From positions 19,903-83,902 of the forward strand of contig JAJFFG010000017.1 in NCBI GenBank assembly GCA_021776825.1: a DNA stretch of 64,000 nucleotides, read 5' to 3'. Made by a program: the position numbers and the translations under genes. The stretch's first letter is position 1. Each line of letters starts with the position of its first letter. Origin of the DNA: Planctomycetota bacterium. Its GTDB lineage: Bacteria > Planctomycetota > JAJSAM01 > JAJVHW01. The notes beneath the pieces were generated by a model. The model did not search any database and was not told where the DNA came from. It saw nothing but the letters and a program-made list of their open reading frames with translations. Below, piece after piece: positions 1-64,000 of the stretch.

Positions 1-186
1 TCCCGTGATGGTCGTCATGTCAGCCGTGGCCGACTCGATCAGCCGCTTGTTCTCGGTCGCCTTGCCGACGCCCATGCTCACGACGATCTTCTCGAGACGC
101 GGCACGGCGAACAGGTTCGGGCAGCCGCGCTGCTCGAGGAACGCCGGGACGATCTCGGTCTTGTACTTCTCTTGAAGTCGAGGCAT
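1..186 (-). CDS. rplE: 50S ribosomal protein L5, N-terminal part (cut by window edge)
   Basis: The first 62 codons of L5 are present and the rest lies outside the window. The translation starts MPRLQEKYKTEIVPAF and continues into VPRLEKIVVSMGVG, the conserved L5 opening that binds 5S rRNA in the central protuberance. The ATG at 184-186 lies 14 bases after the rplX stop, so it is the next gene of the spc-type group. Identification rests on the N-terminal motif and on gene order (L14-L24-L5), and both agree. Confidence 0.95.
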   Translation of the reverse strand, partial: MPRLQEKYKTEIVPAFLEQRGCPNLFAVPRLEKIVVSMGVGKATENKRLIESATADMTTITG

Positions 187-200
187 CACCATCTCTGCAC

Positions 201-527
201 CTACGACTCGCCGTCGCCAGGCTTCAGGACGACGCTGCCGTCCTCTGCCCGCGAGGCTTGGCGGACGGAGACGGCATCGCCGCCACCCGTCACGACCATG
301 ACATTGCTGAGTGCGACCGACATCTCACGCTCGAGGCGCCCACCCTGGGGGTGCTGCTGCGACTTCTTGAGATGCTTGACGCGCATGTTGTGGGACTCGA
401 CCCACACACGGCCCTTGCGGCGGTCGATGCGGAGCACGCGACCGCGCGTCGACGGCTTCTCGGGGTTCCGGTTGCGGGAACCTCGAGCCACCTGGACCGT
501 GTCACCGATTCGGATGGAGAACTTCAC
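201..527 (-). CDS. rplX: 50S ribosomal protein L24
   Basis: This 108-residue protein has the L24 KOW-type start (residues 4-33, IRIGDTVQVARGSR) followed by the conserved segment around VWVESHNMRVKHLKKS. L24 is an assembly-initiating protein of the large subunit. Length and motif order match the bacterial family. The gene follows rplN by two bases and precedes rplE by 14, so it is translated from the same message. The C-terminal 20 residues are acidic and less conserved. Confidence 0.95.
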   Translation of the reverse strand: MKFSIRIGDTVQVARGSRNRNPEKPSTRGRVLRIDRRKGRVWVESHNMRVKHLKKSQQHPQGGRLEREMSVALSNVMVVTGGGDAVSVRQASRAEDGSVVLKPGDGES

Positions 528-529
528 GG

Positions 530-898
530 CTAGACCACCTCCGATGCGAGCGAGATGATCTTCATGTAGTTCTTCGCGCGCAGCTCACGGGCGACGGCGC
601 CAAAGATGCGCGTGCCCTTGGGATTGCCATCGGTATCGACGATGACGCACGCATTGCGATCGAAGCGAACGTACGAACCGTCCTCGCGACGAACCGCGCT
701 GCGGGTCCTCACGACGACGGCGCGGACGACGTCACTCTTCTTCACGGACCCGTGCGGCAGCGCCTTCTTGACGGCGCAGACGATGACGTCCCCGATCCCG
801 CACGTCCGGCGGTTGCCGGAGCCCAGGACTCGGATGCACTGAGCGCGCTTGGCACCCGTGTTGTCCGCCACGTCGAGCATCGTCTGGGCCTGAATCAT
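530..898 (-). CDS. rplN: 50S ribosomal protein L14
   Basis: L14 has 122 residues, the usual size. I chose the ATG at 896-898 because the protein then begins [18 protein letters not shown], the family start; a longer upstream frame would run into rpsQ. The conserved [14 protein letters not shown] lies at about residues 12-25. L14 sits at the subunit interface in bridge B5/B8. It is the first gene of the classical spc operon, but here it follows rpsQ with one base between, so S10 and spc appear to be one transcription unit. Confidence 0.97.
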
Positions 899-899
899 C

Positions 900-1193
900 T
901 CAGCCCTCCTTGGCGCCGCGCGGGGATTCGCGCAGCACGCGGACGAGTCGCCACCGCTTCGTCTTCGAAAGCGGTCGCGTCTGCGTGATCTCGACCTCGT
1001 CGCCGTCACGCGCCGAGTTCTCGGCGTCGTGGCAGACGTACTTGGTCGAGCGCTTGACGTACTTCTTGTAGAGGGGGTGCTTCACGCTCCGGTCGCGCTG
1101 AACGAGGATGGTCTTGTCCATCTTGTCGCTCACGACCTTGCCGACCACGGTCGGCCGCGCGGTGCGCCCCTCGTCGTTGTTGCTGTCAGTCAC
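900..1193 (-). CDS. rpsQ: 30S ribosomal protein S17
   Basis: S17 (97 residues) contains the OB-fold core [16 protein letters not shown] near residues 17-32 and the conserved [11 protein letters not shown] segment. It is slightly longer than the E. coli protein because of a 15-residue acidic N-terminal extension. The start overlaps the rpmC stop by four bases (ATGA), which implies translational coupling in the S10 operon. Confidence 0.96.
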
Positions 1194-1405
1194 TTGGTCT
1201 GTCCTCGCTCGATGCCGAGCTCGCGCTCGCGCAGGACGGTCAACATGCGCGCGACCTGGCGCCGCAGTTGACGGATCTTGGAGGGGTCTCCGGCCTTCTC
1301 ACTGTTGCGCTGGAACCGCAGGTCCCAGATCTCGCGCTCGGAGGTGGCAATGTCGCGAAGCAGGTCGTCACCGCTTCGTTCTCGGATGGTGGCGATGCGG
1401 CTCAC
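1190..1405 (-). CDS. rpmC: 50S ribosomal protein L29
   Basis: This 71-residue protein has the two-helix L29 pattern, with the conserved [20 protein letters not shown] at about residues 26-45. L29 lies by the polypeptide exit tunnel, near the docking site of trigger factor and SRP. Both ends overlap neighbours by four bases (rplP upstream, rpsQ downstream), as is typical of coupled ribosomal cistrons. Confidence 0.95.
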
Positions 1406-1821
1406 AGCTGTGGCCTCCTCTTCGCCATCCGGACGCGGAACGGCATCTTGTGAGCCATGCGGTTGAGGGCCACTTTGGCCTTCTCCTCGCTGACTCCACC
1501 GATCTCGTAGAGAATCGTTCCGGGCTTCACGACCACGACCCAGCGGTCGACATCGCCCTTGCCGGTGCCCATGCGGACCTCGGCGGGCTTCGACGTCACC
1601 GGCTTGTGGGGGAAGACGCGGATCCAGATGCGGCCCTCACCACGCAGGAAGTGGTTGGCCGCAATGCGGCCCGCCTCGATCTGTCGGGCATTCAGCCAGC
1701 CACGCTGCGTGGACTGCAGGCCGAACTCGCCGAACGCGACCGTATGGCCTCGCGTGGCGCGTCCCTTCATTCTCCCGCGGTGCTGCTTGCGCCGCTTCAC
1801 CCGTTTCGGCATCAAAGCCAT
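1402..1821 (-). CDS. rplP: 50S ribosomal protein L16
   Basis: L16 (139 residues) shows the family start [18 protein letters not shown] and the conserved [15 protein letters not shown] block near residues 88-102. It organises tRNA binding near the A site of the large subunit. The frame opens MALMPKRVK; the second methionine (1812) corresponds to the start in many relatives, so the true start may be three codons downstream. The gene lies three bases after rpsC and overlaps rpmC. Confidence 0.96.
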
Positions 1822-1824
1822 CGT

Positions 1825-2472
1825 CTACCTCCCCCTCAGCAGCGCACCCTTGCGGATGGGGCCTTTGTAGATCCAGCACTTCACGCCGATGCGGCCGTAC
1901 GAGCAGCGCGCCTCAGCAAACCCGTAGTCAATGTCGGCCGACAGCGTGGTCAGCGGGATGGAGCCCATGATCTGGGTCTCCACACGCGCGATCTCAGCGC
2001 CACCGAGTCGACCGCCGATGCGGAGCTTGATGCCCTTGGCACCACGGTCCATCGTCTGCTGCAGCGCGCGCTTGAGCGCACGGCGGAACGACGCACGACG
2101 CTCGAGCTGCTCGCCCACGTTCTCGGCCACGAGCTGAGCGTTCAGCTCCGGCTGCGTGATCTCGTGGATGTTGAGCGTGATCTCCTTGCCGGAGAGCTTC
2201 TCGAGCTGCTCCTTCAGCTTGTCGACCTTGACGCCCTTGCGGCCGATGAGCACGCCCGGACGCGAGCAGTGGACCAAGATCATGATCTGGTCGCCCTTGC
2301 GCTCGATCTCGACCTTCGGGATGCCCGCGAAGTAGTACTCCTGCTTGATGAAGCGGCGGATCTTGTGATCCTCGATCAGCAGGTCGGCCATGGAGTGCCG
2401 GTTAAACCAGCGGGAGTCCCAGTCGCGCGTGATGCCGACGCGGAACCCGTTCGGGTGGATCTTCTGGCCCAT
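1825..2472 (-). CDS. rpsC: 30S ribosomal protein S3
   Basis: S3 (215 residues) begins MGQKIHPNGFRVG, the family signature. The KH domain carries its GxxG loop as GRKG at residues 77-80. The C-terminal half contains RRASFRRALKRALQQ and the conserved GAKGIKLRIGGRLGGAEIAR. S3 forms part of the mRNA entry channel and its helicase activity. Spacing to rplV is three bases. Confidence 0.97.
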   Translation of the reverse strand: MGQKIHPNGFRVGITRDWDSRWFNRHSMADLLIEDHKIRRFIKQEYYFAGIPKVEIERKGDQIMILVHCSRPGVLIGRKGVKVDKLKEQLEKLSGKEITLNIHEITQPELNAQLVAENVGEQLERRASFRRALKRALQQTMDRGAKGIKLRIGGRLGGAEIARVETQIMGSIPLTTLSADIDYGFAEARCSYGRIGVKCWIYKGPIRKGALLRGR

Positions 2473-2475
2473 CGT

Positions 2476-2985
2476 CTACTCGTTCCCTTCGGAGCCGCTG
2501 TCGGCTGCCTGATCGGACACTGCCTGATCGGACCCTGCTGCGGACGCCGCTGGGGCCGCTACGGCCTGGGCCTTGCGCGAAGCCGCCACACGTGCGGAGC
2601 GGCTGCGATCCTTGCGCCCAGTGCGGGTGCGCTTCGGCGCCGGGTCCCGCTCACCGAGCACGACCGTCAGGTGCGAGTAGCGCAGCAGCAGCGGGTACAT
2701 CTGACCGCGCGAGCGAGGCGTCCAGCGCTTCACGGTCATGCCGTCGTCGGAGCGCGCATCGATGACGTGCAGCCGGCTGTGGTCGCAGCCCGCATCGAGT
2801 TGGGCGGAGGCGAGCGCGCTCATCACGATCTTGGTCAGAAGCGGGGCAGCGCGCCGCGGGCAGAAACGCAGGATGTCCAGCGCTTCGTTCACGGGCTTGC
2901 CGCGGATGAGATCCACGACGTACCGCGCCTTGCGGGGCGTGACCGGCGACTGCCGATGGAGGGCGCGAAAGGTCTTCTCGGACAT
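2476..2985 (-). CDS. rplV: 50S ribosomal protein L22 with a low-complexity C-terminal tail
   Basis: Residues 1 to about 115 are normal L22, with VTPRKARYVVDLIRGK near the start and the beta-hairpin tip region KRWTPRSRGQMYP, which lines the exit tunnel. L22 is usually about 110-120 residues; here it has 169. The extra 50 residues are rich in Lys/Arg, then Ala, then acidic residues (QAVSDQAADSGSEGNE at the end). Such tails occur in planctomycete and other high-GC L22 proteins and probably lie on the ribosome surface; that role is inference. Confidence 0.95.
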   Translation of the reverse strand: MSEKTFRALHRQSPVTPRKARYVVDLIRGKPVNEALDILRFCPRRAAPLLTKIVMSALASAQLDAGCDHSRLHVIDARSDDGMTVKRWTPRSRGQMYPLLLRYSHLTVVLGERDPAPKRTRTGRKDRSRSARVAASRKAQAVAAPAASAAGSDQAVSDQAADSGSEGNE

Positions 2986-2997
2986 CGTTCGACCGTC

Positions 2998-3261
2998 CTA
3001 CTTCCTGCCCTGGTGGCCACGGAACATGCGGGTCGGCGCGAACTCGCCGAGCTTGTGACCGACCATGTCCTCGGTGACGAACACGCGCACGAACATCTTG
3101 CCGTTGTGCACGGCAAACGTGTGACCCACGAAGTCCGGGATCACGGTGCACGCACGCTTCCATGTCTTCAGCGGCTCGCGGTTCCCGCCGTCCTTCTGGG
3201 CGCGGACGCGGCCCCAGAGGCGCTCATCGACGTTCGGGCCCTTCTTCAGAGATCTCGACAT
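2998..3261 (-). CDS. rpsS: 30S ribosomal protein S19
   Basis: S19 (87 residues) begins MSRSLKKGP and carries the conserved blocks [21 protein letters not shown] and [11 protein letters not shown]. It sits in the head of the small subunit and contacts the large subunit in bridge B1a. It follows rplB by six bases. Size and sequence are ordinary. Confidence 0.97.
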
Positions 3262-3267
3262 CGCCGA

Positions 3268-4110
3268 CTACCTCCTCTTCTTCTTGCGACCGCGAATGAT
3301 CAGCTTGTTGCTGGCCTTCTTCTTCGGTCGTGTCTTGCCGCCCTTCGACGGCTTGCCCCACGGAGAGCAGGGACCGCGACGGCGCCCAGCGCCCGCGCGG
3401 CCCTCACCGCCGCCCAGCGGGTGGCAGTAGGGGTTCATCGCGGCGCCACGCACCTTGGGACGACGGCCACGATGGCGGTTGCGGCCCGCTTTGCCGATGC
3501 GCACGAGCGCGTGATCCGCATTGCCGACCTGACCGATCGTCGCGCGGCACGTCTCGCGCACAATTCGCATCTCGCCGGACGGCATCACCAGCGTCGCCAT
3601 GCCCGCGTCGCGAGCGGCGAGCTGGATCTGCGTGCCGGCAGACCGGGCCATCTGGCCACCCTTGCCGGGCGTCATCTCCACGTTGTGGACCATGAGGCCG
3701 AGCGGGATGTCCTTGAGCATCTTCGAGTTGCCGACGCGCGGCTCCGCCGTCGGTCCCGACATGACCTGCTGCCCGACCTGGATGCCCTTGGGCGCCAGGA
3801 TGTAGCGCTTCTCGCCATCGGCGTAGTGCAGCAGCGCGATGCGGGAGGAGCGGTTCGGGTCGTACTCGATGGACGCGACCTTGGCCGGGATCCCGTCCTT
3901 GTCGCGCTTCCAGTCGATGATGCGGTAGCGGCGCTTGTGACCACCGCCCCGTCGACGGGAGGTGATGCGACCGTACGAGTTGCGCCCGGCCTTGCGGACC
4001 AGCGGACGCAGCAGCGACTTCTCGGGATCCTTGGTCGTGATCTCCTTGAAGTCGGAGACCGACGAATTCCGGCGGCCCGGCGAGGTCGGCTTGTAGACGC
4101 GAATACCCAT
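3268..4110 (-). CDS. rplB: 50S ribosomal protein L2
   Basis: L2 (280 residues) contains the domain order of the family: N-terminal SPGRRNSSV, the [18 protein letters not shown] block at about 58-75, and the C-terminal motif near residues 220-235. In most bacteria that motif reads NPVDHPHGGGEGR; here it reads [13 protein letters not shown], so the histidine equivalent to E. coli His229 is kept while the flanking Asp and second His are replaced. The C-terminus is basic. L2 is needed for subunit association and for the peptidyl transferase centre. Confidence 0.97.
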
Positions 4111-4134
4111 GGCGGTTCTCCTCGGCTCCTCTCG

Positions 4135-4416
4135 TTAGAAGAGCTCGATCACGTCCTCGTCGCGGAGCGTCACGAAGGCCTTCTTCCACGCCGCCGTCTT
4201 GAAGACGACGCGGCCGCGACGACGCGGCTTGCCGGGCACCTTCGCGGTGTTGACCTTGGTCACTTTGACGTCGAACAAGCGCTCGACCGCATTGCGGATC
4301 TGCACCTTGTTCGCCTTCATGTGGACGGAGAACACGTAGGTGTTCCCACCGTCGAGCAGCGCCATCGTCCGCTCGGTGACGAGCGGCCGCTTGATCACGT
4401 CGTAGATCTGAATCAT
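4135..4416 (-). CDS. rplW: 50S ribosomal protein L23
   Basis: L23 (93 residues) begins MIQIYDVIKRPLVTERTM and shows the conserved ANKVQIRNAVERLFDVKVTKVNT at about residues 34-56. It is the main docking site at the tunnel exit for trigger factor and SRP. Its ATG overlaps the rplD stop (ATGA at 4413-4416). The region 4111-4134 before rplB is an ordinary short spacer. Confidence 0.96.
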   Translation of the reverse strand: MIQIYDVIKRPLVTERTMALLDGGNTYVFSVHMKANKVQIRNAVERLFDVKVTKVNTAKVPGKPRRRGRVVFKTAAWKKAFVTLRDEDVIELF

Positions 4417-5054
4417 GCGGAGATCTCCCCGGCGCCGACTCGAGCGCGCAGCGCGTCGAGCGACTCCTGCGTGACCAGCAGGTTGCGGTGGCGCAGCACC
4501 TCGTGCGCGTTCACGTCCGAAGCCTGCATCACCGTGACGCCCGGCAGGTTGCGCATCGACTTCCAGGCGTTCTCGTTGCGCACGAGCGTGACGACGAGGC
4601 AGCCGCGCTCAGCGCCCACTGCCGCGATCATCTTCGCCGCGGCGCGGGTGCTCGGTGCGTCGAAGTAGATCGCATCGGCGACGATGACCTCGCCGTCGAT
4701 GAACTTGCCGGCGATCGCGGCGCGCGTCGCGACGCGCAGAGCCTTACGCGGAAGGTGGTACGTGTAGTCGCGCGGCCGGGGCCCGTGTGCAATGCCGCCG
4801 CCACGCCAAATCGGCGAGGACTTGCGGCCAGCGCGAGCGCGACCGCCGCCCTTCTGCTTCCAGGGCTTCTTGATGCTCGCCGTGATCTCGGCGCGCGTCT
4901 TGGTCGACGCCGTGCCCGACCGGGCGTTGGCCTGATACATCAGCACGGCCTCGCGCTGCACGCGACGCGGCGAGCGAGTGCCGAACGCGGACGTGTCCAC
5001 GTCCACGCTCCCGACGCTTCCGTCTGCTGAGTTGAAGAGCTTGCAGTCGCCCAT
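4413..5054 (-). CDS. rplD: 50S ribosomal protein L4
   Basis: L4 (213 residues) has the tunnel-loop core WKQKGGGRARAGRKSSPIWRGGG at about residues 65-87, followed by HGPRPRDYTYHLPRKALR. In E. coli L4 also represses its own operon through the S10 leader. Whether it does so here is unknown, but a structured spacer lies just upstream of rplC. It is nine bases downstream of rplC and overlaps rplW by four. Confidence 0.95.
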   Translation of the reverse strand: MGDCKLFNSADGSVGSVDVDTSAFGTRSPRRVQREAVLMYQANARSGTASTKTRAEITASIKKPWKQKGGGRARAGRKSSPIWRGGGIAHGPRPRDYTYHLPRKALRVATRAAIAGKFIDGEVIVADAIYFDAPSTRAAAKMIAAVGAERGCLVVTLVRNENAWKSMRNLPGVTVMQASDVNAHEVLRHRNLLVTQESLDALRARVGAGEISA

Positions 5055-5063
5055 CGATCGCTC

Positions 5064-5720
5064 CTACTCGCCCTTCGGCATCAGCTTGGCCACAGCGTGG
5101 CGGATCACAATGAAGCTGGTGTCACAGCCAGGCACCGGACCAGCGACCAGGATGCGCCCGTTCTCGGCGTCGACCTTGACGATGCGGAGGTTCCGCACCG
5201 TGCGGCGCTTGCCGCCGTGACGACCCGCCATGCGCTTGCCCTTGAACACGCGACCCGGGTAGGTCGAGTGACCCGTCGAGCCGGGCTCTTTGTAGTTCTT
5301 GGAGCCGTGCGACGCGGGGCCGTACGAGAAGTGGTGGCGCTTGCGCACACCCTGGAACCCGTGGCCGCGGCTGGTGCCGACGACGTCGACCCACTGTCCG
5401 TCCTCGAAGACGTCGGCGACGCCGACAGCGGCCCCGAGGTCAACGTCGGTGTCGCCCGAGCAGCGGACCTCGCGAACGAGCTCGCCAGCGGCGGGGAGGC
5501 CGGCCTTGTCGGCCTCGGCCTTCTGCGGCCGCGAGACGCGCGACTCGCGTCGCTCGCCGCACTGCAGGACCACTGCGTCGTACCCGTCTCGCTCGGCCGT
5601 ACGGCGCCCGAGGACGCGGTTCGGCTCGATTGCGAGCACGGTGACGCCGAGCATCGCGCCCGCCTCGTCAAAGACGGACGTCATGCCGGCTTTTCTACCG
5701 ATCAACGCCGTGACAGCCAT
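5064..5720 (-). CDS. rplC: 50S ribosomal protein L3
   Basis: L3 (218 residues) opens MAVTALIGRKAGMTSVFDEAG and contains GTSRGHGFQGVRKRHHF near residues 115-131 and the HSTYPGRVFKGKRMAGRHGG block that reaches toward the peptidyl transferase centre. A purine-rich AGGTGG lies about nine bases before the ATG. Unusually, rplC is separated from rpsJ by 256 bp of structured sequence, so it may have its own translational or transcriptional control. Confidence 0.97.
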   Translation of the reverse strand: MAVTALIGRKAGMTSVFDEAGAMLGVTVLAIEPNRVLGRRTAERDGYDAVVLQCGERRESRVSRPQKAEADKAGLPAAGELVREVRCSGDTDVDLGAAVGVADVFEDGQWVDVVGTSRGHGFQGVRKRHHFSYGPASHGSKNYKEPGSTGHSTYPGRVFKGKRMAGRHGGKRRTVRNLRIVKVDAENGRILVAGPVPGCDTSFIVIRHAVAKLMPKGE

Positions 5721-5743
5721 CGTTCACACCACCTGCTTCGCGG

Positions 5744-5779
5744 GAAGCCAACTGACCCTCGGAAGCCAACCAACCCTCG
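5744..5779 (-). repeat. Tandem 18-bp repeat, two copies, in front of rplC
   Basis: GAAGCCAACTGACCCTCG (5744-5761) is followed directly by GAAGCCAACCAACCCTCG (5762-5779). The copies differ at two adjacent positions. They lie about 24-60 bases upstream of the rplC start and directly below the large hairpin. Confidence 0.9.
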
Positions 5780-5790
5780 AACGAATGCGC

Positions 5791-5817
5791 GGGGAACCTC
5801 GAGAGGCGAGGTTCCCC
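5791..5817 (-). other. Perfect 11-bp hairpin in the rpsJ-rplC spacer
   Basis: GGGGAACCTCG (5791-5801) pairs exactly with CGAGGTTCCCC (5807-5817) around a five-base loop. Four more pairs, one of them G-U, can form outside it (5787-5790 with 5818-5821). No run of T follows on either strand, so it is not a typical intrinsic terminator. It could be a protein binding site or a processing site. Confidence 0.8.
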
Positions 5818-5976
5818 GTGCGTCCGTCCGCTGGACGCTCCCCATGTGGACCCCGGCCATGGCTTCGTTGCCATGCCGACCCAGACCACACCGGACGGGA
5901 CGTATTCGAGCGGGCCAAAGCCCACTCAAGCGGCCCTGCCGGCATCCCGTGCCCGGCAGAGCCCCTTGCGCGTCAC

Positions 5977-6282
5977 TCAGACGCGGATGCGGATGTCCAC
6001 CCCGGCCGGCATGTTCAGCTTGGCCAGTGCGTCCATCGTCTTCGCGGTCGGCTCCGTGATGAAGATCAGGCGCTTGTGCGTCCTGATCTCGAACTGCTCA
6101 CGTGACTTCTTGTCCACGTGCGGAGAGCGAAGAACCGTGAAGCGCTCGATCCGCGTCGGCAGGGGCACAGGCCCCGACACACGTGCGCCCGTACGCTTGG
6201 CGGTCTCCACGATGTCACGAGCGCTCTGATCGATCGCTTCGTGATCATACGCTTCCATACGGATCTTGATCTTGGGCTGCAT
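5977..6282 (-). CDS. rpsJ: 30S ribosomal protein S10 (NusE)
   Basis: S10 (101 residues) contains the conserved [15 protein letters not shown] start and the [19 protein letters not shown] block at about residues 53-71. It works in the head of the 30S subunit and, as NusE, pairs with NusB in antitermination. A candidate promoter lies about 70-97 bases upstream and a terminator-like hairpin follows fusA. rpsJ may therefore begin a new transcription unit within the long cluster. Confidence 0.97.
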
Positions 6283-6350
6283 CTGCTCCGCTCGACTCTG
6301 GCGACACTGTCCGCCGCCACTTCACCCACAAAACGAGGGCGAAGCCGCCG

Positions 6351-6379
6351 ATTTCAGCGCCGCCCACAAGGGGCGACAA
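6351..6379 (-). promoter_or_regulatory. Candidate sigma70-type promoter for rpsJ
   Basis: On the minus strand TTGTCG (6374-6379) and TGAAAT (6351-6356) are separated by exactly 17 bases. Each matches the -35/-10 consensus at four of six positions. The predicted start gives a leader of about 60 nt before the rpsJ ATG at 6282. It lies just downstream of the hairpin that follows fusA. Confidence 0.5.
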
Positions 6380-6526
6380 GTTTTCCGTGTGCCACGGGTT
6401 ACGCAGGGACTGCGTGCTCCGAAAACACGGCTTCCAGGCTCGTCGCGAATGGCCTCAGAACGCTCTGAGAGCCTCCTCGCGACGTCGAACCGCAGACTCT
6501 AGCGACGCGAGCCTGACCGAGCCGAG

Positions 6527-6567
6527 AAAAAGGAGCCGAGATCGGGATCGAACCCGAGCCGGGGCTC
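6527..6567 (-). terminator. Intrinsic terminator-like hairpin after fusA
   Basis: On the minus strand a stem with GAGCC/GGCTC outer pairs and TCGGG/CCCGA inner pairs (arms 6542-6546 and 6553-6557) is followed by a run of five T (6527-6531). The hairpin begins within the fusA stop codon. The inner arm resembles a tRNA T-arm, but no acceptor or anticodon stem matches. Confidence 0.6.
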
Positions 6568-8650
6568 ACCAGGCGAAACGGTCGGCGACCTCGGGCGGGA
6601 CGGGCGCGTAGGAGTGGGGCTCCATCGAGTAGGAGGCGCGCCCCTGGCTCTGGCTGCGCAGGGAGGTCGAGTAGCCGAACATCTCCGAGATGGGGACCGT
6701 GCCGCGGATGCTGCGAACACCGTCTTCGTCGAGCATCTCGGAGATCTCCGCCCGACGCCGGCTCAGGTCCCCAAGGACGTCGCCCATGTACTGCTCAGGC
6801 GTCTGGACCTCGAACTGCATGATCGGCTCGAGCACGACGCAACCGGCGGCCTCGAATGCATCGGAGAACGCCCGATTGGCCGCGGCCTCGAACGCGGCCT
6901 CGGTGCCGTCTCCGTCACGCGTGGCGGCGGCGAGCAGCGTCACGCGCAGTTGCACGCAGGGGTAGCCGTAGCCCACGCCGCCCTCGGCTGACGAGAGCGC
7001 GCCGCTCTTGACGTTGGGCAGGAACTTGCGCGCCGACGAGTCCATCTCGCCGAACTGGAAGAACTCGGTCCGAGCGAGATCCGGCACCGGATCGAGACGC
7101 AGGCCGACACGCGCGTACTGGGTCTTCTCCCCGACCTCGCGCTCGAACTCTCGCTCGGCCTGCGAGCTCGATGCCACGGTCTGGCGATACGCGACGCGTG
7201 GCTTGCCCGTCTGGACGCGCACGCGGTACTCCTCGTCGAGCCGGCGCACCAACACCTCGAGGTGCAGCTCCCCCATGCCGTTGATGATCGTCTGGCCCGT
7301 GTCCTCGTCGATGTGAGTCGAGAACGTCGGATCGTCGCGAGCCAGCTTCTCGAGGGCTGTCTCGAGGTTGTCCTTGTCCGCGCTCGAGCGGGGCTCGATG
7401 GCCAACGAGATGACCGGGTCGGCGAAGTTCATGCTCTCGAGCAGGATGGCCTGGTTCTTCGGGCAGAGCGTGTCACCTGTGACGGTGAAGCGGAGCCCCA
7501 CCACGGCGGCGATGTCACCGGCGCGCACTTCGTCGACGGGGATGCGATCGTCCGCGTGCATCTGCACCAGTTTGCCGATGCGCTCCACGCGGTCGCAGCG
7601 CGGGTTGTAGACCTGGTCCTTCACGCGAAGCACGCCGCTGTAGACGCGGACATACGTCAGATCGCCGTGCGAGTCCCCATGCGTCTTGAAGGCAAATGCC
7701 GAGACCGGTTCGTCCGCACGCAGCTTGCGCAGAATCGGTTTCTGGCTGCGCGGGTCGGTGCCCGTCACGGACTCGACGTCGAGCGGCGACGGCAGGTAGG
7801 CAACGACCGCATCGAGCACCAGCTGAACACCCTTGTTCTTGAGCGCGGAGCCGCAGAGCACGGGCTGCATCTGCATCGCGAGCGTCGCGGCGCGGATCGC
7901 CGAGCGCAGATCGTCGGCCGCGAGGTCGCCGTCCTCGAGATACCTCTCGAGGACGTCGTCACCGGCGTGATCTGCGGCGGCCTCGACCAGCTCGGCCCTC
8001 GCCAGTTCGGTGTCGTCAACGAGCTCGTCGGGGATCTCGCGCCGCGAGACCTCTCGCCCCAGCGTCTCCTCGTCGAACGTGACGTATTCACGCGTGACCA
8101 GGTCGACGATCCCCAGCACCTCCTGCCCGTTCATGTGCGGGATGGTGATCGGGACGGGGTTGCTCTCCAGGCGTCGGCGAATGCTCTCGACCGAGCGTTC
8201 GAAGCTCGCGCCGATGCGATCGAGCTTGTTCACGAAGCAGAGACGCGGAACGCGGTGGCGATTGGCCTGGCGCCAGACCGTCTCGGATTGAGCCTCCACT
8301 CCGGCAACGCCATCGAAGACCACGACGGCTCCGTCGAGGACGCGCAGGCTGCGCTCCACCTCGGCGGTGAAGTCGACGTGACCTGGAGTGTCGATCAGGT
8401 TCAGACGATGACCGGCCCACTCGAACGTGGTGCACGCGCTGGTGATCGTGATCCCGCGTTCCTGCTCCTGCGTCATCCAGTCCATGCGGGCGAGGCCTTC
8501 GTGGACCTCCCCCATCTTGTGCTCTTTCCCCGTGTAGAAGAGCACGCGCTCGGTGACCGTGGTCTTGCCGGCGTCGATGTGCGCGATGATGCCGATGTTG
8601 CGCAGTCGGCTCACGTCGTCGCGGGTGGCAGCGGGCTTCTTCTTGGCCAT
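6566..8650 (-). CDS. fusA: Translation elongation factor G with altered domain IV tip
   Basis: EF-G (694 residues) drives GTP-dependent translocation. G1 is AHIDAGKTT (23-31), followed by the switch region with [19 protein letters not shown] and GSALKNKG in order. The length and the str-operon position fit EF-G. Two loops at the tip of domain IV differ from the usual sequence. The GGRGQYGH-type loop is GEKTQYAR, and the loop normally carrying the histidine that enters the decoding centre (SYHEVDSSE-type) reads ATRDGDGTE. The protein may be a divergent EF-G class; the C-terminal domain V ([19 protein letters not shown]) is normal. Confidence 0.94.
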
Positions 8651-8751
8651 GGGGCTCCGTCAGAGGCTCTGTTCATGCCGAGAGCCGCGCAGGACCTGGG
8701 ACCGGCGCGGCTCTCGTGCGTCCACCGGCCCACCAGGGCTGGCAGGTTCGG

Positions 8752-9228
8752 CTACCAGGCGAAGTGGCTGAACGCCTTGTTCGCCTCGGCCATCTTGTGG
8801 GTGTTCTCGCGCTTCGTGTAGGCGGCGCCCTCACGACGGAACGCCGCGAGGAGTTCCTCGGCCAGCGTCGCGGCGAAGGTGCGACCGCGGCGGGTCTTGC
8901 GCGTGACGTCGAGGATCCAGCGGAACGCCAGCGCCTGCTGACGCCGACGCGTGACCTCGATGGGCACCTGATAGGTGGCACCACCGACGCGCTTGCTCTT
9001 CACCTCGACGTGCGGCTTCACGTTGTTGATCGCCTCGGTGAAGATCTTGAGGGGATCTTCGTCCGGGATGCGCTCGCCGATGATGGCGAGAGCGCCGTAG
9101 ACGGCGCGCTGCGCGGTGGACTTCTCACCACTCTTCATGACGCAGTTGATGAACTTCGCGAGGAGCAGACTGTGGAAGCGCGGATCGGGCTTCAGGAACT
9201 GCTCGGTGGACTTGAACTTGCGCGGCAT
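8752..9228 (-). CDS. rpsG: 30S ribosomal protein S7
   Basis: S7 (158 residues) nucleates assembly of the 30S head. The start at 9228 gives MPRKFKSTEQFLKPDPRFHS; a longer reading would overlap rpsL. Conserved blocks include FINCVMKSGEKSTAQR, VKSKRVGGATYQVP and RRREGA-like AAFRREGAAYTKRENTHKMAEANKAFSHF at the end. It follows rpsL by 17 bases and precedes fusA, the standard str order. Confidence 0.97.
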   Translation of the reverse strand: MPRKFKSTEQFLKPDPRFHSLLLAKFINCVMKSGEKSTAQRAVYGALAIIGERIPDEDPLKIFTEAINNVKPHVEVKSKRVGGATYQVPIEVTRRRQQALAFRWILDVTRKTRRGRTFAATLAEELLAAFRREGAAYTKRENTHKMAEANKAFSHFAW

Positions 9229-9245
9229 CTGGATCTCCGTCGCGA

Positions 9246-9617
9246 CTACTTGGGCCGCTTCGTGCCGTACTTGGAGCGGCTGCGGCGACGGCCGTCGACG
9301 CCCGTCGCGTCGAGCACTCCGCGCACGATGTGATAGCGAACACCGGGCAGATCCTTCACGCGACCACCGCGCACGAGCACGATCGAGTGCTCCTGCAGGT
9401 TGTGGCCCTCGCCGGGGATGTACGCGGTGATCTCCTTGCCGTTCGAAAGCCGGACGCGCGCAATCTTGCGCAACGCCGAGTTCGGCTTCTTGGGCGTCAT
9501 GGTCTTCACCTGGACACAGACGCCGCGCTTGAACGGGCACTTCTCCAGGACCGCACTCTTTGACTTCTTGACGGGACGCTTGCGCCCCTTGCGGACGAGT
9601 TGATTGATCGTCGGCAT
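9246..9617 (-). CDS. rpsL: 30S ribosomal protein S12
   Basis: S12 (123 residues) starts [20 protein letters not shown]. The decoding loop [11 protein letters not shown] and the [11 protein letters not shown] and [12 protein letters not shown] segments are intact, including the lysines at which streptomycin-resistance changes usually occur. The 155-bp spacer to rpoC upstream contains a weak -10-like TAGAGT (9697-9702, minus strand) with no good -35 at the right distance. Confidence 0.98.
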
Positions 9618-9772
9618 GTGTGAGGTTCTCTTCCGTGTGTGTCCGTCGCGAGACGTCCGCAGCGCACTTCCGGCGCCATACGAACGAAGACCGCGCACTC
9701 TAGCCCTCCGTCCGGCGACCGGTCGAATTCCTTCGCACCGGTACGCACGGACGGCCTGGCCTCGGGAACGGT

Positions 9773-13885
<4,113 letters not shown>

Positions 13886-13949
13886 CGCTGCTCCTTGGTC
13901 GACGCCGTGACGTCGTGGGAGTTCGAGGAGTGACGTTCGCGCGGGTTCA

Positions 13950-16900
13950 CTAGAAGGCCTGGCGGTCCAGCTCGATGTTGAGCGCCAGCCCCTTGATCTC
14001 GTTGCAGAGCACCTCGAAGGAGACCGGCGTGCCGGCCTCGAGGAGGTTCTCGCCCTTGACCATGGACTCGTAGATCTTCGTGCGACCGTCGACGTCGTCC
14101 GACTTGACGGTCAGCAGCTCCTGGAGGATGTACGCGGCGCCGTACGCCTCGAGCGCCCAGACCTCCATCTCACCGAAGCGCTGGCCGCCGAAGCGGGCCT
14201 TGCCGCCAAGCGGCTGCTGGGTGATCAGGCTGTAGGGGCCCGTGGCACGGGCGTGCACCTTGTCGTCGACCAAGTGGTGCAGCTTCAGCATGTAGATGAT
14301 GCCGACGGTGACTTCCTGGTCGAACGGCGTGCCCGTACGGCCGTCGTTCAGGCGGCTCTTGCCGGTGCGGGCCAGTCCGGCCTGGTCGAGCATGTCCTCG
14401 ATCTGGGACTCGCGGCAGCCGTCGAAGACGGGCGTCGCGACGCGCTTGCCCAGCCGCTTGGCGGCCCAGCCCACGTGCGTCTCGAGGATCTGTCCGACGT
14501 TCATTCGCGACGGCACGCCGAGCGGGTTCAGGATGATGTCCACCGGAGTGCCATCGTCCAGGTACGGCATGTCCTCGATGGGCAGGATGACGGAGACGAC
14601 ACCCTTGTTGCCGTGGCGGCCGGCCATCTTGTCGCCCACCGACAGTCCACGCTTGGTGGCGATGTAGACGCGCACCATCTCGAGCACACCAGTCTGCAGC
14701 TCGTCACCGCGCGAGAGGCGGTTGACGCGCTTGTTCTTCTCGTTCTCGAGCGTGTCGATGCGGTCGTACAGGTCCTTCACGACGCGCAGCCCACGGTCCT
14801 TCGACGCCCCGTCGCCGGCGTGGATGATCGTCGACTTCAGGCGGTCGCGCAGATCGCGCACCTCGTTGACATTCGCATCGCCGAGGATCACGAACGCCGT
14901 CTGGGTGGCCGGGTCCTCGAGCTTGCCCTTGTAGGCGGTCTGGACCTTCTCGACGCACTCGCGCATGAGGTTCTTCAGGTCTGCGGTGAAGCCGCGCTCG
15001 AGACGCTTGATCTCGGCGAGGTTCTTCTGCCGCTCCTCTTCCGTGAGGTTGACCTTGCGCGTGAACTTCTCGGCATCGATGACGATGCCGTCGACGCCCG
15101 GAGGTACCTCCAGGCTGTCGTTCTTCACGTCTTCACCGGCGCGACCGAAGATCGCGTGGAGCAGCTTCTCCTCGGGGGAGAGCTCGCTCTTCGACTTCGG
15201 CGCGACCTTCCCGACGAGGATATCGCCGGGCTTGATGCGCGTGCCCATGCGGATGACGCCGGTCTCGTCGAGATTGCGCAGCGCCTTCTCGGAGACGTTC
15301 GGGATGTCCCGCGTGAACTCCTCGCGACCGAGCTTGGTCTCGCGGATCTCGATCTCGAACTCCTCGATGTGGATCGAGGTGTAGACGTCCCGCTTGAGCA
15401 GGCTCTCCGAGACGATGATCGCGTCCTCGAAGTTGTAGCCCTCGAAGCTCATGAAGGCGACGAGGACGTTCTTGCCGAGGGCGAGCTCGCCGTTCAGCGT
15501 GCCGCCACCGTCCGAGATGACCTGGCCCTTCTTGACCTTCTGGCCCTCGATGACGCAGGGCTGCTGGTTGAGGCAGGTGCGCTCGTTCAGCCCGACGAAC
15601 TTGCGGAGTCGGTACTCCTTCTCGTCGACCAGGATGCGCTTCGAGTCGACATAGGTGACGGTGCCCGAGTTCTCGGCCACGACCACCATGCCGGAGTAGC
15701 GCGGAACCTCGGACTCCATGCCCGTGCCCACGACCGGCGGGTCGGTCCAGATCAGCGGGACCGCCTGTCGCATCATGTTCGAGCCCATGAGCGCGCGGTT
15801 CGCGTCATCGTGCTCGAGGAACGGGACGAGCGACGCCGAAACGCCCACGACCTGTCGCGGCGACACGTCGAGGAACTCGACGTCCATCGGCGAGACGAGC
15901 ACGAAGTCACCGGCCTGGCGGGCCAGGACCTGGTCGGATGCCAGACGTCCCTTCTCGTCGATGTCAGCATCGGCCGGACCCAGCGTGCCGGCAGCCTCCT
16001 CGTCGGCGCGCAGGAGTCGGATCTCGTCGGTGACCTTGCCGTTCTTCACCACGCGATAGGGCGTGACGAGGAAGCCGTAGTCGTCGACCGCGGCGTAGAT
16101 GGCGAGCGAGCTGATCAGACCGATGTTCGTGCCTTCCGGCGTTTCAATCGGGCAGATGCGGCCGTAGTGCGAGATGTGCACATCGCGCACCTCGAAGCCG
16201 GCGCGCTTGCGGTTCAGGCCGCCCGGGCCGAGGGCCGAGAGACGACGCTCGTGCGTGAGCTGCGACAGGGGGTTCGTCTGGTCGACGACCTGCGACAGTT
16301 CGCCACGACCGAAGAAGTACTCGATCGCGCTGGAGATGGTCTTCGAGTTGATCAGAGCGCGCGGCGTGAGCTTGGACGGATCGTCCATGTTCATGCGCTC
16401 CTGGACGGTGCGGCGGAGCTTGAGGAAGCCCTTGCGCAGTTCGTCCGACGCCAGCTCGCAGATCGAACGGACGCGACGGTTGCCGAGATGGTCGATGTCG
16501 TCCGTCTCGCCCTCGTTCTTCCGGAGCTTCATCAGGTACTTGATGCAGTTCAGGATGTCTTCGGGCTTGAGCGTCTGCTCCGTCTCGGGGATGTCGATGC
16601 CGAACTTCCGGTTCAGGCGGAAGCGACCGACCTTGCCGAGGCGGTAGCGCGACGAGTCGAAGAACTTGTCGCGGAACAGGTCCTTGGCCTTCTCGACGTT
16701 GGGCGGGTTGCCCGGACGCAGGCGGCCGTAGATCTTGAGGAGCGCTTCCTCGTGCGAGGTCGTCGTGTCCTCGGAGAGCGCGTTGAGGATGAGCGGATCG
16801 TCCACTTCCTCGACGACCTCGACCTCGGTCACGTTGGCCTGAGCGACGACGCCGGCCAGGTCCTCGTTGATGATCTGCAGCGCGTCGACCAGGATCTCGC

Positions 16901-17639
16901 CGGTCTCCTCGTCCACGATGTCGCCCGTCGGGCGCTTGTTCGTGATCTGCGCGCGGAACGTGCGCGCTGTCCGCTTCACCGTGTTGGTCTTGTAGAAGAG
17001 CCGGATGATGTCGGCGTCGGTGGAGTAGTCCTCCGACAGCGCGCGCAGGAGCGACGTGCAGGGGAACTTGCCGCTCTGGTCGATGCGGACCTGGAGGATG
17101 TCCTTCTTCGAGACGTTCAGCTCGATCCAGGAGCCGCGCTCCGGGATGATCCAGCACGAGTGCAGCTTGCGCTCGCCCGTCTCGACGACCATCGAGAAGT
17201 CCACGCCCGGCGACCGGTGCAGCTGCGTGACGATCACGCGCTCGGCGCCGTTGATGATGAACTCACCCCCACCGAGCATCAGCGGGATCTCGCCGAGGTA
17301 GACCTCCTCCTCGATGGAGTCTTCCTTCTCGAGTCGCACGCGCACCTTGAAAGGTGCCCCGAACGTCATGCGGAGACGACGGCACTCGTCCGGCGTGTAC
17401 CGGGGTCGGCCGAGCTCGAATCCGACGTACTCGAGCGCGATCTCGCCGTTGAACGACTTGATCGGGAAGATCTCGCGCAGGATGGCCTCGAGACCGACGT
17501 TACGGCGTTCGCCGTAGGGGACGTCGGCCTGCAAGAAGTCACCGTACGAACGAGTCTGGAGCTCGACGAGGTTCGGCACCTCGAGAACGTCCGCGACGCG
17601 GCCGAAGGACTCGACAGCGGGAACTGCCCTGATGGTCAT
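13950..17639 (-). CDS. rpoB: RNA polymerase beta subunit
   Basis: Beta (1229 residues) contains the rifampicin pocket at about residues 441-475. The residues equivalent to E. coli Asp516, His526 and Ser531 (here Asp453, His463, Ser468) are unchanged, while the usual Phe-Met before that Asp is Val-Val. Downstream are the conserved [35 protein letters not shown] and [20 protein letters not shown] blocks. A 183-bp spacer separates it from rplL, where E. coli has an attenuator and an RNase III site; no clear terminator is visible here. Confidence 0.98.
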
Positions 17640-17822
17640 CTCAGCTGCACTCCGATGGGTTCGGGTCGCCGCGCGAGGGCGCGGCCGAGGGAACGGCAGA
17701 AGGCCGATCCGGGAACGGGGCGGGGCGGACCGGGGGGCATTACGTCCCTCGGCCCGCCTTGCGGACCTCCGAAGAGGTGGTCGAGATCAGGAGTCTCAGG
17801 CACCAGGTGCGCCGCAGATCCT

Positions 17823-18197
17823 CTACTTGAGAACCACGGTCGCGCCGGCGGCCTCGAGCTCACCCTTGAGCTTCTCGGCCTCTTCCTTGCCAGCATCTTC
17901 CTTGATCGTCGACGGGCAGCCATCGACCAGGGCCTTGGCGTCCTTCAGACCGAGACCGGTCGCGGCACGCACGGCCTTGATGACCTGGATCTTGTTGGCG
18001 CCGAACTCCTTGAGCTCGACCTTCCACTCGGTCTTCTCTTCCTCTTCCGGCGCCGCGTCAGCGGGTCCGGGTCCGGCCATCATCGGGGCGGCGGCGGTCA
18101 CGCCAAACACGTCCTCGATCTGGTTCTTGAGCTCGGCGAGCTCGAGGGCCGTCATGTCCTTGAGGGTCTCGATGACCGATGCAACCTTGTCCGACAT
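17823..18197 (-). CDS. rplL: 50S ribosomal protein L7/L12
   Basis: L7/L12 (124 residues) is the stalk protein that recruits translational GTPases. The start at 18197 gives [20 protein letters not shown], the dimerisation domain, followed by an Ala/Pro/acidic hinge (about 36-52). The C-terminal domain contains [20 protein letters not shown]. Upstream in-frame sequence is not conserved, so I reject a longer start. The gene follows rplJ with 147 bp between. Confidence 0.97.
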
Positions 18198-18344
18198 CGT
18201 GGATGTCCTCCTGCTACGTGCGTCCGCGGCCTGATGTCCGCTCGTATGGACGCGCCTGGTGCCAGCCCCCTTCGGGGCTCTTGCTCTGATCCTGATTTCT
18301 AGTGCGACGCGGCGCTCTGCACCGTGCCGCACGACCGACGGCGA

Positions 18345-18884
18345 CTAGCCCTCGGCCGACTCCTTCTGCTCGCGAACGGCATCCACGGCGCGAGCCACGG
18401 ACGCAATCATCTCGTTCAACTGGGCAGCGATGGACTGCATCGGGGCGACGACCACGGATGCGATCATGCCCAGCAGCTGGTCCTTCGACGGCAGGGTCGC
18501 CAGCGTCTCGACGTCGGCCGCAGACAGCACCTTGCCGTCCATGTAGCCGCCGAGAACGGTGAGGCCGCCCTTCTTGTTCGCCTTGGCCCAGTCGGTGAGG
18601 ATTCGAGAGACGCTCAACACGCCCTCGTCTCCGCCACCGTGAGCGACGGCGCTCATGCCGTCGAGCACGTCGCCGAGCCCGTCCATGCCGAGCTCGTCGA
18701 AGGTCTTCGTGGCGATGCGGTTCCGGATCACCGTCATCCGCGCACCCTCCGCGCGCAACTTGGCGCGAAGGTCGTTGGCCCGATCGACCGTCATGCCACC
18801 GACCTGGACGACCACGAGAGCGCGGTCGTCACCGAGACGGTTGCTGAGATCGGCGGCCAGGAAGCGCTTGAGTTGTTTGCTCAT
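18345..18884 (-). CDS. rplJ: 50S ribosomal protein L10
   Basis: L10 (179 residues) anchors the L7/L12 stalk. The N-terminal globular domain shows LVVVQVGGMTVDRANDLRAKLR and the later TVLGGYMDGKVLSAADVETLATLPSK. The last 30 residues form the helix that binds L12 dimers. It follows rplA by two bases, so the two are coupled. In E. coli L10 represses rplJL translation; the equivalent leader cannot be recognised here. Confidence 0.95.
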   Translation of the reverse strand: MSKQLKRFLAADLSNRLGDDRALVVVQVGGMTVDRANDLRAKLRAEGARMTVIRNRIATKTFDELGMDGLGDVLDGMSAVAHGGGDEGVLSVSRILTDWAKANKKGGLTVLGGYMDGKVLSAADVETLATLPSKDQLLGMIASVVVAPMQSIAAQLNEMIASVARAVDAVREQKESAEG

Positions 18885-18886
18885 GG

Positions 18887-19573
18887 CTAGGCGATATCCA
18901 ACCTGAGGCCAGGTCCCATGGACGAGGCGATCGACACCCGGCGGATGTAGATACCACGCGCTGAGGCCGGCCTCGCAGCATGCACGCTGTCCATGAAGGC
19001 GTTCACGTTCTCGGTCAGTTTGACTGCCTCGAACGATGCCTTCCCGACGGGGCCGTGAACGTTCGCGCCGGAGTCGACGCGATACTCGACCTTGCCCGCT
19101 TTGTAGGCCGTGACGGCCGCAGCGACATCGTTCGACACGGTGCCGGCCTTGGGTGAGGGCATCTTGCCCTGCGGGCCGAGCACGCGGCCGAGCTTGCCGA
19201 CGTGACGCATCATGGCCGGGACGGCGATCGCGACATCGAAGTCGGTCCAGCCGCCCTGGATCTTCTCGACGAGGTCAGCACCACCGACGAAGTCGGCTCC
19301 CGCCGCCTCCGCCTCGGCCGCCTTGTCGCCCTCGGCGAAGACGAGCACGGTGCGCGCCTTTCCGCCGAGTCCGTGGGGCAGCACGACGCTGCCACGCACC
19401 TGCTGATCGCCCTTGCGGGGATCAACACCGAGGCGCACGGACACCTCGACCGTCTCGTCGAACTTCGCTGTCGCGAGCTCTTTGACGAGCGTCACGGCAT
19501 CCGAGAGGCCATACCGCTTCGTGCGGTCCACCTTCTCGTGCGCCGCCGTGAAGCGCTTCGATCTCTTTGCCAT
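18887..19573 (-). CDS. rplA: 50S ribosomal protein L1
   Basis: L1 (228 residues) builds the mobile L1 stalk at the E site. It contains [21 protein letters not shown] and the signature [18 protein letters not shown] near residues 120-140. I chose the ATG at 19573, which gives [16 protein letters not shown] and has GAGGTGAG directly upstream; a GTG two codons earlier (19579) is possible. A 96-bp spacer separates it from rplK. Confidence 0.96.
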
Positions 19574-19669
19574 TCTCACCTCGCTCCCCAGCGGGCCGCG
19601 TCACAGCGCGGGGCCGGGTCCGAACGCGAACACTTCGAAACTACGTAACCTGGGCGAAGCCGGGTTGGC

Positions 19670-20104
19670 TCAGCCCACGACCTCGATTCCGGCCGAACGC
19701 GCTGTGCCCGCAATCATGCGAACGGCGGCGTCCATGGAGCCGGCTCCGAGGTCTTCCATCTTGATCTTGGCGATCTCCTCGAGATCGGCGCGCGTGACTT
19801 TGCCGACCATGTCGCCGATGCCCGGAGTCTCCGAGCCCTTGGCGATCTGGGCCGAACGCTTCAGCAGCACCGCAGCAGGTGGCGACTTGATGATGAAGTC
19901 GAAGCTGCGGTCCTTGTAGACGCTGATGACGCACGGCAGGACCAGGCCCGGGCGATCGCCGGTCTTGTCATTGAACATCTTCACGAACTGGCCGATGTTC
20001 ACGCCGTGCTGGCCGAGCGCCGGACCGACCGGGGGAGCAGGCGTCGCCTGTCCGCCCGGGATCTGGAGCTTGATCAGCCCGGTGAGTTCCTTCTTCTTCG
20101 CCAT
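19670..20104 (-). CDS. rplK: 50S ribosomal protein L11
   Basis: L11 (144 residues) forms the GTPase-associated centre with 23S rRNA and the stalk. Motifs include [20 protein letters not shown] (about 12-31), [13 protein letters not shown], and the C-terminal RNA-binding domain ending with [11 protein letters not shown]. Pro-rich and thiopeptide-contact regions look normal. It is the first cistron after nusG. Confidence 0.97.
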
Positions 20105-20138
20105 GGTGCGTCTCCGCTGGGCTCCGCTGGATGGAGCC

Positions 20139-20184
20139 CCGTGTGTTTCTCGCCCGCGTGCCCGTGTGTCTCTCGTCCGCGTGG
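20139..20184. repeat. Tandem 23-bp repeat, two copies, in nusG-rplK spacer
   Basis: Two adjacent 23-bp units, each beginning CCGTGTGT and ending CCGCGTG plus one base (20139-20161 and 20162-20184), differ at three positions. They sit in the spacer between nusG and rplK next to another short duplication. Confidence 0.85.
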
Positions 20185-20187
20185 ACC

Positions 20188-20221
20188 GGACTAGCCTGCG
20201 TGGGCTGGACTAGCCTGCGTG
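20188..20221. repeat. Direct repeat GGACTAGCCTGCGTG, two copies, 19-bp period
   Basis: The identical 15-mer occurs at 20188-20202 and 20207-20221, separated by four bases. It ends just before the nusG stop codon on the minus strand. Confidence 0.9.
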
Positions 20222-20228
20222 AATCGAA

Positions 20229-20753
20229 CTAGATGGTCTCGACCTGCCAGTACTCGAGCTCGACCGGCGTCGGGCGACCGAAGATCGTGACGATGACCTT
20301 CACGATGCCCTTCTCCGGGATGACCTCGTCGACGATGCCGTCGAAGCTCTCGAAGGGGCCTTCCTTGACCTTGACGGACTCGCCCTTCTCGAACTGGATC
20401 TTCACCTTCGGCTTCTCGGAGGTCTTCTCCATCGTGCCCAGGACCGCCTCGACCTCGTGCGGCTCCATCGGGGCGGGTCGACCGTGTGCCCCCACGAAGT
20501 CGCCGATGCCCGGGGTCTCGCGGATCAGGAACCACACGTCGTCGGTGATCTCCATCTCGCAGAGCAGGTACCCGGGGTAGATCTTGCGCTTGTAGTTGCG
20601 CTTCTTGCCGTTCTTGATCTCGGAGACCGTCTCGGTCGGAACGAGGACCGTCTTGACGATGGCCTCGAGATCGGCAGCTTTGATCCGCTTACGGAGATTC
20701 TCCGCGACGCGATCCTCACGTCCGCTCTGGACGCGCAGCACGTACCAGTTCAT
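20229..20753 (-). CDS. nusG: Transcription elongation/antitermination factor NusG
   Basis: NusG (174 residues) couples RNA polymerase with Rho and the ribosome. The N-terminal NGN domain starts MNWYVLRVQSGREDRVAENL and includes the conserved YPGYLLCEME and GIGDFVG segments. The C-terminal KOW domain spans about residues 120-174 (KGESVKVKEGPFESFDGIVDEV). There is no large insertion. It follows secE by 13 bases, the standard pair. Confidence 0.97.
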   Translation of the reverse strand: MNWYVLRVQSGREDRVAENLRKRIKAADLEAIVKTVLVPTETVSEIKNGKKRNYKRKIYPGYLLCEMEITDDVWFLIRETPGIGDFVGAHGRPAPMEPHEVEAVLGTMEKTSEKPKVKIQFEKGESVKVKEGPFESFDGIVDEVIPEKGIVKVIVTIFGRPTPVELEYWQVETI

Positions 20754-20766
20754 CGCTCGACCTCCG

Positions 20767-21234
20767 TCACGCCTGCCAGAGCCCGAGGAACATGCGAATC
20801 ACGACGTCGTAGACGAACATCGTGCCTACGAGAACGGCCGTGAAGCCGGTGACGATCAGCGTGCTCTGCCACGCATCGGACGCCGTCGGCCACGAGACCT
20901 TCTTCAGCTCCGTCTCCATCTCGATGAGCAGGTCGGCCCACTTCGGACGGTTCAGGAAGCGCCACCACCAGAGCCCACCGATGACCAGGATCAACAGCGA
21001 GATCAGGAAGGCCGGATTGAGCGGGGTCTCGAAGAGGAGCACGTCGAGGCGATAGCCCTCGCCGGGCTGGGCCCATTCGAACGTCTCGTCCAGGCCGCGC
21101 TCGAGGAGCGCGTGAGCTCGCTTCAGCGCCAGCGTGAGCGCAGCGCTGCCCCAAATGAGCAGAACGGCGCCTGAGAGCATCACGAGCGTACGTGACGTCT
21201 TCCCCTGGTCGGGTTTGTAGGACTCGAAACTCAC
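20767..21234 (-). CDS. secE: Protein translocase subunit SecE, three-span form
   Basis: SecE (155 residues) is the clamp of the SecYEG channel. The family signature [15 protein letters not shown] lies at residues 103-117, followed by the conserved C-terminal membrane helix (about 124-151). Two further hydrophobic segments at about 15-37 and 74-93 precede it. Many bacteria have a one-span SecE of about 60 residues; three-span versions occur in gamma-proteobacteria and some planctomycetes. Its position between tRNA-Trp and nusG is typical. Confidence 0.95.
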
Positions 21235-21319
21235 CGCGCCGTCGTTCTCCGATCTCCGTTGGCAGCCGATCCGCTTCGCGCAGCCAGCACGTCGAGGACC
21301 CGGGGTCCGTCTGCGCCGG

Positions 21320-21392
21320 CAGGACGCGAGGGAATCGAACCCCCAACCTTCCGGTTTGGAACCGGATGCTCTACCAGTTGAGCTAGCGTCCT
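21320..21392 (-). tRNA. tRNA-Trp (CCA anticodon)
   Basis: All four arms fold. The acceptor AGGACGC pairs with GCGTCCT, the anticodon stem is TCCGG/CCGGA with loop TTCCAAA (anticodon CCA), and the T-arm contains GGGGGTTCGATTCCC. Discriminator base is G and CCA is not encoded. It lies between tuf and secE, a common location. Confidence 0.95.
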
Positions 21393-21490
21393 TCAGCCGG
21401 CTCGAGTGCCCGGGCAGGGATGTCCCCGCCCGGGCGGAATGTCGTTCAGATGATCCGAATGACGTCCGTCAGGACGCCGAGCGGACGTCG

Positions 21491-22693
<1,203 letters not shown>

Positions 22694-22737
22694 CGTGTTC
22701 TCTCCATCCTCCGTCAAGAGCGTGTCGGGCCGCCTGG

Positions 22738-22809
22738 AGCTGCCGATGGGACTTGAACCCATGACCTCCTCCTTACCAAGGAGGTGCTCTACCACTGAGC
22801 TACGGCAGC
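22738..22809 (-). tRNA. tRNA-Thr (GGT anticodon)
   Basis: The acceptor GCTGCCG pairs with CGGCAGC, the anticodon stem is CCTCC/GGAGG with loop TTGGTAA (anticodon GGT), and the T-arm is ATGGGTTCAAGTCCCAT. Length is 72 nt without CCA. It lies 44 bases before tuf, like thrT before tufB in E. coli. Confidence 0.95.
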
Positions 22810-22977
22810 GATCGCTCCGGGCACCCCGCACATCCGGGCCCGTGCCCGACACTGCGACTGCCGTTCTGACCTGTTGATCCACTGAAGAGAGGCCCGGCGC
22901 GCTCGCCTGCGGCGACCGACCCGAAACCGGACTCTCACAACCTCAAAAGTCCCTCACCCGACCGGCACGCGTGCTGG

Positions 22978-23048
22978 AGCGGGCGAAGGGAATCGAACCC
23001 TCGTGAGTAGCTTGGAAGGCTACCGCTCTACCATTGAGCTACGCCCGC
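22978..23048 (-). tRNA. tRNA-Gly (TCC anticodon)
   Basis: The acceptor GCGGGCG pairs with CGCCCGC, the anticodon stem is GTAGC/GCTAC with loop CTTCCAA (anticodon TCC), and the T-arm is GAGGGTTCGATTCCCTT. Length is 71 nt and CCA is not encoded. It heads the tRNA-tuf transcription unit. Confidence 0.95.
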
Positions 23049-23158
23049 TCGGCACGCCCGAGCCAACACCGATCACGGACACGCGTCGCGCGATGGCGAC
23101 GCACGCCTGAATGGTCCCGGTGAGGGTTTGGAGCGCCGGACCGGCGCGAAACCCCGAG

Positions 23159-23186
23159 ACTGTAGGGTCACCCCCAAGGTGGTCCA
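23159..23186 (-). promoter_or_regulatory. Candidate promoter of the tRNA-Gly/tRNA-Thr/tuf unit
   Basis: On the minus strand TGGACC (23181-23186) and TACAGT (23159-23164) are spaced by 16 bases, each matching consensus at four of six positions. The predicted start lies about 100 nt before tRNA-Gly. A 15-bp palindrome AAGGTGGTCCACCTT (23176-23190) overlaps the -35, and a perfect inverted repeat GCGCCGG/CCGGCGC (23133-23147) lies just downstream of the start. Confidence 0.4.
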
Positions 23187-23278
23187 CCTTTTTCGAGGAC
23201 GGTTTCCTGCGCTTGACCGAGCCCGGAACGGGCTCGTGCGTATCGCCTGCGACACGCTCTGACAGCGGTGTCCGCCGC

Positions 23279-23326
23279 CCGCTGGCGTGAGCGCGGGGGT
23301 GCATGGCACGCCCCGCGCCCCAGCGG
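23279..23326 (-). terminator. Large hairpin after mscS, possible terminator
   Basis: CCGCTGG (23279-23285) pairs with CCAGCGG (23320-23326) and GCGCGGGG (23291-23298) pairs with CCCCGCGC (23311-23318), giving 15 pairs with one internal loop. It starts about ten bases after the mscS stop codon. No T tract follows, so termination is plausible from position only. Confidence 0.45.
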
Positions 23327-23336
23327 CGTCGCCTCC

Positions 23337-24224
23337 CTACGAGGAGGTCGGCTGCATGTGCACGTCCCGCTGCGGGAACGGGATCGAGACCCCGGCCTCG
23401 TCGAACGCCTTCTTCACGGCCTCGTGCGTGTCGAACCACACGCCCCAGTAGTCCGTCGCCGCGCACCACGGGAAGCACGCGAAGTTGACGCTGCTGTCGC
23501 CGTGGCCCGACACGGCGACCGTCGGTGCCGGGTCCGCGACCACGCGCGGGTCGGCCTCGAGGATGCGCATCATGACGGCCTTGGCCTGGTCGATGTCGTC
23601 GTCGTAGCCGATTCCGAACGTCATCTCGACGCGGATGGCTCCGTTGACCGTGAGGTTGGTGATGTTGTCGGCGGTGATGGCACCGTTCGGCACGATCACG
23701 CGCTTGCCGTCCGCCGTGTGGATCGTTGTCGCGAACAACCCGATCTCCTGGACGTCGCCGAATGCGCCGCCAGCCTTGATCTTGTCCCCGACCTTGAACG
23801 GCTGGAAGAACACGAGCATGACGCCCGCCGCGAAGTTGCCGAGCGAGCCCTGCAGGGCGAACGCGATGGCGAAGCCGGCGGCCGCGATGATCGCGGCGAT
23901 GCCCTTGGTATCGACGCCGAGCTGCTCGAGCGCCGCCAAGACGACGAAGACCATGAGCAAGCCGTGGGCGATGTTCGCGAAGAAGCCGACGAGCGTCTCG
24001 TCGATCTTCGCCCGCCGCATCACCTTGCGCAGGATGTTGGTGACGATCCCCGCGACCCACTTGCCGATCAGGAAGATCAGCGCCGCGGCGAGCAGGCTCT
24101 TGCCCAGCCCGAGCCCGAGCTCAGCGAGCTTCTCGGGGTCCTTCAGCGTGTCCATGATGCTGCCGCTCTCGTCGGCGGCCGCCACCGCGTTCTCGACACC
24201 CTGCGCGAGTACGATCCAGTTCAT
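23337..24224 (-). CDS. mscS: Small-conductance mechanosensitive channel, MscS family
   Basis: This 295-residue protein is a normal-sized MscS. It has an N-terminal segment, hydrophobic helices at about 40-62, 80-102 and 105-135, and the pore-lining TM3 with its glycine/alanine pattern (AAAGFAIAFALQGSLGNFAAG). The cytoplasmic domain carries IPNG-type VIVPNGAITADNITN. It releases solutes during hypo-osmotic shock. GGGGAGA lies before the ATG. The gene opens the accessory block next to the tRNA-tuf promoter. Confidence 0.93.
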   Translation of the reverse strand: MNWIVLAQGVENAVAAADESGSIMDTLKDPEKLAELGLGLGKSLLAAALIFLIGKWVAGIVTNILRKVMRRAKIDETLVGFFANIAHGLLMVFVVLAALEQLGVDTKGIAAIIAAAGFAIAFALQGSLGNFAAGVMLVFFQPFKVGDKIKAGGAFGDVQEIGLFATTIHTADGKRVIVPNGAITADNITNLTVNGAIRVEMTFGIGYDDDIDQAKAVMMRILEADPRVVADPAPTVAVSGHGDSSVNFACFPWCAATDYWGVWFDTHEAVKKAFDEAGVSIPFPQRDVHMQPTSS

Positions 24225-24335
24225 CCGACTTCTCCCCTGTCCCGAGGTCCACCCGGGCGCTCCCAGGTCCCGTCACGGCGAGCAGGATGCCGCGACGACA
24301 CGTGCGGTTGCGAGCGTTCTTTCCCGGGCCGATCG

Positions 24336-24926
24336 TCAGGCGTGGAGACGCGGCTCAGGTGGCAGTGCGGCGAGGACGCGTGCCTCGTGCTGCGCGAGCT
24401 CGGCGGCGCGCAAGCGGATCTCGTCGGCTGAGAACAGGTCCGTGGCGCGCGCGAGATCCTGATACGTCGCGTGATGCCGGGCCTCGGCGGCGAGCAGGCC
24501 GCGATACAGCGTGGCCAACTCCGGCTCACCCGCTGCCGGGAGCGCATCGGCGAGCAGTTGCATGCGCTCACAGCTACGCGCCTCGATGAGTGCGCAGCAG
24601 AGCAAGGTGTCCAGAAGACGTCCGGGCTCTGTGTCGCGGCAGCCGCCCATGAGGCGCGCGGCGTAGGCGCTCGGATGCACGCGGCGGAACGGGATGTCGC
24701 GCTCCGCGAGAGCTCGCAGCATCTCCTCGAAGTGCGCCAGCTCCTCACGCGCGAGTGCGGAGAGCGGCTCCATCAGCATGGGGTGGTGCGCGTAGCGGAA
24801 GATCAGGTTGACGGCCGTCGACGCCGCCTTCTTCTCGCAGTGCACGTGGTCGAGGAGCACCTCGTCGAGCGAGCCGAGGGCGCGCTCGGTCCACTCTGGT
24901 CCGGTGACCGAGGCAAGGCCGAGCAT
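24336..24926 (-). CDS. miaE: tRNA 2-methylthio-N6-isopentenyladenosine-37 hydroxylase, MiaE type
   Basis: The 196-residue sequence matches MiaE, a ferritin-like diiron monooxygenase that hydroxylates ms2i6A37 of tRNA. The pattern LDHVHCEKKAASTA (about 26-39), then REELAHFEEM (about 64-73) and EARSCERM and EARHHATY further on supplies the Glu/His ligands of the two iron atoms. The start at 24926 follows the lipoprotein stop by six bases. MiaE is known from several proteobacteria and some other phyla. Confidence 0.85.
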   Translation of the reverse strand: MLGLASVTGPEWTERALGSLDEVLLDHVHCEKKAASTAVNLIFRYAHHPMLMEPLSALAREELAHFEEMLRALAERDIPFRRVHPSAYAARLMGGCRDTEPGRLLDTLLCCALIEARSCERMQLLADALPAAGEPELATLYRGLLAAEARHHATYQDLARATDLFSADEIRLRAAELAQHEARVLAALPPEPRLHA

Positions 24927-24932
24927 GCCGAG

Positions 24933-25091
24933 TTAGCCGCCGGGGCGGTCGGCTGCGGGCGGAAGCGCAGCGGCGGGGACATCACCGATGTCGGCGGTGA
25001 TCCATGTGGTCTCGCGCGGCACGACGGCGCACGCGGCGAGCAGGCCGATCGACAGGACGAGGAGGGAGAGGGCGAGCAGTCGTCGCAGCAT
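24933..25091 (-). CDS. Small predicted lipoprotein (52 residues)
   Basis: The product has a lipoprotein signal: two arginines, a hydrophobic stretch and the lipobox LLAAC with Cys at about residue 20. The mature part is only about 32 residues and Pro/Ala-rich at the end. AAGGGAG lies before the ATG at 25091. It is directly followed by miaE and may be cotranscribed. I recognise no family; entericidin-like or other tiny lipoproteins are possible comparisons. Confidence 0.6.
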   Translation of the reverse strand: MLRRLLALSLLVLSIGLLAACAVVPRETTWITADIGDVPAAALPPAADRPGG

Positions 25092-25469
25092 CGTCGCTCC
25101 CTTCTCGGTCTGTCTGGAGGCCATCCGGACTACCCGGCGGCCTCACCACTAAATGGCCGCAGACGGCGCTCCGCTTTTCCTGCATCTGAGGGCCCAACAT
25201 CTGAGGCCCCTGCCTCTGAGGCCCCTGCATCTGAGAGCCCGGTCAGACCGGAGATGCCTGCGTGCCGGGCACCACACCCGACGAGGCGTCAGGTTATGCA
25301 GACAGGGGCGCGAGCGGTAGACGCGATTCCAGCGGCGCGTGGGTTCCGACCCGAGGCCGTGAACAGGACGCGCGGCGGGCGTCGGTGCGGCGCGGGCGAC
25401 ACTCCACGTGCCCCCGCGCCGACCTCCCCGACCCGGGAGGCCCCGACGCACCGAGTATCGGGAGATCCC
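25092..25469. other. Spacer between dinB and the small lipoprotein gene
   Basis: This 378-bp stretch holds a fourfold 15-bp tandem repeat at 25181-25240. Otherwise I see no gene with a ribosome binding site, no RNA gene and no clear terminator. Confidence 0.6.
25181..25240. repeat. Four tandem copies of a 15-bp unit
   Basis: The units TGCATCTGAGGGCCC, AACATCTGAGGCCCC, TGCCTCTGAGGCCCC and TGCATCTGAGAGCCC lie end to end and fill exactly 60 bp. The CTGAG core is invariant. The 15-bp period keeps reading frame, but no flanking coding sequence is convincing. Confidence 0.95.
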
Positions 25470-26657
25470 TTAGGACTGTCTGAAGTCGATGGATTCGCGC
25501 TCCGACGTGGCCCCGCGACGGATCGCCGCGCTTCCGAACCGGTCGCGGATGCCGTCGACCACGTCGTCGAGCCGCCGCTCGCGCTCGGTGCCCGCATCGC
25601 CGAAGAGCTCGAGCTGACCGGGACCGTCCTGGAGTCGGCCGGCGGTGGCGCCGATCAGTCGCACCGGTCGGAACGAATGCTCCACCCAGTGCTGGAAGAG
25701 TTCCTGCGCCGCCGCACGCAGCTCCGCGCTCACGGCGCTCGGACGCGGCAGGGTCGACGACCGCGTGATGGTCTGGAACGCGCCGTAGCGAATCTTCACG
25801 GTCAGCGTCCGGGCGCTCAGCCCGGAGCGCCGGAGTCGCCGCCCCACCGAGTCGGCCTGCCGCAGCAGCACGACGAGGACGTCGCGCGGATCGACGAGGT
25901 CCTCGGAGAATGTGCACTCCTGGCCGATGCTCTTCGCCGCCCCGTCCGGGACCACGGGACGATCGTCCTCGCCGCGACTCAGGTGGAACAGCCGCACGCC
26001 GAACGCGCCGAAGCGACGCACGAGGTCGTCCCGCGTCAGTTCCCGAACGTCGGCGAACGTGCGCAGCCCAGCCGCGTGAACGCGCTCCGCCGTCGCCGGT
26101 CCGACGCCCCACAGTCGCTCGATCGGGAGCGGACCGATCCGTTCGAGTACCGAGTCAGCGCGGATCACGGTCAGCCCGTCGGGCTTGTCGAGGTCCGAGG
26201 CCAGCTTGGCGAGGAACTTGTTCGGCGCCACGCCGACGGAGGCCGTCAGTCGCGTCTCGTCGAGGACCCGCGCCCGGATGCGTCGCGCGACGGTGACCGG
26301 ATCTCCACGGGCGCGCTCCATCCCGGTCATGTCGAGGAACGCCTCGTCGATGCTCAGGGGCTCCACCAGCGGTGACTCGTCGCGGTAGATCGCGAAGATC
26401 TGCTCCGACGCCTCGACGTACCGCCGCATGTCGCCCCCGACGATCACCGCCTCGGGACAGAGCCGCTTCGCGACGGAGATGGGTTGTGCTGACCGGCAGC
26501 CGAAGCGGCGCGCCTCGTACGACGCCGCAGCAACGACCCCGCGCGCCCCGTCGTGACCGACCAGCACGGGGCGTCCGCGCAGCTCGGGGCGATCGCGTTG
26601 TTCCACGGATGCGAAGAACGCATCCATGTCCGCATGCAGTATTGAGCGAGCCAGCAT
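25470..26657 (-). CDS. dinB: DNA polymerase IV (Y family)
   Basis: Pol IV (395 residues) is a translesion polymerase. The N-terminal motif HADMDAFFASVEQRD (8-22) contains the first catalytic Asp and the Phe-Phe steric gate region. The second catalytic motif is PLSIDEAFLDMTG near residue 102. Helix-hairpin-helix and little-finger domains follow. The usual C-terminal beta-clamp peptide is not obvious in the last residues (ATSERESIDFRQS). A -10-like TAGGAT lies nine bases before the ATG. Confidence 0.95.
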   Translation of the reverse strand: MLARSILHADMDAFFASVEQRDRPELRGRPVLVGHDGARGVVAAASYEARRFGCRSAQPISVAKRLCPEAVIVGGDMRRYVEASEQIFAIYRDESPLVEPLSIDEAFLDMTGMERARGDPVTVARRIRARVLDETRLTASVGVAPNKFLAKLASDLDKPDGLTVIRADSVLERIGPLPIERLWGVGPATAERVHAAGLRTFADVRELTRDDLVRRFGAFGVRLFHLSRGEDDRPVVPDGAAKSIGQECTFSEDLVDPRDVLVVLLRQADSVGRRLRRSGLSARTLTVKIRYGAFQTITRSSTLPRPSAVSAELRAAAQELFQHWVEHSFRPVRLIGATAGRLQDGPGQLELFGDAGTERERRLDDVVDGIRDRFGSAAIRRGATSERESIDFRQS

Positions 26658-26666
26658 CGCGCCGCG

Positions 26667-26672
26667 ATCCTA
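26667..26672 (-). promoter_or_regulatory. -10-like TAGGAT upstream of dinB, nine bases from ATG
   Basis: The hexamer lies nine bases before the dinB ATG, which would give a leader of only about three nucleotides. No SOS (LexA) box of a familiar type is visible around it. Confidence 0.4.
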
Positions 26673-26726
26673 GCCCGCGTCAGGGACCGGGGTTGACTGC
26701 TCGGCCCGCTTCCTCAGGATGCGCGG

Positions 26727-27116
26727 TCAGGTCGACTGGCGGTTCATGAGGAAGGTCGAGACCTCCCCGAAGAACCGGCGCAGGAACGCGGCCACGGCCT
26801 CGGGGAGTTCAGCATCCTCGAGCGCGAGCGACATGTGCGCCATCCACGCATCCCGAGCAGCCTGGTCGATCGGGAACGGTCCGTGCCGTATCCGCAGCCG
26901 CGGATGGCCGCGCTCCTCGATGTAGCGCTGCGGGCCACCGAAGCGTCCGACGAGGAAGTCGCGCAGGCGTTGCTCCGCACCAATCACGTCGTCCTCCACG
27001 TACATCGGGGCGAGCAAGGGGTCCGCGGGGACGCGCTCGTAGAACGCCCGCGCGAGACGGGCGAACCCCTCCTCGCCGATGAGCGCGTAGATCGACTGCT
27101 CCGGGCTCGCCTCCAT
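26727..27116 (-). CDS. Truncated hemoglobin, group II (GlbO-like)
   Basis: This protein of about 129 residues has the group II truncated hemoglobin pattern: SIYALIGEEGFARLARAFYERV at the start, DPLLAPMY, RLRDFLVGRFGGPQRYIEERGHPRLRIRH with the proximal His, and a C-terminal RDAWMAHM segment with the conserved Trp (WG8 type). Such proteins bind oxygen or NO. I chose the ATG at 27116; an earlier start (27173) would add a non-conserved basic stretch. Confidence 0.88.
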   Translation of the reverse strand: MEASPEQSIYALIGEEGFARLARAFYERVPADPLLAPMYVEDDVIGAEQRLRDFLVGRFGGPQRYIEERGHPRLRIRHGPFPIDQAARDAWMAHMSLALEDAELPEAVAAFLRRFFGEVSTFLMNRQST

Positions 27117-27183
27117 CGCGGCTAGCCCGACCTTCTCACCACGTCGCCACGCCTGACACATCGCGGGGACCACGATCTCTGCG

Positions 27184-27189
27184 TTGACA
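27184..27189 (+). promoter_or_regulatory. Consensus -35-like TTGACA in divergent spacer
   Basis: TTGACA occurs in the 290-bp spacer between the hemoglobin gene and the RidA-like gene. No good -10 hexamer follows at 16-18 bases, so it may be fortuitous. Nothing else is evident in the spacer apart from GAAGGA before the downstream start codon. Confidence 0.2.
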
Positions 27190-27406
27190 CAGCTCGTCGG
27201 GGGGGATCAGCCCCTGACCACGCAGCGTCCGCCTTGATCTCGCGGCCCCCGCTCGGTCAGGACGCTCTGTCCTTGGTCCAGCACCAGTCCTCACGTCGAC
27301 CATCCCTCGTAGCTCCTGCCGCCCTGCCGCATGCCGTGCCGACGTGGCGAGAAGGGCGGGCAAGGTATCTCGTCCCGGCGGTGTGTCTTGCTAGAAGGAA
27401 ACGAGT

Positions 27407-27808
27407 ATGACGTTCGAGCGGGTCTTCTCGGGTGCGCCGTGGGAGCGCGAGGTCGGCTACTGCCGCGCGGTGCGCGCCGGTGGCCACATCTACGTGACGG
27501 GCTGCGCTCCCGTTGCGGTGGGAGGCGGCGTCCATGCGCCGGGTGACGCTCGCGCTCAGGCGGAGCGTTGCTTCGAGATCATCCGCGAGTCGTTGCAGGG
27601 GCTCGGTGCCGATCTGCACCACGTGGTTCGGACGCGGATGTTCGTCACGGACATCTCGCGCTGGGCCGAGTACGGCGCCGCACATCGCGCGGTCTTCGCC
27701 GACTCGCCGCCCGCCACGACCATGGTCGAGGTCGCGGCGCTGATCGATCCGGCGATGCTCATCGAGATCGAGGCGGACGCCGTGGCGCCGCCGCGTGACG
27801 ACGCGTGA
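27407..27808 (+). CDS. RidA/YjgF-family protein
   Basis: The 133-residue product fits the RidA superfamily, small trimeric proteins that often deaminate reactive enamine/imine intermediates. It shows the family ladder AGGHIYVTGCAPV, QAERCFEIIRESLQGLGADLHHVVRTRMFVTD and the C-terminal VEVAALIDPAMLIEIEADAVA. The conserved active-site Arg of canonical RidA appears to correspond to the Arg in VVRTRMFV only loosely, so activity is uncertain. AAGGA precedes the ATG. The stop overlaps the next gene by four bases. Confidence 0.85.
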   Translation: MTFERVFSGAPWEREVGYCRAVRAGGHIYVTGCAPVAVGGGVHAPGDARAQAERCFEIIRESLQGLGADLHHVVRTRMFVTDISRWAEYGAAHRAVFADSPPATTMVEVAALIDPAMLIEIEADAVAPPRDDA

Positions 27809-28377
27809 AGGGCGGCGCCGTGGTGACGGCCTCGGCCGTCGTGCTGATGCTTGCGCTGGTCGGGTCCGGGTGGATGCTCCTCGAGGCGAAGCGGACGCTC
27901 GAGGACTCCGACCGCCCGGCTGAGACGCGCATCGCCACCGAGCACGCGGAGCAGGAGCGCGCGCGGCTGTTCTCGTCGCTGGCGCGCGTGCACCTCGCGT
28001 CGCTCCCTCGGAGCCACGACGACGTGGACTCACTGCGCGCAGCACTGGAGCGCGTGACCGACGAGATGCGGCGAACCCCGCACACGCCGTCGGGACCTGC
28101 CCGCCGAGCGATGGCCTGCATCGCCATCGAGCGTTCGTCCGAGAGCGCGGACCTCATTGATTGGACGCTCACGCCACTCGACGACGCCGATCGTGAGTGG
28201 GTCGGCGTGTCGCTGGCGGCGCTGGTCACACAAGGGCTCGACGGGCAGCGCCACCGCGTGGAGTCGCATCGCGTGCGGGGCGTCGCCTATCGCGCGGTAC
28301 TCGTCGGCGAGCGGGCGCACGCAACGGCCATCTACTGGATCGTGTCGCGGGACGCGCCGTCGCCCTCCGACGACTGA
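27805..28377 (+). CDS. Hypothetical single-span membrane protein
   Basis: The GTG at 27805 overlaps the RidA-like stop (GTGA), so the two genes are probably coupled. The 190-residue product has one hydrophobic segment at about residues 7-26, then a charged, helical extracytoplasmic part. I recognise no domain. Its last 46 bases overlap the end of the convergent MFS gene. Coupling to a RidA-like gene is the only functional hint. Confidence 0.6.
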   Translation: MKGGAVVTASAVVLMLALVGSGWMLLEAKRTLEDSDRPAETRIATEHAEQERARLFSSLARVHLASLPRSHDDVDSLRAALERVTDEMRRTPHTPSGPARRAMACIAIERSSESADLIDWTLTPLDDADREWVGVSLAALVTQGLDGQRHRVESHRVRGVAYRAVLVGERAHATAIYWIVSRDAPSPSDD

Positions 28378-29636
28378 CGCGCGCGCAGCAACCAGAGCGT
28401 CCACAGCGCCGCGGGGACGACGGCGACGCAGGCCATCGCCGAGAGCATCCCGTCGATGCCGACGCCGGGCAGCCCCAGCACCCACCCACCGACGAGCGCG
28501 CCGATCGCGCCCAGCAGCGTGAGCAGCGCGAACTCGGTCCCGAACACGCGACCGCGCACGTGATCCGGCACGAGCATGAGCATGAGCTGCGTCGAGAACA
28601 CCCATCCGGTCCCGCCGCCGATGCCGCGTAGTACGGAGCCGACGAGGACGACCGCAAACGAGTCCGTGTGACCGATGGTGAGGAGGCCCGCCGCGGAGAG
28701 CAGGTACGAGAACGCCAGCGCGATCCGAAGTCGCCCCATGTCGTCGCCCGTGATCGTCCGCAGCACGATCGGACCGAGTCCGGTGCCGATGCCGACGCAG
28801 CCCATGATGAGCCCTAGGCCGAGCGCGCCGTCCTCGCCGATCACGAACACGTTCTTCGCGAGCGACACCTGCACGACCTGGAACGGTGCGGCGATGAGCA
28901 CCGAGTTCGCGGCCTTGTGCAATCCGACGACGGCGATGTCCTTGTGGCGCTTCAGATAGCTCAGTCCGTCCAGGTACGCGCCGAACGCACCGCGCCCGGA
29001 AGGGATCGCCGCGGTCTCCTTGGCTGGCACGCTGATCCCGAACAGGAAGCAAGCCGAGACGATGAACGTGAGCGAGTCGATCGCGAACGCGGCGGACAGC
29101 CCAAACTCTGCCGCGACGACGCCGCCGAGCGCCGCGCCGACGGCGAGCATCGTCGACCACGTCGCCGCCGTCAGTGCGTTCGCCGTGCCGAGGTTCTCGC
29201 GCCGCACGAGGTCCGGCAGCAGCGCCTTGTTGGCGGGGAAGTAGAAGCCCGACAGGGCGAGCTGCACGAACGTCAGCGAGTAGAGGATCCAGACCTCGCT
29301 CGGCTCGTCGACGAACAGGAACCCGAGCACGGTCACCGCGCGCAGCACGTCGCTGAGGATCAGGATGCCGCGCCGCGAGAAGCGGTCGGCGGCGACGCCG
29401 GCGAGTGGCCCGACGAGGAACGGCGCGAGCATGCGCACCGCGAACAGCCCGCCGATCGCGAGTCCGGATCCGGTCAGCTTCTCGACCAGCGTCGCCGTGG
29501 CGATCAGGTTGAACCAGTCGCCGAGCAAGCTGACGATCTGCCCGCACCAGAGCTTGCGGAAGTTCCGGTTCGTGCGGACGAGGGCGACGTAGCCGAGAGG
29601 GCGCGGCGGGTCGTCAGGAGGGGCGTCGTCGTCCAC
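28332..29636 (-). CDS. Major facilitator superfamily transporter
   Basis: This 434-residue protein has about 12 hydrophobic segments. The first half includes FRKLWCGQIVSLLGDWFNLIATA and the loop GPLAGVAADRFSRRGILILSD (A-like motif GxxADRxxRR). The second half repeats the fold, with VPDHVRGRVFGT in the loop 8-9 region. It resembles the EntS/MFS_3 exporter group. The GTG start at 29636 has no clear ribosome binding site, and PRPLGYVAL downstream begins the conserved part. Substrate is unknown. Confidence 0.88.
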   Translation of the reverse strand: MDDDAPPDDPPRPLGYVALVRTNRNFRKLWCGQIVSLLGDWFNLIATATLVEKLTGSGLAIGGLFAVRMLAPFLVGPLAGVAADRFSRRGILILSDVLRAVTVLGFLFVDEPSEVWILYSLTFVQLALSGFYFPANKALLPDLVRRENLGTANALTAATWSTMLAVGAALGGVVAAEFGLSAAFAIDSLTFIVSACFLFGISVPAKETAAIPSGRGAFGAYLDGLSYLKRHKDIAVVGLHKAANSVLIAAPFQVVQVSLAKNVFVIGEDGALGLGLIMGCVGIGTGLGPIVLRTITGDDMGRLRIALAFSYLLSAAGLLTIGHTDSFAVVLVGSVLRGIGGGTGWVFSTQLMLMLVPDHVRGRVFGTEFALLTLLGAIGALVGGWVLGLPGVGIDGMLSAMACVAVVPAALWTLWLLRARQSSEGDGASRDTIQ

Positions 29637-29707
29637 GGTCCCGCGCAGGCTCGGTCAGTCCCGGAGGATCGCCAAGGCCTGCGCGGTCACCGCGTCATCG
29701 CGCGCGC

Positions 29708-30205
29708 TCAGGAGGCGCGCGTGTAGTCGTAGTGGAACATCATCACCTCGCTGCCGTCGGGCATCGTGGTGTACATCTCGAACGCCCGCTGGTCAGCATC
29801 GACCCGCGTCTCGACCGTGCGGAAGTCCGTCATCTCGCCGGTGGCCATGCTCGGACCGCGGCAGTGCATCGTGAGCACCTTGCCGGCCTCGTCGTAGCCG
29901 CCCTTCATGATGAACATGTGCGGGCTCATCGAGTCCACCCACGTGCCGATCCACTGGCTCTCATTGGCGTCGTAGCCGACTGTGCAACGACCGACGAACG
30001 GCTGGCCCATGAAGTCGGCCTCGAACTTGGAGACGCCCCAGAACGGACCGAGCATCTCGACGGTCTCGGTCGCGCTCATCTTCATCGGGTCCGGGCCCAT
30101 GTAGTACGTGCAGTCCACGTCCCATGTGCCGGCGGCCTCGAGGAGCATCTCGTGCTCCGGTGAGGCGGTGGGCATCTGGCAGTCCTGGGTCTGGTCGTCG
30201 GACAT
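29708..30205 (-). CDS. DUF1579-family protein
   Basis: The 165-residue sequence carries the DUF1579 pattern: HEMLLEAAGTWDVDCTYYMGP near residues 18-38, then TETVEMLGPFWGVSKFEADFMGQPF, GYDANESQWIGTWVDSM and the C-terminal TTMPDGSEVMMFHYDYTR. It is a predicted lipocalin-like beta barrel; the family is common in planctomycetes and acidobacteria and has no proven function. AGGAGAG precedes the ATG. Confidence 0.85.
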   Translation of the reverse strand: MSDDQTQDCQMPTASPEHEMLLEAAGTWDVDCTYYMGPDPMKMSATETVEMLGPFWGVSKFEADFMGQPFVGRCTVGYDANESQWIGTWVDSMSPHMFIMKGGYDEAGKVLTMHCRGPSMATGEMTDFRTVETRVDADQRAFEMYTTMPDGSEVMMFHYDYTRAS

Positions 30206-30279
30206 CGTCGCTCTCCTGGTTGCCGGTCAGCGCGCCCCATCGGGCAGCGGGCCGCACAGCGTAGCGTCCCGGGGGTCGA

Positions 30280-30939
30280 TCAGTCGCGCCACTCGGCATA
30301 GACGTCGCGCCACTCGGTCCAGACGACGACGCTCCCACTGGTGGTGACCGCATTCGCCGCTGCCTCGATCCGTGCGTAGCGCGTTCCCCTCCCGCGCCAG
30401 TGCCCGAGCAGTTCGTGGCGCAGCCAGGGAAGCGGATGGGCGGGGCTGATGACGGACATCTCGGTAGCTTCGTCCACGTCGGCGGGCACGACCCACATCC
30501 CGCTCGGGCCGAACCAGCCCGAGAGCGCGGCGTCGTAGCCCTCGATCCCGTCTCCGCCGCGAGTCGTCGCGACGCGCACCACGTTCGGCCCGGACGTGGC
30601 GATCCACACACGAGCCGGCGCGTCCGGGATGTCGCGGCTCGCGATCGCGAGGACCTCCAGAGCGAGCAGCGCCACGAGGAACGCCCCCTGCAAGACCGCC
30701 GCCACCGTGCGCCCGACGACGAACGAGTGGCGCCGCTCAGCACCGGGGCGCATGGGCGCTGACGTCCGGCGCATGCGCCGCAAGACGGGCGGCCCGAACA
30801 TCACCAGGATCGCCGCGACGAGGAGCACCGGCGCCCACGCGTAGAGGTCGTCCTGCGGTGCCAACATAAGGAACACGAGGTTCACGCCGATCAGCGCCGC
30901 TGCCAGCCGCAGCAGCGCGCGCAACCGAGCCGGCGTCAA
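30280..30939 (-). CDS. Hypothetical membrane protein E (three spans, WRD tail)
   Basis: A TTG start at 30937-30939 overlaps the stop of the preceding gene (TTGA). The 219-residue product has hydrophobic segments at about 8-26, 33-49 and 79-97 and a soluble C-terminal domain. The end reads VVVWTEWRDVYAEWRD, where a near-perfect 21-bp tandem duplication encodes the repeated EWRD. The tail G-S-V-V-V-W...RD resembles the ends of the small proteins at 38578 and 33271, so it may belong to the same loose family. No known domain is recognised. Confidence 0.6.
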   Translation of the reverse strand: MTPARLRALLRLAAALIGVNLVFLMLAPQDDLYAWAPVLLVAAILVMFGPPVLRRMRRTSAPMRPGAERRHSFVVGRTVAAVLQGAFLVALLALEVLAIASRDIPDAPARVWIATSGPNVVRVATTRGGDGIEGYDAALSGWFGPSGMWVVPADVDEATEMSVISPAHPLPWLRHELLGHWRGRGTRYARIEAAANAVTTSGSVVVWTEWRDVYAEWRD

Positions 30940-31562
30940 CGCGGTTCGTCCGGAGCGAGCCAGGCGTCCGGGCGCTCCGTGTCGTCGAGAGGCGCGCGGC
31001 CCTGCGACTGTTCCGCGTGCAGGTGCTGCACCAGTGCCGCGAGCATGTGCTGGATGACGGATCGTCCAGCGGGGACCAGGGGCGGTGCGGGAGCGCCCGT
31101 GTCGACCGGGAGGATGGCCGCGAACGACGCGTCGCGCATATGGATCACCGCGGTGCCGTCGTCGCACGCCAGAGAAATCACCAGCCTGCGCATGCGCGCC
31201 GGCCTCGTGGGCGCTGGCGGCGTCCCTGCTTGCGGGTTCGGTACGACGACCCATCGGATCGGTGGTGCCTTCCCCACCGAGGGTGTGGAACCTGCCGGAC
31301 TCCAGTCGAACAGGAGCTTCCGCGGCCTCACTCCGTGCTCCGCCGCAATCAGCTCCCGCTCGCGGGGGATGCGCAGGTCGTAGACGCGCGGGTCGCCCTC
31401 CATTCGAATGCAGCAGCGGTCGTTCACTGCCACGAGCCCGATCGCCACGACGCGCTCAGGCCACGCGACGAACGCAATCAGCCAGAGGAACGCGAGACCG
31501 TGGAGCACCGCGCCGATCAGGCGCAGCGGCGCAACGCGACGGGGCTTCTGCGGCGGACGCAT
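30936..31562 (-). CDS. Hypothetical AWP-anchor protein D (single span)
   Basis: This 208-residue protein begins with a basic PQKPRR stretch and one membrane helix (about 15-36) ending AWPER. The extracytoplasmic domain contains RRLVISLACDDG, then MRDASFAAIL and LVPAGRSVI. The same order with similar spacing occurs in the protein at 39818-40264 (PRLLISPDPRAG, YRDASISVIL, VAPAG), so the two are full-length paralogues. No described family is recognised. A TACGAT lies exactly six bases before the ATG, and the next gene overlaps the stop. Confidence 0.7.
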   Translation of the reverse strand: MRPPQKPRRVAPLRLIGAVLHGLAFLWLIAFVAWPERVVAIGLVAVNDRCCIRMEGDPRVYDLRIPRERELIAAEHGVRPRKLLFDWSPAGSTPSVGKAPPIRWVVVPNPQAGTPPAPTRPARMRRLVISLACDDGTAVIHMRDASFAAILPVDTGAPAPPLVPAGRSVIQHMLAALVQHLHAEQSQGRAPLDDTERPDAWLAPDEPR

Positions 31563-31568
31563 GCGCCC

Positions 31569-31574
31569 ATCGTA
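31569..31574 (-). promoter_or_regulatory. -10 box TACGAT of a predicted leaderless gene (31562)
   Basis: TACGAT is separated from the ATG at 31562 by six bases, so transcription would start at or next to the start codon. No Shine-Dalgarno sequence is present. Confidence 0.6.
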
Positions 31575-31640
31575 CCCACTCCGTTGACTCCCCCGCCGCG
31601 GGAGGTCACCCTCGCTCCCAGGGAACACCCGGAGGTCCAG

Positions 31641-32678
31641 ATGCACCCAGTCCTGCGCGCCGCAACCGCGGCCATCGTCGTCCTCGCCGCCGCTGCGCCA
31701 GCGCTCGCTCTCGAGCTCGGCGACGAGGCGCCCGAGCTCGAGGTCACCAAGTGGATCCACGGCGAGGCGGTCACGCTGGCCGACAACCCTGACAAGCGCA
31801 TCCGGGTGCTGCAGTTCTGGAACACCGTCGACCGCAACTGCATCGAGACCGTGAAGACCCTGAACGAGCTGCAGGATGAGCTCGGCGAGAAGGGCCTCGA
31901 CATCATCGGCATCACCACGCAGGGACCGACGTCGGTCGGTGACTTCGTGAAGGACAACGAGGTGAAGTACCGCCTCGCCGTCGATGAGTACGACAACACC
32001 AACGCCGTCTACATGAAGGGCATCCGCAAGCTGCCGTACGCGTTCGTCGTCGCACCGGATGGTCGCATCGCGTGGCAGGGTGATCCCCGCACCGGGATGA
32101 AGCGCGTCATCGAGAAGATCATCGGTGGCACCTACGACCTGGAAGCGGCCGTGAAGCTCCAGGGTCTCGAGAAGGCGCTCGGCCAGGCGCTGCGTCCGCC
32201 GATGGATCTCGACAAGTGGGCCAAGGCAGCCGACGACCTCCTCGCCGTGGACGCGGGTCACGAGAACGCGCTGAACATCCGCATCGCCGTGTTCCAGCGC
32301 AACGACGATCCCGACGCCTACAAGACGTGGGTCGCCGCCCACATCGCCAAGATCCAGGACGACGCCGACACGCTGAACAACCTCGCGTGGCGTCTCATCA
32401 CCAACGGCAATCGCGACTGGTGCGATCCAGCGGCGTCGCACGCGGCGGCCAAGCGCGCCGTCGAGGTCTCGAAGGGCGAGGAGGCCGACCACGTCGACAC
32501 CTATGCCCGTGTGCTGTTCGAGATCGGGATGCTCAAGGAGGCGGTCGCGGAGCAGAAGAAGGCGGTGAAGATCGACGAGGAGTCGAAGTCGCTCAAGCGG
32601 ACGCTGCGTCACTACGAAGCGTGTTTGAAGCTGCGCGACGAACTGGCGAATTCGGGCGGGAAGAAGAAGCGCCGCTAA
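31641..32678 (+). CDS. Exported thioredoxin-fold protein with TPR-like C-terminus, redox Cys pair lost
   Basis: The 345-residue product has a signal peptide (hydrophobic 5-22, AALA cleavage region) and a TlpA/AhpC-like domain (about 25-150): VLQFWNTVDRNCIETVKTLNEL, then GIRKLPYAFVVAPDGRIAWQG. Where active relatives have CxxC, this protein has a single Cys (D-R-N-C), so thiol-disulfide exchange in the usual way is unlikely. Residues about 190-345 form TPR-like helices (LNNLAWRLI, AKRAVEVSKGEEADHVDTYARVLFEIGML). GGAGG precedes the ATG at 31641. Confidence 0.85.
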   Translation: MHPVLRAATAAIVVLAAAAPALALELGDEAPELEVTKWIHGEAVTLADNPDKRIRVLQFWNTVDRNCIETVKTLNELQDELGEKGLDIIGITTQGPTSVGDFVKDNEVKYRLAVDEYDNTNAVYMKGIRKLPYAFVVAPDGRIAWQGDPRTGMKRVIEKIIGGTYDLEAAVKLQGLEKALGQALRPPMDLDKWAKAADDLLAVDAGHENALNIRIAVFQRNDDPDAYKTWVAAHIAKIQDDADTLNNLAWRLITNGNRDWCDPAASHAAAKRAVEVSKGEEADHVDTYARVLFEIGMLKEAVAEQKKAVKIDEESKSLKRTLRHYEACLKLRDELANSGGKKKRR

Positions 32679-32688
32679 GCCGGATCAC

Positions 32689-33258
32689 TCAAGAGAGCGA
32701 CGCCACGGCGACAACGCGGCCGGCGATCTCGATCGACGCGACACCGTCCTTCGCGACGGCGATCGGTGCAGGGCGAAACGCGCCGATCAGTCGACACGAG
32801 TCCGCGCCGGTGACCGGGATGCGGACGCGCGTCACCACGGCGTCGCCCTGCGGAGGATCGGTGGTCTCGTGCACCTCGATCAACGCACCGGCGCCCGGAC
32901 GTGCGAGCCACGCGGTGCGACCCGCCGCGAGCGTGCGAACTGTCGCCGGGTGCAAGAGCCAGCCGGTTCCTGCGATGCGCGCCAGGAACGCGTCGATATC
33001 CGGCACGTCGAGCGCGACGTGATGGAGTCCCGGTCCCCGTCGAGCCAGGGCGCGCGCATACGGCCCGGAGTCGCCGAGCGGCTGCATCAGGAGCAGCCGA
33101 GCGCGCTGCCCTTCTTCGCCGACGTAGACCTCGCGCGTGCCCTCGCCGGGGAAGTCCTGCACCGATCCGACGGGATGACCGAACGCGACGGCAGCAACGC
33201 AGGCGGCATCGACGTCGCGGACGAGGAGCGCGACGTGATCGAGGACGGGATCGGACAT
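32689..33258 (-). CDS. VOC-superfamily protein (glyoxalase / methylmalonyl-CoA epimerase-like)
   Basis: The 189-residue sequence begins with LDHVALLVRDVDAA and has RGPGLHHVALDVPDIDAFLARI near residues 74-95, the paired beta-alpha-beta modules of the VOC fold, with conserved His and Glu (ALIEVHE) as metal ligands. This pattern is closest to methylmalonyl-CoA epimerase. The C-terminal 60 residues are extra. Specific substrate is uncertain. TACCGT lies six bases before the ATG. Confidence 0.75.
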   Translation of the reverse strand: MSDPVLDHVALLVRDVDAACVAAVAFGHPVGSVQDFPGEGTREVYVGEEGQRARLLLMQPLGDSGPYARALARRGPGLHHVALDVPDIDAFLARIAGTGWLLHPATVRTLAAGRTAWLARPGAGALIEVHETTDPPQGDAVVTRVRIPVTGADSCRLIGAFRPAPIAVAKDGVASIEIAGRVVAVASLS

Positions 33259-33264
33259 GGCGTC

Positions 33265-33270
33265 ACGGTA
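33265..33270 (-). promoter_or_regulatory. -10 box TACCGT of a predicted leaderless gene (33258)
   Basis: The hexamer sits six bases before the ATG of the VOC gene and ends one base before the stop codon of the upstream gene. No ribosome binding site is visible. Confidence 0.5.
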
Positions 33271-33735
33271 CTACCGCAACGCACCGTTCCCGAAGAGCGC
33301 GTCGTAGCGGCGCCACGTCCCGCCATCGGCGTCGCGCGTCTCGTCGGTCTGGATGTACACCTGCCACTCGTCATCGCGGTCGAAGCCCAACTGCTGGATA
33401 AGCTGCCACACCAACGATTGGCGACGCTCCCCATGGATGCCGTTGAACGGCACGCCGTTCGACGTACCCGTGGTCCTGAACCAGCGTCCTGAGAGCGGTG
33501 AGGCGTTCTCCGGCGTTCCCCGGACTTCTTCGGCCTTCCACCGCGGGGGCCCCGTGAGCGGCGGCGCGACGTCGACGACCCAGATCGTCGTCGGCCACGA
33601 CAGCGCCGCACCGGGTCGCGAGAGCGCCACGCCCGCAATCGTCGCGAGCAGCAGAACGAGCCCGACGAGCCACACCGTGCGCTGGATGCGTCGCGACCGC
33701 GTTGCGCGCTCCCGGATCAACCGCCCAGCCGTCAT
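33271..33735 (-). CDS. Hypothetical single-span protein G with TWRRYD tail
   Basis: This 154-residue product has a basic N-terminus, one hydrophobic segment (about 20-40) and a soluble domain. Near the C-terminus it reads QVYIQTDETRDADGGTWRRYD. The small protein at 42104-42493 ends with the same TWRRYD and shares a Tyr and an Asp at identical spacing before it, so the two probably have a common C-terminal domain. TACGCT lies six bases before the ATG at 33735. No known family recognised. Confidence 0.6.
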   Translation of the reverse strand: MTAGRLIRERATRSRRIQRTVWLVGLVLLLATIAGVALSRPGAALSWPTTIWVVDVAPPLTGPPRWKAEEVRGTPENASPLSGRWFRTTGTSNGVPFNGIHGERRQSLVWQLIQQLGFDRDDEWQVYIQTDETRDADGGTWRRYDALFGNGALR

Positions 33736-33741
33736 GCATCC

Positions 33742-33747
33742 AGCGTA
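33742..33747 (-). promoter_or_regulatory. -10 box TACGCT of a predicted leaderless gene (33735)
   Basis: TACGCT and the ATG at 33735 are separated by six bases, with no ribosome binding site between. Confidence 0.55.
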
Positions 33748-33757
33748 GCGGCTCGCC

Positions 33758-34603
33758 CTACGCACGCCCGACCTCCAGCGCCAGCAGAGCGCGCTTACGG
33801 TCGGTGCCCCACCGGTACCCGCCAAGTGCCCCATCGGAACGCAGCACTCGGTGGCAGGGGATCAGGACGGCGAGCGCGTTCCGTGCGACGGCCGAGCCGA
33901 CCGCCCGATGGGCCCGGGGGCGATCCAGTCGTCGCGCCAAGTCGCCGTAGCTGACGGCCGTACCCGCCGGGATGCGCAGCAGCGCGCGCCAGACCTGCAC
34001 CTGGAAGTTCGTCCCGCGGACGAGGCAGCGTAGTTCGCCCCGCTGCCGGTCGTCGGGGGAGAAGATCGAACGCGCGAGGTCGCCGGCGCCGGCGAAGTCA
34101 GCGAGCAGATCGGCAGCCGGCCAGTCGCTGGCCAGACGACCCTCCGCGGCCTCCCCGTCATCGTCGAGCAACTCGACACGGCAGACGCCGCGCGACGTCC
34201 AAGCGACGAAGCACGCGCCGAGTGGCGACGCGGCGATGCCATGCTTCACGGTCACACCCGCGCCGCCCGTCCGCACCTCGCCCGGGGTCAACGCCTCCAG
34301 CGTCACCAGGTGATCGTGCAGCCGCCCCGGCCCGGAGAGTCCGCTGCCGAACGCCGCGTCGAGCACCGTCGCCGAGTCGCGCAGCAGGTCCTTCGCGTGC
34401 TCGCTCGTCAGGTGTTGCAGGAAGCGTTTCGGCGAGAGCCCGACGCAGCGCTGGAACACGCGCTGGAAGTGCGTCGGAGAGAGATCCACCCACGCCGCGG
34501 CCTCGGCCAGCGCGGGTTGCTCATCGGCCCGTTGCGACAGGTAGCGGATGCCCTCGGCAGCGCGCTCTAGATCTGCACTTCTTGGCGCCGTGGACGTCGT
34601 CAT
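33758..34603 (-). CDS. Ada-like protein: AraC-type HTH fused to O6-alkylguanine-DNA alkyltransferase
   Basis: Residues about 10-95 are an AraC-type DNA-binding domain (LSPTHFQRVFQRCVGLSPKRFL). Residues about 175-281 are the methyltransferase domain, with VWRALLRIPAGTAVSYGDLA and the active-site IPCHRV, whose Cys accepts the alkyl group. The N-terminal phosphotriester-repair domain of full Ada (Cys38 zinc module) is absent, giving 281 residues and not about 350. It repairs O6-methylguanine and may also regulate genes. TACGCT lies six bases before the ATG. Confidence 0.92.
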   Translation of the reverse strand: MTTSTAPRSADLERAAEGIRYLSQRADEQPALAEAAAWVDLSPTHFQRVFQRCVGLSPKRFLQHLTSEHAKDLLRDSATVLDAAFGSGLSGPGRLHDHLVTLEALTPGEVRTGGAGVTVKHGIAASPLGACFVAWTSRGVCRVELLDDDGEAAEGRLASDWPAADLLADFAGAGDLARSIFSPDDRQRGELRCLVRGTNFQVQVWRALLRIPAGTAVSYGDLARRLDRPRAHRAVGSAVARNALAVLIPCHRVLRSDGALGGYRWGTDRKRALLALEVGRA

Positions 34604-34609
34604 GGCAGG

Positions 34610-34615
34610 AGCGTA
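34610..34615 (-). promoter_or_regulatory. -10 box TACGCT of a predicted leaderless gene (34603)
   Basis: TACGCT is exactly six bases before the Ada-like ATG; no Shine-Dalgarno sequence is present. Confidence 0.55.
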
Positions 34616-34661
34616 GGCGCGGCGAGGGGGCGCCGCGACCCGGATCTTGCGACCGGCGCCG

Positions 34662-35213
34662 TCAGACCAAGAGGAACCCGAGGAAGAGGAGTCCGCCGAG
34701 AGCCGCGTCGATGGCGCCGACCGTGATTCCGACCGCGGCCTTCCAGCCCGCACCGCGAGCCATCTTGACGCTCGCTCGGACGATGCCCGCCGGGGCATCC
34801 TCGACGTCGGGCCCGCGGCCGACCCGGTGCAGCGTCCAGAGTCCCAGGATCCCAAGTAGGCAGGAGAGCAAGCCGGCCGCGAGGAGAACCGCCGCGATGA
34901 CCCCGGGCAGCGCGACACACTGCAACACGATGCACGCAGGGATTGCCACGGTCGCCAGGTACATGGAGCTCGCGCACCGTCTGGCCCCGCGTGCGCGATC
35001 GTGCGCGTCGTCCTTGTCAGGATCAACGCCGCGCGGCGACTCGCGGCGACCGCGGGCGTCGCGTCCTCGCTTCAACTTCGCCGGTCGCGGGGTTCGCTCG
35101 TCGTCTGGCGCCGCTGCGTTGGCCTCACACGCGTCGCAGAGCCGCGCGTCTGCGTCACTGACTGCCAGCGGCAGAGCCTCCCCGCAACCGGTGCACGAGT
35201 TGGAGTCCGCCAT
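34662..35213 (-). CDS. Hypothetical zinc-ribbon membrane protein
   Basis: The 183-residue product starts with a CxxC...CxxC module (CTGCGEALPL then CDAC), a likely zinc ribbon, followed by a charged linker (about 38-80) and about three hydrophobic segments (roughly 85-125 and 160-183). Such zinc ribbon plus membrane proteins are common in planctomycetes and have no fixed role. GGAGGGTG precedes the ATG at 35213. Confidence 0.7.
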   Translation of the reverse strand: MADSNSCTGCGEALPLAVSDADARLCDACEANAAAPDDERTPRPAKLKRGRDARGRRESPRGVDPDKDDAHDRARGARRCASSMYLATVAIPACIVLQCVALPGVIAAVLLAAGLLSCLLGILGLWTLHRVGRGPDVEDAPAGIVRASVKMARGAGWKAAVGITVGAIDAALGGLLFLGFLLV

Positions 35214-35453
35214 CGTCACCCTCCGCTGGAACGGGACGATCGTAGCGACCGTCGTCCGCCGGCGCTGCTCTGCCGTGCCATGCCCGGCCCTGGAGTGGAG
35301 TGGCGACGCACCCTCCCGCACCGCAGCCGCAGGATCCGCGACCACGTCATCAACGTGTGAGATCGCACACACCTCCCCGGCAGTTCGCAGCACGGCACGG
35401 GCACCGCTCCCGGCCGCCCGCTACGCTGGCTCGCGAATCCCGGAGTGAACACG

Positions 35454-38381
35454 ATGACGCGTCAACGGATGAGCGAGGGCGAGACCCTGGAGATGCGGTT
35501 CCCGGAGCTGGACTTCAGAAGGACCTCTCCTGGGCTGTTCCGCCTGAACGGATGTGGGCTCGGCCTGTACTTCTCGAAGGACCGCGACCGCGAGACGGGC
35601 ACGTACGTGAAGTCCCACTGCGCATGCGTGCTCTGGATTCCGATCTTCCCGATCGCTGAGTACCGCGTGGCCGATGCGGACGGCGGCGGGTGGTACATCG
35701 TCGGCCGCAATCCGCTGAACGGCCTGCATCGTGCCGTCCGCGGCATCGCGCTCGCAGCCGTCGCTCTGGTGGTCGCCGGGATCGCGTTCAGCATGTACAC
35801 GTCCAGTGACAGCTACCAGGATGCGAAGGCACTCGACCGTGGCACCGAGCTGGTGGACCGGGGCGACTTGGACGACGCAGCACGCACGTACCGGCGCCTC
35901 GCCAAGCGCGGAGGCGACGTGGCCGTGTCGGCGCGAGAGGAGCTCACCGCGTTGGTTGCGAAGGTCGGCCCGGACACCGATGTGGAGATGGCGCGCATCG
36001 TCTTCGAGTCCGCCCATACGCCCGGCGACGGTCTTGGCCCCGTCGTGCCGAGCGTCTGGAGCAACGCCGTCGCGTGGGTCGGCAAGAACGACGCACTTCG
36101 CACCCGCGAGGCTCTCGATGCCCTCGAGTTGTTCAGCAGCGTCGCAGAGGACGAGGCGGCGGTCTCCACGGCACAGCGAGACCTTCTCGAACGCATCGTG
36201 AGTTCGCGTCCGACCGACATCGACGCGGCCTCGGAGCTCGCGGTGCTGCTGGAGTCCGGCGAGGAGTTGGCTCGGGCGGTGAGCATCCTGGAGCCGCACG
36301 CGCTCCGGCTCGGGGCCCGTGAGGGTGCGCGCGTTCTCGGACAGGCCTACGCGGCGATGGGGCGCTTCGAGGACGCACTCCCGCTGCTGCAGGGATACAC
36401 CAACGCGCGGCTCGCGACGCTCTCGAAGGAGGGCCCCGCGTTCGAGGAGGCCATCGCGAGGGCGCAGAAGCGCGCGTTCGCGCACCTCGATCGCGGCAAC
36501 GCCAAGGCCGCCTGGTACCAGGCGTACGACCGCGCGTCCGAGGCGGAGCAGCAGGAGATGATCGCCGCGCAGGTGTCGAAGCTGCTCGAGGACGACGATC
36601 AGTTTGTCGCGGCGCGCACGCGGTACGTGGAAGCATCCGCCGTCGTGCCCGTCGCGATGGATCTCGGCATCGTCCGGATGCAGCGAGCGCATGGGATGAC
36701 CGACGAGTTCGCCGCGCGACGCGAGATGGAGGCGGCGGAGCAGACGTTCAGCGCGATCCACGGGGCGGCGCAGGGCGACCCGGACTTCCTCCTCGCCAGT
36801 GCTCGAGTCGCATTCTGGCTCGGCAAGCGCGACCAGTGCCGTGCCCTTCTCGACGAGGTGCTCGTCGTCGGCGGAGAGGCGTTCGACGTGCGGTACGCGG
36901 TCGGCGGGGTCCTCCGCGCGCTCGGAGAATCTCGTGCCGCGTTGGAGACCTGGGAGGCGGCCTACTCCGTAGCGACGTCGGACGAAGAGAAGCAGGAGGT
37001 GGCGAGTTCCATCGGTGCGATCCTCGGCGATCCGCACGAGGCCTCGAAGTGGTTCCAGCGATCCGATCCCGACGATCCCCTTGTGCGCGCCCTCCATGCC
37101 GACTGCCGCGCGCGCCTCGCGATGCTCGCCGGAGACCTGGTCGCGGCGCGCCGCGAGTTCACTGCGTGCATCGAGGCATACGATCGCCTTCCCCGCAGCG
37201 CGGTCACGCTGCACAACAGCGGCGTCGCCGCGTACTCGTTGGTGAGCATCACGGGCGAAGTCGCACTGCTCGACGATGCCGTCAAGCGCCTGCGGGCCGG
37301 GCTGGCGGAGATGCCGACCGACGTGTCCGTGATGACCAATACGGCCCGAGCACTTGCCACATCCGCGTGGTCACACGCGCTCGCGGGCGACATCGATCTC
37401 CGCACCGGTCTCCGCACGTTGATCTCGCTCTCCTACGATAATGCCGAGCAACGTGGGTCGTTGCGCGCGAGTGTCCGCGAGAGTGCCGAGATGCAGGAGG
37501 CGACACAGATCCTCGAACGCGCGCTCGCGCTCGGCGCCCGAGGGGTTCCCGTGATCACGTTGCGCGCGGAGATCGCCAACGACTTCGACGACGTGGCGCG
37601 ACTACGCGCCCTGCTTGCACGCGTGATCGACGGCGGAGTGGAACTGGCCAACGCCGAAGACGCCCACGCGGCGGCGCGGGCGGCGGCCGCCGACACGACG
37701 TCGCTCGGGAAGCTCATCGCAGAGTCGGAGCGTTCTCTCGCAGAGAGTCGAGCGGAGAAGGGCTCACCGACGCGGGTTGCGCTGCGACTGACGATGCTCC
37801 AATTGCAGAGGGCTGCCGTCAGTCAGGGGATCGATGGCGACCTGAACACGGTGGATCAGCTGGCGCAGGCCCTCTACCGGGAGCATCCGTCCTCGTCGAC
37901 TCGCGCCACGGTGTCACGCACCGCCGGACTGCAACTCCACACGGCGCTCCTCGCGTCGAACGAGCGATACGCCAGCGAGTGGAAGCGATGCTCGGTTCAC
38001 GTCGACGTGACCGGGTTCCTCGCGGAGGCGCTGCACCGAGACGAGGCGCTGCGGTCCAAGGCGGTGACGACGCCTGAGTTCCAACGACTCCTCGGCCTGT
38101 ACGACGAGTCGGCACGCAGGTTTCCGCGATCGGAGAGCCCCCGACGCTGGGCGATCACGCGGTTTGGGACCAGCGAACAAGCTGCGCGAGCGCTCGCCTC
38201 GGTCCGCGCCAACGAGACAGGCCCGCTCTCTACACAGATCCATCACCACTGCGCCCCACACCAACTCTCGGCGGCGCTGGCAGAGGCCTGGCGCCGTCGC
38301 GTGTCCGGAGACGAGTCGGGGGCCGACGCCGTCCTCGATGGCTGCGCCGCCCTCGGAGCACCGATCCCGTACCGCGAGTAG
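35454..38381 (+). CDS. Large membrane-anchored TPR protein
   Basis: This protein of about 975 residues begins with a short conserved-looking domain (about 20-85: LNGCGLGLYFSKDRD, then CACVLWIPIFPIAEYRV), followed by one membrane helix (about 100-120) and a long helical region with TPR-like repeats (for example ALDRGTELVDRGDLDDAARTYRRLAK, then LGQAYAAMGRFEDALPLL). The N-terminal piece resembles a small domain I have seen fused to other helical repeat proteins. Start could also be GTG 35445 or ATG 35469; GGAG favours 35454. Likely a scaffold; partner unknown. Confidence 0.75.
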   Translation: MTRQRMSEGETLEMRFPELDFRRTSPGLFRLNGCGLGLYFSKDRDRETGTYVKSHCACVLWIPIFPIAEYRVADADGGGWYIVGRNPLNGLHRAVRGIALAAVALVVAGIAFSMYTSSDSYQDAKALDRGTELVDRGDLDDAARTYRRLAKRGGDVAVSAREELTALVAKVGPDTDVEMARIVFESAHTPGDGLGPVVPSVWSNAVAWVGKNDALRTREALDALELFSSVAEDEAAVSTAQRDLLERIVSSRPTDIDAASELAVLLESGEELARAVSILEPHALRLGAREGARVLGQAYAAMGRFEDALPLLQGYTNARLATLSKEGPAFEEAIARAQKRAFAHLDRGNAKAAWYQAYDRASEAEQQEMIAAQVSKLLEDDDQFVAARTRYVEASAVVPVAMDLGIVRMQRAHGMTDEFAARREMEAAEQTFSAIHGAAQGDPDFLLASARVAFWLGKRDQCRALLDEVLVVGGEAFDVRYAVGGVLRALGESRAALETWEAAYSVATSDEEKQEVASSIGAILGDPHEASKWFQRSDPDDPLVRALHADCRARLAMLAGDLVAARREFTACIEAYDRLPRSAVTLHNSGVAAYSLVSITGEVALLDDAVKRLRAGLAEMPTDVSVMTNTARALATSAWSHALAGDIDLRTGLRTLISLSYDNAEQRGSLRASVRESAEMQEATQILERALALGARGVPVITLRAEIANDFDDVARLRALLARVIDGGVELANAEDAHAAARAAAADTTSLGKLIAESERSLAESRAEKGSPTRVALRLTMLQLQRAAVSQGIDGDLNTVDQLAQALYREHPSSSTRATVSRTAGLQLHTALLASNERYASEWKRCSVHVDVTGFLAEALHRDEALRSKAVTTPEFQRLLGLYDESARRFPRSESPRRWAITRFGTSEQAARALASVRANETGPLSTQIHHHCAPHQLSAALAEAWRRRVSGDESGADAVLDGCAALGAPIPYRE

Positions 38382-38565
38382 ATCGAACGCCCGCAAGCGC
38401 GCGGCCGGATCCAGCCGACCGGATCCACGCCATCGGGCCGCGGGATCATCACCCCCGAACGGCGATGAGCCAACGCAGCGCTGGCCCGGATCATCCGCGT
38501 GGGCGGCGCGAGATCGGGTGCCGGACCCCGCGAGGCGCGGCGCCCTCAGGAACGATGCGGGGTAG

Positions 38566-38571
38566 TACGCT
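38566..38571 (+). promoter_or_regulatory. -10 box TACGCT of a predicted leaderless gene (38578)
   Basis: TACGCT ends six bases before the ATG at 38578. The intervening GGAGAC contains GGAG, so a weak ribosome binding role cannot be excluded. Confidence 0.5.
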
Positions 38572-38577
38572 GGAGAC

Positions 38578-38982
38578 ATGCACCGGGTTGTCCGATGGGG
38601 CTCGCGCCTCCTCGCTGTGGCGCTCCTCATCGGCGCCGTGACGTGGCTCCGGATGGCGTCCACCCCGCCGGAGGTGCTCTGGCTGCGCGACGGAGGGGGT
38701 GGGCCGTCGAGCTGGCTCGTGAGCTACTCACCGAGTCTCGACACTCCGTGCATCTGGAAGATTCGCGGAGCGGGCCACGCTGGACCCAGTGGAGCTGCGC
38801 GGGATCGGGCGGTCCGACTGGTGGAAGATGCCGGCTGGATCGGCGCCTTCCGCGAGGCCATCGGGCAAACGCCAGGGGACGGCATCGCGCGTGGGTACAG
38901 CGAGACGGGCACGACCGCCGTCGTCGAAGGAACCGTGTGGTTCGAGCTGAAGCGCGATCTCAGGTGGGAGGACGGCTGGTGA
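38578..38982 (+). CDS. Hypothetical single-span protein F
   Basis: The 134-residue product has one hydrophobic segment (about 6-24) and a soluble domain with two Cys-free ends except one Cys near residue 58. The C-terminus reads EGTVWFELKRDLRWEDGW. The arrangement of a Tyr, a turn and G-T-x-W...RD is similar to that of the proteins at 33271 and 42104, but the match is weak. No known domain. It precedes the duplicated module. Confidence 0.55.
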   Translation: MHRVVRWGSRLLAVALLIGAVTWLRMASTPPEVLWLRDGGGGPSSWLVSYSPSLDTPCIWKIRGAGHAGPSGAARDRAVRLVEDAGWIGAFREAIGQTPGDGIARGYSETGTTAVVEGTVWFELKRDLRWEDGW

Positions 38983-39183
38983 GCGTCGCAGCCCCCTGAT
39001 CGGCGGATGGCAGCGAGCCGTCGGCCCGCACTGCGACTCAGCTCTGCTGGACGTTCGAGGGACGGGTGATCGTGCGGCGATCGTCGGGCCGGTCGCTCTC
39101 GGGCTAGTCGGCGGGTACTTCGAGTTCGTGGACGTCGCTCTCCGACTCGTCTCGGCCCTGACCGACGGCCCGGCCTCGCCCGG

Positions 39184-39189
39184 TACGAT
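39184..39189 (+). promoter_or_regulatory. -10 box TACGAT of module copy 1 (leaderless)
   Basis: TACGAT, then GAGCGG, then ATG at 39196. The same context (CCCGGCCTCGCCC, TANGAT, GAGCGGATG) occurs before the second module at 41064, so promoter and start were duplicated together. Confidence 0.6.
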
Positions 39190-39195
39190 GAGCGG

Positions 39196-39438
39196 ATGAC
39201 CGCGGACCAGGTCCCGCCGCCGAGGAAGCCGAGAGGGGCGCGCGTGCTCGTGCCGGCGTTGGCGATCCTCGGGGGGCTCGTCCTCGTCGCCGCACCGCAG
39301 CGGCCTCGCTTCTCGCCAACCAGGCTGGCTGCGGCGGGCCCGGTGGTTCACTTGAAGGAGCGCTGGGACGCGAAGCCCGGCTGGCGGGCGGCAGTCGTCG
39401 CGAGGAGGGCGCTCCTGAGAGTGCCGAGCAGGAGGTGA
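39196..39438 (+). CDS. Hypothetical module protein A1 (PPPRKPRG anchor)
   Basis: This 80-residue protein starts with VPPPRKPRGARVLVPALA and one hydrophobic segment (about 16-34). The first 40 residues are closely matched by the gene at 41076 (VPPPRKPRGARVLVPALA is identical), whereas the rest has diverged. The stop overlaps the start of the next gene (GTGA at 39435-39438). No described family is recognised; a membrane-anchored peptide is the best description. Confidence 0.6.
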   Translation: MTADQVPPPRKPRGARVLVPALAILGGLVLVAAPQRPRFSPTRLAAAGPVVHLKERWDAKPGWRAAVVARRALLRVPSRR

Positions 39439-39833
39439 TCCCCCGCCGCCCCGCTCGCTGGTCCTGGAGCGTCCTCGGGGGCGTCGTGCGCGGCGTGGGC
39501 TACGCGCTGGTCGTCGTCGTCGCCACCGCGGCGATTGCGTGGCCGGTGCGACTACGTTCCATCGCGATGCGATACCCGAACGCTCCCCTCCCCGAGCCAG
39601 ACTGGCTAGCGCGACACCGTGTGACCAGCCCGCTGTGGAACTCGATCGACATTGACGAGAATCGCGTGCTCGAGTCCGGACTCCCCACAACCGACGACGT
39701 GTTCAAGCGGCTGAACGTGCCAGCGTCACGGTGCTTCTTCGTAGAGGGGCCACGGCGACCGGGACCGCCTCCGCCGTACGACTTCAGCGATCGCGAGTAC
39801 GTCGTGTGGCGGCAGTCGTGGCTGACCGAGTAG
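39435..39833 (+). CDS. Hypothetical AWP-anchor protein B1
   Basis: The 132-residue product starts at GTG with PRRPARWSWSVLGGVVRG and a membrane helix ending AWPV (about residue 36). The paralogue B2 at 41321 shares the first 19 residues exactly and about 56 of 59 bases there. Beyond the anchor the two are unrelated. The extracytoplasmic part (about 40-132) has no recognisable domain and ends DREYVVWRQSWLTE. It overlaps C1 by 16 bases. Confidence 0.6.
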   Translation: MIPRRPARWSWSVLGGVVRGVGYALVVVVATAAIAWPVRLRSIAMRYPNAPLPEPDWLARHRVTSPLWNSIDIDENRVLESGLPTTDDVFKRLNVPASRCFFVEGPRRPGPPPPYDFSDREYVVWRQSWLTE

Positions 39834-40264
39834 CCCCCCGTCGCCCCCGTCGCTGGAGCTGGGCCGTCCTACGAGCGGCCGTCCTCGGCCTCGGGTTCGT
39901 CGCGATGGTGGCGATGGTGGCTTGGCCGGAGAGGCACACCCTCCTCAGGTTCTTCCCCGGGGGCGGGAGTTCAGTTCAGTGCCACGTCCAGACCATGTCA
40001 GGCGAATGGCAGGAGATCGACGCCCGCTGCCACTTTCGGCCCAACGCCGCGACGCTCCGCTTCTCGGGCCCCGATGCGCCACGCCTGCTGATCTCGCCAG
40101 ACCCTCGGGCTGGTGAGCTGCACGCCTACCGAGACGCCTCAATCTCCGTCATCCTCGGACGTTTCGCCGGTTCCGTTCTCCCCGCCACCGTCGCTCCGGC
40201 CGGCGCCGGCTTCATCGCCGCCGTCGAACCGGCCGTCCCCGCCTCCGCCGTGCTGGCCCTCTGA
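39818..40264 (+). CDS. Hypothetical AWP-anchor protein C1, paralogue of D
   Basis: The GTG at 39818 lies inside the end of B1. The 148-residue product begins APRRPRRWSWAVLRAA, has a membrane helix ending AWPERH (about residue 39), then PRLLISPDPRAG, YRDASISVIL and VAPAG, which align with protein D (30936-31562) in the same order. Its last 126 bases overlap the convergent lipoprotein gene. Function unknown. Confidence 0.6.
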   Translation: MADRVAPRRPRRWSWAVLRAAVLGLGFVAMVAMVAWPERHTLLRFFPGGGSSVQCHVQTMSGEWQEIDARCHFRPNAATLRFSGPDAPRLLISPDPRAGELHAYRDASISVILGRFAGSVLPATVAPAGAGFIAAVEPAVPASAVLAL

Positions 40265-40669
40265 CCTCAAGGTCTCCGCCATCGCACGTAGCGACATCCA
40301 GCCCCGCTGGCTGGCGTCGGCGTCTTCGTGCGCAGCGCGCCCTGCCCCTCCTTCGTTGCCACCACGCGATGCGACCCCACGTCCGTCACCTGCCTCGTCG
40401 CCGCCATCGCGATCATTCCCGTGCGAGGTTCCCTCGCCAGGCGAGATGGCCGCCGTCTGAGTCCCGAAGACACCGTCGAACCACTTCGGGATGTCGAGGA
40501 CGTGCTTCGTGGTGCCGCCGTCGCCTGTCTCCTGACCGGCCGTCCGAGTGCTGGCCCCGATCTGGGTGGCTCGTCCGTCAACCCCTCCACCCTGCCCAGC
40601 GCAGCTCGTCGTGCCGAGCGTCGTCAGTCCAAGTGCCACAACACCAAGCGTGATGATGCGTGTCGTCAT
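40139..40669 (-). CDS. Hypothetical lipoprotein with Gly/Asp-rich tail
   Basis: GGGAGGT lies five bases before the ATG at 40669. The signal peptide ends with a lipobox-like GTTSC (Cys at about residue 23). The mature part is low in hydrophobic residues; about residues 90-176 are rich in Gly, Asp, Glu and Ser (repeats of GGDEAG). The 3' end is antisense to C1. The well-placed ribosome binding site argues that it is real; function unknown. Confidence 0.6.
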   Translation of the reverse strand: MTTRIITLGVVALGLTTLGTTSCAGQGGGVDGRATQIGASTRTAGQETGDGGTTKHVLDIPKWFDGVFGTQTAAISPGEGTSHGNDRDGGDEAGDGRGVASRGGNEGGAGRAAHEDADASQRGWMSLRAMAETLRSEGQHGGGGDGRFDGGDEAGAGRSDGGGENGTGETSEDDGD

Positions 40670-40749
40670 TCGTACCTCCCGCGCAAACGATACGGGGAGT
40701 CGAGTCCTGCGGCGTCGTAGCGCCGAACGCTGGCCGCGACCTCGCCCAG

Positions 40750-40755
40750 TACGAT
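40750..40755 (+). promoter_or_regulatory. -10 box TACGAT of a predicted leaderless gene (40762)
   Basis: TACGAT lies six bases before the GTG at 40762. No ribosome binding site lies between. Confidence 0.5.
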
Positions 40756-40761
40756 GTCTCG

Positions 40762-41034
40762 GTGTCGCCTGGCAGCATCCACGACCCACAGAAGCCGGCG
40801 ACGACAGATGGCGAGCGGGTCGCATCGGTGTTCTTCGGCCTGAGCGCCTCGCTCGTGGGCGCCCTCATGGTCCTGCTGGGCATCGTCGGAGCCGTCGGCG
40901 GTTCCCGTACTGCACTCGCCCACCACGGCAACCTGGAGCTCGGCGACCTGGGGGGACTCGCGTTCTGCCTCGGGCTCACGCTCGCGGGTGGCCTTGCGTG
41001 TGCGATCGGAGCCCGGCTCATCGCGAGACGCTAG
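40762..41034 (+). CDS. Hypothetical small two-span membrane protein
   Basis: The GTG at 40762 is chosen because of the TACGAT six bases upstream. The 90-residue product has hydrophobic segments at about 20-43 and 61-84, joined by a short His/Asn loop. Both membrane segments are Gly/Ala/Leu-rich. No family recognised. It lies between the two module copies. Confidence 0.5.
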   Translation: MSPGSIHDPQKPATTDGERVASVFFGLSASLVGALMVLLGIVGAVGGSRTALAHHGNLELGDLGGLAFCLGLTLAGGLACAIGARLIARR

Positions 41035-41063
41035 TCGAGTGCAGATGGCCCGGCCTCGCCCCG

Positions 41064-41069
41064 TAGGAT
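41064..41069 (+). promoter_or_regulatory. -10 box TAGGAT of module copy 2 (leaderless)
   Basis: TAGGAT, then GAGCGG, then ATG at 41076. The flanking sequence is homologous to that of copy 1 at 39184. Confidence 0.55.
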
Positions 41070-41075
41070 GAGCGG

Positions 41076-41312
41076 ATGGACGACGCCCGCGTCCCGCCGC
41101 CGAGGAAGCCGAGGGGCGCGCGCGTTCTCGTTCCAGCCTTGGCTTTGGTGGGCGGGTTCTGCCTCACGGCCTTCCCCGCTAGCCCCCGGTACGACCCGTG
41201 GGGGCAGTATCACGACAGCATCATTGTCTCCGACACCCTGACCGGGCGCTGCTGATACGTGTTCGACGACGGTCGACCGCCAGAGGACTGGTTGACGCGC
41301 GGCGACTACTAG
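41076..41312 (+). pseudogene. Module protein A2, interrupted by in-frame TGA
   Basis: The first 59 codons read a copy of A1 (VPPPRKPRGARVLVPALA at residues 6-23, then a hydrophobic helix). TGA follows at 41253-41255. The same frame then stays open for 18 codons, giving YVFDDGRPPEDWLTRGDY and TAG at 41310-41312, for a total close to the 80 residues of A1. A TGG-to-TGA change is the simplest explanation; a 59-residue protein may still be made. Confidence 0.55.
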
Positions 41313-41320
41313 GTCCGACC

Positions 41321-41581
41321 GTGAACCCCCGCCGCCCCGCCCGCTGGTCCTGGAGCGTCCTCGGGGGAGTCGTCCGCGGCGTGCTGTTCGTGTGGGTGGT
41401 CGCGCTCGTGGCGTGGCCAGTCGAGCCGTGGGGCTGGTGGTACCCGTGCGACGAGGTGGATCATGGGGCACAGGCACCTCCAGCGCCTTCCAAGTGCAAG
41501 TGCGTTCCGTCGCTCCGGGGTGTAGCGAGCTGGCGATCCTGGCCCTGCCGCCTCATCGACGGCCGCCGGTACGGCTGGTAG
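41321..41581 (+). CDS. Hypothetical AWP-anchor protein B2
   Basis: The GTG at 41321 starts an 86-residue product whose N-terminus VNPRRPARWSWSVLGGVVRG and membrane helix ending VAWPV match B1. The C-terminal part (about 38-86) is different from B1, Cys-containing (CKCVP, WPCRL) and ends DGRRYGW. It follows the A2 remnant by eight bases. Anchor conserved and tail replaced is the pattern of this family. Confidence 0.55.
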   Translation: MNPRRPARWSWSVLGGVVRGVLFVWVVALVAWPVEPWGWWYPCDEVDHGAQAPPAPSKCKCVPSLRGVASWRSWPCRLIDGRRYGW

Positions 41582-41587
41582 TACGGC

Positions 41588-42006
41588 GTGCCGACCGCCC
41601 CCCGCCGCCCCGTCGCTGGAGCTGGGCCGTCCTCCGCGCCGCCGCCCTCGGCCTCGGGATCGTCGCGATGGTGGGGTGGCCAGTCAGGGCCACGTGCGAC
41701 CTCAGGGAGTTCTCTGGCGGACTTGGCGTTCGGCTCGGTCCCGCTCCGACCATCGACTGCGACTGGTGGAATGCGGGACCTGGAGGGTGCGAGGACGCCG
41801 TGAACTGTGTTGCGTCGATCCCGTGGGCGCTTATCGCCGCGCGTACGGGAGAGGCCATGGACGACGACGGGGCGCCGCGGAAGCACCGGCTCAGGGCCAC
41901 TGTGGACGCCTGTGAGCGCTCCATCTCTGGCTACGAAGGTGCCAGCCGGCGACGAGCTCGTGGGGACCCGCTCGAGTGGCTCGTGGGGTCCCCCGCCGGA
42001 GGTTGA
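41588..42006 (+). pseudogene. AWP-anchor protein C2, frameshifted near the start
   Basis: The homologue of the C1 start is the GTG at 41588 (VPTAPRRP). One C is missing from a C-run (about 41599-41604) relative to C1, which shifts the frame. The following frame encodes RRWSWAVLRAAALGLGIVAM, a helix ending GWPV and a Cys-rich tail, and stays open to 42006. Either this is a decaying copy, or the missing base is an assembly error, or translation starts elsewhere. Confidence 0.5.
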
Positions 42007-42091
42007 GGGCGGGGTCTCCGGTGCGAGATCAAAGGCGTGAACACCCTGCAGGTCATCGGTCCCCCGCGCGAGACGCTCAGCCGCTCGGCGC

Positions 42092-42097
42092 TATGAT
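42092..42097 (+). promoter_or_regulatory. -10 box TATGAT of a predicted leaderless gene (42104)
   Basis: TATGAT, five of six bases of the consensus, lies exactly six bases before the ATG at 42104 with no ribosome binding site. It is the best -10 match of the group. Confidence 0.6.
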
Positions 42098-42103
42098 CGC
42101 CGC

Positions 42104-42493
42104 ATGACGCGCATCCGCACCGTCGCTGTTGCCCTCGCGATGGTCGTCGCAGCGGCGGTGGCTCTTGGTCTCTTGGGTGCCGCGCCGACAGCTGCCCCGG
42201 CGTCCGTCTGGGGCGTCGGAGCGACCGTCCCCGGGGAGCCGTGGCTCTGGATGCCGACGGAGTACCGGCTTGGCCCTGCTCGAACCGAGCCGAACCTCGA
42301 GGACCTCGGGTGGACTGAGAGGCTCCTCGAGAACAACGACCTCCTTCGGCTCGGTCGTTCCACGACCCGGCTAGACGACCTACGACGTCTCCTGCGCCTC
42401 AGGTCTCGGTCGTACGGCGACTACCATCTCTCTGACGGACTCGTCGAGGACGGCGACCTGACTTGGCGGCGATACGATCTCGACGAGTACTAG
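42104..42493 (+). CDS. Hypothetical exported or anchored protein H with TWRRYD tail
   Basis: The 129-residue product has an N-terminal hydrophobic segment (about 5-28, possible signal peptide), a middle rich in Leu/Arg (LDDLRRLLRLRSRS) and the C-terminus EDGDLTWRRYDLDEY. The tail shares TWRRYD and spacing with the protein at 33271. The last four bases overlap the convergent gene. No described domain. Confidence 0.6.
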   Translation: MTRIRTVAVALAMVVAAAVALGLLGAAPTAAPASVWGVGATVPGEPWLWMPTEYRLGPARTEPNLEDLGWTERLLENNDLLRLGRSTTRLDDLRRLLRLRSRSYGDYHLSDGLVEDGDLTWRRYDLDEY

Positions 42494-43230
42494 CTCGGAG
42501 ATGGCTCGCTCCCCCCCGAGGCGCGCACTCGCGTGACGTCCACACCGAGCAGCCCTCCGGCCTCGGCGAGTATTGCCCGGTACGCGCTCGGCACGATCTT
42601 GCATGCGAGCATCGCCTGGCTGTGGCTGAGCACGGCGTCGGTGTCGCGGTGACGGGCGAGCGTGGAGTAACTCCAGTGCGGGCCACCCGACAGCGCCGGA
42701 TACACGTCGTAGCTCCCCTCTCCCCCAACGGCCTCCGCGATCTGTCGCCGATCGGGGAGGAACTTCACGTCGCTGTCGATGACCGTGGCGAGCGCGTCGG
42801 CCTCGTCCTCCGGGAGTGCGATGCCCGCCGCTGCGACACCCTTGAGGAACTGCCGCACCGCGTTCTTCTCCACGCGAGCCAGTCGAGCATCTGGGTCTTG
42901 GGCCACCCAGCCGATGAGAAACGCGCCCTCCCAGAGCTGCCGCGCGAGAAGGATGTTCGCTGCGACATGGATCTTTCGATCGGGAGCCGGCGGGTCCGGC
43001 GGGGCCAGCAGCGCCAAGAACGCATCCACGACTTCATCGGCCTCGCACCACGCGAGGAGCGCGAACACCGGCACGCCAGCATCGGCACGTCGAGGGCGTA
43101 ACTCTCGAGAGAGAGCGCGCAGCGCCAGCGTGTCGGACTCCGCTCGCGCCAGTGCGATTGTGTCCGAGGCTGTGAAAATGGCGCGCTGCTCGGCCGCCGG
43201 GGCGGGATCTCCGGGTGCGGTCTGGCTCAT
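42490..43230 (-). CDS. Hypothetical soluble helical protein
   Basis: This 246-residue protein has no membrane segment and is rich in Ala, Asp, Glu and Arg. A middle segment (RQLWEGAFLIGWVAQDPDARLARVEKNAVRQFL) is reminiscent of DUF5677-like HEPN-fold proteins, but I would not assign it. TAGCCT lies six bases before the ATG. It is the last gene before the tRNA-Tyr terminator, so it borders the inserted block. Confidence 0.55.
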   Translation of the reverse strand: MSQTAPGDPAPAAEQRAIFTASDTIALARAESDTLALRALSRELRPRRADAGVPVFALLAWCEADEVVDAFLALLAPPDPPAPDRKIHVAANILLARQLWEGAFLIGWVAQDPDARLARVEKNAVRQFLKGVAAAGIALPEDEADALATVIDSDVKFLPDRRQIAEAVGGEGSYDVYPALSGGPHWSYSTLARHRDTDAVLSHSQAMLACKIVPSAYRAILAEAGGLLGVDVTRVRASGGSEPSPS

Positions 43231-43236
43231 GCCTGC

Positions 43237-43242
43237 AGGCTA
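43237..43242 (-). promoter_or_regulatory. -10-like TAGCCT of a predicted leaderless gene (43230)
   Basis: TAGCCT fits TANNNT and sits six bases before the ATG at 43230, with no ribosome binding site. Match to the consensus is weaker than for other members. Confidence 0.35.
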
Positions 43243-43342
43243 TGCACCCCAGCAGACGTGTTACCTACCGTGTTACCGATCTCGGGTAACACGGCGGTAT
43301 CTCGGGTGATCTCAAGTCACATCGGAGCCCCATCAACGAGAA

Positions 43343-43372
43343 CAGGCGCAAGAGCCTAAACCCTTGCGCCTG
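43343..43372 (-). terminator. Intrinsic terminator-like hairpin after tRNA-Tyr
   Basis: CAGGCGCAAG (43343-43352) pairs perfectly with CTTGCGCCTG (43363-43372) around a ten-base loop. On the minus strand it lies 15 bases after the encoded CCA of tRNA-Tyr and is followed by TTCTCGTTG, a weak T tract. Confidence 0.65.
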
Positions 43373-43386
43373 CTGATCTTATGCGG

Positions 43387-43472
43387 TGGTGGGCGGTGCT
43401 GGATTTGAACCAGCGAAGGCGTACGCCGCCAGATTTACAGTCTGGTCCCATTGACCACTCGGGCAACCGCCC
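43387..43472 (-). tRNA. tRNA-Tyr (GTA anticodon), CCA encoded
   Basis: The acceptor GGGCGGT pairs with ACCGCCC, the anticodon loop CTGTAAA carries GTA, and a long variable arm (GGCGGCGTACGCC region) marks a class II tRNA. The T-arm is GCTGGTTCAAATCCAGC. Discriminator A is followed by an encoded CCA, unlike the other tRNAs in this window. Confidence 0.95.
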
Positions 43473-43523
43473 ACCGTTGATGTCGCACACCCCCCGGAGG
43501 GGGTCTCGGAGCGCGGCCGGCGG

Positions 43524-43595
<72 letters not shown>

Positions 43596-43709
43596 CACAA
43601 CTCCGAGCGGCGCATTCTGGGCCAGCGCGCGGGAGGCCGGGAAGGATTCCCGGCGTCGACTTCGACGAGACCTCTCAGGCCGCGCTCGTGCCGCCGTCAG
43701 GCAGCCGTC

Positions 43710-44849
43710 TCACGCTCGAAAGAGCTCGTCGCACGCACGCCGGTGCGCCTCGAGCCGCGTGTGCACCTCGGCCAACGAATCGCCGCCCGTCTTCTCGAGG
43801 ACGACGCGCGCCAACTCGAAGGCGACGACGCACTCGGCGACGACCGACGCCCGCGGCGCCGCACACACGTCGCTGCGCTGTCGCGCCGCGTCGACTTCCT
43901 CGCCCGTTCGCACGTCGACGCTGCGGAGCGAACGACGCAGAGACGCGAGGGGCTTCATCGCCACACGGACCACGACGTCCTCGCCGTTCGTCATCCCACC
44001 CTCGATGCCACCGGAGCGATTCGTGGGTCGGCGCGTCCCGCCCTCGCCATCCGGCACGATCTCGTCGTGCACCTCGGAGCCGGGCAGGCGTGCACTGGCG
44101 AACCCCTGGCCAACCTCGACGCCCTTCATCGCCTGGATGCGGCAGAGCGCGCCGGCCAATCGCCCGTCGAGTCGGTCCTCGGGCTGCGCGAAGCCGCCGA
44201 GTCCCGGGGGCAGCCCGTGGGCGCGGACCTCGATGATGCCGCCGAGCGTGTCGCCACTCTCACGCGCTGCATCGACGGCTGCCGTCATCGCCTCGGTCGC
44301 CTCCGGATCGGGACACTGGAACGCCGAGAGCTCCCGTCGGCGCACGACGTCGTCGAGCTCCCCCACCACGGGCGCCGCCGCTACGTCGCCGAGTTCTACA
44401 AGGTAGCCGGCGACACGAATGCCGAGCGCATCGAGGAGTCGTGCCGCCACCGCGCCTCCCGCGACGCGCGCGGCCGTCTCGCGAGCGCTCGCGCGCTCCA
44501 GGATGTTGCGCGCGTCGTCCGTTCCGTACTTGAGCATGCCCGGCAGGTCGGCATGGCCCGGGCGCGGACGATGCACCGCGGGGAGTCGATCGATGGTGTG
44601 GTCCTTGTTCGGGACGCGCAGCGCGAGCGGGCTGCCGAGCGTCGTCGTGCCGCGCAGGCCCGCGAGGATCTCGACGCGGTCGCTCTCGATGCGCATGCGG
44701 CCGCCGCTGCCGTAGCCCTTCTGGCGGCGCACCAGGTACGCATCGATCCAGCTGGGCTCGAGTTCCAGGCCAGCCGGCACGCCGTCGACGATCGCCACGA
44801 GCGCCGGCCCGTGGGACTCGCCCGCAGTCGTCAGTCGCAGTGCTGCCAT
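43710..44849 (-). CDS. aroC: Chorismate synthase
   Basis: AroC (379 residues) makes chorismate from EPSP with reduced FMN, the last shikimate step. The start at 44849 gives LRLTTAGESHGPALVAIVDG (signature 1). Signature 2 follows as RRPRPGHADLPGMLKYGTDDARNILERASARETA around residues 85-130 (H-A-D and RASARET motifs), and signature 3 as RSGGIEGGMTNGEDVVVRVAMKP. It is ten bases after spoVR, so it may be read through from that operon. Confidence 0.97.
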   Translation of the reverse strand: MAALRLTTAGESHGPALVAIVDGVPAGLELEPSWIDAYLVRRQKGYGSGGRMRIESDRVEILAGLRGTTTLGSPLALRVPNKDHTIDRLPAVHRPRPGHADLPGMLKYGTDDARNILERASARETAARVAGGAVAARLLDALGIRVAGYLVELGDVAAAPVVGELDDVVRRRELSAFQCPDPEATEAMTAAVDAARESGDTLGGIIEVRAHGLPPGLGGFAQPEDRLDGRLAGALCRIQAMKGVEVGQGFASARLPGSEVHDEIVPDGEGGTRRPTNRSGGIEGGMTNGEDVVVRVAMKPLASLRRSLRSVDVRTGEEVDAARQRSDVCAAPRASVVAECVVAFELARVVLEKTGGDSLAEVHTRLEAHRRACDELFRA

Positions 44850-44859
44850 CGCTCTGTCC

Positions 44860-46383
44860 TCACGCGCCCGCGAGATGCGGGTCGCGCAACGGCCCGAGAT
44901 CCCGCGTGTGCTCTTCCGTGCCATCGAAGGTCCAGAGCACGCCCTTGCCCTCGATCGCTGTCTCGAGGTTCACGGGTCGGGTCCAGATCGTGTGTAGCGA
45001 ACGGATCGTCTGACGCGCGAAGTCCTCGCGCAGATCGGTGCCCTCGTAGATGTGCCGCAGGTAGAGCTCCCCGCGGTTCTCGAAGTTGGCGTCGACGAGT
45101 TCGATGATCGGCTGGCCCATGTTCGTGAACTGGTTCAGCAGCTTGGGCTTCACCGTCGCGGGGTCCTTGTCGAGGATGACGCGCTTCCCGGTCCGCGGGT
45201 CGCGTCCGAAGATGTAGAGCTCGTGACGCTCGATGAACTCGTGCGTGAGGAACGCGTCGAGGAAGCTCTGGTCGCTGTGGATGCGACGCACCTCGAACAC
45301 CTTCTCCAGGCCCTTCATCGCGCCGGTGTCCCACGTGCGGCGCTTCGCGTAGTCGTCGCACTCGCGCCACTCGCGGCCGTGTGCACCGCGGTTCCAACGG
45401 TCCTCGATGTCGCAGAACAGGTTGTAGCCCAGGCGGTACGGGTTGATGCGGCCGGGCTGCGTCGCCAACGTGGACGAGTGCTTGTCGGCGTAGTTGATGA
45501 TCTCGCCCTGCGCGACGAGCTTCGTCGTCATCAAGCGGCTGTGGATGAACGACGCCCAGCCCTCGTTGATGATCTTGGTCATCGCCTGCGGCGCGAAGTA
45601 GTAGGCCTCCTCACGGACGATGTCGAGACAGTCGACCTGCCAGTCCGCGAGCGGCGCGTGACGTAGCAGGAACTCGAGGACGTCCTGGGTCGGCTGCGCC
45701 GGGAACGGACGTCGCGCCTTCAACGCCTCGGCGAGCTCCGCGCGCTCCTTCTCGAGTGCCTCGCGCGGGTTGATGAACGGCTCCATGTAGCGACGCTGCA
45801 CGGGGAAGCGTCGCACTTGTCCGGCCGCGACGCGGTCCTCGTCCATCTCGGGGCCGCGCACCTCGTCGACGGAGCGCCGCACGTAGAGGCTCATCGGGTC
45901 GATCAGGTTCTCGAGCGAGAGGCACGCATCGAGGAACTCCTCGACCTTCTCCGAGCCCTGACGATCCACGTGGCGCCGCACGCGCGTGCCGTGGTTCGCC
46001 ATGACGTCGACCATGCGGCGGTCAGTTGGCTCGAACCACATGTTGTTGCGGAAGAAGTCCGCGTGTCCGAACACGTGCGCCATGACGAGCTTCTGCTCCA
46101 TCAAGGTGTTCGAGTTCATCAGGTACGCGTAGCAGGGGTCCGTGTTGATGACGAGTTCGTAGATCTTGCCGAGCCCGTACTCGTACTGCTTCTGCAGCCG
46201 CTGGAACTCCATGCCGAAGCGCCAGTGCGGGTACCGGACGGGGAACCCGCCGTACGCCGCGATCATGTTCAACTGATCAGCCGCGACCAACTCGAAGACG
46301 ACCTGCGGGAAGTCGAGCCCGAGCTCGATTGCCGCGGCTCGCGCCTCCGCCTCGAGTCGCACCAGCTCCGGCGTGAGGTTCAT
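44860..46383 (-). CDS. spoVR: SpoVR-family protein
   Basis: The 507-residue protein matches SpoVR/YcgB: VYPHWRFG-type FPVRYPHWRFGMEFQ near residue 47, then GLGKIYELVINTDPCYAYLMNSN, MAHVFGHADFFRNN, INEGWASFIHSRLM and a C-terminal RDPRTGKRVILDKD region. The family goes with PrkA and YeaH in stress or stationary-phase responses and in Bacillus sporulation; its chemistry is not known. The ATG overlaps the yeaH stop (ATGA). Confidence 0.95.
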   Translation of the reverse strand: MNLTPELVRLEAEARAAAIELGLDFPQVVFELVAADQLNMIAAYGGFPVRYPHWRFGMEFQRLQKQYEYGLGKIYELVINTDPCYAYLMNSNTLMEQKLVMAHVFGHADFFRNNMWFEPTDRRMVDVMANHGTRVRRHVDRQGSEKVEEFLDACLSLENLIDPMSLYVRRSVDEVRGPEMDEDRVAAGQVRRFPVQRRYMEPFINPREALEKERAELAEALKARRPFPAQPTQDVLEFLLRHAPLADWQVDCLDIVREEAYYFAPQAMTKIINEGWASFIHSRLMTTKLVAQGEIINYADKHSSTLATQPGRINPYRLGYNLFCDIEDRWNRGAHGREWRECDDYAKRRTWDTGAMKGLEKVFEVRRIHSDQSFLDAFLTHEFIERHELYIFGRDPRTGKRVILDKDPATVKPKLLNQFTNMGQPIIELVDANFENRGELYLRHIYEGTDLREDFARQTIRSLHTIWTRPVNLETAIEGKGVLWTFDGTEEHTRDLGPLRDPHLAGA

Positions 46384-47456
46384 CGGCCGCGCCTCAGGAA
46401 CTCGCGCAGACAGTCGAGGATCGCGTCGCGATCCTGGATCTCGCACGTCACGAGATCCTCGCTGTCGAATTTCTGGTCGAGGTCGTGCTTGAACTGACCC
46501 GAGCCGTACGCGCTCTTCACCTGCCCGTACGCGAACTGGTTCGACTTCGGGAGCAGCTCCTCTTCGAGCAACCGCAGACAGAGCGCGGTGTCGCCGCCGC
46601 TCCAGTTGTCCCCGTCGCTGAACTGGAAGCAGTAGACGTTCCACTGATCCGGTGGGTAGTCCTTGTCGATGATGTCGTTCGCCAGCCGGTACGCGCTGGA
46701 GATCTTGGTGCCGCCCGACTCCTTCAGGTGGAAGAACGAGTGGCGGTCGACCTCGCGCGCCGACGCGTCGTGCACGATGTAGCGCGTGGCGACGTTGCGG
46801 TACTGCGACTGGATCCACGCGTCGAGCCAGAACGCCGCGTTGCGGACGATCTCCTTCTGCTCGGCGCCCATCGATCCGGACACATCCATCATGTAGAGGA
46901 TCGCGGCCGACGACTCGGGTACGCGCGTGATGTCGAAGCTGCGGAAGCGCTCGTCCTCGCGACGCGGAGTGACGAGCGGATCGTCGGCGTCGTAGTCGCC
47001 ACTGATGATCTGTCGGATCAGCGCGCGCTTGTACGTCCGCTTGAAGTGACGCAGGCTGCGCGGCCCGGTGCGCCGGATGCTGCGATAGCGATGCGTGTCG
47101 GTCTCGACGTTCTGCTGTCCGCGCGGCTCGATGTGCGGCAGCTCGAGGGCCTCGCCGAGGATCTGCGCGAGCTCCTCCATCGAGACGTCGACCTCGAGCG
47201 GGTGTTCGCCCTCGTCCTCGCCCGGGTCCTGCCCGACTTCGTCGCCCGGCTGGCCCTCGCCCTGCCCAACGCCGCCGCCGCCGCGATCACCGAACGTGAA
47301 GCGCGGCAGCGTGATCTCGGGCAACGGCACCGCCACGACCTTGCCGCCCTTCCGGGTCAGCATCTCGCCGTGACTGACGAACTTGCGCAGGTTCTTGCGA
47401 ATCTGCCCCTTCACGATCCGGCGGAAGCGGTTGACGTCCTGGTCGACGCGTCGCAC
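46380..47456 (-). CDS. yeaH: DUF444 / YeaH-family protein with VWA-like domain
   Basis: This 358-residue protein starts RRVDQDVNRFRRIVKGQIRKNLRKF, has an acidic Gly-rich linker (about 55-90) and a von Willebrand A-like half with the metal site DVSGSMG (about residue 192). Family members (YeaH/YhbH) are coregulated with the PrkA kinase. The GTG start at 47454-47456 lacks a clear ribosome binding site and follows the inserted element by a few bases, so the element may have replaced native upstream sequence. Confidence 0.92.
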   Translation of the reverse strand: MRRVDQDVNRFRRIVKGQIRKNLRKFVSHGEMLTRKGGKVVAVPLPEITLPRFTFGDRGGGGVGQGEGQPGDEVGQDPGEDEGEHPLEVDVSMEELAQILGEALELPHIEPRGQQNVETDTHRYRSIRRTGPRSLRHFKRTYKRALIRQIISGDYDADDPLVTPRREDERFRSFDITRVPESSAAILYMMDVSGSMGAEQKEIVRNAAFWLDAWIQSQYRNVATRYIVHDASAREVDRHSFFHLKESGGTKISSAYRLANDIIDKDYPPDQWNVYCFQFSDGDNWSGGDTALCLRLLEEELLPKSNQFAYGQVKSAYGSGQFKHDLDQKFDSEDLVTCEIQDRDAILDCLREFLRRGR

Positions 47457-47460
47457 GGGG

Positions 47461-47698
47461 CTAGCCCGGCCTATTCATGAGGCTCGCGCACTCCGTGACG
47501 ACCGTCGTCCGGGAGTCGAGGAGCGGCCTGGATGCGGGGGCCACGGCTCGCGCCGAGTGGCCCGCCCTGAGCGAGGACAGAACGTCGATATCAAGGCGCG
47601 CCGACGACTGCGACGTCGTTCCGTCTCGGAGGAGGCGCAACGCCGAGATCGGCGGTCTGGACCGCTCAGGTGCGTGAGTCGTCATGAATGGGCCGGGC

Positions 47699-47702
<4 letters not shown>
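47461..47702. mobile_element. MITE-like element with inverted-repeat ends between prkA and yeaH
   Basis: The left end CTAGCCCGGCCTATTCATGA (47461-47480) matches the reverse complement of the right end (47682-47702, CTAAGCCCGGCCCATTCATG then A), and similarity continues inward for about 15 more bases (CTCGCGCAC against CTCACGCAC). The inside has no transposase. The outermost CTAG and TTAG could be a 4-bp target duplication. The right end supplies the prkA stop codon. I recall similar ends from IS1380-like elements but cannot verify this. Confidence 0.65.
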
Positions 47703-49747
<2,045 letters not shown>

Positions 49748-49809
49748 CTCGGTCCCCCTGTCCGCCGCCCTGCGCGGCCGGACGATCGTCATGTTAATCG
49801 AGGCGACGC

Positions 49810-50223
49810 TCAGGGTCGTCCGCGATCACGCGCAAAGAGACAGCGTGCAAGGAGACCGTGCGCCAGGCAACCGAGCAGGCTGCCGGAGAGATCCCAGATC
49901 AGATCGAGCACGCTTGGATGCCGCTGCGGCACGAAGCTCTGGTGCCACTCGTCGAGCAGCGCCCACGCCAGGCAGAACGACAGCGCCGCGAGCAGGACCC
50001 GTCGACGCAGGACCGCGCTGAACGCGTTGCGAGCGAGGAACCCGCCGGCGGCGAACTCGATGCCGTGGTAGGCCCAGTCCGGGAGCGAGATCCACCACTC
50101 GGCGTCCGGCTCCGGGTCGGAGCTCGAGGAGAGCATCCACACGGCCACGCACCACGCCGCGAGAAGCGCGAAGCGAGCGATTACGGAGGCGCGTGAGACG
50201 GAGGACAAGGTGGGGTCGGACAT
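49810..50223 (-). CDS. VanZ-like family membrane protein
   Basis: The 137-residue product has about four hydrophobic segments (about 15-32, 47-66, 75-92, 107-128). The VanZ motif appears as [25 protein letters not shown] (about 87-111). VanZ-like proteins are linked to teicoplanin resistance in one case, but most have no known role. It is 62 bases ahead of prkA and 47 after the HEAT protein. Confidence 0.85.
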
Positions 50224-50270
50224 GGAGCCAGCACCCGCCTCATCGGCCCGCGGCGAGTGCGCCCGCAGCG

Positions 50271-51779
50271 CTAGCGCAGCCGCTGTGACTCGGCGTTGCC
50301 GGACTCGATCTTGTCGATCGCACTGCGAATGAAGTTCCGCACGTGCTTCCAGCTCGCATCATCCCGCATCTCCTGCAGCACGGGCAGCGCGTCGCGGTGA
50401 CCGATCACGCCGAGGGAGTTCAGCAGGTTGCGCGCGAGATAGTTGTCCGTCCTGGCGCCCTCGAGTCGGTCGAGCATCGGCTTCACCGACTTCGGGTCGC
50501 GGACGAGTTCAAGCGACTTCGCCGCCGCGTGGCGCACGTTGTCCGAGTCGTCATCGAGAAGCGACACGAGCCGGTCGGTCGCCACCGTGGAGCGCGTCTC
50601 GCCCAGCGCGGCGACGAGGTTGTAGCGCATGTTCTCGTCGCTCGCGTTCTCGAAGAGCACATCGATCTTCGTGGCCGCGTCGTCGCCGCGCGCGTGCCGC
50701 AGGCAGTGGAGCGCGACTCCACGGAGACCGTCCTCGTCGTTGGCCGCCATGCGAATGACCGGGTCGAGCAGATCGCCGCCCATCGCCGACGCGGCGGCCA
50801 AGGCACTGCCACGCATCCGCAGTCGCTCGTCGTCGCTCTCGATGAACTGCAGCGCGTTCGGGTCCTGGATCATGTTCAGGATCTCGAGTCGCAGTTCCTT
50901 GGCCGCGTTGGCTCCATGGATCAGCGCCACCGTGACGAGCTTCTTGGTGACCTCGGTGTCGCCACGGTCGCGCGCTTCACGCATCGTCTGAGCCAGTACG
51001 GGTCCGGCGCCGGACGCCTTGCCGAGCGCCGTCACGGCGGAACTCGTCAGTCGGTCGTCCGGGTGCGCGAGCAGCATCTCGGTCAGCGTGCGGACGGCCT
51101 CGTCGCCGCCGATCGCGGCGAGTGCCGGCAGCGCGTGACGGAGGAGGTCGTCACTGGTGCCCTCCTGACGGACGAGGGCCTGCACCTGCGTCAGACCCGC
51201 CGCGTTGCCGCTGCGCGCGAGCGCGTCGAGGGCGGCCATGCGGACCTTCGCGTCGAGCGTCGGGTTGGCCGCGGCCTCGGCGATCATCTGACCGGCGCTC
51301 GCGTTCTTGATGAGACCGAGCGAGAGCATGGCGTCCTTCTCGAGGTCGCTCTCAGCAAGCATCGCGAGGAGCTGCCGGACGAGGCTCTCCGGCACCTGCT
51401 CGATCTGACCATTCCCACTCTCGATCTGGTCGATCTGCCGGCGGACCTCTTCCCAGATGCGCTTGTCGAGGACGTCCTGCAGCGTCTCGGCGTTGACGTG
51501 CAGGATGGCGCCACTCGCGTCGCGGAGATGCTCCGGCACTACGTAGACGAAGTCCTCTTCGTCGTTCGCGTCGTCCTCGCCGTCGGGGTCCGGGCGAGGC
51601 CGAGTGGGCTGGAAGTCGCCCTCGGGCGTCAGGCGGCGCCTGTCGCCGCTCGAGTCCGGCGCCTCCGGGCTGTCCGGCAGTCCTCCGCCGAGCAGCAACA
51701 CGGCGGCGCCGAGCATCGCCGTAGCAGCTACGAGGACGATGACGAGGAGCAGGCGTGTGGCGCCGCGGGTGTTCTGCAT
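50271..51779 (-). CDS. Membrane-anchored HEAT-repeat protein
   Basis: This 502-residue protein has an N-terminal anchor helix (about 9-30), an acidic Pro/Asp linker (35-75) and many HEAT-like repeats from about residue 130 on, for example VRMAALDALARSGNAAG, LRHALPALAAIGGDEAV, MRYNLVAALGETRSTVA and VRHAAAKSLELVRD. HEAT repeats bind protein partners. The anchor suggests a role at the membrane face. -10-like TAGTCT lies nine bases before the ATG. Confidence 0.85.
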   Translation of the reverse strand: MQNTRGATRLLLVIVLVAATAMLGAAVLLLGGGLPDSPEAPDSSGDRRRLTPEGDFQPTRPRPDPDGEDDANDEEDFVYVVPEHLRDASGAILHVNAETLQDVLDKRIWEEVRRQIDQIESGNGQIEQVPESLVRQLLAMLAESDLEKDAMLSLGLIKNASAGQMIAEAAANPTLDAKVRMAALDALARSGNAAGLTQVQALVRQEGTSDDLLRHALPALAAIGGDEAVRTLTEMLLAHPDDRLTSSAVTALGKASGAGPVLAQTMREARDRGDTEVTKKLVTVALIHGANAAKELRLEILNMIQDPNALQFIESDDERLRMRGSALAAASAMGGDLLDPVIRMAANDEDGLRGVALHCLRHARGDDAATKIDVLFENASDENMRYNLVAALGETRSTVATDRLVSLLDDDSDNVRHAAAKSLELVRDPKSVKPMLDRLEGARTDNYLARNLLNSLGVIGHRDALPVLQEMRDDASWKHVRNFIRSAIDKIESGNAESQRLR

Positions 51780-51788
51780 CGCACTCCG

Positions 51789-51794
51789 AGACTA
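51789..51794 (-). promoter_or_regulatory. -10-like TAGTCT upstream of HEAT gene, nine bases from ATG
   Basis: The hexamer would give a leader of about three nucleotides. No ribosome binding site stands out (CGGAG precedes GTGCGATG). Confidence 0.35.
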
Positions 51795-51921
51795 CCCGAA
51801 CATCCCTGATCACCGGGCGTTCCCGGCATCCAACCGGCCCTTTGGACGGGTGGCCCCGCGCCTTCGCCCCTGAATTCCGAGGAGGTGGCTGCGTTCGACT
51901 GGCCTGTCATCTGGCCCGGCG

Positions 51922-52608
51922 TCAGGAACGACGCGCGGCAGCGACGAGGGATTTGAACAGTCGTGCGCCGAGTGCGGGATCGTTTCCCTCGCGCTCGGGG
52001 TGCCACTGGGCGCCGACACAGAACCGCCCCGGTCCCTCGATCGCCTCGACCGTTCCGTCGTCCGACCACGCCGTCGCCCGCAGGCCCTTGGCGATGCGCC
52101 CCACCGCCTGGTGATGGAACGAGTTCACGGTGGGTCGTGCGCCGTCGTCACCTGCGGCGCGCGCGACCTGTGAGTCCTCTCCGAGGCGGAGAGCGTGCGT
52201 GATGCCCCCGGCGTGCTCAGCCGAGCCCGGGAGTTCGGAGAGGTGCTGCACGATGTCGCCACCGAGGGCAATGTTCAGCACCTGCATGCCGCGACAGACG
52301 CCGAGCATCGGAACGCCCAGCGCGGCCACCCTGCGGCAGAGGGCGATCTCGTACGCGTCGCGTCGCGCGTCGTCCAAGACGACCGTCGGGTGGTTCTCGG
52401 CGCCGAAGTGGCGAGCATGCACGTCGTCGCCGCCACAGAGGACCAAGGCGTCGTACGCCGCAGCGTCGAGGTGCGGGTCGCGTTGCTCGCGCCAATCGAG
52501 GACCTCGACGGTCGTCGACTCCGGCAGCAGAGCGAGGTAGTCCGGCGTGCGGCCGAACCCCTGATCGACCACGCCGATGCGGACGACAGCTCTCGAGAAC
52601 CCGATCAT
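51922..52608 (-). CDS. Class I glutamine amidotransferase / gamma-glutamyl hydrolase (peptidase C26, PuuD-like)
   Basis: The 228-residue protein has the C26 fold. GVPMLGVCRGMQVLNIALGGD carries the nucleophile Cys (about residue 115), followed by QHLSELPGSAEH, TVNSFHHQAV and the catalytic FCVGAQWHPERE at about residues 205-216. Relatives hydrolyse gamma-glutamyl-GABA in putrescine breakdown. Here no other puu gene is near, so substrate is open. Start at 52608 overlaps the stop of a tiny upstream frame. Confidence 0.88.
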   Translation of the reverse strand: MIGFSRAVVRIGVVDQGFGRTPDYLALLPESTTVEVLDWREQRDPHLDAAAYDALVLCGGDDVHARHFGAENHPTVVLDDARRDAYEIALCRRVAALGVPMLGVCRGMQVLNIALGGDIVQHLSELPGSAEHAGGITHALRLGEDSQVARAAGDDGARPTVNSFHHQAVGRIAKGLRATAWSDDGTVEAIEGPGRFCVGAQWHPEREGNDPALGARLFKSLVAAARRS

Positions 52609-52622
52609 GCAGATCCGATCAT
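52605..52622 (-). other. Candidate leaderless five-codon upstream ORF
   Basis: ATG at 52622 lies six bases after TATCGT (52629-52634) and reads MIGSA-stop. The stop TGA overlaps the ATG of the amidotransferase gene. ATGATCGG occurs at both starts, 14 bases apart. The peptide is predicted only. Confidence 0.35.
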
Positions 52623-53011
52623 TCAGGCACGATAGGCGGTGTCCCCCGGAGCGGCGACCGGAAACCACAGCATGTCGCACCCCAAACAGGGAAGACCACT
52701 GCATCTAGGAGCCCGTCGGAGTCTCGGCGCCGCCGTGCGAGAGACCGCCGACGCGACAGGCTGCTAGTTCGAGCCTCCGCCGGGTGCCAGAGCGTGGCCG
52801 CCGTGGAGGATGATCTGGGCACGGCGCACAACCTGCTGCAACTGGCGGCTGCGAGGGTGTGAGCAGCCGGTTCGAGCCCGATTCGGCGCGTGGCTCCGCC
52901 GCTCGCCACCCGGTCCTCCTATGGCCAGCGAGCTGTCGCGCCAACCTGCGCGGCCCGTCGAGGCCGAAACTCCGACAGCCTGCTAGGTGGGCTGGCGCGT
53001 ACATTTGGCGG
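52609..53011. other. Divergent spacer between amidotransferase and GHMP kinase genes
   Basis: About 400 bp without a convincing gene. It holds TATCGT (52629-52634, minus) and TACATT (53000-53005, plus) as candidate -10 boxes for the two flanking genes. A hairpin at 52715-52752 has GTCGG/CCGAC and GTCTC/GAGAC arms. No RNA gene family is recognised. Confidence 0.5.
53000..53005 (+). promoter_or_regulatory. -10 box TACATT of a predicted leaderless gene (53012)
   Basis: TACATT ends six bases before the ATG at 53012. No ribosome binding site lies between. Confidence 0.5.
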
Positions 53012-54007
53012 ATGCCGCATCCGATCCACAGCGTGCGCGCACCCGCGCGAATCGACCTCGCCGGCGGGACCCTCGACATCTGGCCGATCTGCCACATCGA
53101 GCCCGACGCGCGGACCGTCAATCTGGCCATCGACCGCCATGCCGTCGCACGGGTGCGGCTGCGAGACGACGGGCGCTACGTCTTGGCCGCCACCGATCGC
53201 AAGGTTCGCGAGCGCCACGCCGACCGCGCCGCGCTGGCGGCATCGAAGGCTCTTCCTCTGCACCGCGAGATCGCGCTGCACCTGGCTCCCGAGAGCGGCG
53301 TCGAGATCTCGACGCGCAGCGGCGTGCCCCCCGGATCAGGGCTCGGCGGATCGAGCACGCTGGTGGTCGCGATGATGAAGGCGTTGGGCGCCGCCACGGA
53401 TCGACGCATGTCCTCCGCTCGGCTGCTGCAGGTTGCGCTGGACATCGAGGCGAGCGTGCTGGGTGTGCCAACCGGAACGCAGGACCACGCCGCCGCGCTG
53501 TTCGGCGGCCTGAGCGAGATCGATTACCCCCGCGGTGGACCGCGGCGACGCGCGATCCGAACGGATCAGGCCGCGCTCGCTCGGCGACTCGTGCTGGTCT
53601 ACACCGGCAAGCCCCACGTCTCGGGCACGACGAATTGGGAGGTCACGAAGCGCTACCTCGACGGCGACGCGACGGTGCGTGGCCTGGTCGGCGAGATCGC
53701 CGCGGCGGCCCGAGACCTCGGCGCTGCGCTACGCCATCACGATCTCGAGGCTGCGGCGTCGGCCATGCAGGCGGAGGGGGATGCGCGCGGTCGCCTCGTG
53801 CCCGGCATGACGACACCGAAGATCGACCGGATCGGCAAGGCGGCTCGCGCCGCCGGCGCCCTCGGGATGAAGGTCTGCGGCGCCGGTGGTGGCGGCTGCT
53901 GCGTGCTCTTCGTCGCCGCCGGCAAGCGCGCGGCAGTCGAACGCGCCGCCCGTGCCCAGGGCGGCGAGATCATCCGTTTCCGCGCTGCGGCGCGGGGCGC
54001 CGAGTGA
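53012..54007 (+). CDS. GHMP-family sugar kinase
   Basis: The 331-residue protein begins with APARIDLAGGTLDIWPI, the substrate-side motif of GHMP kinases. The phosphate loop is PPGSGLGGSSTLVVAMM (about 107-123), and the C-terminal motif KVCGAGGGGCCVLF follows near residue 285. It resembles heptose/fucose-type kinases of the HddA group. The next gene, a HAD hydrolase, overlaps by four bases, which suggests a paired kinase and phosphatase acting on a sugar phosphate. Confidence 0.88.
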   Translation: MPHPIHSVRAPARIDLAGGTLDIWPICHIEPDARTVNLAIDRHAVARVRLRDDGRYVLAATDRKVRERHADRAALAASKALPLHREIALHLAPESGVEISTRSGVPPGSGLGGSSTLVVAMMKALGAATDRRMSSARLLQVALDIEASVLGVPTGTQDHAAALFGGLSEIDYPRGGPRRRAIRTDQAALARRLVLVYTGKPHVSGTTNWEVTKRYLDGDATVRGLVGEIAAAARDLGAALRHHDLEAAASAMQAEGDARGRLVPGMTTPKIDRIGKAARAAGALGMKVCGAGGGGCCVLFVAAGKRAAVERAARAQGGEIIRFRAAARGAE

Positions 54008-54720
54008 GCGCGCTGGACGGCATCGTCCTCGATCTTGACGACACGCTCCTCGACACGACCACGCTGCTCGTCCCTGCCGCCGACCGGCGCGCCGCGGCCG
54101 CGCTGCGCTCCGCCGGTGCGCGAGAGGACGACGACGCCATCGTGGCGCGCTTCCACGCCTGCCGGGCCGCGGGGTCTCCGACGGCCATCCAGGATGTCGG
54201 CGCCGCCCTCGGGGTCGATCCTGCCGGCTGCGAGCGTGCGCTCCGGGCGTTCCTGGAGTTCGCTGACTCCGTGCCGCCGCTCGCGCTCACGCCGGCCGTC
54301 GCGGCGGCGTTTGACGAGCTGGCGGCGTTGGCGCCGCTGGCGCTGCTCACGCAGGGACATCGTCCGACGCAGCAGGCCAAGATCGACCGGCTGGCGATCG
54401 CGTCTCGATTCGAATGCGTCGTGATCGTGGACGGTCTGGTCGCAGACGCGAAGGTCGGCGCCCTCGAACGGCTGCTACACGAGCGAGGGTGGCGTGCCGA
54501 GCAGGTCGTCGTCTGCGGCGATCGTCCGACGTCCGACATCCGGGCCGCGAACCGGAACGGGTGTCGCGGGGTGCTCGTTCGACGTGAGGGCTCAGAGCGC
54601 GCCGGGGAGCGAGCCAACTCGCCGAGTGACGAGCCGTGGCGCACTCTCGTGTGCGTCGAAGAGCTGCCCGCTCTGCTGCAGCGCGAAGGTCTCGCGGGCG
54701 TCAGTCGTCCAACCGAGTAG
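54004..54720 (+). CDS. HAD-superfamily hydrolase
   Basis: The GTG at 54004 overlaps the kinase stop (GTGA). The 238-residue product has motif I LDLDDTLLDTT (about 8-18), a cap domain (about 20-90), motif II LLTQG (about 116-120), the conserved Lys in DAKVGALERLL and motif IV VVVCGDRPTSDIRAANRNG. It is predicted to be a phosphatase. Substrate unknown; coupling to the GHMP kinase is the main hint. Confidence 0.88.
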   Translation: MSALDGIVLDLDDTLLDTTTLLVPAADRRAAAALRSAGAREDDDAIVARFHACRAAGSPTAIQDVGAALGVDPAGCERALRAFLEFADSVPPLALTPAVAAAFDELAALAPLALLTQGHRPTQQAKIDRLAIASRFECVVIVDGLVADAKVGALERLLHERGWRAEQVVVCGDRPTSDIRAANRNGCRGVLVRREGSERAGERANSPSDEPWRTLVCVEELPALLQREGLAGVSRPTE

Positions 54721-54748
54721 AACGGCTCACCCCGAGGAGGAAGACGGT

Positions 54749-55321
54749 ATGCAGTTCCTGCGCACGACCCTGGCCCTGACAGCGCTGCTCGCGTGCTTCG
54801 CGCTCACCGCCTGCGCCTCGGCCTCGCCCATTCGGACCGGGGCTGACCACGACCTGGCCGCGAAGTTCGAGAGTTGGAAGACGTGGGACTTCGCCACCGT
54901 CCGCGCGAGCGCGACGGCGGACATCCAGACTGACGTCCATCGCGAGATCCGCAACGCGATCGAGAGCAATCTGGCGCGTCACGGGTACCAACGCCTGACA
55001 AAGGGTCGGCCGGACTTCGTCGTGGCCTATCACGGTGAGCTCGCGAAGCCGATCGGGTACTCCGGCTACAACGATCTGTACGCGACGAGCCCGTACGAGG
55101 GCCGCTTTCGCAAGCGCGACGGATGGTCGTCGGGTCGCTCGCTCACGCGGTCGTACGGACACGCCGCGCTGGTCGTCGACTGCGTTGACGTCGAGTCGCG
55201 CTACGTCACGTGGCGCGGCTACGCGGCGATGAAGCGCGACGCGCCACTGCCGCCCGAGCGCCGTCGCGGGCACCTCGACGAGGCTCTGCGCGGCATGCTC
55301 ACCGACTTCCCGCCGCAGTAG
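54749..55321 (+). CDS. DUF4136-like lipoprotein
   Basis: The ATG at 54749 follows GAGGAGG. The signal peptide ends with a lipobox-like ALTAC (Cys about 22). The mature part has FESWKTWDFATV, then VHREIRNAIESNLARHGYQRLTKGRPDFVVAYHG, the DUF4136 pattern, and ends RRGHLDEALRGMLTDFPPQ. Members are envelope lipoproteins of unknown function. Confidence 0.8.
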   Translation: MQFLRTTLALTALLACFALTACASASPIRTGADHDLAAKFESWKTWDFATVRASATADIQTDVHREIRNAIESNLARHGYQRLTKGRPDFVVAYHGELAKPIGYSGYNDLYATSPYEGRFRKRDGWSSGRSLTRSYGHAALVVDCVDVESRYVTWRGYAAMKRDAPLPPERRRGHLDEALRGMLTDFPPQ

Positions 55322-55341
55322 CCTCGGGAAGTCTCCCGGCC

Positions 55342-56043
55342 TCAGGCGTCGCGACGACCGATCCACGCTCCGCGCTGCAACACGCCCGGAACGTGGATCG
55401 CCGTCAGCCCTGCCGCGACGATCGCCGCGTGCATCTCGTCGTCGGTCGACAGGTAGAGCCGGTGCTGCTCGACGAAGTGCTCCGTCGTCTCGGTCGTCGC
55501 GACGACGTAGTGCATGTCCATGACGGCGATGTCGCCGTCGACCTGGCTCGTGCAGAGTCGAGCGATCTTCAGCTCGGGCTCATCCACCACGCTAGTGGTC
55601 GGTAGACCCGGTCGGAACAGTGAGCTCTCGACCCACGGCTCGACGATCGCGATCCCACCGGGCGCGAGGTGCGCGGCAAAGCGCGCCCACGTCGCATGCA
55701 GCTGTTCCGGATCCAGCGCGTAGCCGATCGCGGCGAAGAGACATGTGACCACATCGAACTCCTCGCCCAGATCGAACGTCCGCATGTCGGCGTGATGGAA
55801 GGTCACCTGCGGCAGGCGCTCACGCGCGAGCTCGAGCATCTCGTCGGAGAGGTCCAGCCCGACGACGTCGAAGTCGCCCTTCAGATGCTCGAGATGGCGG
55901 CCGGTTCCCGCCGCGACGTCGAGCAGTCGGCGACCGGCCGAACCGCCGTGGCTCGCAACGATCTCGCGGATGTCGCCGGACTCCGCCGCGCCATCCTTCC
56001 ACGCGTAGATGGCCTCGTAGTACGGCGCCGAACGCTGGTACAT
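55342..56043 (-). CDS. Class I SAM-dependent methyltransferase
   Basis: This 233-residue protein has motif I LLDVAAGTGRHLEHL (about 40-54), then VVGLDLSDEMLELARERLP, DMRTFDLGEEFDVVTCLFAAIGY and GGIAIVEPW. It opens MYQRSAPYYEAIY, which resembles dTDP-aminosugar N-methyltransferases (DesVI/TylM1 type). Substrate cannot be told from context. GGGAGG precedes the ATG. Confidence 0.88.
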   Translation of the reverse strand: MYQRSAPYYEAIYAWKDGAAESGDIREIVASHGGSAGRRLLDVAAGTGRHLEHLKGDFDVVGLDLSDEMLELARERLPQVTFHHADMRTFDLGEEFDVVTCLFAAIGYALDPEQLHATWARFAAHLAPGGIAIVEPWVESSLFRPGLPTTSVVDEPELKIARLCTSQVDGDIAVMDMHYVVATTETTEHFVEQHRLYLSTDDEMHAAIVAAGLTAIHVPGVLQRGAWIGRRDA

Positions 56044-56127
56044 GTCTGCCTCCCGAGGTGCGGGACCCGATGAGTGCCGCCGCTCATCACGGAGCGGACG
56101 ATACGAGGTGGATCGACTCCGAGTGGA

Positions 56128-59100
56128 CTAGGCGGCGCGGATCTCGCCGTCGTCGTCGACCTGGTCGAGACGAACCGCGATCTTGCGGCTGACGCCGGGC
56201 TCCGGCATCGACACACCGACGATCGTCTCGGCCACGCCCATCGTCCGCTTGTTGTGCGTGATGATGATGAACTGGCTGTCCGCCGAGAACTCCTTCACGA
56301 CGTTCGCGAAGCGCTCCACGTTCGCCTCGTCGAGCGCCGCGTCGACCTCGTCGAGGAGGCAGAACGGCGACGGCTTCGACTGGTAGATGGCGAACAGCAG
56401 CGCCACCGCCGTCATGGTGCGCTCGCCACCCGAGAGGAGGGAGATCGAGCGCAGTTCCTTACCCGGCGGGCGGGCGACGATGTCGATCCCCGCCTCGAGC
56501 ACGTCCTGCCCCTCGTCGAGGAAGATGTCCGCCTTGCCGCCTCCGAAGAGGCGCCGGAACATCTCGCGGAACGCGGCGCGCACCGCCTCGAACGTCGTGA
56601 GGAATAGCTCGCGGCTCTCGGTGTCGATGCGCTTGATGCTGTCGAGCAGGGACTGCCGCGCGCGAGTGAGATCGTCGTGCTGTTCGAGCAGGGACGACGC
56701 AGCGGCCTCCGCGCTCTGGAGCTGCTCCAACGCCTCCAGGTTCACGGCTCCCATCTTGCCGATGCGGCCCTTCAGCTCCTGGACGTCCTTCTCGATCGCC
56801 TCGGCGTCGAACACGGGCTCGGCGTAGACCGGCAGCACCTCGTCGTCGGCCGCGGCGTCCTCGCCGACGGCCTCGTCGTCCGATGAGTCCGCGGCGGTGG
56901 CCTTACGGCTCTCCCAGGCAGAGTGCAGATCGACCTCGAGTTCGTCCTGCAGACGCTCCACGAGGTTCTCGACGCGCAACGACGCCTCGTTCTGACGCAG
57001 CCGGAACTTCTGGAGCTCGCGAGCGACGTCGGAGGCCTGGGACTCGAGCTCGCCGAGCAACTTGCGCTGGTCCTCGAGCCGGCTCCGCTGATCCGACAAA
57101 CGGTGCCGGACCTCGGCCAGCGAGATGATCGACTGTTCGCGCTCGGCGCGCGCCCGGTCCATCTCGCCGTGCGCCTGCTTCCCGCGCTCCTCAGCTTCGT
57201 GACGCCGACTCTCGCAGCCGACGAGCTCGCTGCGTGCTTCGGTGACGCCCTCTTCGAGATCGGCAACCTCGTCGAGAATGGCACGCGAGCGTGCCTCGAG
57301 CGAGGCGCAGCGCTCGACGACCGACGCGAGGTTCACGCGCGCCTCGGCACGCTCGTTCTCGCTCTCGCGGAGCGCGCGCTCGCTCTCGGCGTGCGCCGCG
57401 GCGGCGGCCGTGCGATCGGTCTCGACCCGGTCGTGAGTCAGAGTCAGCCGCTCGATCTCCTCCCCGCGCGCGAACGTCTCGGCACGCGCGCGCTCGAGGT
57501 CCTGATCGACCAACGAGAGACTGGTCGCGAGGACGTCCCGCTCCCGCTCGTGTCGTTCAGCGTCCGAAACGGCACGCTCGTCGTCGGCACGTGCTCGCTG
57601 CGCCGCGGCGTCGGCGCGGCGTGCGGCGTCGCGGGACTCGACCAGCGCGCTCCGCGCGGCATCGTGGGCGGACTGCGCGGCGGCACGGGCAGCGCGAGCA
57701 CGCTCGCTGCTTGTCGTGAGTTCGGTCGCCCGCACCGTCAGTTCGCGCAGTTCGCTGCGGCGCTGCACGATGCCGGCTCCACCGGACTCACCGCCAGCGG
57801 TCACGGCGCCCGTGGCTTCGAGCACAGCGCCACCAGCGGTGACCACGCGAAGGAGGGAACCGGTCGCCCCGCGGGCACGCGCTGCTCGAGCTTCCTCCAG
57901 GGTCTCCACACGGACCGTCTGGCCGAGAAGGGCGTCGACGACGTCACGCAGAGCCGCGTCGCAGCGCACGCGGGACGCCAGGCTGCCCTTCACGGAGGGC
58001 GCAGACGCACGCACACCGTCGAGCGGAACGAGGACGCAGCGGCCGAGGCGGTCGGTGACCAGCACGTCGGCCGCCGTCTCGGCGTCGGCGAACGTCTCGA
58101 CGACCACGGCAGAGGCGTAGGCCCCGAGGGCGCTCTCGACCTCGGCGGCGTCGGCGGCGTCCGTCTCGATCAGCTCCACCAGTAGGCCACGCACGCCGGT
58201 GAGTCGGGCGTGGCCGTCACGCGCGGCGGCCACGAGCTTGCGCGCCCCAGCAGCCACGCCCTCCATCCGACGGCACAGGTGGTCGAGAACCTCGATCCGG
58301 CTGCGCAGCGACGAGAGCTCGCTGTCCAGCGCAGCGGCTTCCTCGCGACGCACGTCGAGCTCGGCCTCGAGACGGGCAGCCTCGTGCTCCGACTCGTCTA
58401 ACGCTCGCCCTGCCGTGCGCGCGGTCTCGCCGGCAGCGTCGCGCGCGGCGGCCGTTGCCAAGCGACGCTCCGTTGCCGTCTCCACCTCGCTGCGCAGTTC
58501 CGTCAGCCGCTCGGTCTGCCGGCGCTGACGGGCCTCGAGTCCCTGCGCCTCCGCCTCGAGACGCGAGCGCTGGCTCTCCAGCGCGGAGCGACGCGCGAAA
58601 CTCTCGTACGCCTGGCGCTCGAGAGCTTCGACAGCAGCGCGCCGTTCGGCGGCGCCCGCCGCCCGCTCGGCAATCCGGGTCTCCGCCGCCACGACTTCCG
58701 CCTGGCCGGCGGCACGGCGCGTGGTGGTGGCCGCCAGTTCCGCAGCCACTGCGCCACGCGTGGCGTCGATCTCCTGGAGTCGCTCCGCCGAGCTCTCGAT
58801 CTCGTCGGTGTACCAACGGATCTTGCCGTCGAGCTCCGAGATGAGCCGGGCCGCGAACGCCGCCTTCTCGCGCGCGGTCTCGGCCTGGCCCTCGAGGCTG
58901 GCGATGCGCTGCTCCAGCCGCGACGCGGCAGTGCGCGCGGTCTCCACGTCGTCCTCGACGCTCCGACACGCCGCGACCGCGGTCCGCACGCCTTCGCGCG
59001 CTGCCTCTTCGTCCGTCGAGAGACCGATGACGCGGGCGGTTGCGTCTTCACGCTCGACGAGCAACTTGCCGTAACGGTGCACGGCGAGCGCGAGCCGCTT

Positions 59101-59772
59101 CTTGCGCATCTCGTCGATCAGTGCCTGGTAGCGCTCCGCGCGGCCGGCCTGGATCTTCAGCGAACGAACGAGGCGTTGCTTCTCGGTGACGACGTCGGAG
59201 AGACGGAGCAGATCGGCCTCGACGCGCTCGAGCCGCCGCAGCGACTCCTTGCGACGCGCGCGATACCGCGAGATGCCGGCGGCCTCCTCGAACACGGCGC
59301 GCCGCTCGTGGTGGCTCTCGCGGAGGATCTGGTCAATGCGACCCTGCTCCATGATCGTCATGGCGCCCGGGCCGCTGCCCGTGTCCATCAGGACCTCGCG
59401 GATGTCCTTCAGGCGACAGCGGTTCTTGTTGAGGAGGTACTCGCTGGTGCCATCGCGGTACAGGCGCCGCGAGACCTCGACCTCCTCGAAGTCGAGCTTC
59501 ACGCGCCGCTCGCTGTTGTCGACGACGAGTGTGACCTCGGCCATGCCCATCGGACGTCGCGTCGTCGTGCCGCCGAAGATCACGTCCCCCATCTCGGAGC
59601 CGCGAAGCGCCTTCGGGCGCTGCTCGCCGAGCACCCACTTGATGGCGTCGACCACGTTGGACTTGCCACAGCCGTTCGGCCCGACGATGCACGTGAGCCC
59701 GTCGGGGAAGTGGAGTTCGGTCTTCTGCGCGAACGACTTGAAGCCGGTCATGCGCAGCGCCTTGAGCCTCAT
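56128..59772 (-). CDS. smc: Chromosome segregation ATPase SMC
   Basis: SMC (1214 residues) starts MRLKALRMTGFKSFAQ and has Walker A GPNGCGKSNVVDAIKW (about 32-47), long coiled coils (about 170-510 and 690-1050), a hinge (about 515-660: GVRGLLVELIETDAADAAEVESALG) and C-terminal signature SLLSGGERTMTAVALLFAIY with Walker B FCLLDEVDAALDEAN. Start 59772 follows AAGGAGAG. The length fits a full bacterial condensin. scpA and scpB are not in the window. Confidence 0.97.
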   Translation of the reverse strand: MRLKALRMTGFKSFAQKTELHFPDGLTCIVGPNGCGKSNVVDAIKWVLGEQRPKALRGSEMGDVIFGGTTTRRPMGMAEVTLVVDNSERRVKLDFEEVEVSRRLYRDGTSEYLLNKNRCRLKDIREVLMDTGSGPGAMTIMEQGRIDQILRESHHERRAVFEEAAGISRYRARRKESLRRLERVEADLLRLSDVVTEKQRLVRSLKIQAGRAERYQALIDEMRKKRLALAVHRYGKLLVEREDATARVIGLSTDEEAAREGVRTAVAACRSVEDDVETARTAASRLEQRIASLEGQAETAREKAAFAARLISELDGKIRWYTDEIESSAERLQEIDATRGAVAAELAATTTRRAAGQAEVVAAETRIAERAAGAAERRAAVEALERQAYESFARRSALESQRSRLEAEAQGLEARQRRQTERLTELRSEVETATERRLATAAARDAAGETARTAGRALDESEHEAARLEAELDVRREEAAALDSELSSLRSRIEVLDHLCRRMEGVAAGARKLVAAARDGHARLTGVRGLLVELIETDAADAAEVESALGAYASAVVVETFADAETAADVLVTDRLGRCVLVPLDGVRASAPSVKGSLASRVRCDAALRDVVDALLGQTVRVETLEEARAARARGATGSLLRVVTAGGAVLEATGAVTAGGESGGAGIVQRRSELRELTVRATELTTSSERARAARAAAQSAHDAARSALVESRDAARRADAAAQRARADDERAVSDAERHERERDVLATSLSLVDQDLERARAETFARGEEIERLTLTHDRVETDRTAAAAAHAESERALRESENERAEARVNLASVVERCASLEARSRAILDEVADLEEGVTEARSELVGCESRRHEAEERGKQAHGEMDRARAEREQSIISLAEVRHRLSDQRSRLEDQRKLLGELESQASDVARELQKFRLRQNEASLRVENLVERLQDELEVDLHSAWESRKATAADSSDDEAVGEDAAADDEVLPVYAEPVFDAEAIEKDVQELKGRIGKMGAVNLEALEQLQSAEAAASSLLEQHDDLTRARQSLLDSIKRIDTESRELFLTTFEAVRAAFREMFRRLFGGGKADIFLDEGQDVLEAGIDIVARPPGKELRSISLLSGGERTMTAVALLFAIYQSKPSPFCLLDEVDAALDEANVERFANVVKEFSADSQFIIITHNKRTMGVAETIVGVSMPEPGVSRKIAVRLDQVDDDGEIRAA

Positions 59773-59835
59773 CGAGCTCTCCTTCCCGCCCGAGCGGCTA
59801 CGCACTCAGAACGCCGACTCCGAGGCCCGATGACT

Positions 59836-59865
59836 CTCAGCCCAGTCGCCCTCAGCCCAGTCGCC
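59836..59865. repeat. Exact tandem 15-bp duplication upstream of smc
   Basis: CTCAGCCCAGTCGCC occurs twice without gap at 59836-59850 and 59851-59865, in the 112-bp spacer between the nrdG-like gene and smc. Confidence 0.95.
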
Positions 59866-59884
59866 CTCGTCGCGGTGACTCCGA

Positions 59885-60619
59885 TCACGACGGCACGCTA
59901 CGCGACCGTCCGCGCGCTCCGAAGTCCTGCGCTGGACGTCCGGCGAGGACGCAGCTGTCCACGTACGCGCCCGCCGTTCGCCCCACCTGCTGCAACGCCC
60001 GTCGTCCCGGCGAACCGTCCGGCGCGGGCTCGAGCACGACGCGGCGTGCCCCGGCGAGCATGCGAATCACCGAGACCATCTGCTCCGTCTCGACGACCTG
60101 CGGCAGCCACGGCACGCGGAACTCGTGCTCGCCGGGGGCACGCAGCAGGATCTCGACCGACTCGTAGACCGCGGCGAGCCGCACGCGCGCACCGACCGCC
60201 ACAGCGTACGTCGGGTCCAGCGGCGCGCGGATCGTCATCGCCACGCTCGACACCTCGCCGCTCTCGACCACCGCGCGCAGCGCGTCGGGGTTGGAACCAT
60301 TCGTGTGAAGACGGACGCGGAGTCCGAGCTCCCGAACGACGCGAACGAGATCACGCAGCCCCTCGTGAAGGGTCGGCTCGCCACCGGCGATCACGACGCC
60401 GTCGAGCCAGCGACGGCGGCGATACAGCGTGTCGAGCGCGCTCTCCAGGGGGATCGTGCCACCCTCGAAGACCTGGGGAACGAGATGCGGCACCACGCAC
60501 GCCGGGCACTTGAAGTTGCACCCCTGCAGCTGCAGCACGGCAGCGACGCGCCCCTCCCACGCCGTGAGGGAGACGGACTCCAACCCACGGAGCGGAGGTG
60601 GCGGAGGCGGGCGCCTCAC
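59885..60619 (-). CDS. Radical SAM activase, NrdG-like
   Basis: The GTG at 60617-60619 overlaps the stop of the nrdD-like gene (GTGA). The 244-residue product has LTAWEGRVAAVLQLQGCNFKCPAC, with the CxxxCxxC cluster that binds the 4Fe-4S of radical SAM enzymes, then IAGGEPTLHEGL and LHTNGSNPDAL, VAMTIRAPLD. This is the pattern of NrdG-type glycyl-radical activases. Its expected partner here lacks the glycyl-radical domain, so its true target is unclear. Confidence 0.8.
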   Translation of the reverse strand: MRRPPPPPPLRGLESVSLTAWEGRVAAVLQLQGCNFKCPACVVPHLVPQVFEGGTIPLESALDTLYRRRRWLDGVVIAGGEPTLHEGLRDLVRVVRELGLRVRLHTNGSNPDALRAVVESGEVSSVAMTIRAPLDPTYAVAVGARVRLAAVYESVEILLRAPGEHEFRVPWLPQVVETEQMVSVIRMLAGARRVVLEPAPDGSPGRRALQQVGRTAGAYVDSCVLAGRPAQDFGARGRSRSVPS

Positions 60620-62646
60620 CACGTGACGATCTCCACGGCGCGCGGTGTTCCCGTGCGCAGCAGTTTTCGGAGCAGAGCCACGAGGCCATCTGGACCGCCG
60701 AGGTCCTCGGGCTCGAGGCGGAGACGCAGCGTCGCCGCGGAGAGGCTCGCGTGCAGCGGCTCCTCGCACTCGACGCGGTCGAGCAGGTCGACCGGCGCGG
60801 TCTCGCGCACCGCGACGCCGGGCGTGTAGGCCTCGCGCTCGGGGTACGCGTCGCTGTGGTCGCCCGGCTCCTCCGCGCCATCGACGGCGAACAATCGCGC
60901 AGCCACGTCGGCCGACTCGTCGGCGTCGAGCGTCGTCCGCACGTCGACGGCCAGGCCGGCCTCCTTCACGCGCAGGGAGAGATACGACACGATCCGGCGC
61001 GCCACGCGCAGCACGTCCTCGTCGCCCTCGTGCAGTTCGAACCCCGAGAGGTGGGCAACCGCCTCATTCAGACCGGTGATCCCGACGGACCAGGTGGCGG
61101 CAGAGAGATCGATGAACGGACGCCGCCCGCGACCACCGCGCAGAAGCGGCGCGAGCGTCCCTCCCGGAGCGCCCGCGACCTGCGAGAGCAGCTCGCGGCG
61201 CGCGACGTGTCCGGCCATGGCCGTGTCGACCAGTGCGTCGCAAGCGCGCAAGAACCCCTCGACGTTGCCGCGGCCGACACGTCGAGCCGCCTGCGGCAAG
61301 TTGAGCGTGATCCGACCAGCGCGTACGGCGGACGGGGAGCTCGGCGCGTCGCGTTCGAACTGGAAGCGCACACGCGCGCCGCGCAGGACGGCATCCGCGG
61401 CGAGGCGCAGCACCTCGCGCGACTCGGCATCGCCGAAGGCCGCATCTCCGAGAACGACGGTGGGCACGGCGAGCAGTTCGCGCGCCGGCAGGCCGTCGCG
61501 GCGGGCGTGCGCGCGCAGCAGCGCGGCGGCGAACTCAGTCGCGGCGCCACCGCGCGGAGTGAGGTCGATCTCGGCCGGGTCGTCTCCCGGATCGGCAGCG
61601 GTCTCGAGCAGGAGTTGCCACGCGTCCTCCGCTACCTCGTCGCGCGAGGCGTCCGTGTGCAGAGCCGCGAACGCCTCGGTCATGCCCCGAAGGCGCACGC
61701 CGCATACCACGGCGGCGCCGAGGTGACGCGTGGCGCGACCGAGTGCGGAGGCGAGCCGTCGACCGGAGCGAGCGGCTTCGGCCGGCGCCCGCGGTCCGCT
61801 GCCGGGTGCAACGCCCGAGACGATGTCGTCGGGCCGCAGCGTGGCCGCGTCCAAGGACGTCGGAGAGCCGAGACCGTGGACATGGAGCTCACCATCGAGG
61901 TGCGCTCGGGCGACATCTGCCGGCAGCAGGTCAGAGAGCGCATGGCAGCGGAGGGCGGCAGCCCCGAGCTCGCGGGACGCGACCGCAGGGACCGGCGCCC
62001 CACCCTCGCGACTGCGCCGGTAGACCGCAGCGGCGAGATCCTGACCGGGGATGAGCGCGGCCGCGCGGCGCCGAAGATCGACAGGCGTCGCGCGATCGAG
62101 CAATTCGACCTCGGTGATGGCGTGGACGAGCGACGCGGGTGCGCGCTGAACCGCGGCGTTACGGAGTCGCACCTCGACGTCCGCCGCCACGTCGTCGGCA
62201 ACTTCACGCGGCACTCCGCCGTCCGATGAGAGCGAACGAGCCAGGCGAGCGCGGGAGAACGGAGTGCTGCGCCCGGACGCCGCGTCGTCGATCCGCAGGA
62301 CTCGATTGTCGAAGAGCGTCGGCGCGAACTGCTCGTGCCGTGCGTCACGCGCCTCGCGCAATCGGCGCCGCCGATCGCGATGCAGGATGAACGCCTTCGC
62401 CGCAGCCGCGTGACCCGTGTCGACGAGGACCTTCTCGACCATGTCCTCGATCTGCTCGATCCCGGGGATCTCGTCGAAGAAGGTCTTCTCGAGGAACAGC
62501 TCCACCACCGCCGCGATCTCGTCAGCCAGACGGCGGTCGTCGCTGCCCGCGGCGAGCAATGCGCCGAGGATGGCATCGCGCACGCGATGCTGCTCGAATG
62601 GCACGGTCTCGCCGTCGCGAAGTCGAACGAGGGCGACGCGTCTCAC
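60616..62646 (-). CDS. NrdD-like protein without catalytic cysteine motif or glycyl-radical domain
   Basis: This 676-residue protein has an ATP-cone (about 1-95), a second ATP-cone-like stretch (about 110-185), and barrel motifs of class III ribonucleotide reductase: ADVARAHLDGELHVHGL, GRITLNLPQAARRV and WSVGITGLNEAVAHLSGFEL. Where active NrdD has cysteines before TINLPR, the sequence is RDAPSSPSAVRAG. It ends AVEIVTW, where relatives go on to a zinc CxxC and the radical Gly. The GTG start overlaps the nrdR stop. Possibly a regulatory pseudoenzyme; that is inference. Confidence 0.75.
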   Translation of the reverse strand: MRRVALVRLRDGETVPFEQHRVRDAILGALLAAGSDDRRLADEIAAVVELFLEKTFFDEIPGIEQIEDMVEKVLVDTGHAAAAKAFILHRDRRRRLREARDARHEQFAPTLFDNRVLRIDDAASGRSTPFSRARLARSLSSDGGVPREVADDVAADVEVRLRNAAVQRAPASLVHAITEVELLDRATPVDLRRRAAALIPGQDLAAAVYRRSREGGAPVPAVASRELGAAALRCHALSDLLPADVARAHLDGELHVHGLGSPTSLDAATLRPDDIVSGVAPGSGPRAPAEAARSGRRLASALGRATRHLGAAVVCGVRLRGMTEAFAALHTDASRDEVAEDAWQLLLETAADPGDDPAEIDLTPRGGAATEFAAALLRAHARRDGLPARELLAVPTVVLGDAAFGDAESREVLRLAADAVLRGARVRFQFERDAPSSPSAVRAGRITLNLPQAARRVGRGNVEGFLRACDALVDTAMAGHVARRELLSQVAGAPGGTLAPLLRGGRGRRPFIDLSAATWSVGITGLNEAVAHLSGFELHEGDEDVLRVARRIVSYLSLRVKEAGLAVDVRTTLDADESADVAARLFAVDGAEEPGDHSDAYPEREAYTPGVAVRETAPVDLLDRVECEEPLHASLSAATLRLRLEPEDLGGPDGLVALLRKLLRTGTPRAVEIVTW

Positions 62647-63143
62647 GAGGCGGGCTTGCCCTTCGACGACTTCCGTGGGCGACGTGAGCGAGACGGTTTG
62701 GCGACCTCCTGGGCGATGTCCTGGAACTCGGAGGCGGACTCGAAGCTCTTGTAGACCGACGCGAAGCGCACGTACGCGACCTTGTCGAGTCCCTTCAGCT
62801 GCTCCATGACCATCTCGCCGATCTGCTCGGTCTCGATTTCCCGTTCGGTCGTCTCAAGGCTCTGCTCCTCGACATGCTGCGCAATCGTCTCGAGATCCTC
62901 CATCGACACGGGTCGCTTCTGACACGCCGTCAGGAGCCCCATCAGGATCTTGCGCCGTTCGAAGTCCTCACGCGTGCCGTCGCGCTTGATCACACGCAGC
63001 GGCGTCTCCTCGATGCGCTCGCGCGTCGTGTAGCGCCGATCGCACGCCTCGCACTCGCGGCGACGGCGAATGACGAAGCCATCCGCGCTCTCGCGCGAGT
63101 CGATGACCTTGTCCTGGTTCTGCTTGCAGAAGGGGCAGCGCAT
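62643..63143 (-). CDS. nrdR: Transcriptional repressor NrdR
   Basis: NrdR (166 residues) represses ribonucleotide reductase genes in response to bound ATP/dATP. The zinc ribbon uses Cys3, Cys6 and the CEAC pair (about 34-37); the ATP-cone follows from about residue 50 (VIKRDGTREDFERRKILMGLLTACQKRPV). The last 25 residues form a basic tail. I chose the ATG at 63143, just after GGGAGCT. It overlaps the nrdD-like gene by four bases. Three palindromes lie 55-96 bases upstream. Confidence 0.95.
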   Translation of the reverse strand: MRCPFCKQNQDKVIDSRESADGFVIRRRRECEACDRRYTTRERIEETPLRVIKRDGTREDFERRKILMGLLTACQKRPVSMEDLETIAQHVEEQSLETTEREIETEQIGEMVMEQLKGLDKVAYVRFASVYKSFESASEFQDIAQEVAKPSRSRRPRKSSKGKPAS

Positions 63144-63197
63144 GTGGAGCTCCCGGCAACGCGGCGCACACAAGCCGCGAACGCCGCCCTCCCAATC

Positions 63198-63246
63198 GTC
63201 AGTTGACCCGATTGTCAGTTGACCCAAGTGTCAGATGACGCAGTGG
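63198..63246. repeat. Three 16-bp direct repeats each containing GTCA-NN-TGAC
   Basis: GTCAGTTGAC (63198-63207), GTCAGTTGAC (63214-63223) and GTCAGATGAC (63230-63239) repeat every 16 bp, and the bases between them are partly conserved. Each is a palindrome with two central bases. They lie upstream of nrdR, as an operator or iteron would. Confidence 0.8.
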
Positions 63247-63478
63247 TCAGGAAACCGCTGCAGACCCGCCTCGACCGCAGGATGTTGCGTCTCATCGAAG
63301 TCTAGACCGCAACCTGTTGTGCGGCAAGGCACGTCCGCATCCGATCAACGTACACGCGGAGCCTGCGCCGGGCTCTCGCGAGCCTGGATCACGTGCTCCG
63401 CGACCGTCGAGAGGGGGGATGCCGGTCCTCGCTCTGACGCGGGGGAATCTAGTCCTTGGGTCCGACAGGCACGGGTGC

Positions 63479-63802
63479 GTCACGGCGCTTGCGCTGGCGC
63501 GCAACCGCCGCGCCGCGCCCTTGCCTGTTGTGGCAGGTCGGCTCCGCGGGTGCGAGGGCTTTCACGCGAGGGCCATCGGAATCGGCCGCACCCTTGCGTG
63601 GCCTCGTTGTGGGGTCACGTCGATTGCTGGCGGTTGTTTGGTGACGCGCATCGGGGTATGCGGCAATCGCCGCGCCTCCCGTGTCTCTGGTCGGCTCCGC
63701 GGCTGCGTCGGCTCGCGCGCGAGCGCCACCCCCTCGGTCGCAGCCTTGCGTGGCCTCATTCCCCGCGTCACGGCGCTCGCGCTGCCGCGCAACCGCCGCG
63801 CC
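63479..63802. repeat. Degenerate direct repeats of about 125-160 bp
   Basis: A 36-bp block recurs at 63479-63514, 63641-63676 and 63767-63802; the first and third differ at only two positions. Two further blocks, GGTCGGCTCCGCGG (63536, 63689) and CCTTGCGTGGCCTC (63592, 63744), keep the same order in units one and two. Confidence 0.85.
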
Positions 63803-63938
63803 CCGGGTGGGGATTCGGACCGCCCTCGTCCCCGCCAACCTGACGCGATCGCTACAGCACCGTACGCGTCCGATCCAGCCATCTGGCGCCCCCGCGTGAC
63901 GGCCTGAGACTGCCCCTTCACCACAGGGAGGGACAGCG

Positions 63939-64000
63939 ATGGACAAAGCAGGCTGGGGACGGAAGGCGACGGCTCGCGAGCGCGAGATCCGGGAGATCCT
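63939..64000 (+). CDS. N-terminal fragment of an unknown protein (cut by window edge)
   Basis: GGGAGGG lies six bases before the ATG at 63939. Twenty codons are visible and read MDKAGWGRKATAREREIREI and on, a basic helical start. It may be a DNA-binding protein, but the fragment is too short to say. Confidence 0.55.
   Translation, partial: MDKAGWGRKATAREREIREI

What the first reader, a model, noticed from the sequence alone, without database searches (positions are those of the whole stretch)
59885..63143. nrdR / NrdD-like / NrdG-like operon in which the NrdD homologue lacks its catalytic parts
Three genes overlap by four bases each. The NrdD-like protein keeps ATP-cones and barrel motifs (HVHGL, GRITLNLPQ, SVGITGLNEA) but has no cysteines before the TLNLP motif and ends where the zinc site and glycyl radical should follow. 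The radical SAM protein next to it is intact in its CxxxCxxC site. Either the complex has a new role (nucleotide sensing, regulation) or the activase serves another target. No remnant of the missing domain lies in any frame downstream, since the activase begins at once.
Basis: partly seen in the sequence, partly recalled or inferred. Interest (0 to 1): 0.72.

Follow-up and report, generated by a model that had tools for sequence, protein, structure and literature searches.

The report
Dead anaerobic ribonucleotide reductase, likely repurposed
Some uncultured planctomycete bacteria keep, in one predicted operon with the DNA-building-block repressor NrdR, an anaerobic ribonucleotide reductase that has lost its catalytic cysteines and radical-carrying end, plus an altered relative of its activator protein; the dead enzyme likely now senses nucleotides instead of making them.

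The parts
62643..63143 (-). nrdR, 166 aa, Zn-ribbon plus ATP-cone repressor
   Evidence: TIGR00244 188.3 bits against cut-off 124.65
60616..62646 (-). NrdD-like pseudoenzyme, 676 aa from the GTG start
   Evidence: ATP-cone and NRDD hits; NrdD equivalog TIGR02487 only 62.9 bits against cut-off 326.35; catalytic columns lost
62365..62628 (-). ATP-cone of the NrdD-like protein (residues 8-95 of P0001)
   Evidence: PF03477 68.8 bits, cut-off 25.8
60622..61983 (-). class III reductase barrel (residues 223-676 of P0001), ends before the glycyl-radical domain would start
59885..60622 (-). NrdG2-type radical SAM protein with altered activase site, 245 aa
60497..60520 (-). CxxxCxxC iron-sulfur motif (C35, C39, C42) with Ala in place of the usual aromatic before the last Cys
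63276..63321 (-). predicted NrdR-box pair: two 14-bp palindromes, 32 bp start to start
   Evidence: score 19 of 20, 0 of 300 shuffles; only site with at most 1 mismatch in the 6.88-Mb genome; consensus written after seeing the site
63299..63327 (-). predicted sigma70-like promoter TTGCCG-N17-TAGACT overlapped by the box pair
   Evidence: read by eye from the upstream sequences printed; counterpart TTGnnn-N17-TAGACT in L004 and L005

Best explanation
This operon encodes the repressor NrdR, a class III reductase large subunit (NrdD) that has lost its glycyl-radical domain and 14 of 17 checked catalytic, substrate-site and zinc positions, and a NrdG-type radical SAM protein with an altered activase site; the dead NrdD likely works as an ATP/dATP-binding regulatory protein of dNTP supply. 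Shown here: the losses in all 33 family members compared, a predicted fold and a sequence-level ATP-cone that are kept, positions fixed anew, a class II reductase elsewhere in the genome, no glycyl-radical partner found, and a motif like an NrdR-box pair at the promoter. Inferred and untested: (1) the ATP-cone still binds ATP and dATP; (2) nucleotide state changes how the protein pairs with itself or with a partner (NrdR, or the class II reductase, which has no ATP-cone); (3) NrdR represses the operon when dATP is high, closing a feedback loop; (4) the NrdG-like protein binds the dead NrdD as an Fe-S/SAM-binding accessory and no longer makes a glycyl radical there, because no glycine is left to take it.
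For: Loss is clade-wide: of 33 (window plus 32 relatives), 0 keep either Asn of NxN, the aligned finger-loop Cys pair, the four Zn Cys, Gly711 or Tyr712; D160 is G in 33; 2 keep C171 and 1 keeps E581; of the 120 best-listed intact-type NrdDs 114-120 keep each of these. The window keeps both His of HxHD and N435. Against decay: 50 positions at least 90% fixed in both groups but to different residues; one clade, SH-aLRT 100, 15 members sampled. Constraint: mean identity cone 68.2, N-terminal barrel 54.7 in 13 clade members, 70.3 and 82.1 in nine intact enzymes. Fold predicted kept. Host reductase: NrdJ above three NCBIfam cut-offs, no ATP-cone. No PF01228, one NRDD hit. nrdR with dead NrdD and no NrdG2 hit at E 1e-20 in G006, G007, G008. 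NrdG-like: D129 position Asp in 0 of 77 against 36 of 36 comparison proteins, K131 to R in 74 of 77 against K in 36 of 36, aromatic in 0 of 73 against 34 of 36. Box pair.
Against: No direct evidence of nucleotide binding or of any partner. The NrdG-like protein is more conserved than the NrdD-like protein (mean 68.6 against 58.3%; higher in 76 of 78 comparisons), so it may be the part doing chemistry. The L006 copy is broken by a frame change (segments in two frames; its contig has coverage 3.6 by its title, so error or decay cannot be told apart). The relatives come from a database of predicted proteins, which would tend to miss broken copies. Adjacency to nrdR may be inherited: the intact operon of L007 has the same order. 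No box pair was found before nrdJ. In four hydrogenedentotal genomes a dead NrdD co-occurs with another NrdD (three full-length with a cone, one cut by its contig end) and no nrdR lies in the held locus, so supplying a missing ATP-cone is not a general rule. Most class II reductases lack cones anyway (PMC9669993, passage seen).
Confidence: 0.5

Rival explanations
1. The NrdG-like protein is the working enzyme: it still cleaves SAM and, with the dead NrdD as a nucleotide- or substrate-presenting scaffold, performs a different radical reaction, either on the NrdD-like protein or on a bound nucleotide.
Against: The positions that match PFL-AE D129, K131 and Y35 are replaced throughout; no NrdG2 hit in three genomes that keep nrdR and a dead NrdD; no candidate substrate.
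Confidence: 0.25
2. The dead NrdD is a slowly decaying relic of an anaerobic reductase made redundant by class II NrdJ, carried along in the nrdR operon.
For: The catalytic features are lost; a working-type reductase exists elsewhere; distant members (L009, L010, P0037, P0038) are still more eroded; the L006 copy is frame-broken.
Against: Full-length proteins in 32 relatives (predicted-protein database), open frames at DNA level in the window, L004 and L005, 50 newly fixed positions, a conserved cone and a conserved partner.
Confidence: 0.14
3. A working class III reductase split in two: the glycyl-radical domain is encoded elsewhere and complements the barrel.
For: A CxxxCxxC activase-type protein is retained.
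Against: No such domain found in the host genome; finger-loop Cys pair, NxN flap and E581 are lost as well, which a split would not explain. The genome is 93.6% complete, so a small gene could be missing.
Confidence: 0.02

Closest known systems
Planctomycete-type class III NrdD with extra cone-like domain (for example P0150, P0217 from Brocadia, L007)
   Same: Same domain order (ATP-cone, second cone-like domain, barrel), and in L007 the operon order nrdR-nrdD-nrdG with SMC downstream; separate, well supported neighbouring clade in the tree
   Different: Intact enzymes keep NxN, HxHD, the cysteines, Zn site and Gly; 791-840 aa among the 120 listed against 677-761 aa here
Prevotella copri NrdD (PMC11226230; PDB 8p23 series)
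   Same: ATP-cone and barrel; model superposes at 2.6 A over 429 residues
   Different: PcNrdD uses C171, C416, E581, NxN 114-116 and Gly711 (passages, section 10 read); none of these is kept in the window protein
NrdG2 activase (TIGR02495) and PFL activating enzyme (3cb8)
   Different: Positions of PFL-AE D129, K131, Y35 replaced; added C-terminal motif
Aminoacyl radical enzymes (PMC11528403, passages seen)
   Same: Glycyl-radical enzyme homologues without the catalytic Gly, encoded near an activase
   Different: Those have Ala, Ser or Thr in place of Gly and keep the catalytic Cys; here the whole domain and the Cys pair are gone
Herpesvirus reductase large subunits with a second job (inactive R1 proteins are recalled; that Epstein-Barr R1, which lacks a cone, regulates another enzyme is in a passage of PMC9669993)
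   Same: A reductase large subunit doing something other than reduction
   Different: Viral, class I, no activase, no ATP-cone

Membership tests
Class III ribonucleotide reductase NrdD | C-terminal glycyl-radical domain with Zn site and RxxGY | tested here: not met
   Absent in 33 of 33; Zn Cys in 120 of 120, Gly in 116 of 120 intact-type relatives
Class III ribonucleotide reductase NrdD | Thiyl cysteine at the finger-loop tip and beta-1 cysteine | tested here: not met
   Both absent in the window protein; aligned pair absent in 33 of 33; a single nearby Cys (TSACR, TSICR) in P0024 and P0025 may match under another alignment; beta-1 Cys kept in 2 of 33
Class III ribonucleotide reductase NrdD | NrdD equivalog score (TIGR02487 cut-off 326.35 bits) | tested here: not met
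   Window 62.9 bits; P0005 76.0; L007 403.2
Class III ribonucleotide reductase NrdD | Barrel of the class III type | tested here: met
ATP-cone proteins | PF03477 above its cut-off | tested here: met
   68.8 bits, cut-off 25.8
ATP-cone proteins | Binding of ATP and dATP | not testable with these tools
   Needs protein
NrdG2 activase | TIGR02495 above 131.15 bits and CxxxCxxC | tested here: met
   145 bits, not far above; relatives P0102 (102.3) and P0113 (117.7) fall below
NrdG2 activase | Activase-type Asp and Lys at PFL-AE D129 and K131 | tested here: not met
   T130 and R132 in the window; Asp in 0 of 77 of the clade against 36 of 36 comparison proteins; numbering from the 3c8f alignment with L007; the role of these residues is recalled
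NrdG2 activase | A glycyl-radical target in the genome | tested here: not met
   No PF01228, one NRDD hit only (the dead one), no separate domain found in a 93.6% complete genome
NrdR regulon | Two NrdR boxes about three helical turns apart at the promoter | tested here: inconclusive
   Pair at 32 bp, 19 of 20; the consensus used was written after seeing this site and from recall

The most novel reading that the evidence does not exclude
An anaerobic reductase has become a trans-acting dATP sensor: the dead NrdD reads ATP/dATP with its cone and passes the signal, in a complex with the Fe-S protein derived from its old activase, to NrdR or to the cone-less class II reductase, giving the cell an overall-activity switch that its own reductase lacks. 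In 7 of 7 genomes outside Hydrogenedentota with a dead NrdD (G000-G003, G006-G008; the last two nearly alike) no ATP-cone hit (E at most 0.01) lies on the contigs of the PF02867 reductase.
Probability: 0.22. Interest if true: 0.85.

Novelty: new variant of a known kind. Interest (0 to 1): 0.6.

Why it matters
How ATP-cones and NrdR control reductases is an active topic; a bacterial lineage that keeps a dead reductase with its cone would show that the regulatory half of the enzyme can outlive the catalytic half and could act in trans. The clade also couples loss of a radical target with changes in its activase, a natural experiment on what an activase needs. Source names call some of these proteins ribonucleoside-triphosphate reductase or pyruvate formate lyase activating enzyme, which could mislead claims of anaerobic DNA synthesis.

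Tried and rejected
Assembly or frameshift error as the cause of the short window protein: rejected, because relatives from other assemblies end at the same place with the same losses. Separate glycyl domain: no support (best hit E 0.012, 32% over 37 residues in a 358-aa frame, not followed). Other glycyl-radical target for the activase: no PF01228 hit in G000-G003; among the 12 further genomes hits occurred only in G004, G009, G011. Classic AT-rich NrdR box ACACWATATWNWGTGT (recalled): no hit in the window at 2 mismatches or fewer nor in its nrdR upstream at 4 or fewer; one 4-mismatch hit in L005. Box pair before nrdJ: best 14 of 20 in L002 1-1500, about chance. Genome scan with up to 3 mismatches: two hits per strand, and the reversed control pattern gave four per strand, so the second site (C36, 3 mismatches) is not counted. 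PDB sequence search with the NrdD-like protein found only two ATP-cone chains. Single origin of all dead NrdDs (Planctomycetota and Hydrogenedentota): SH-aLRT 87, open, long branches; undecided. dN/dS was not measured. In one search the row L025 came from a wrong reading frame and is disregarded; one search failed and was redone. In one search W677 was listed as shared with intact enzymes; I take that for an alignment artefact and do not use it.

Literature: four searches were aimed at such a family (one search listed 15 of 50 papers, the other three all their hits) and listed none; four more concerned activases, NrdR and planctomycete reductases. Beyond listings I saw passages of PMC11226230 (and all of its section 10), PMC9531940, PMC11528403, PMC9326890, PMC7077986, PMC9110341, PMC12051234 and PMC9669993; no paper was read whole.
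Full report
WHAT IS THERE. On the minus strand, 63143 to 59885, three genes follow one another with overlaps of a few bases: nrdR (166 aa; TIGR00244 188.3 bits), a NrdD homologue (676 aa) and a NrdG2-type radical SAM protein (245 aa; TIGR02495 145 bits, cut-off 131.15). An SMC gene follows. The window is contig C42:19903-83902 of a 6.88-Mb genome, 93.6% complete. The closest named relatives are planctomycete MAGs (L004, L005), so the host is most likely a planctomycete; its own name is not given.

THE NrdD HOMOLOGUE BELONGS TO A CLADE OF DEAD ENZYMES. A protein search gave 36 hits: the window's own (P0003), 32 relatives at 40-64% identity (P0004-P0035), one intact NrdD (P0036) and two distant proteins that also lack the features (P0037, P0038). 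I compared the window protein plus the 32 relatives (33) with 120 intact-type NrdDs: P0036 and P0150-P0268, the 120 best of 4935 hits listed. Several of these are named as planctomycetes, one as an alphaproteobacterium, most have no name. Positions follow P. copri NrdD (PMC11226230) by way of the alignment of L007 with 8p23. N114 and N116 of the flap: 0 of 33 against 120 of 120. D160 of HxHD: G in 33 of 33, D in 120 of 120. C171: 2 of 33 against 120. Finger-loop Cys pair: 0 of 33 in the alignment against 120. E581: 1 of 33 against 120. Four Zn cysteines, Gly711 and Tyr712: 0 of 33 against 120, 116 and 114. N435 is kept by 33 and 119, H159 by 33 and 120, H157 by 21 and 120. The window keeps H157, H159 and N435 of the 17 checked. 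Two relatives (P0024, P0025) carry one Cys in the finger stretch that another alignment could match to the pair. 30 of 33 have a Cys 6-8 residues before N435; in the alignment it falls on a different Cys of intact enzymes, and the window, P0027 and P0032 lack it.

CHANGE OR DECAY. 50 positions are at least 90% fixed in both groups but to different residues, several towards Arg or Gly. At the DNA level the window, L004 and L005 are open over the whole length. Against this, the L006 copy lies in two frames (tblastn segments 3546-4097 and 4115-5827); the contig title gives coverage 3.6, so error and decay cannot be told apart, and a database of predicted proteins tends to hide broken copies. Relative to intact enzymes, constraint left the N-terminal barrel half and stayed on the cone. 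In a tree of 37 rows the 15 sampled clade members form one group with SH-aLRT 100, and ten intact planctomycete-type enzymes another with 99; whether all dead forms share one origin is open at 87 (quick method; the row L025 is a wrong frame).

GENOME CONTEXT. The host has a class II NrdJ (1854 bits to PRK07562, cut-off 1737; TIGR02504 559 bits; no ATP-cone), no PF01228 hit, one NRDD hit and no convincing separate NrdD C-terminal domain. Its ATP-cones lie in NrdR, the dead NrdD and a two-cone kinase related to 2-phosphoglycerate kinase. Of 12 further genomes: G001-G003 (dead NrdD with NrdG-like) have a PF02867 reductase, no PF01228 and no intact NrdD; G004 (L007) has an intact NrdD and eight PF01228 hits; G006-G008 have nrdR, a dead NrdD (in G008 only a part, cut by the contig end), a PF02867 reductase and no NrdG2 hit at E 1e-20; the Hydrogenedentota G005, G010, G011, G012 have a dead NrdD (in G011 a fragment not scored) plus another NrdD beside NrdG (in G010 cut by the contig end); G009 has a dead NrdD beside nrdR and no other reductase found. 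So 11 of the 12 have another reductase gene. In L009 SMC starts right at the end of the dead nrdD; in L010 another gene lies between. L010 and L011 are very similar and not independent. Completeness of these 12 was not shown.

PROMOTER. Upstream of nrdR two 14-bp palindromes, 32 bp start to start, overlap TTGCCG-N17-TAGACT (63276-63327). The pair scores 19 of 20 (0 of 300 composition shuffles); L004 18 (0 of 300) and L005 15 (6 of 300) at the same distance. L007 also reaches 15 at 31 bp (not shuffled), and L006, L009, L010, L012 reach 12-14; the shuffle mean is about 12.5. Published NrdR sites mostly have two boxes with 15-16 bp between them, three turns centre to centre (PMC12051234, passages); box length and consensus are recalled, and my consensus was written after seeing the site, so its genome-wide uniqueness is only partly independent.

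HOW IT LIKELY WORKS. I favour a (d)ATP-binding regulatory protein made from a reductase. Shown: the losses, the conserved cone, the gene order, the other reductase. Inferred: nucleotide binding, a partner, the feedback. The strongest argument that the NrdD-like protein matters by itself is that dead forms persist with nrdR where no nrdG is found. The strongest counter-argument is the tight conservation of the NrdG-like protein where it is present, which keeps a new radical reaction alive as the main rival.

NOVELTY. Reductase pseudoenzymes are known in viruses (recalled) and glycyl-radical enzyme homologues without Gly are known (PMC11528403, passages), but four aimed searches of the library listed no bacterial NrdD family without its radical domain; subscription journals are largely not held.

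Noticed in passing
window 63191-63238: Three near-tandem 16-mers (CCCAATCGTCAGTTGA type, 81-100% alike) between the predicted promoter and nrdR; function unknown.
   Followed up: partly
window 63477-63809: GC-rich direct repeats (47, 41 and 27 nt, 79-93% alike) in the stretch upstream of nrdR.
   Followed up: no
window 59836-59868: Perfect 15-bp tandem repeat CTCAGCCCAGTCGCC, 2.2 copies, between the nrdG-like gene and SMC.
   Followed up: no
L008, L012, L013, L015 (genomes G005, G009, G010, G012): Hydrogenedentota carry their own catalytically dead NrdD-like proteins; in L012 it lies next to nrdR, and G005, G010 and G012 also have another NrdD with the C-terminal part.
   Followed up: partly
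L006 3546-5983: The NrdD-like gene of this relative is split over two frames near 4100; sequencing error or real break not decided.
   Followed up: no
L041 838-2178 (host contig C22): A 446-aa protein with two ATP-cones fused to a kinase domain related to 2-phosphoglycerate kinase.
   Followed up: partly
L007 12420-13451: In the intact operon a second radical SAM-type gene lies between nrdG and SMC; there is no room for it in the window.
   Followed up: no
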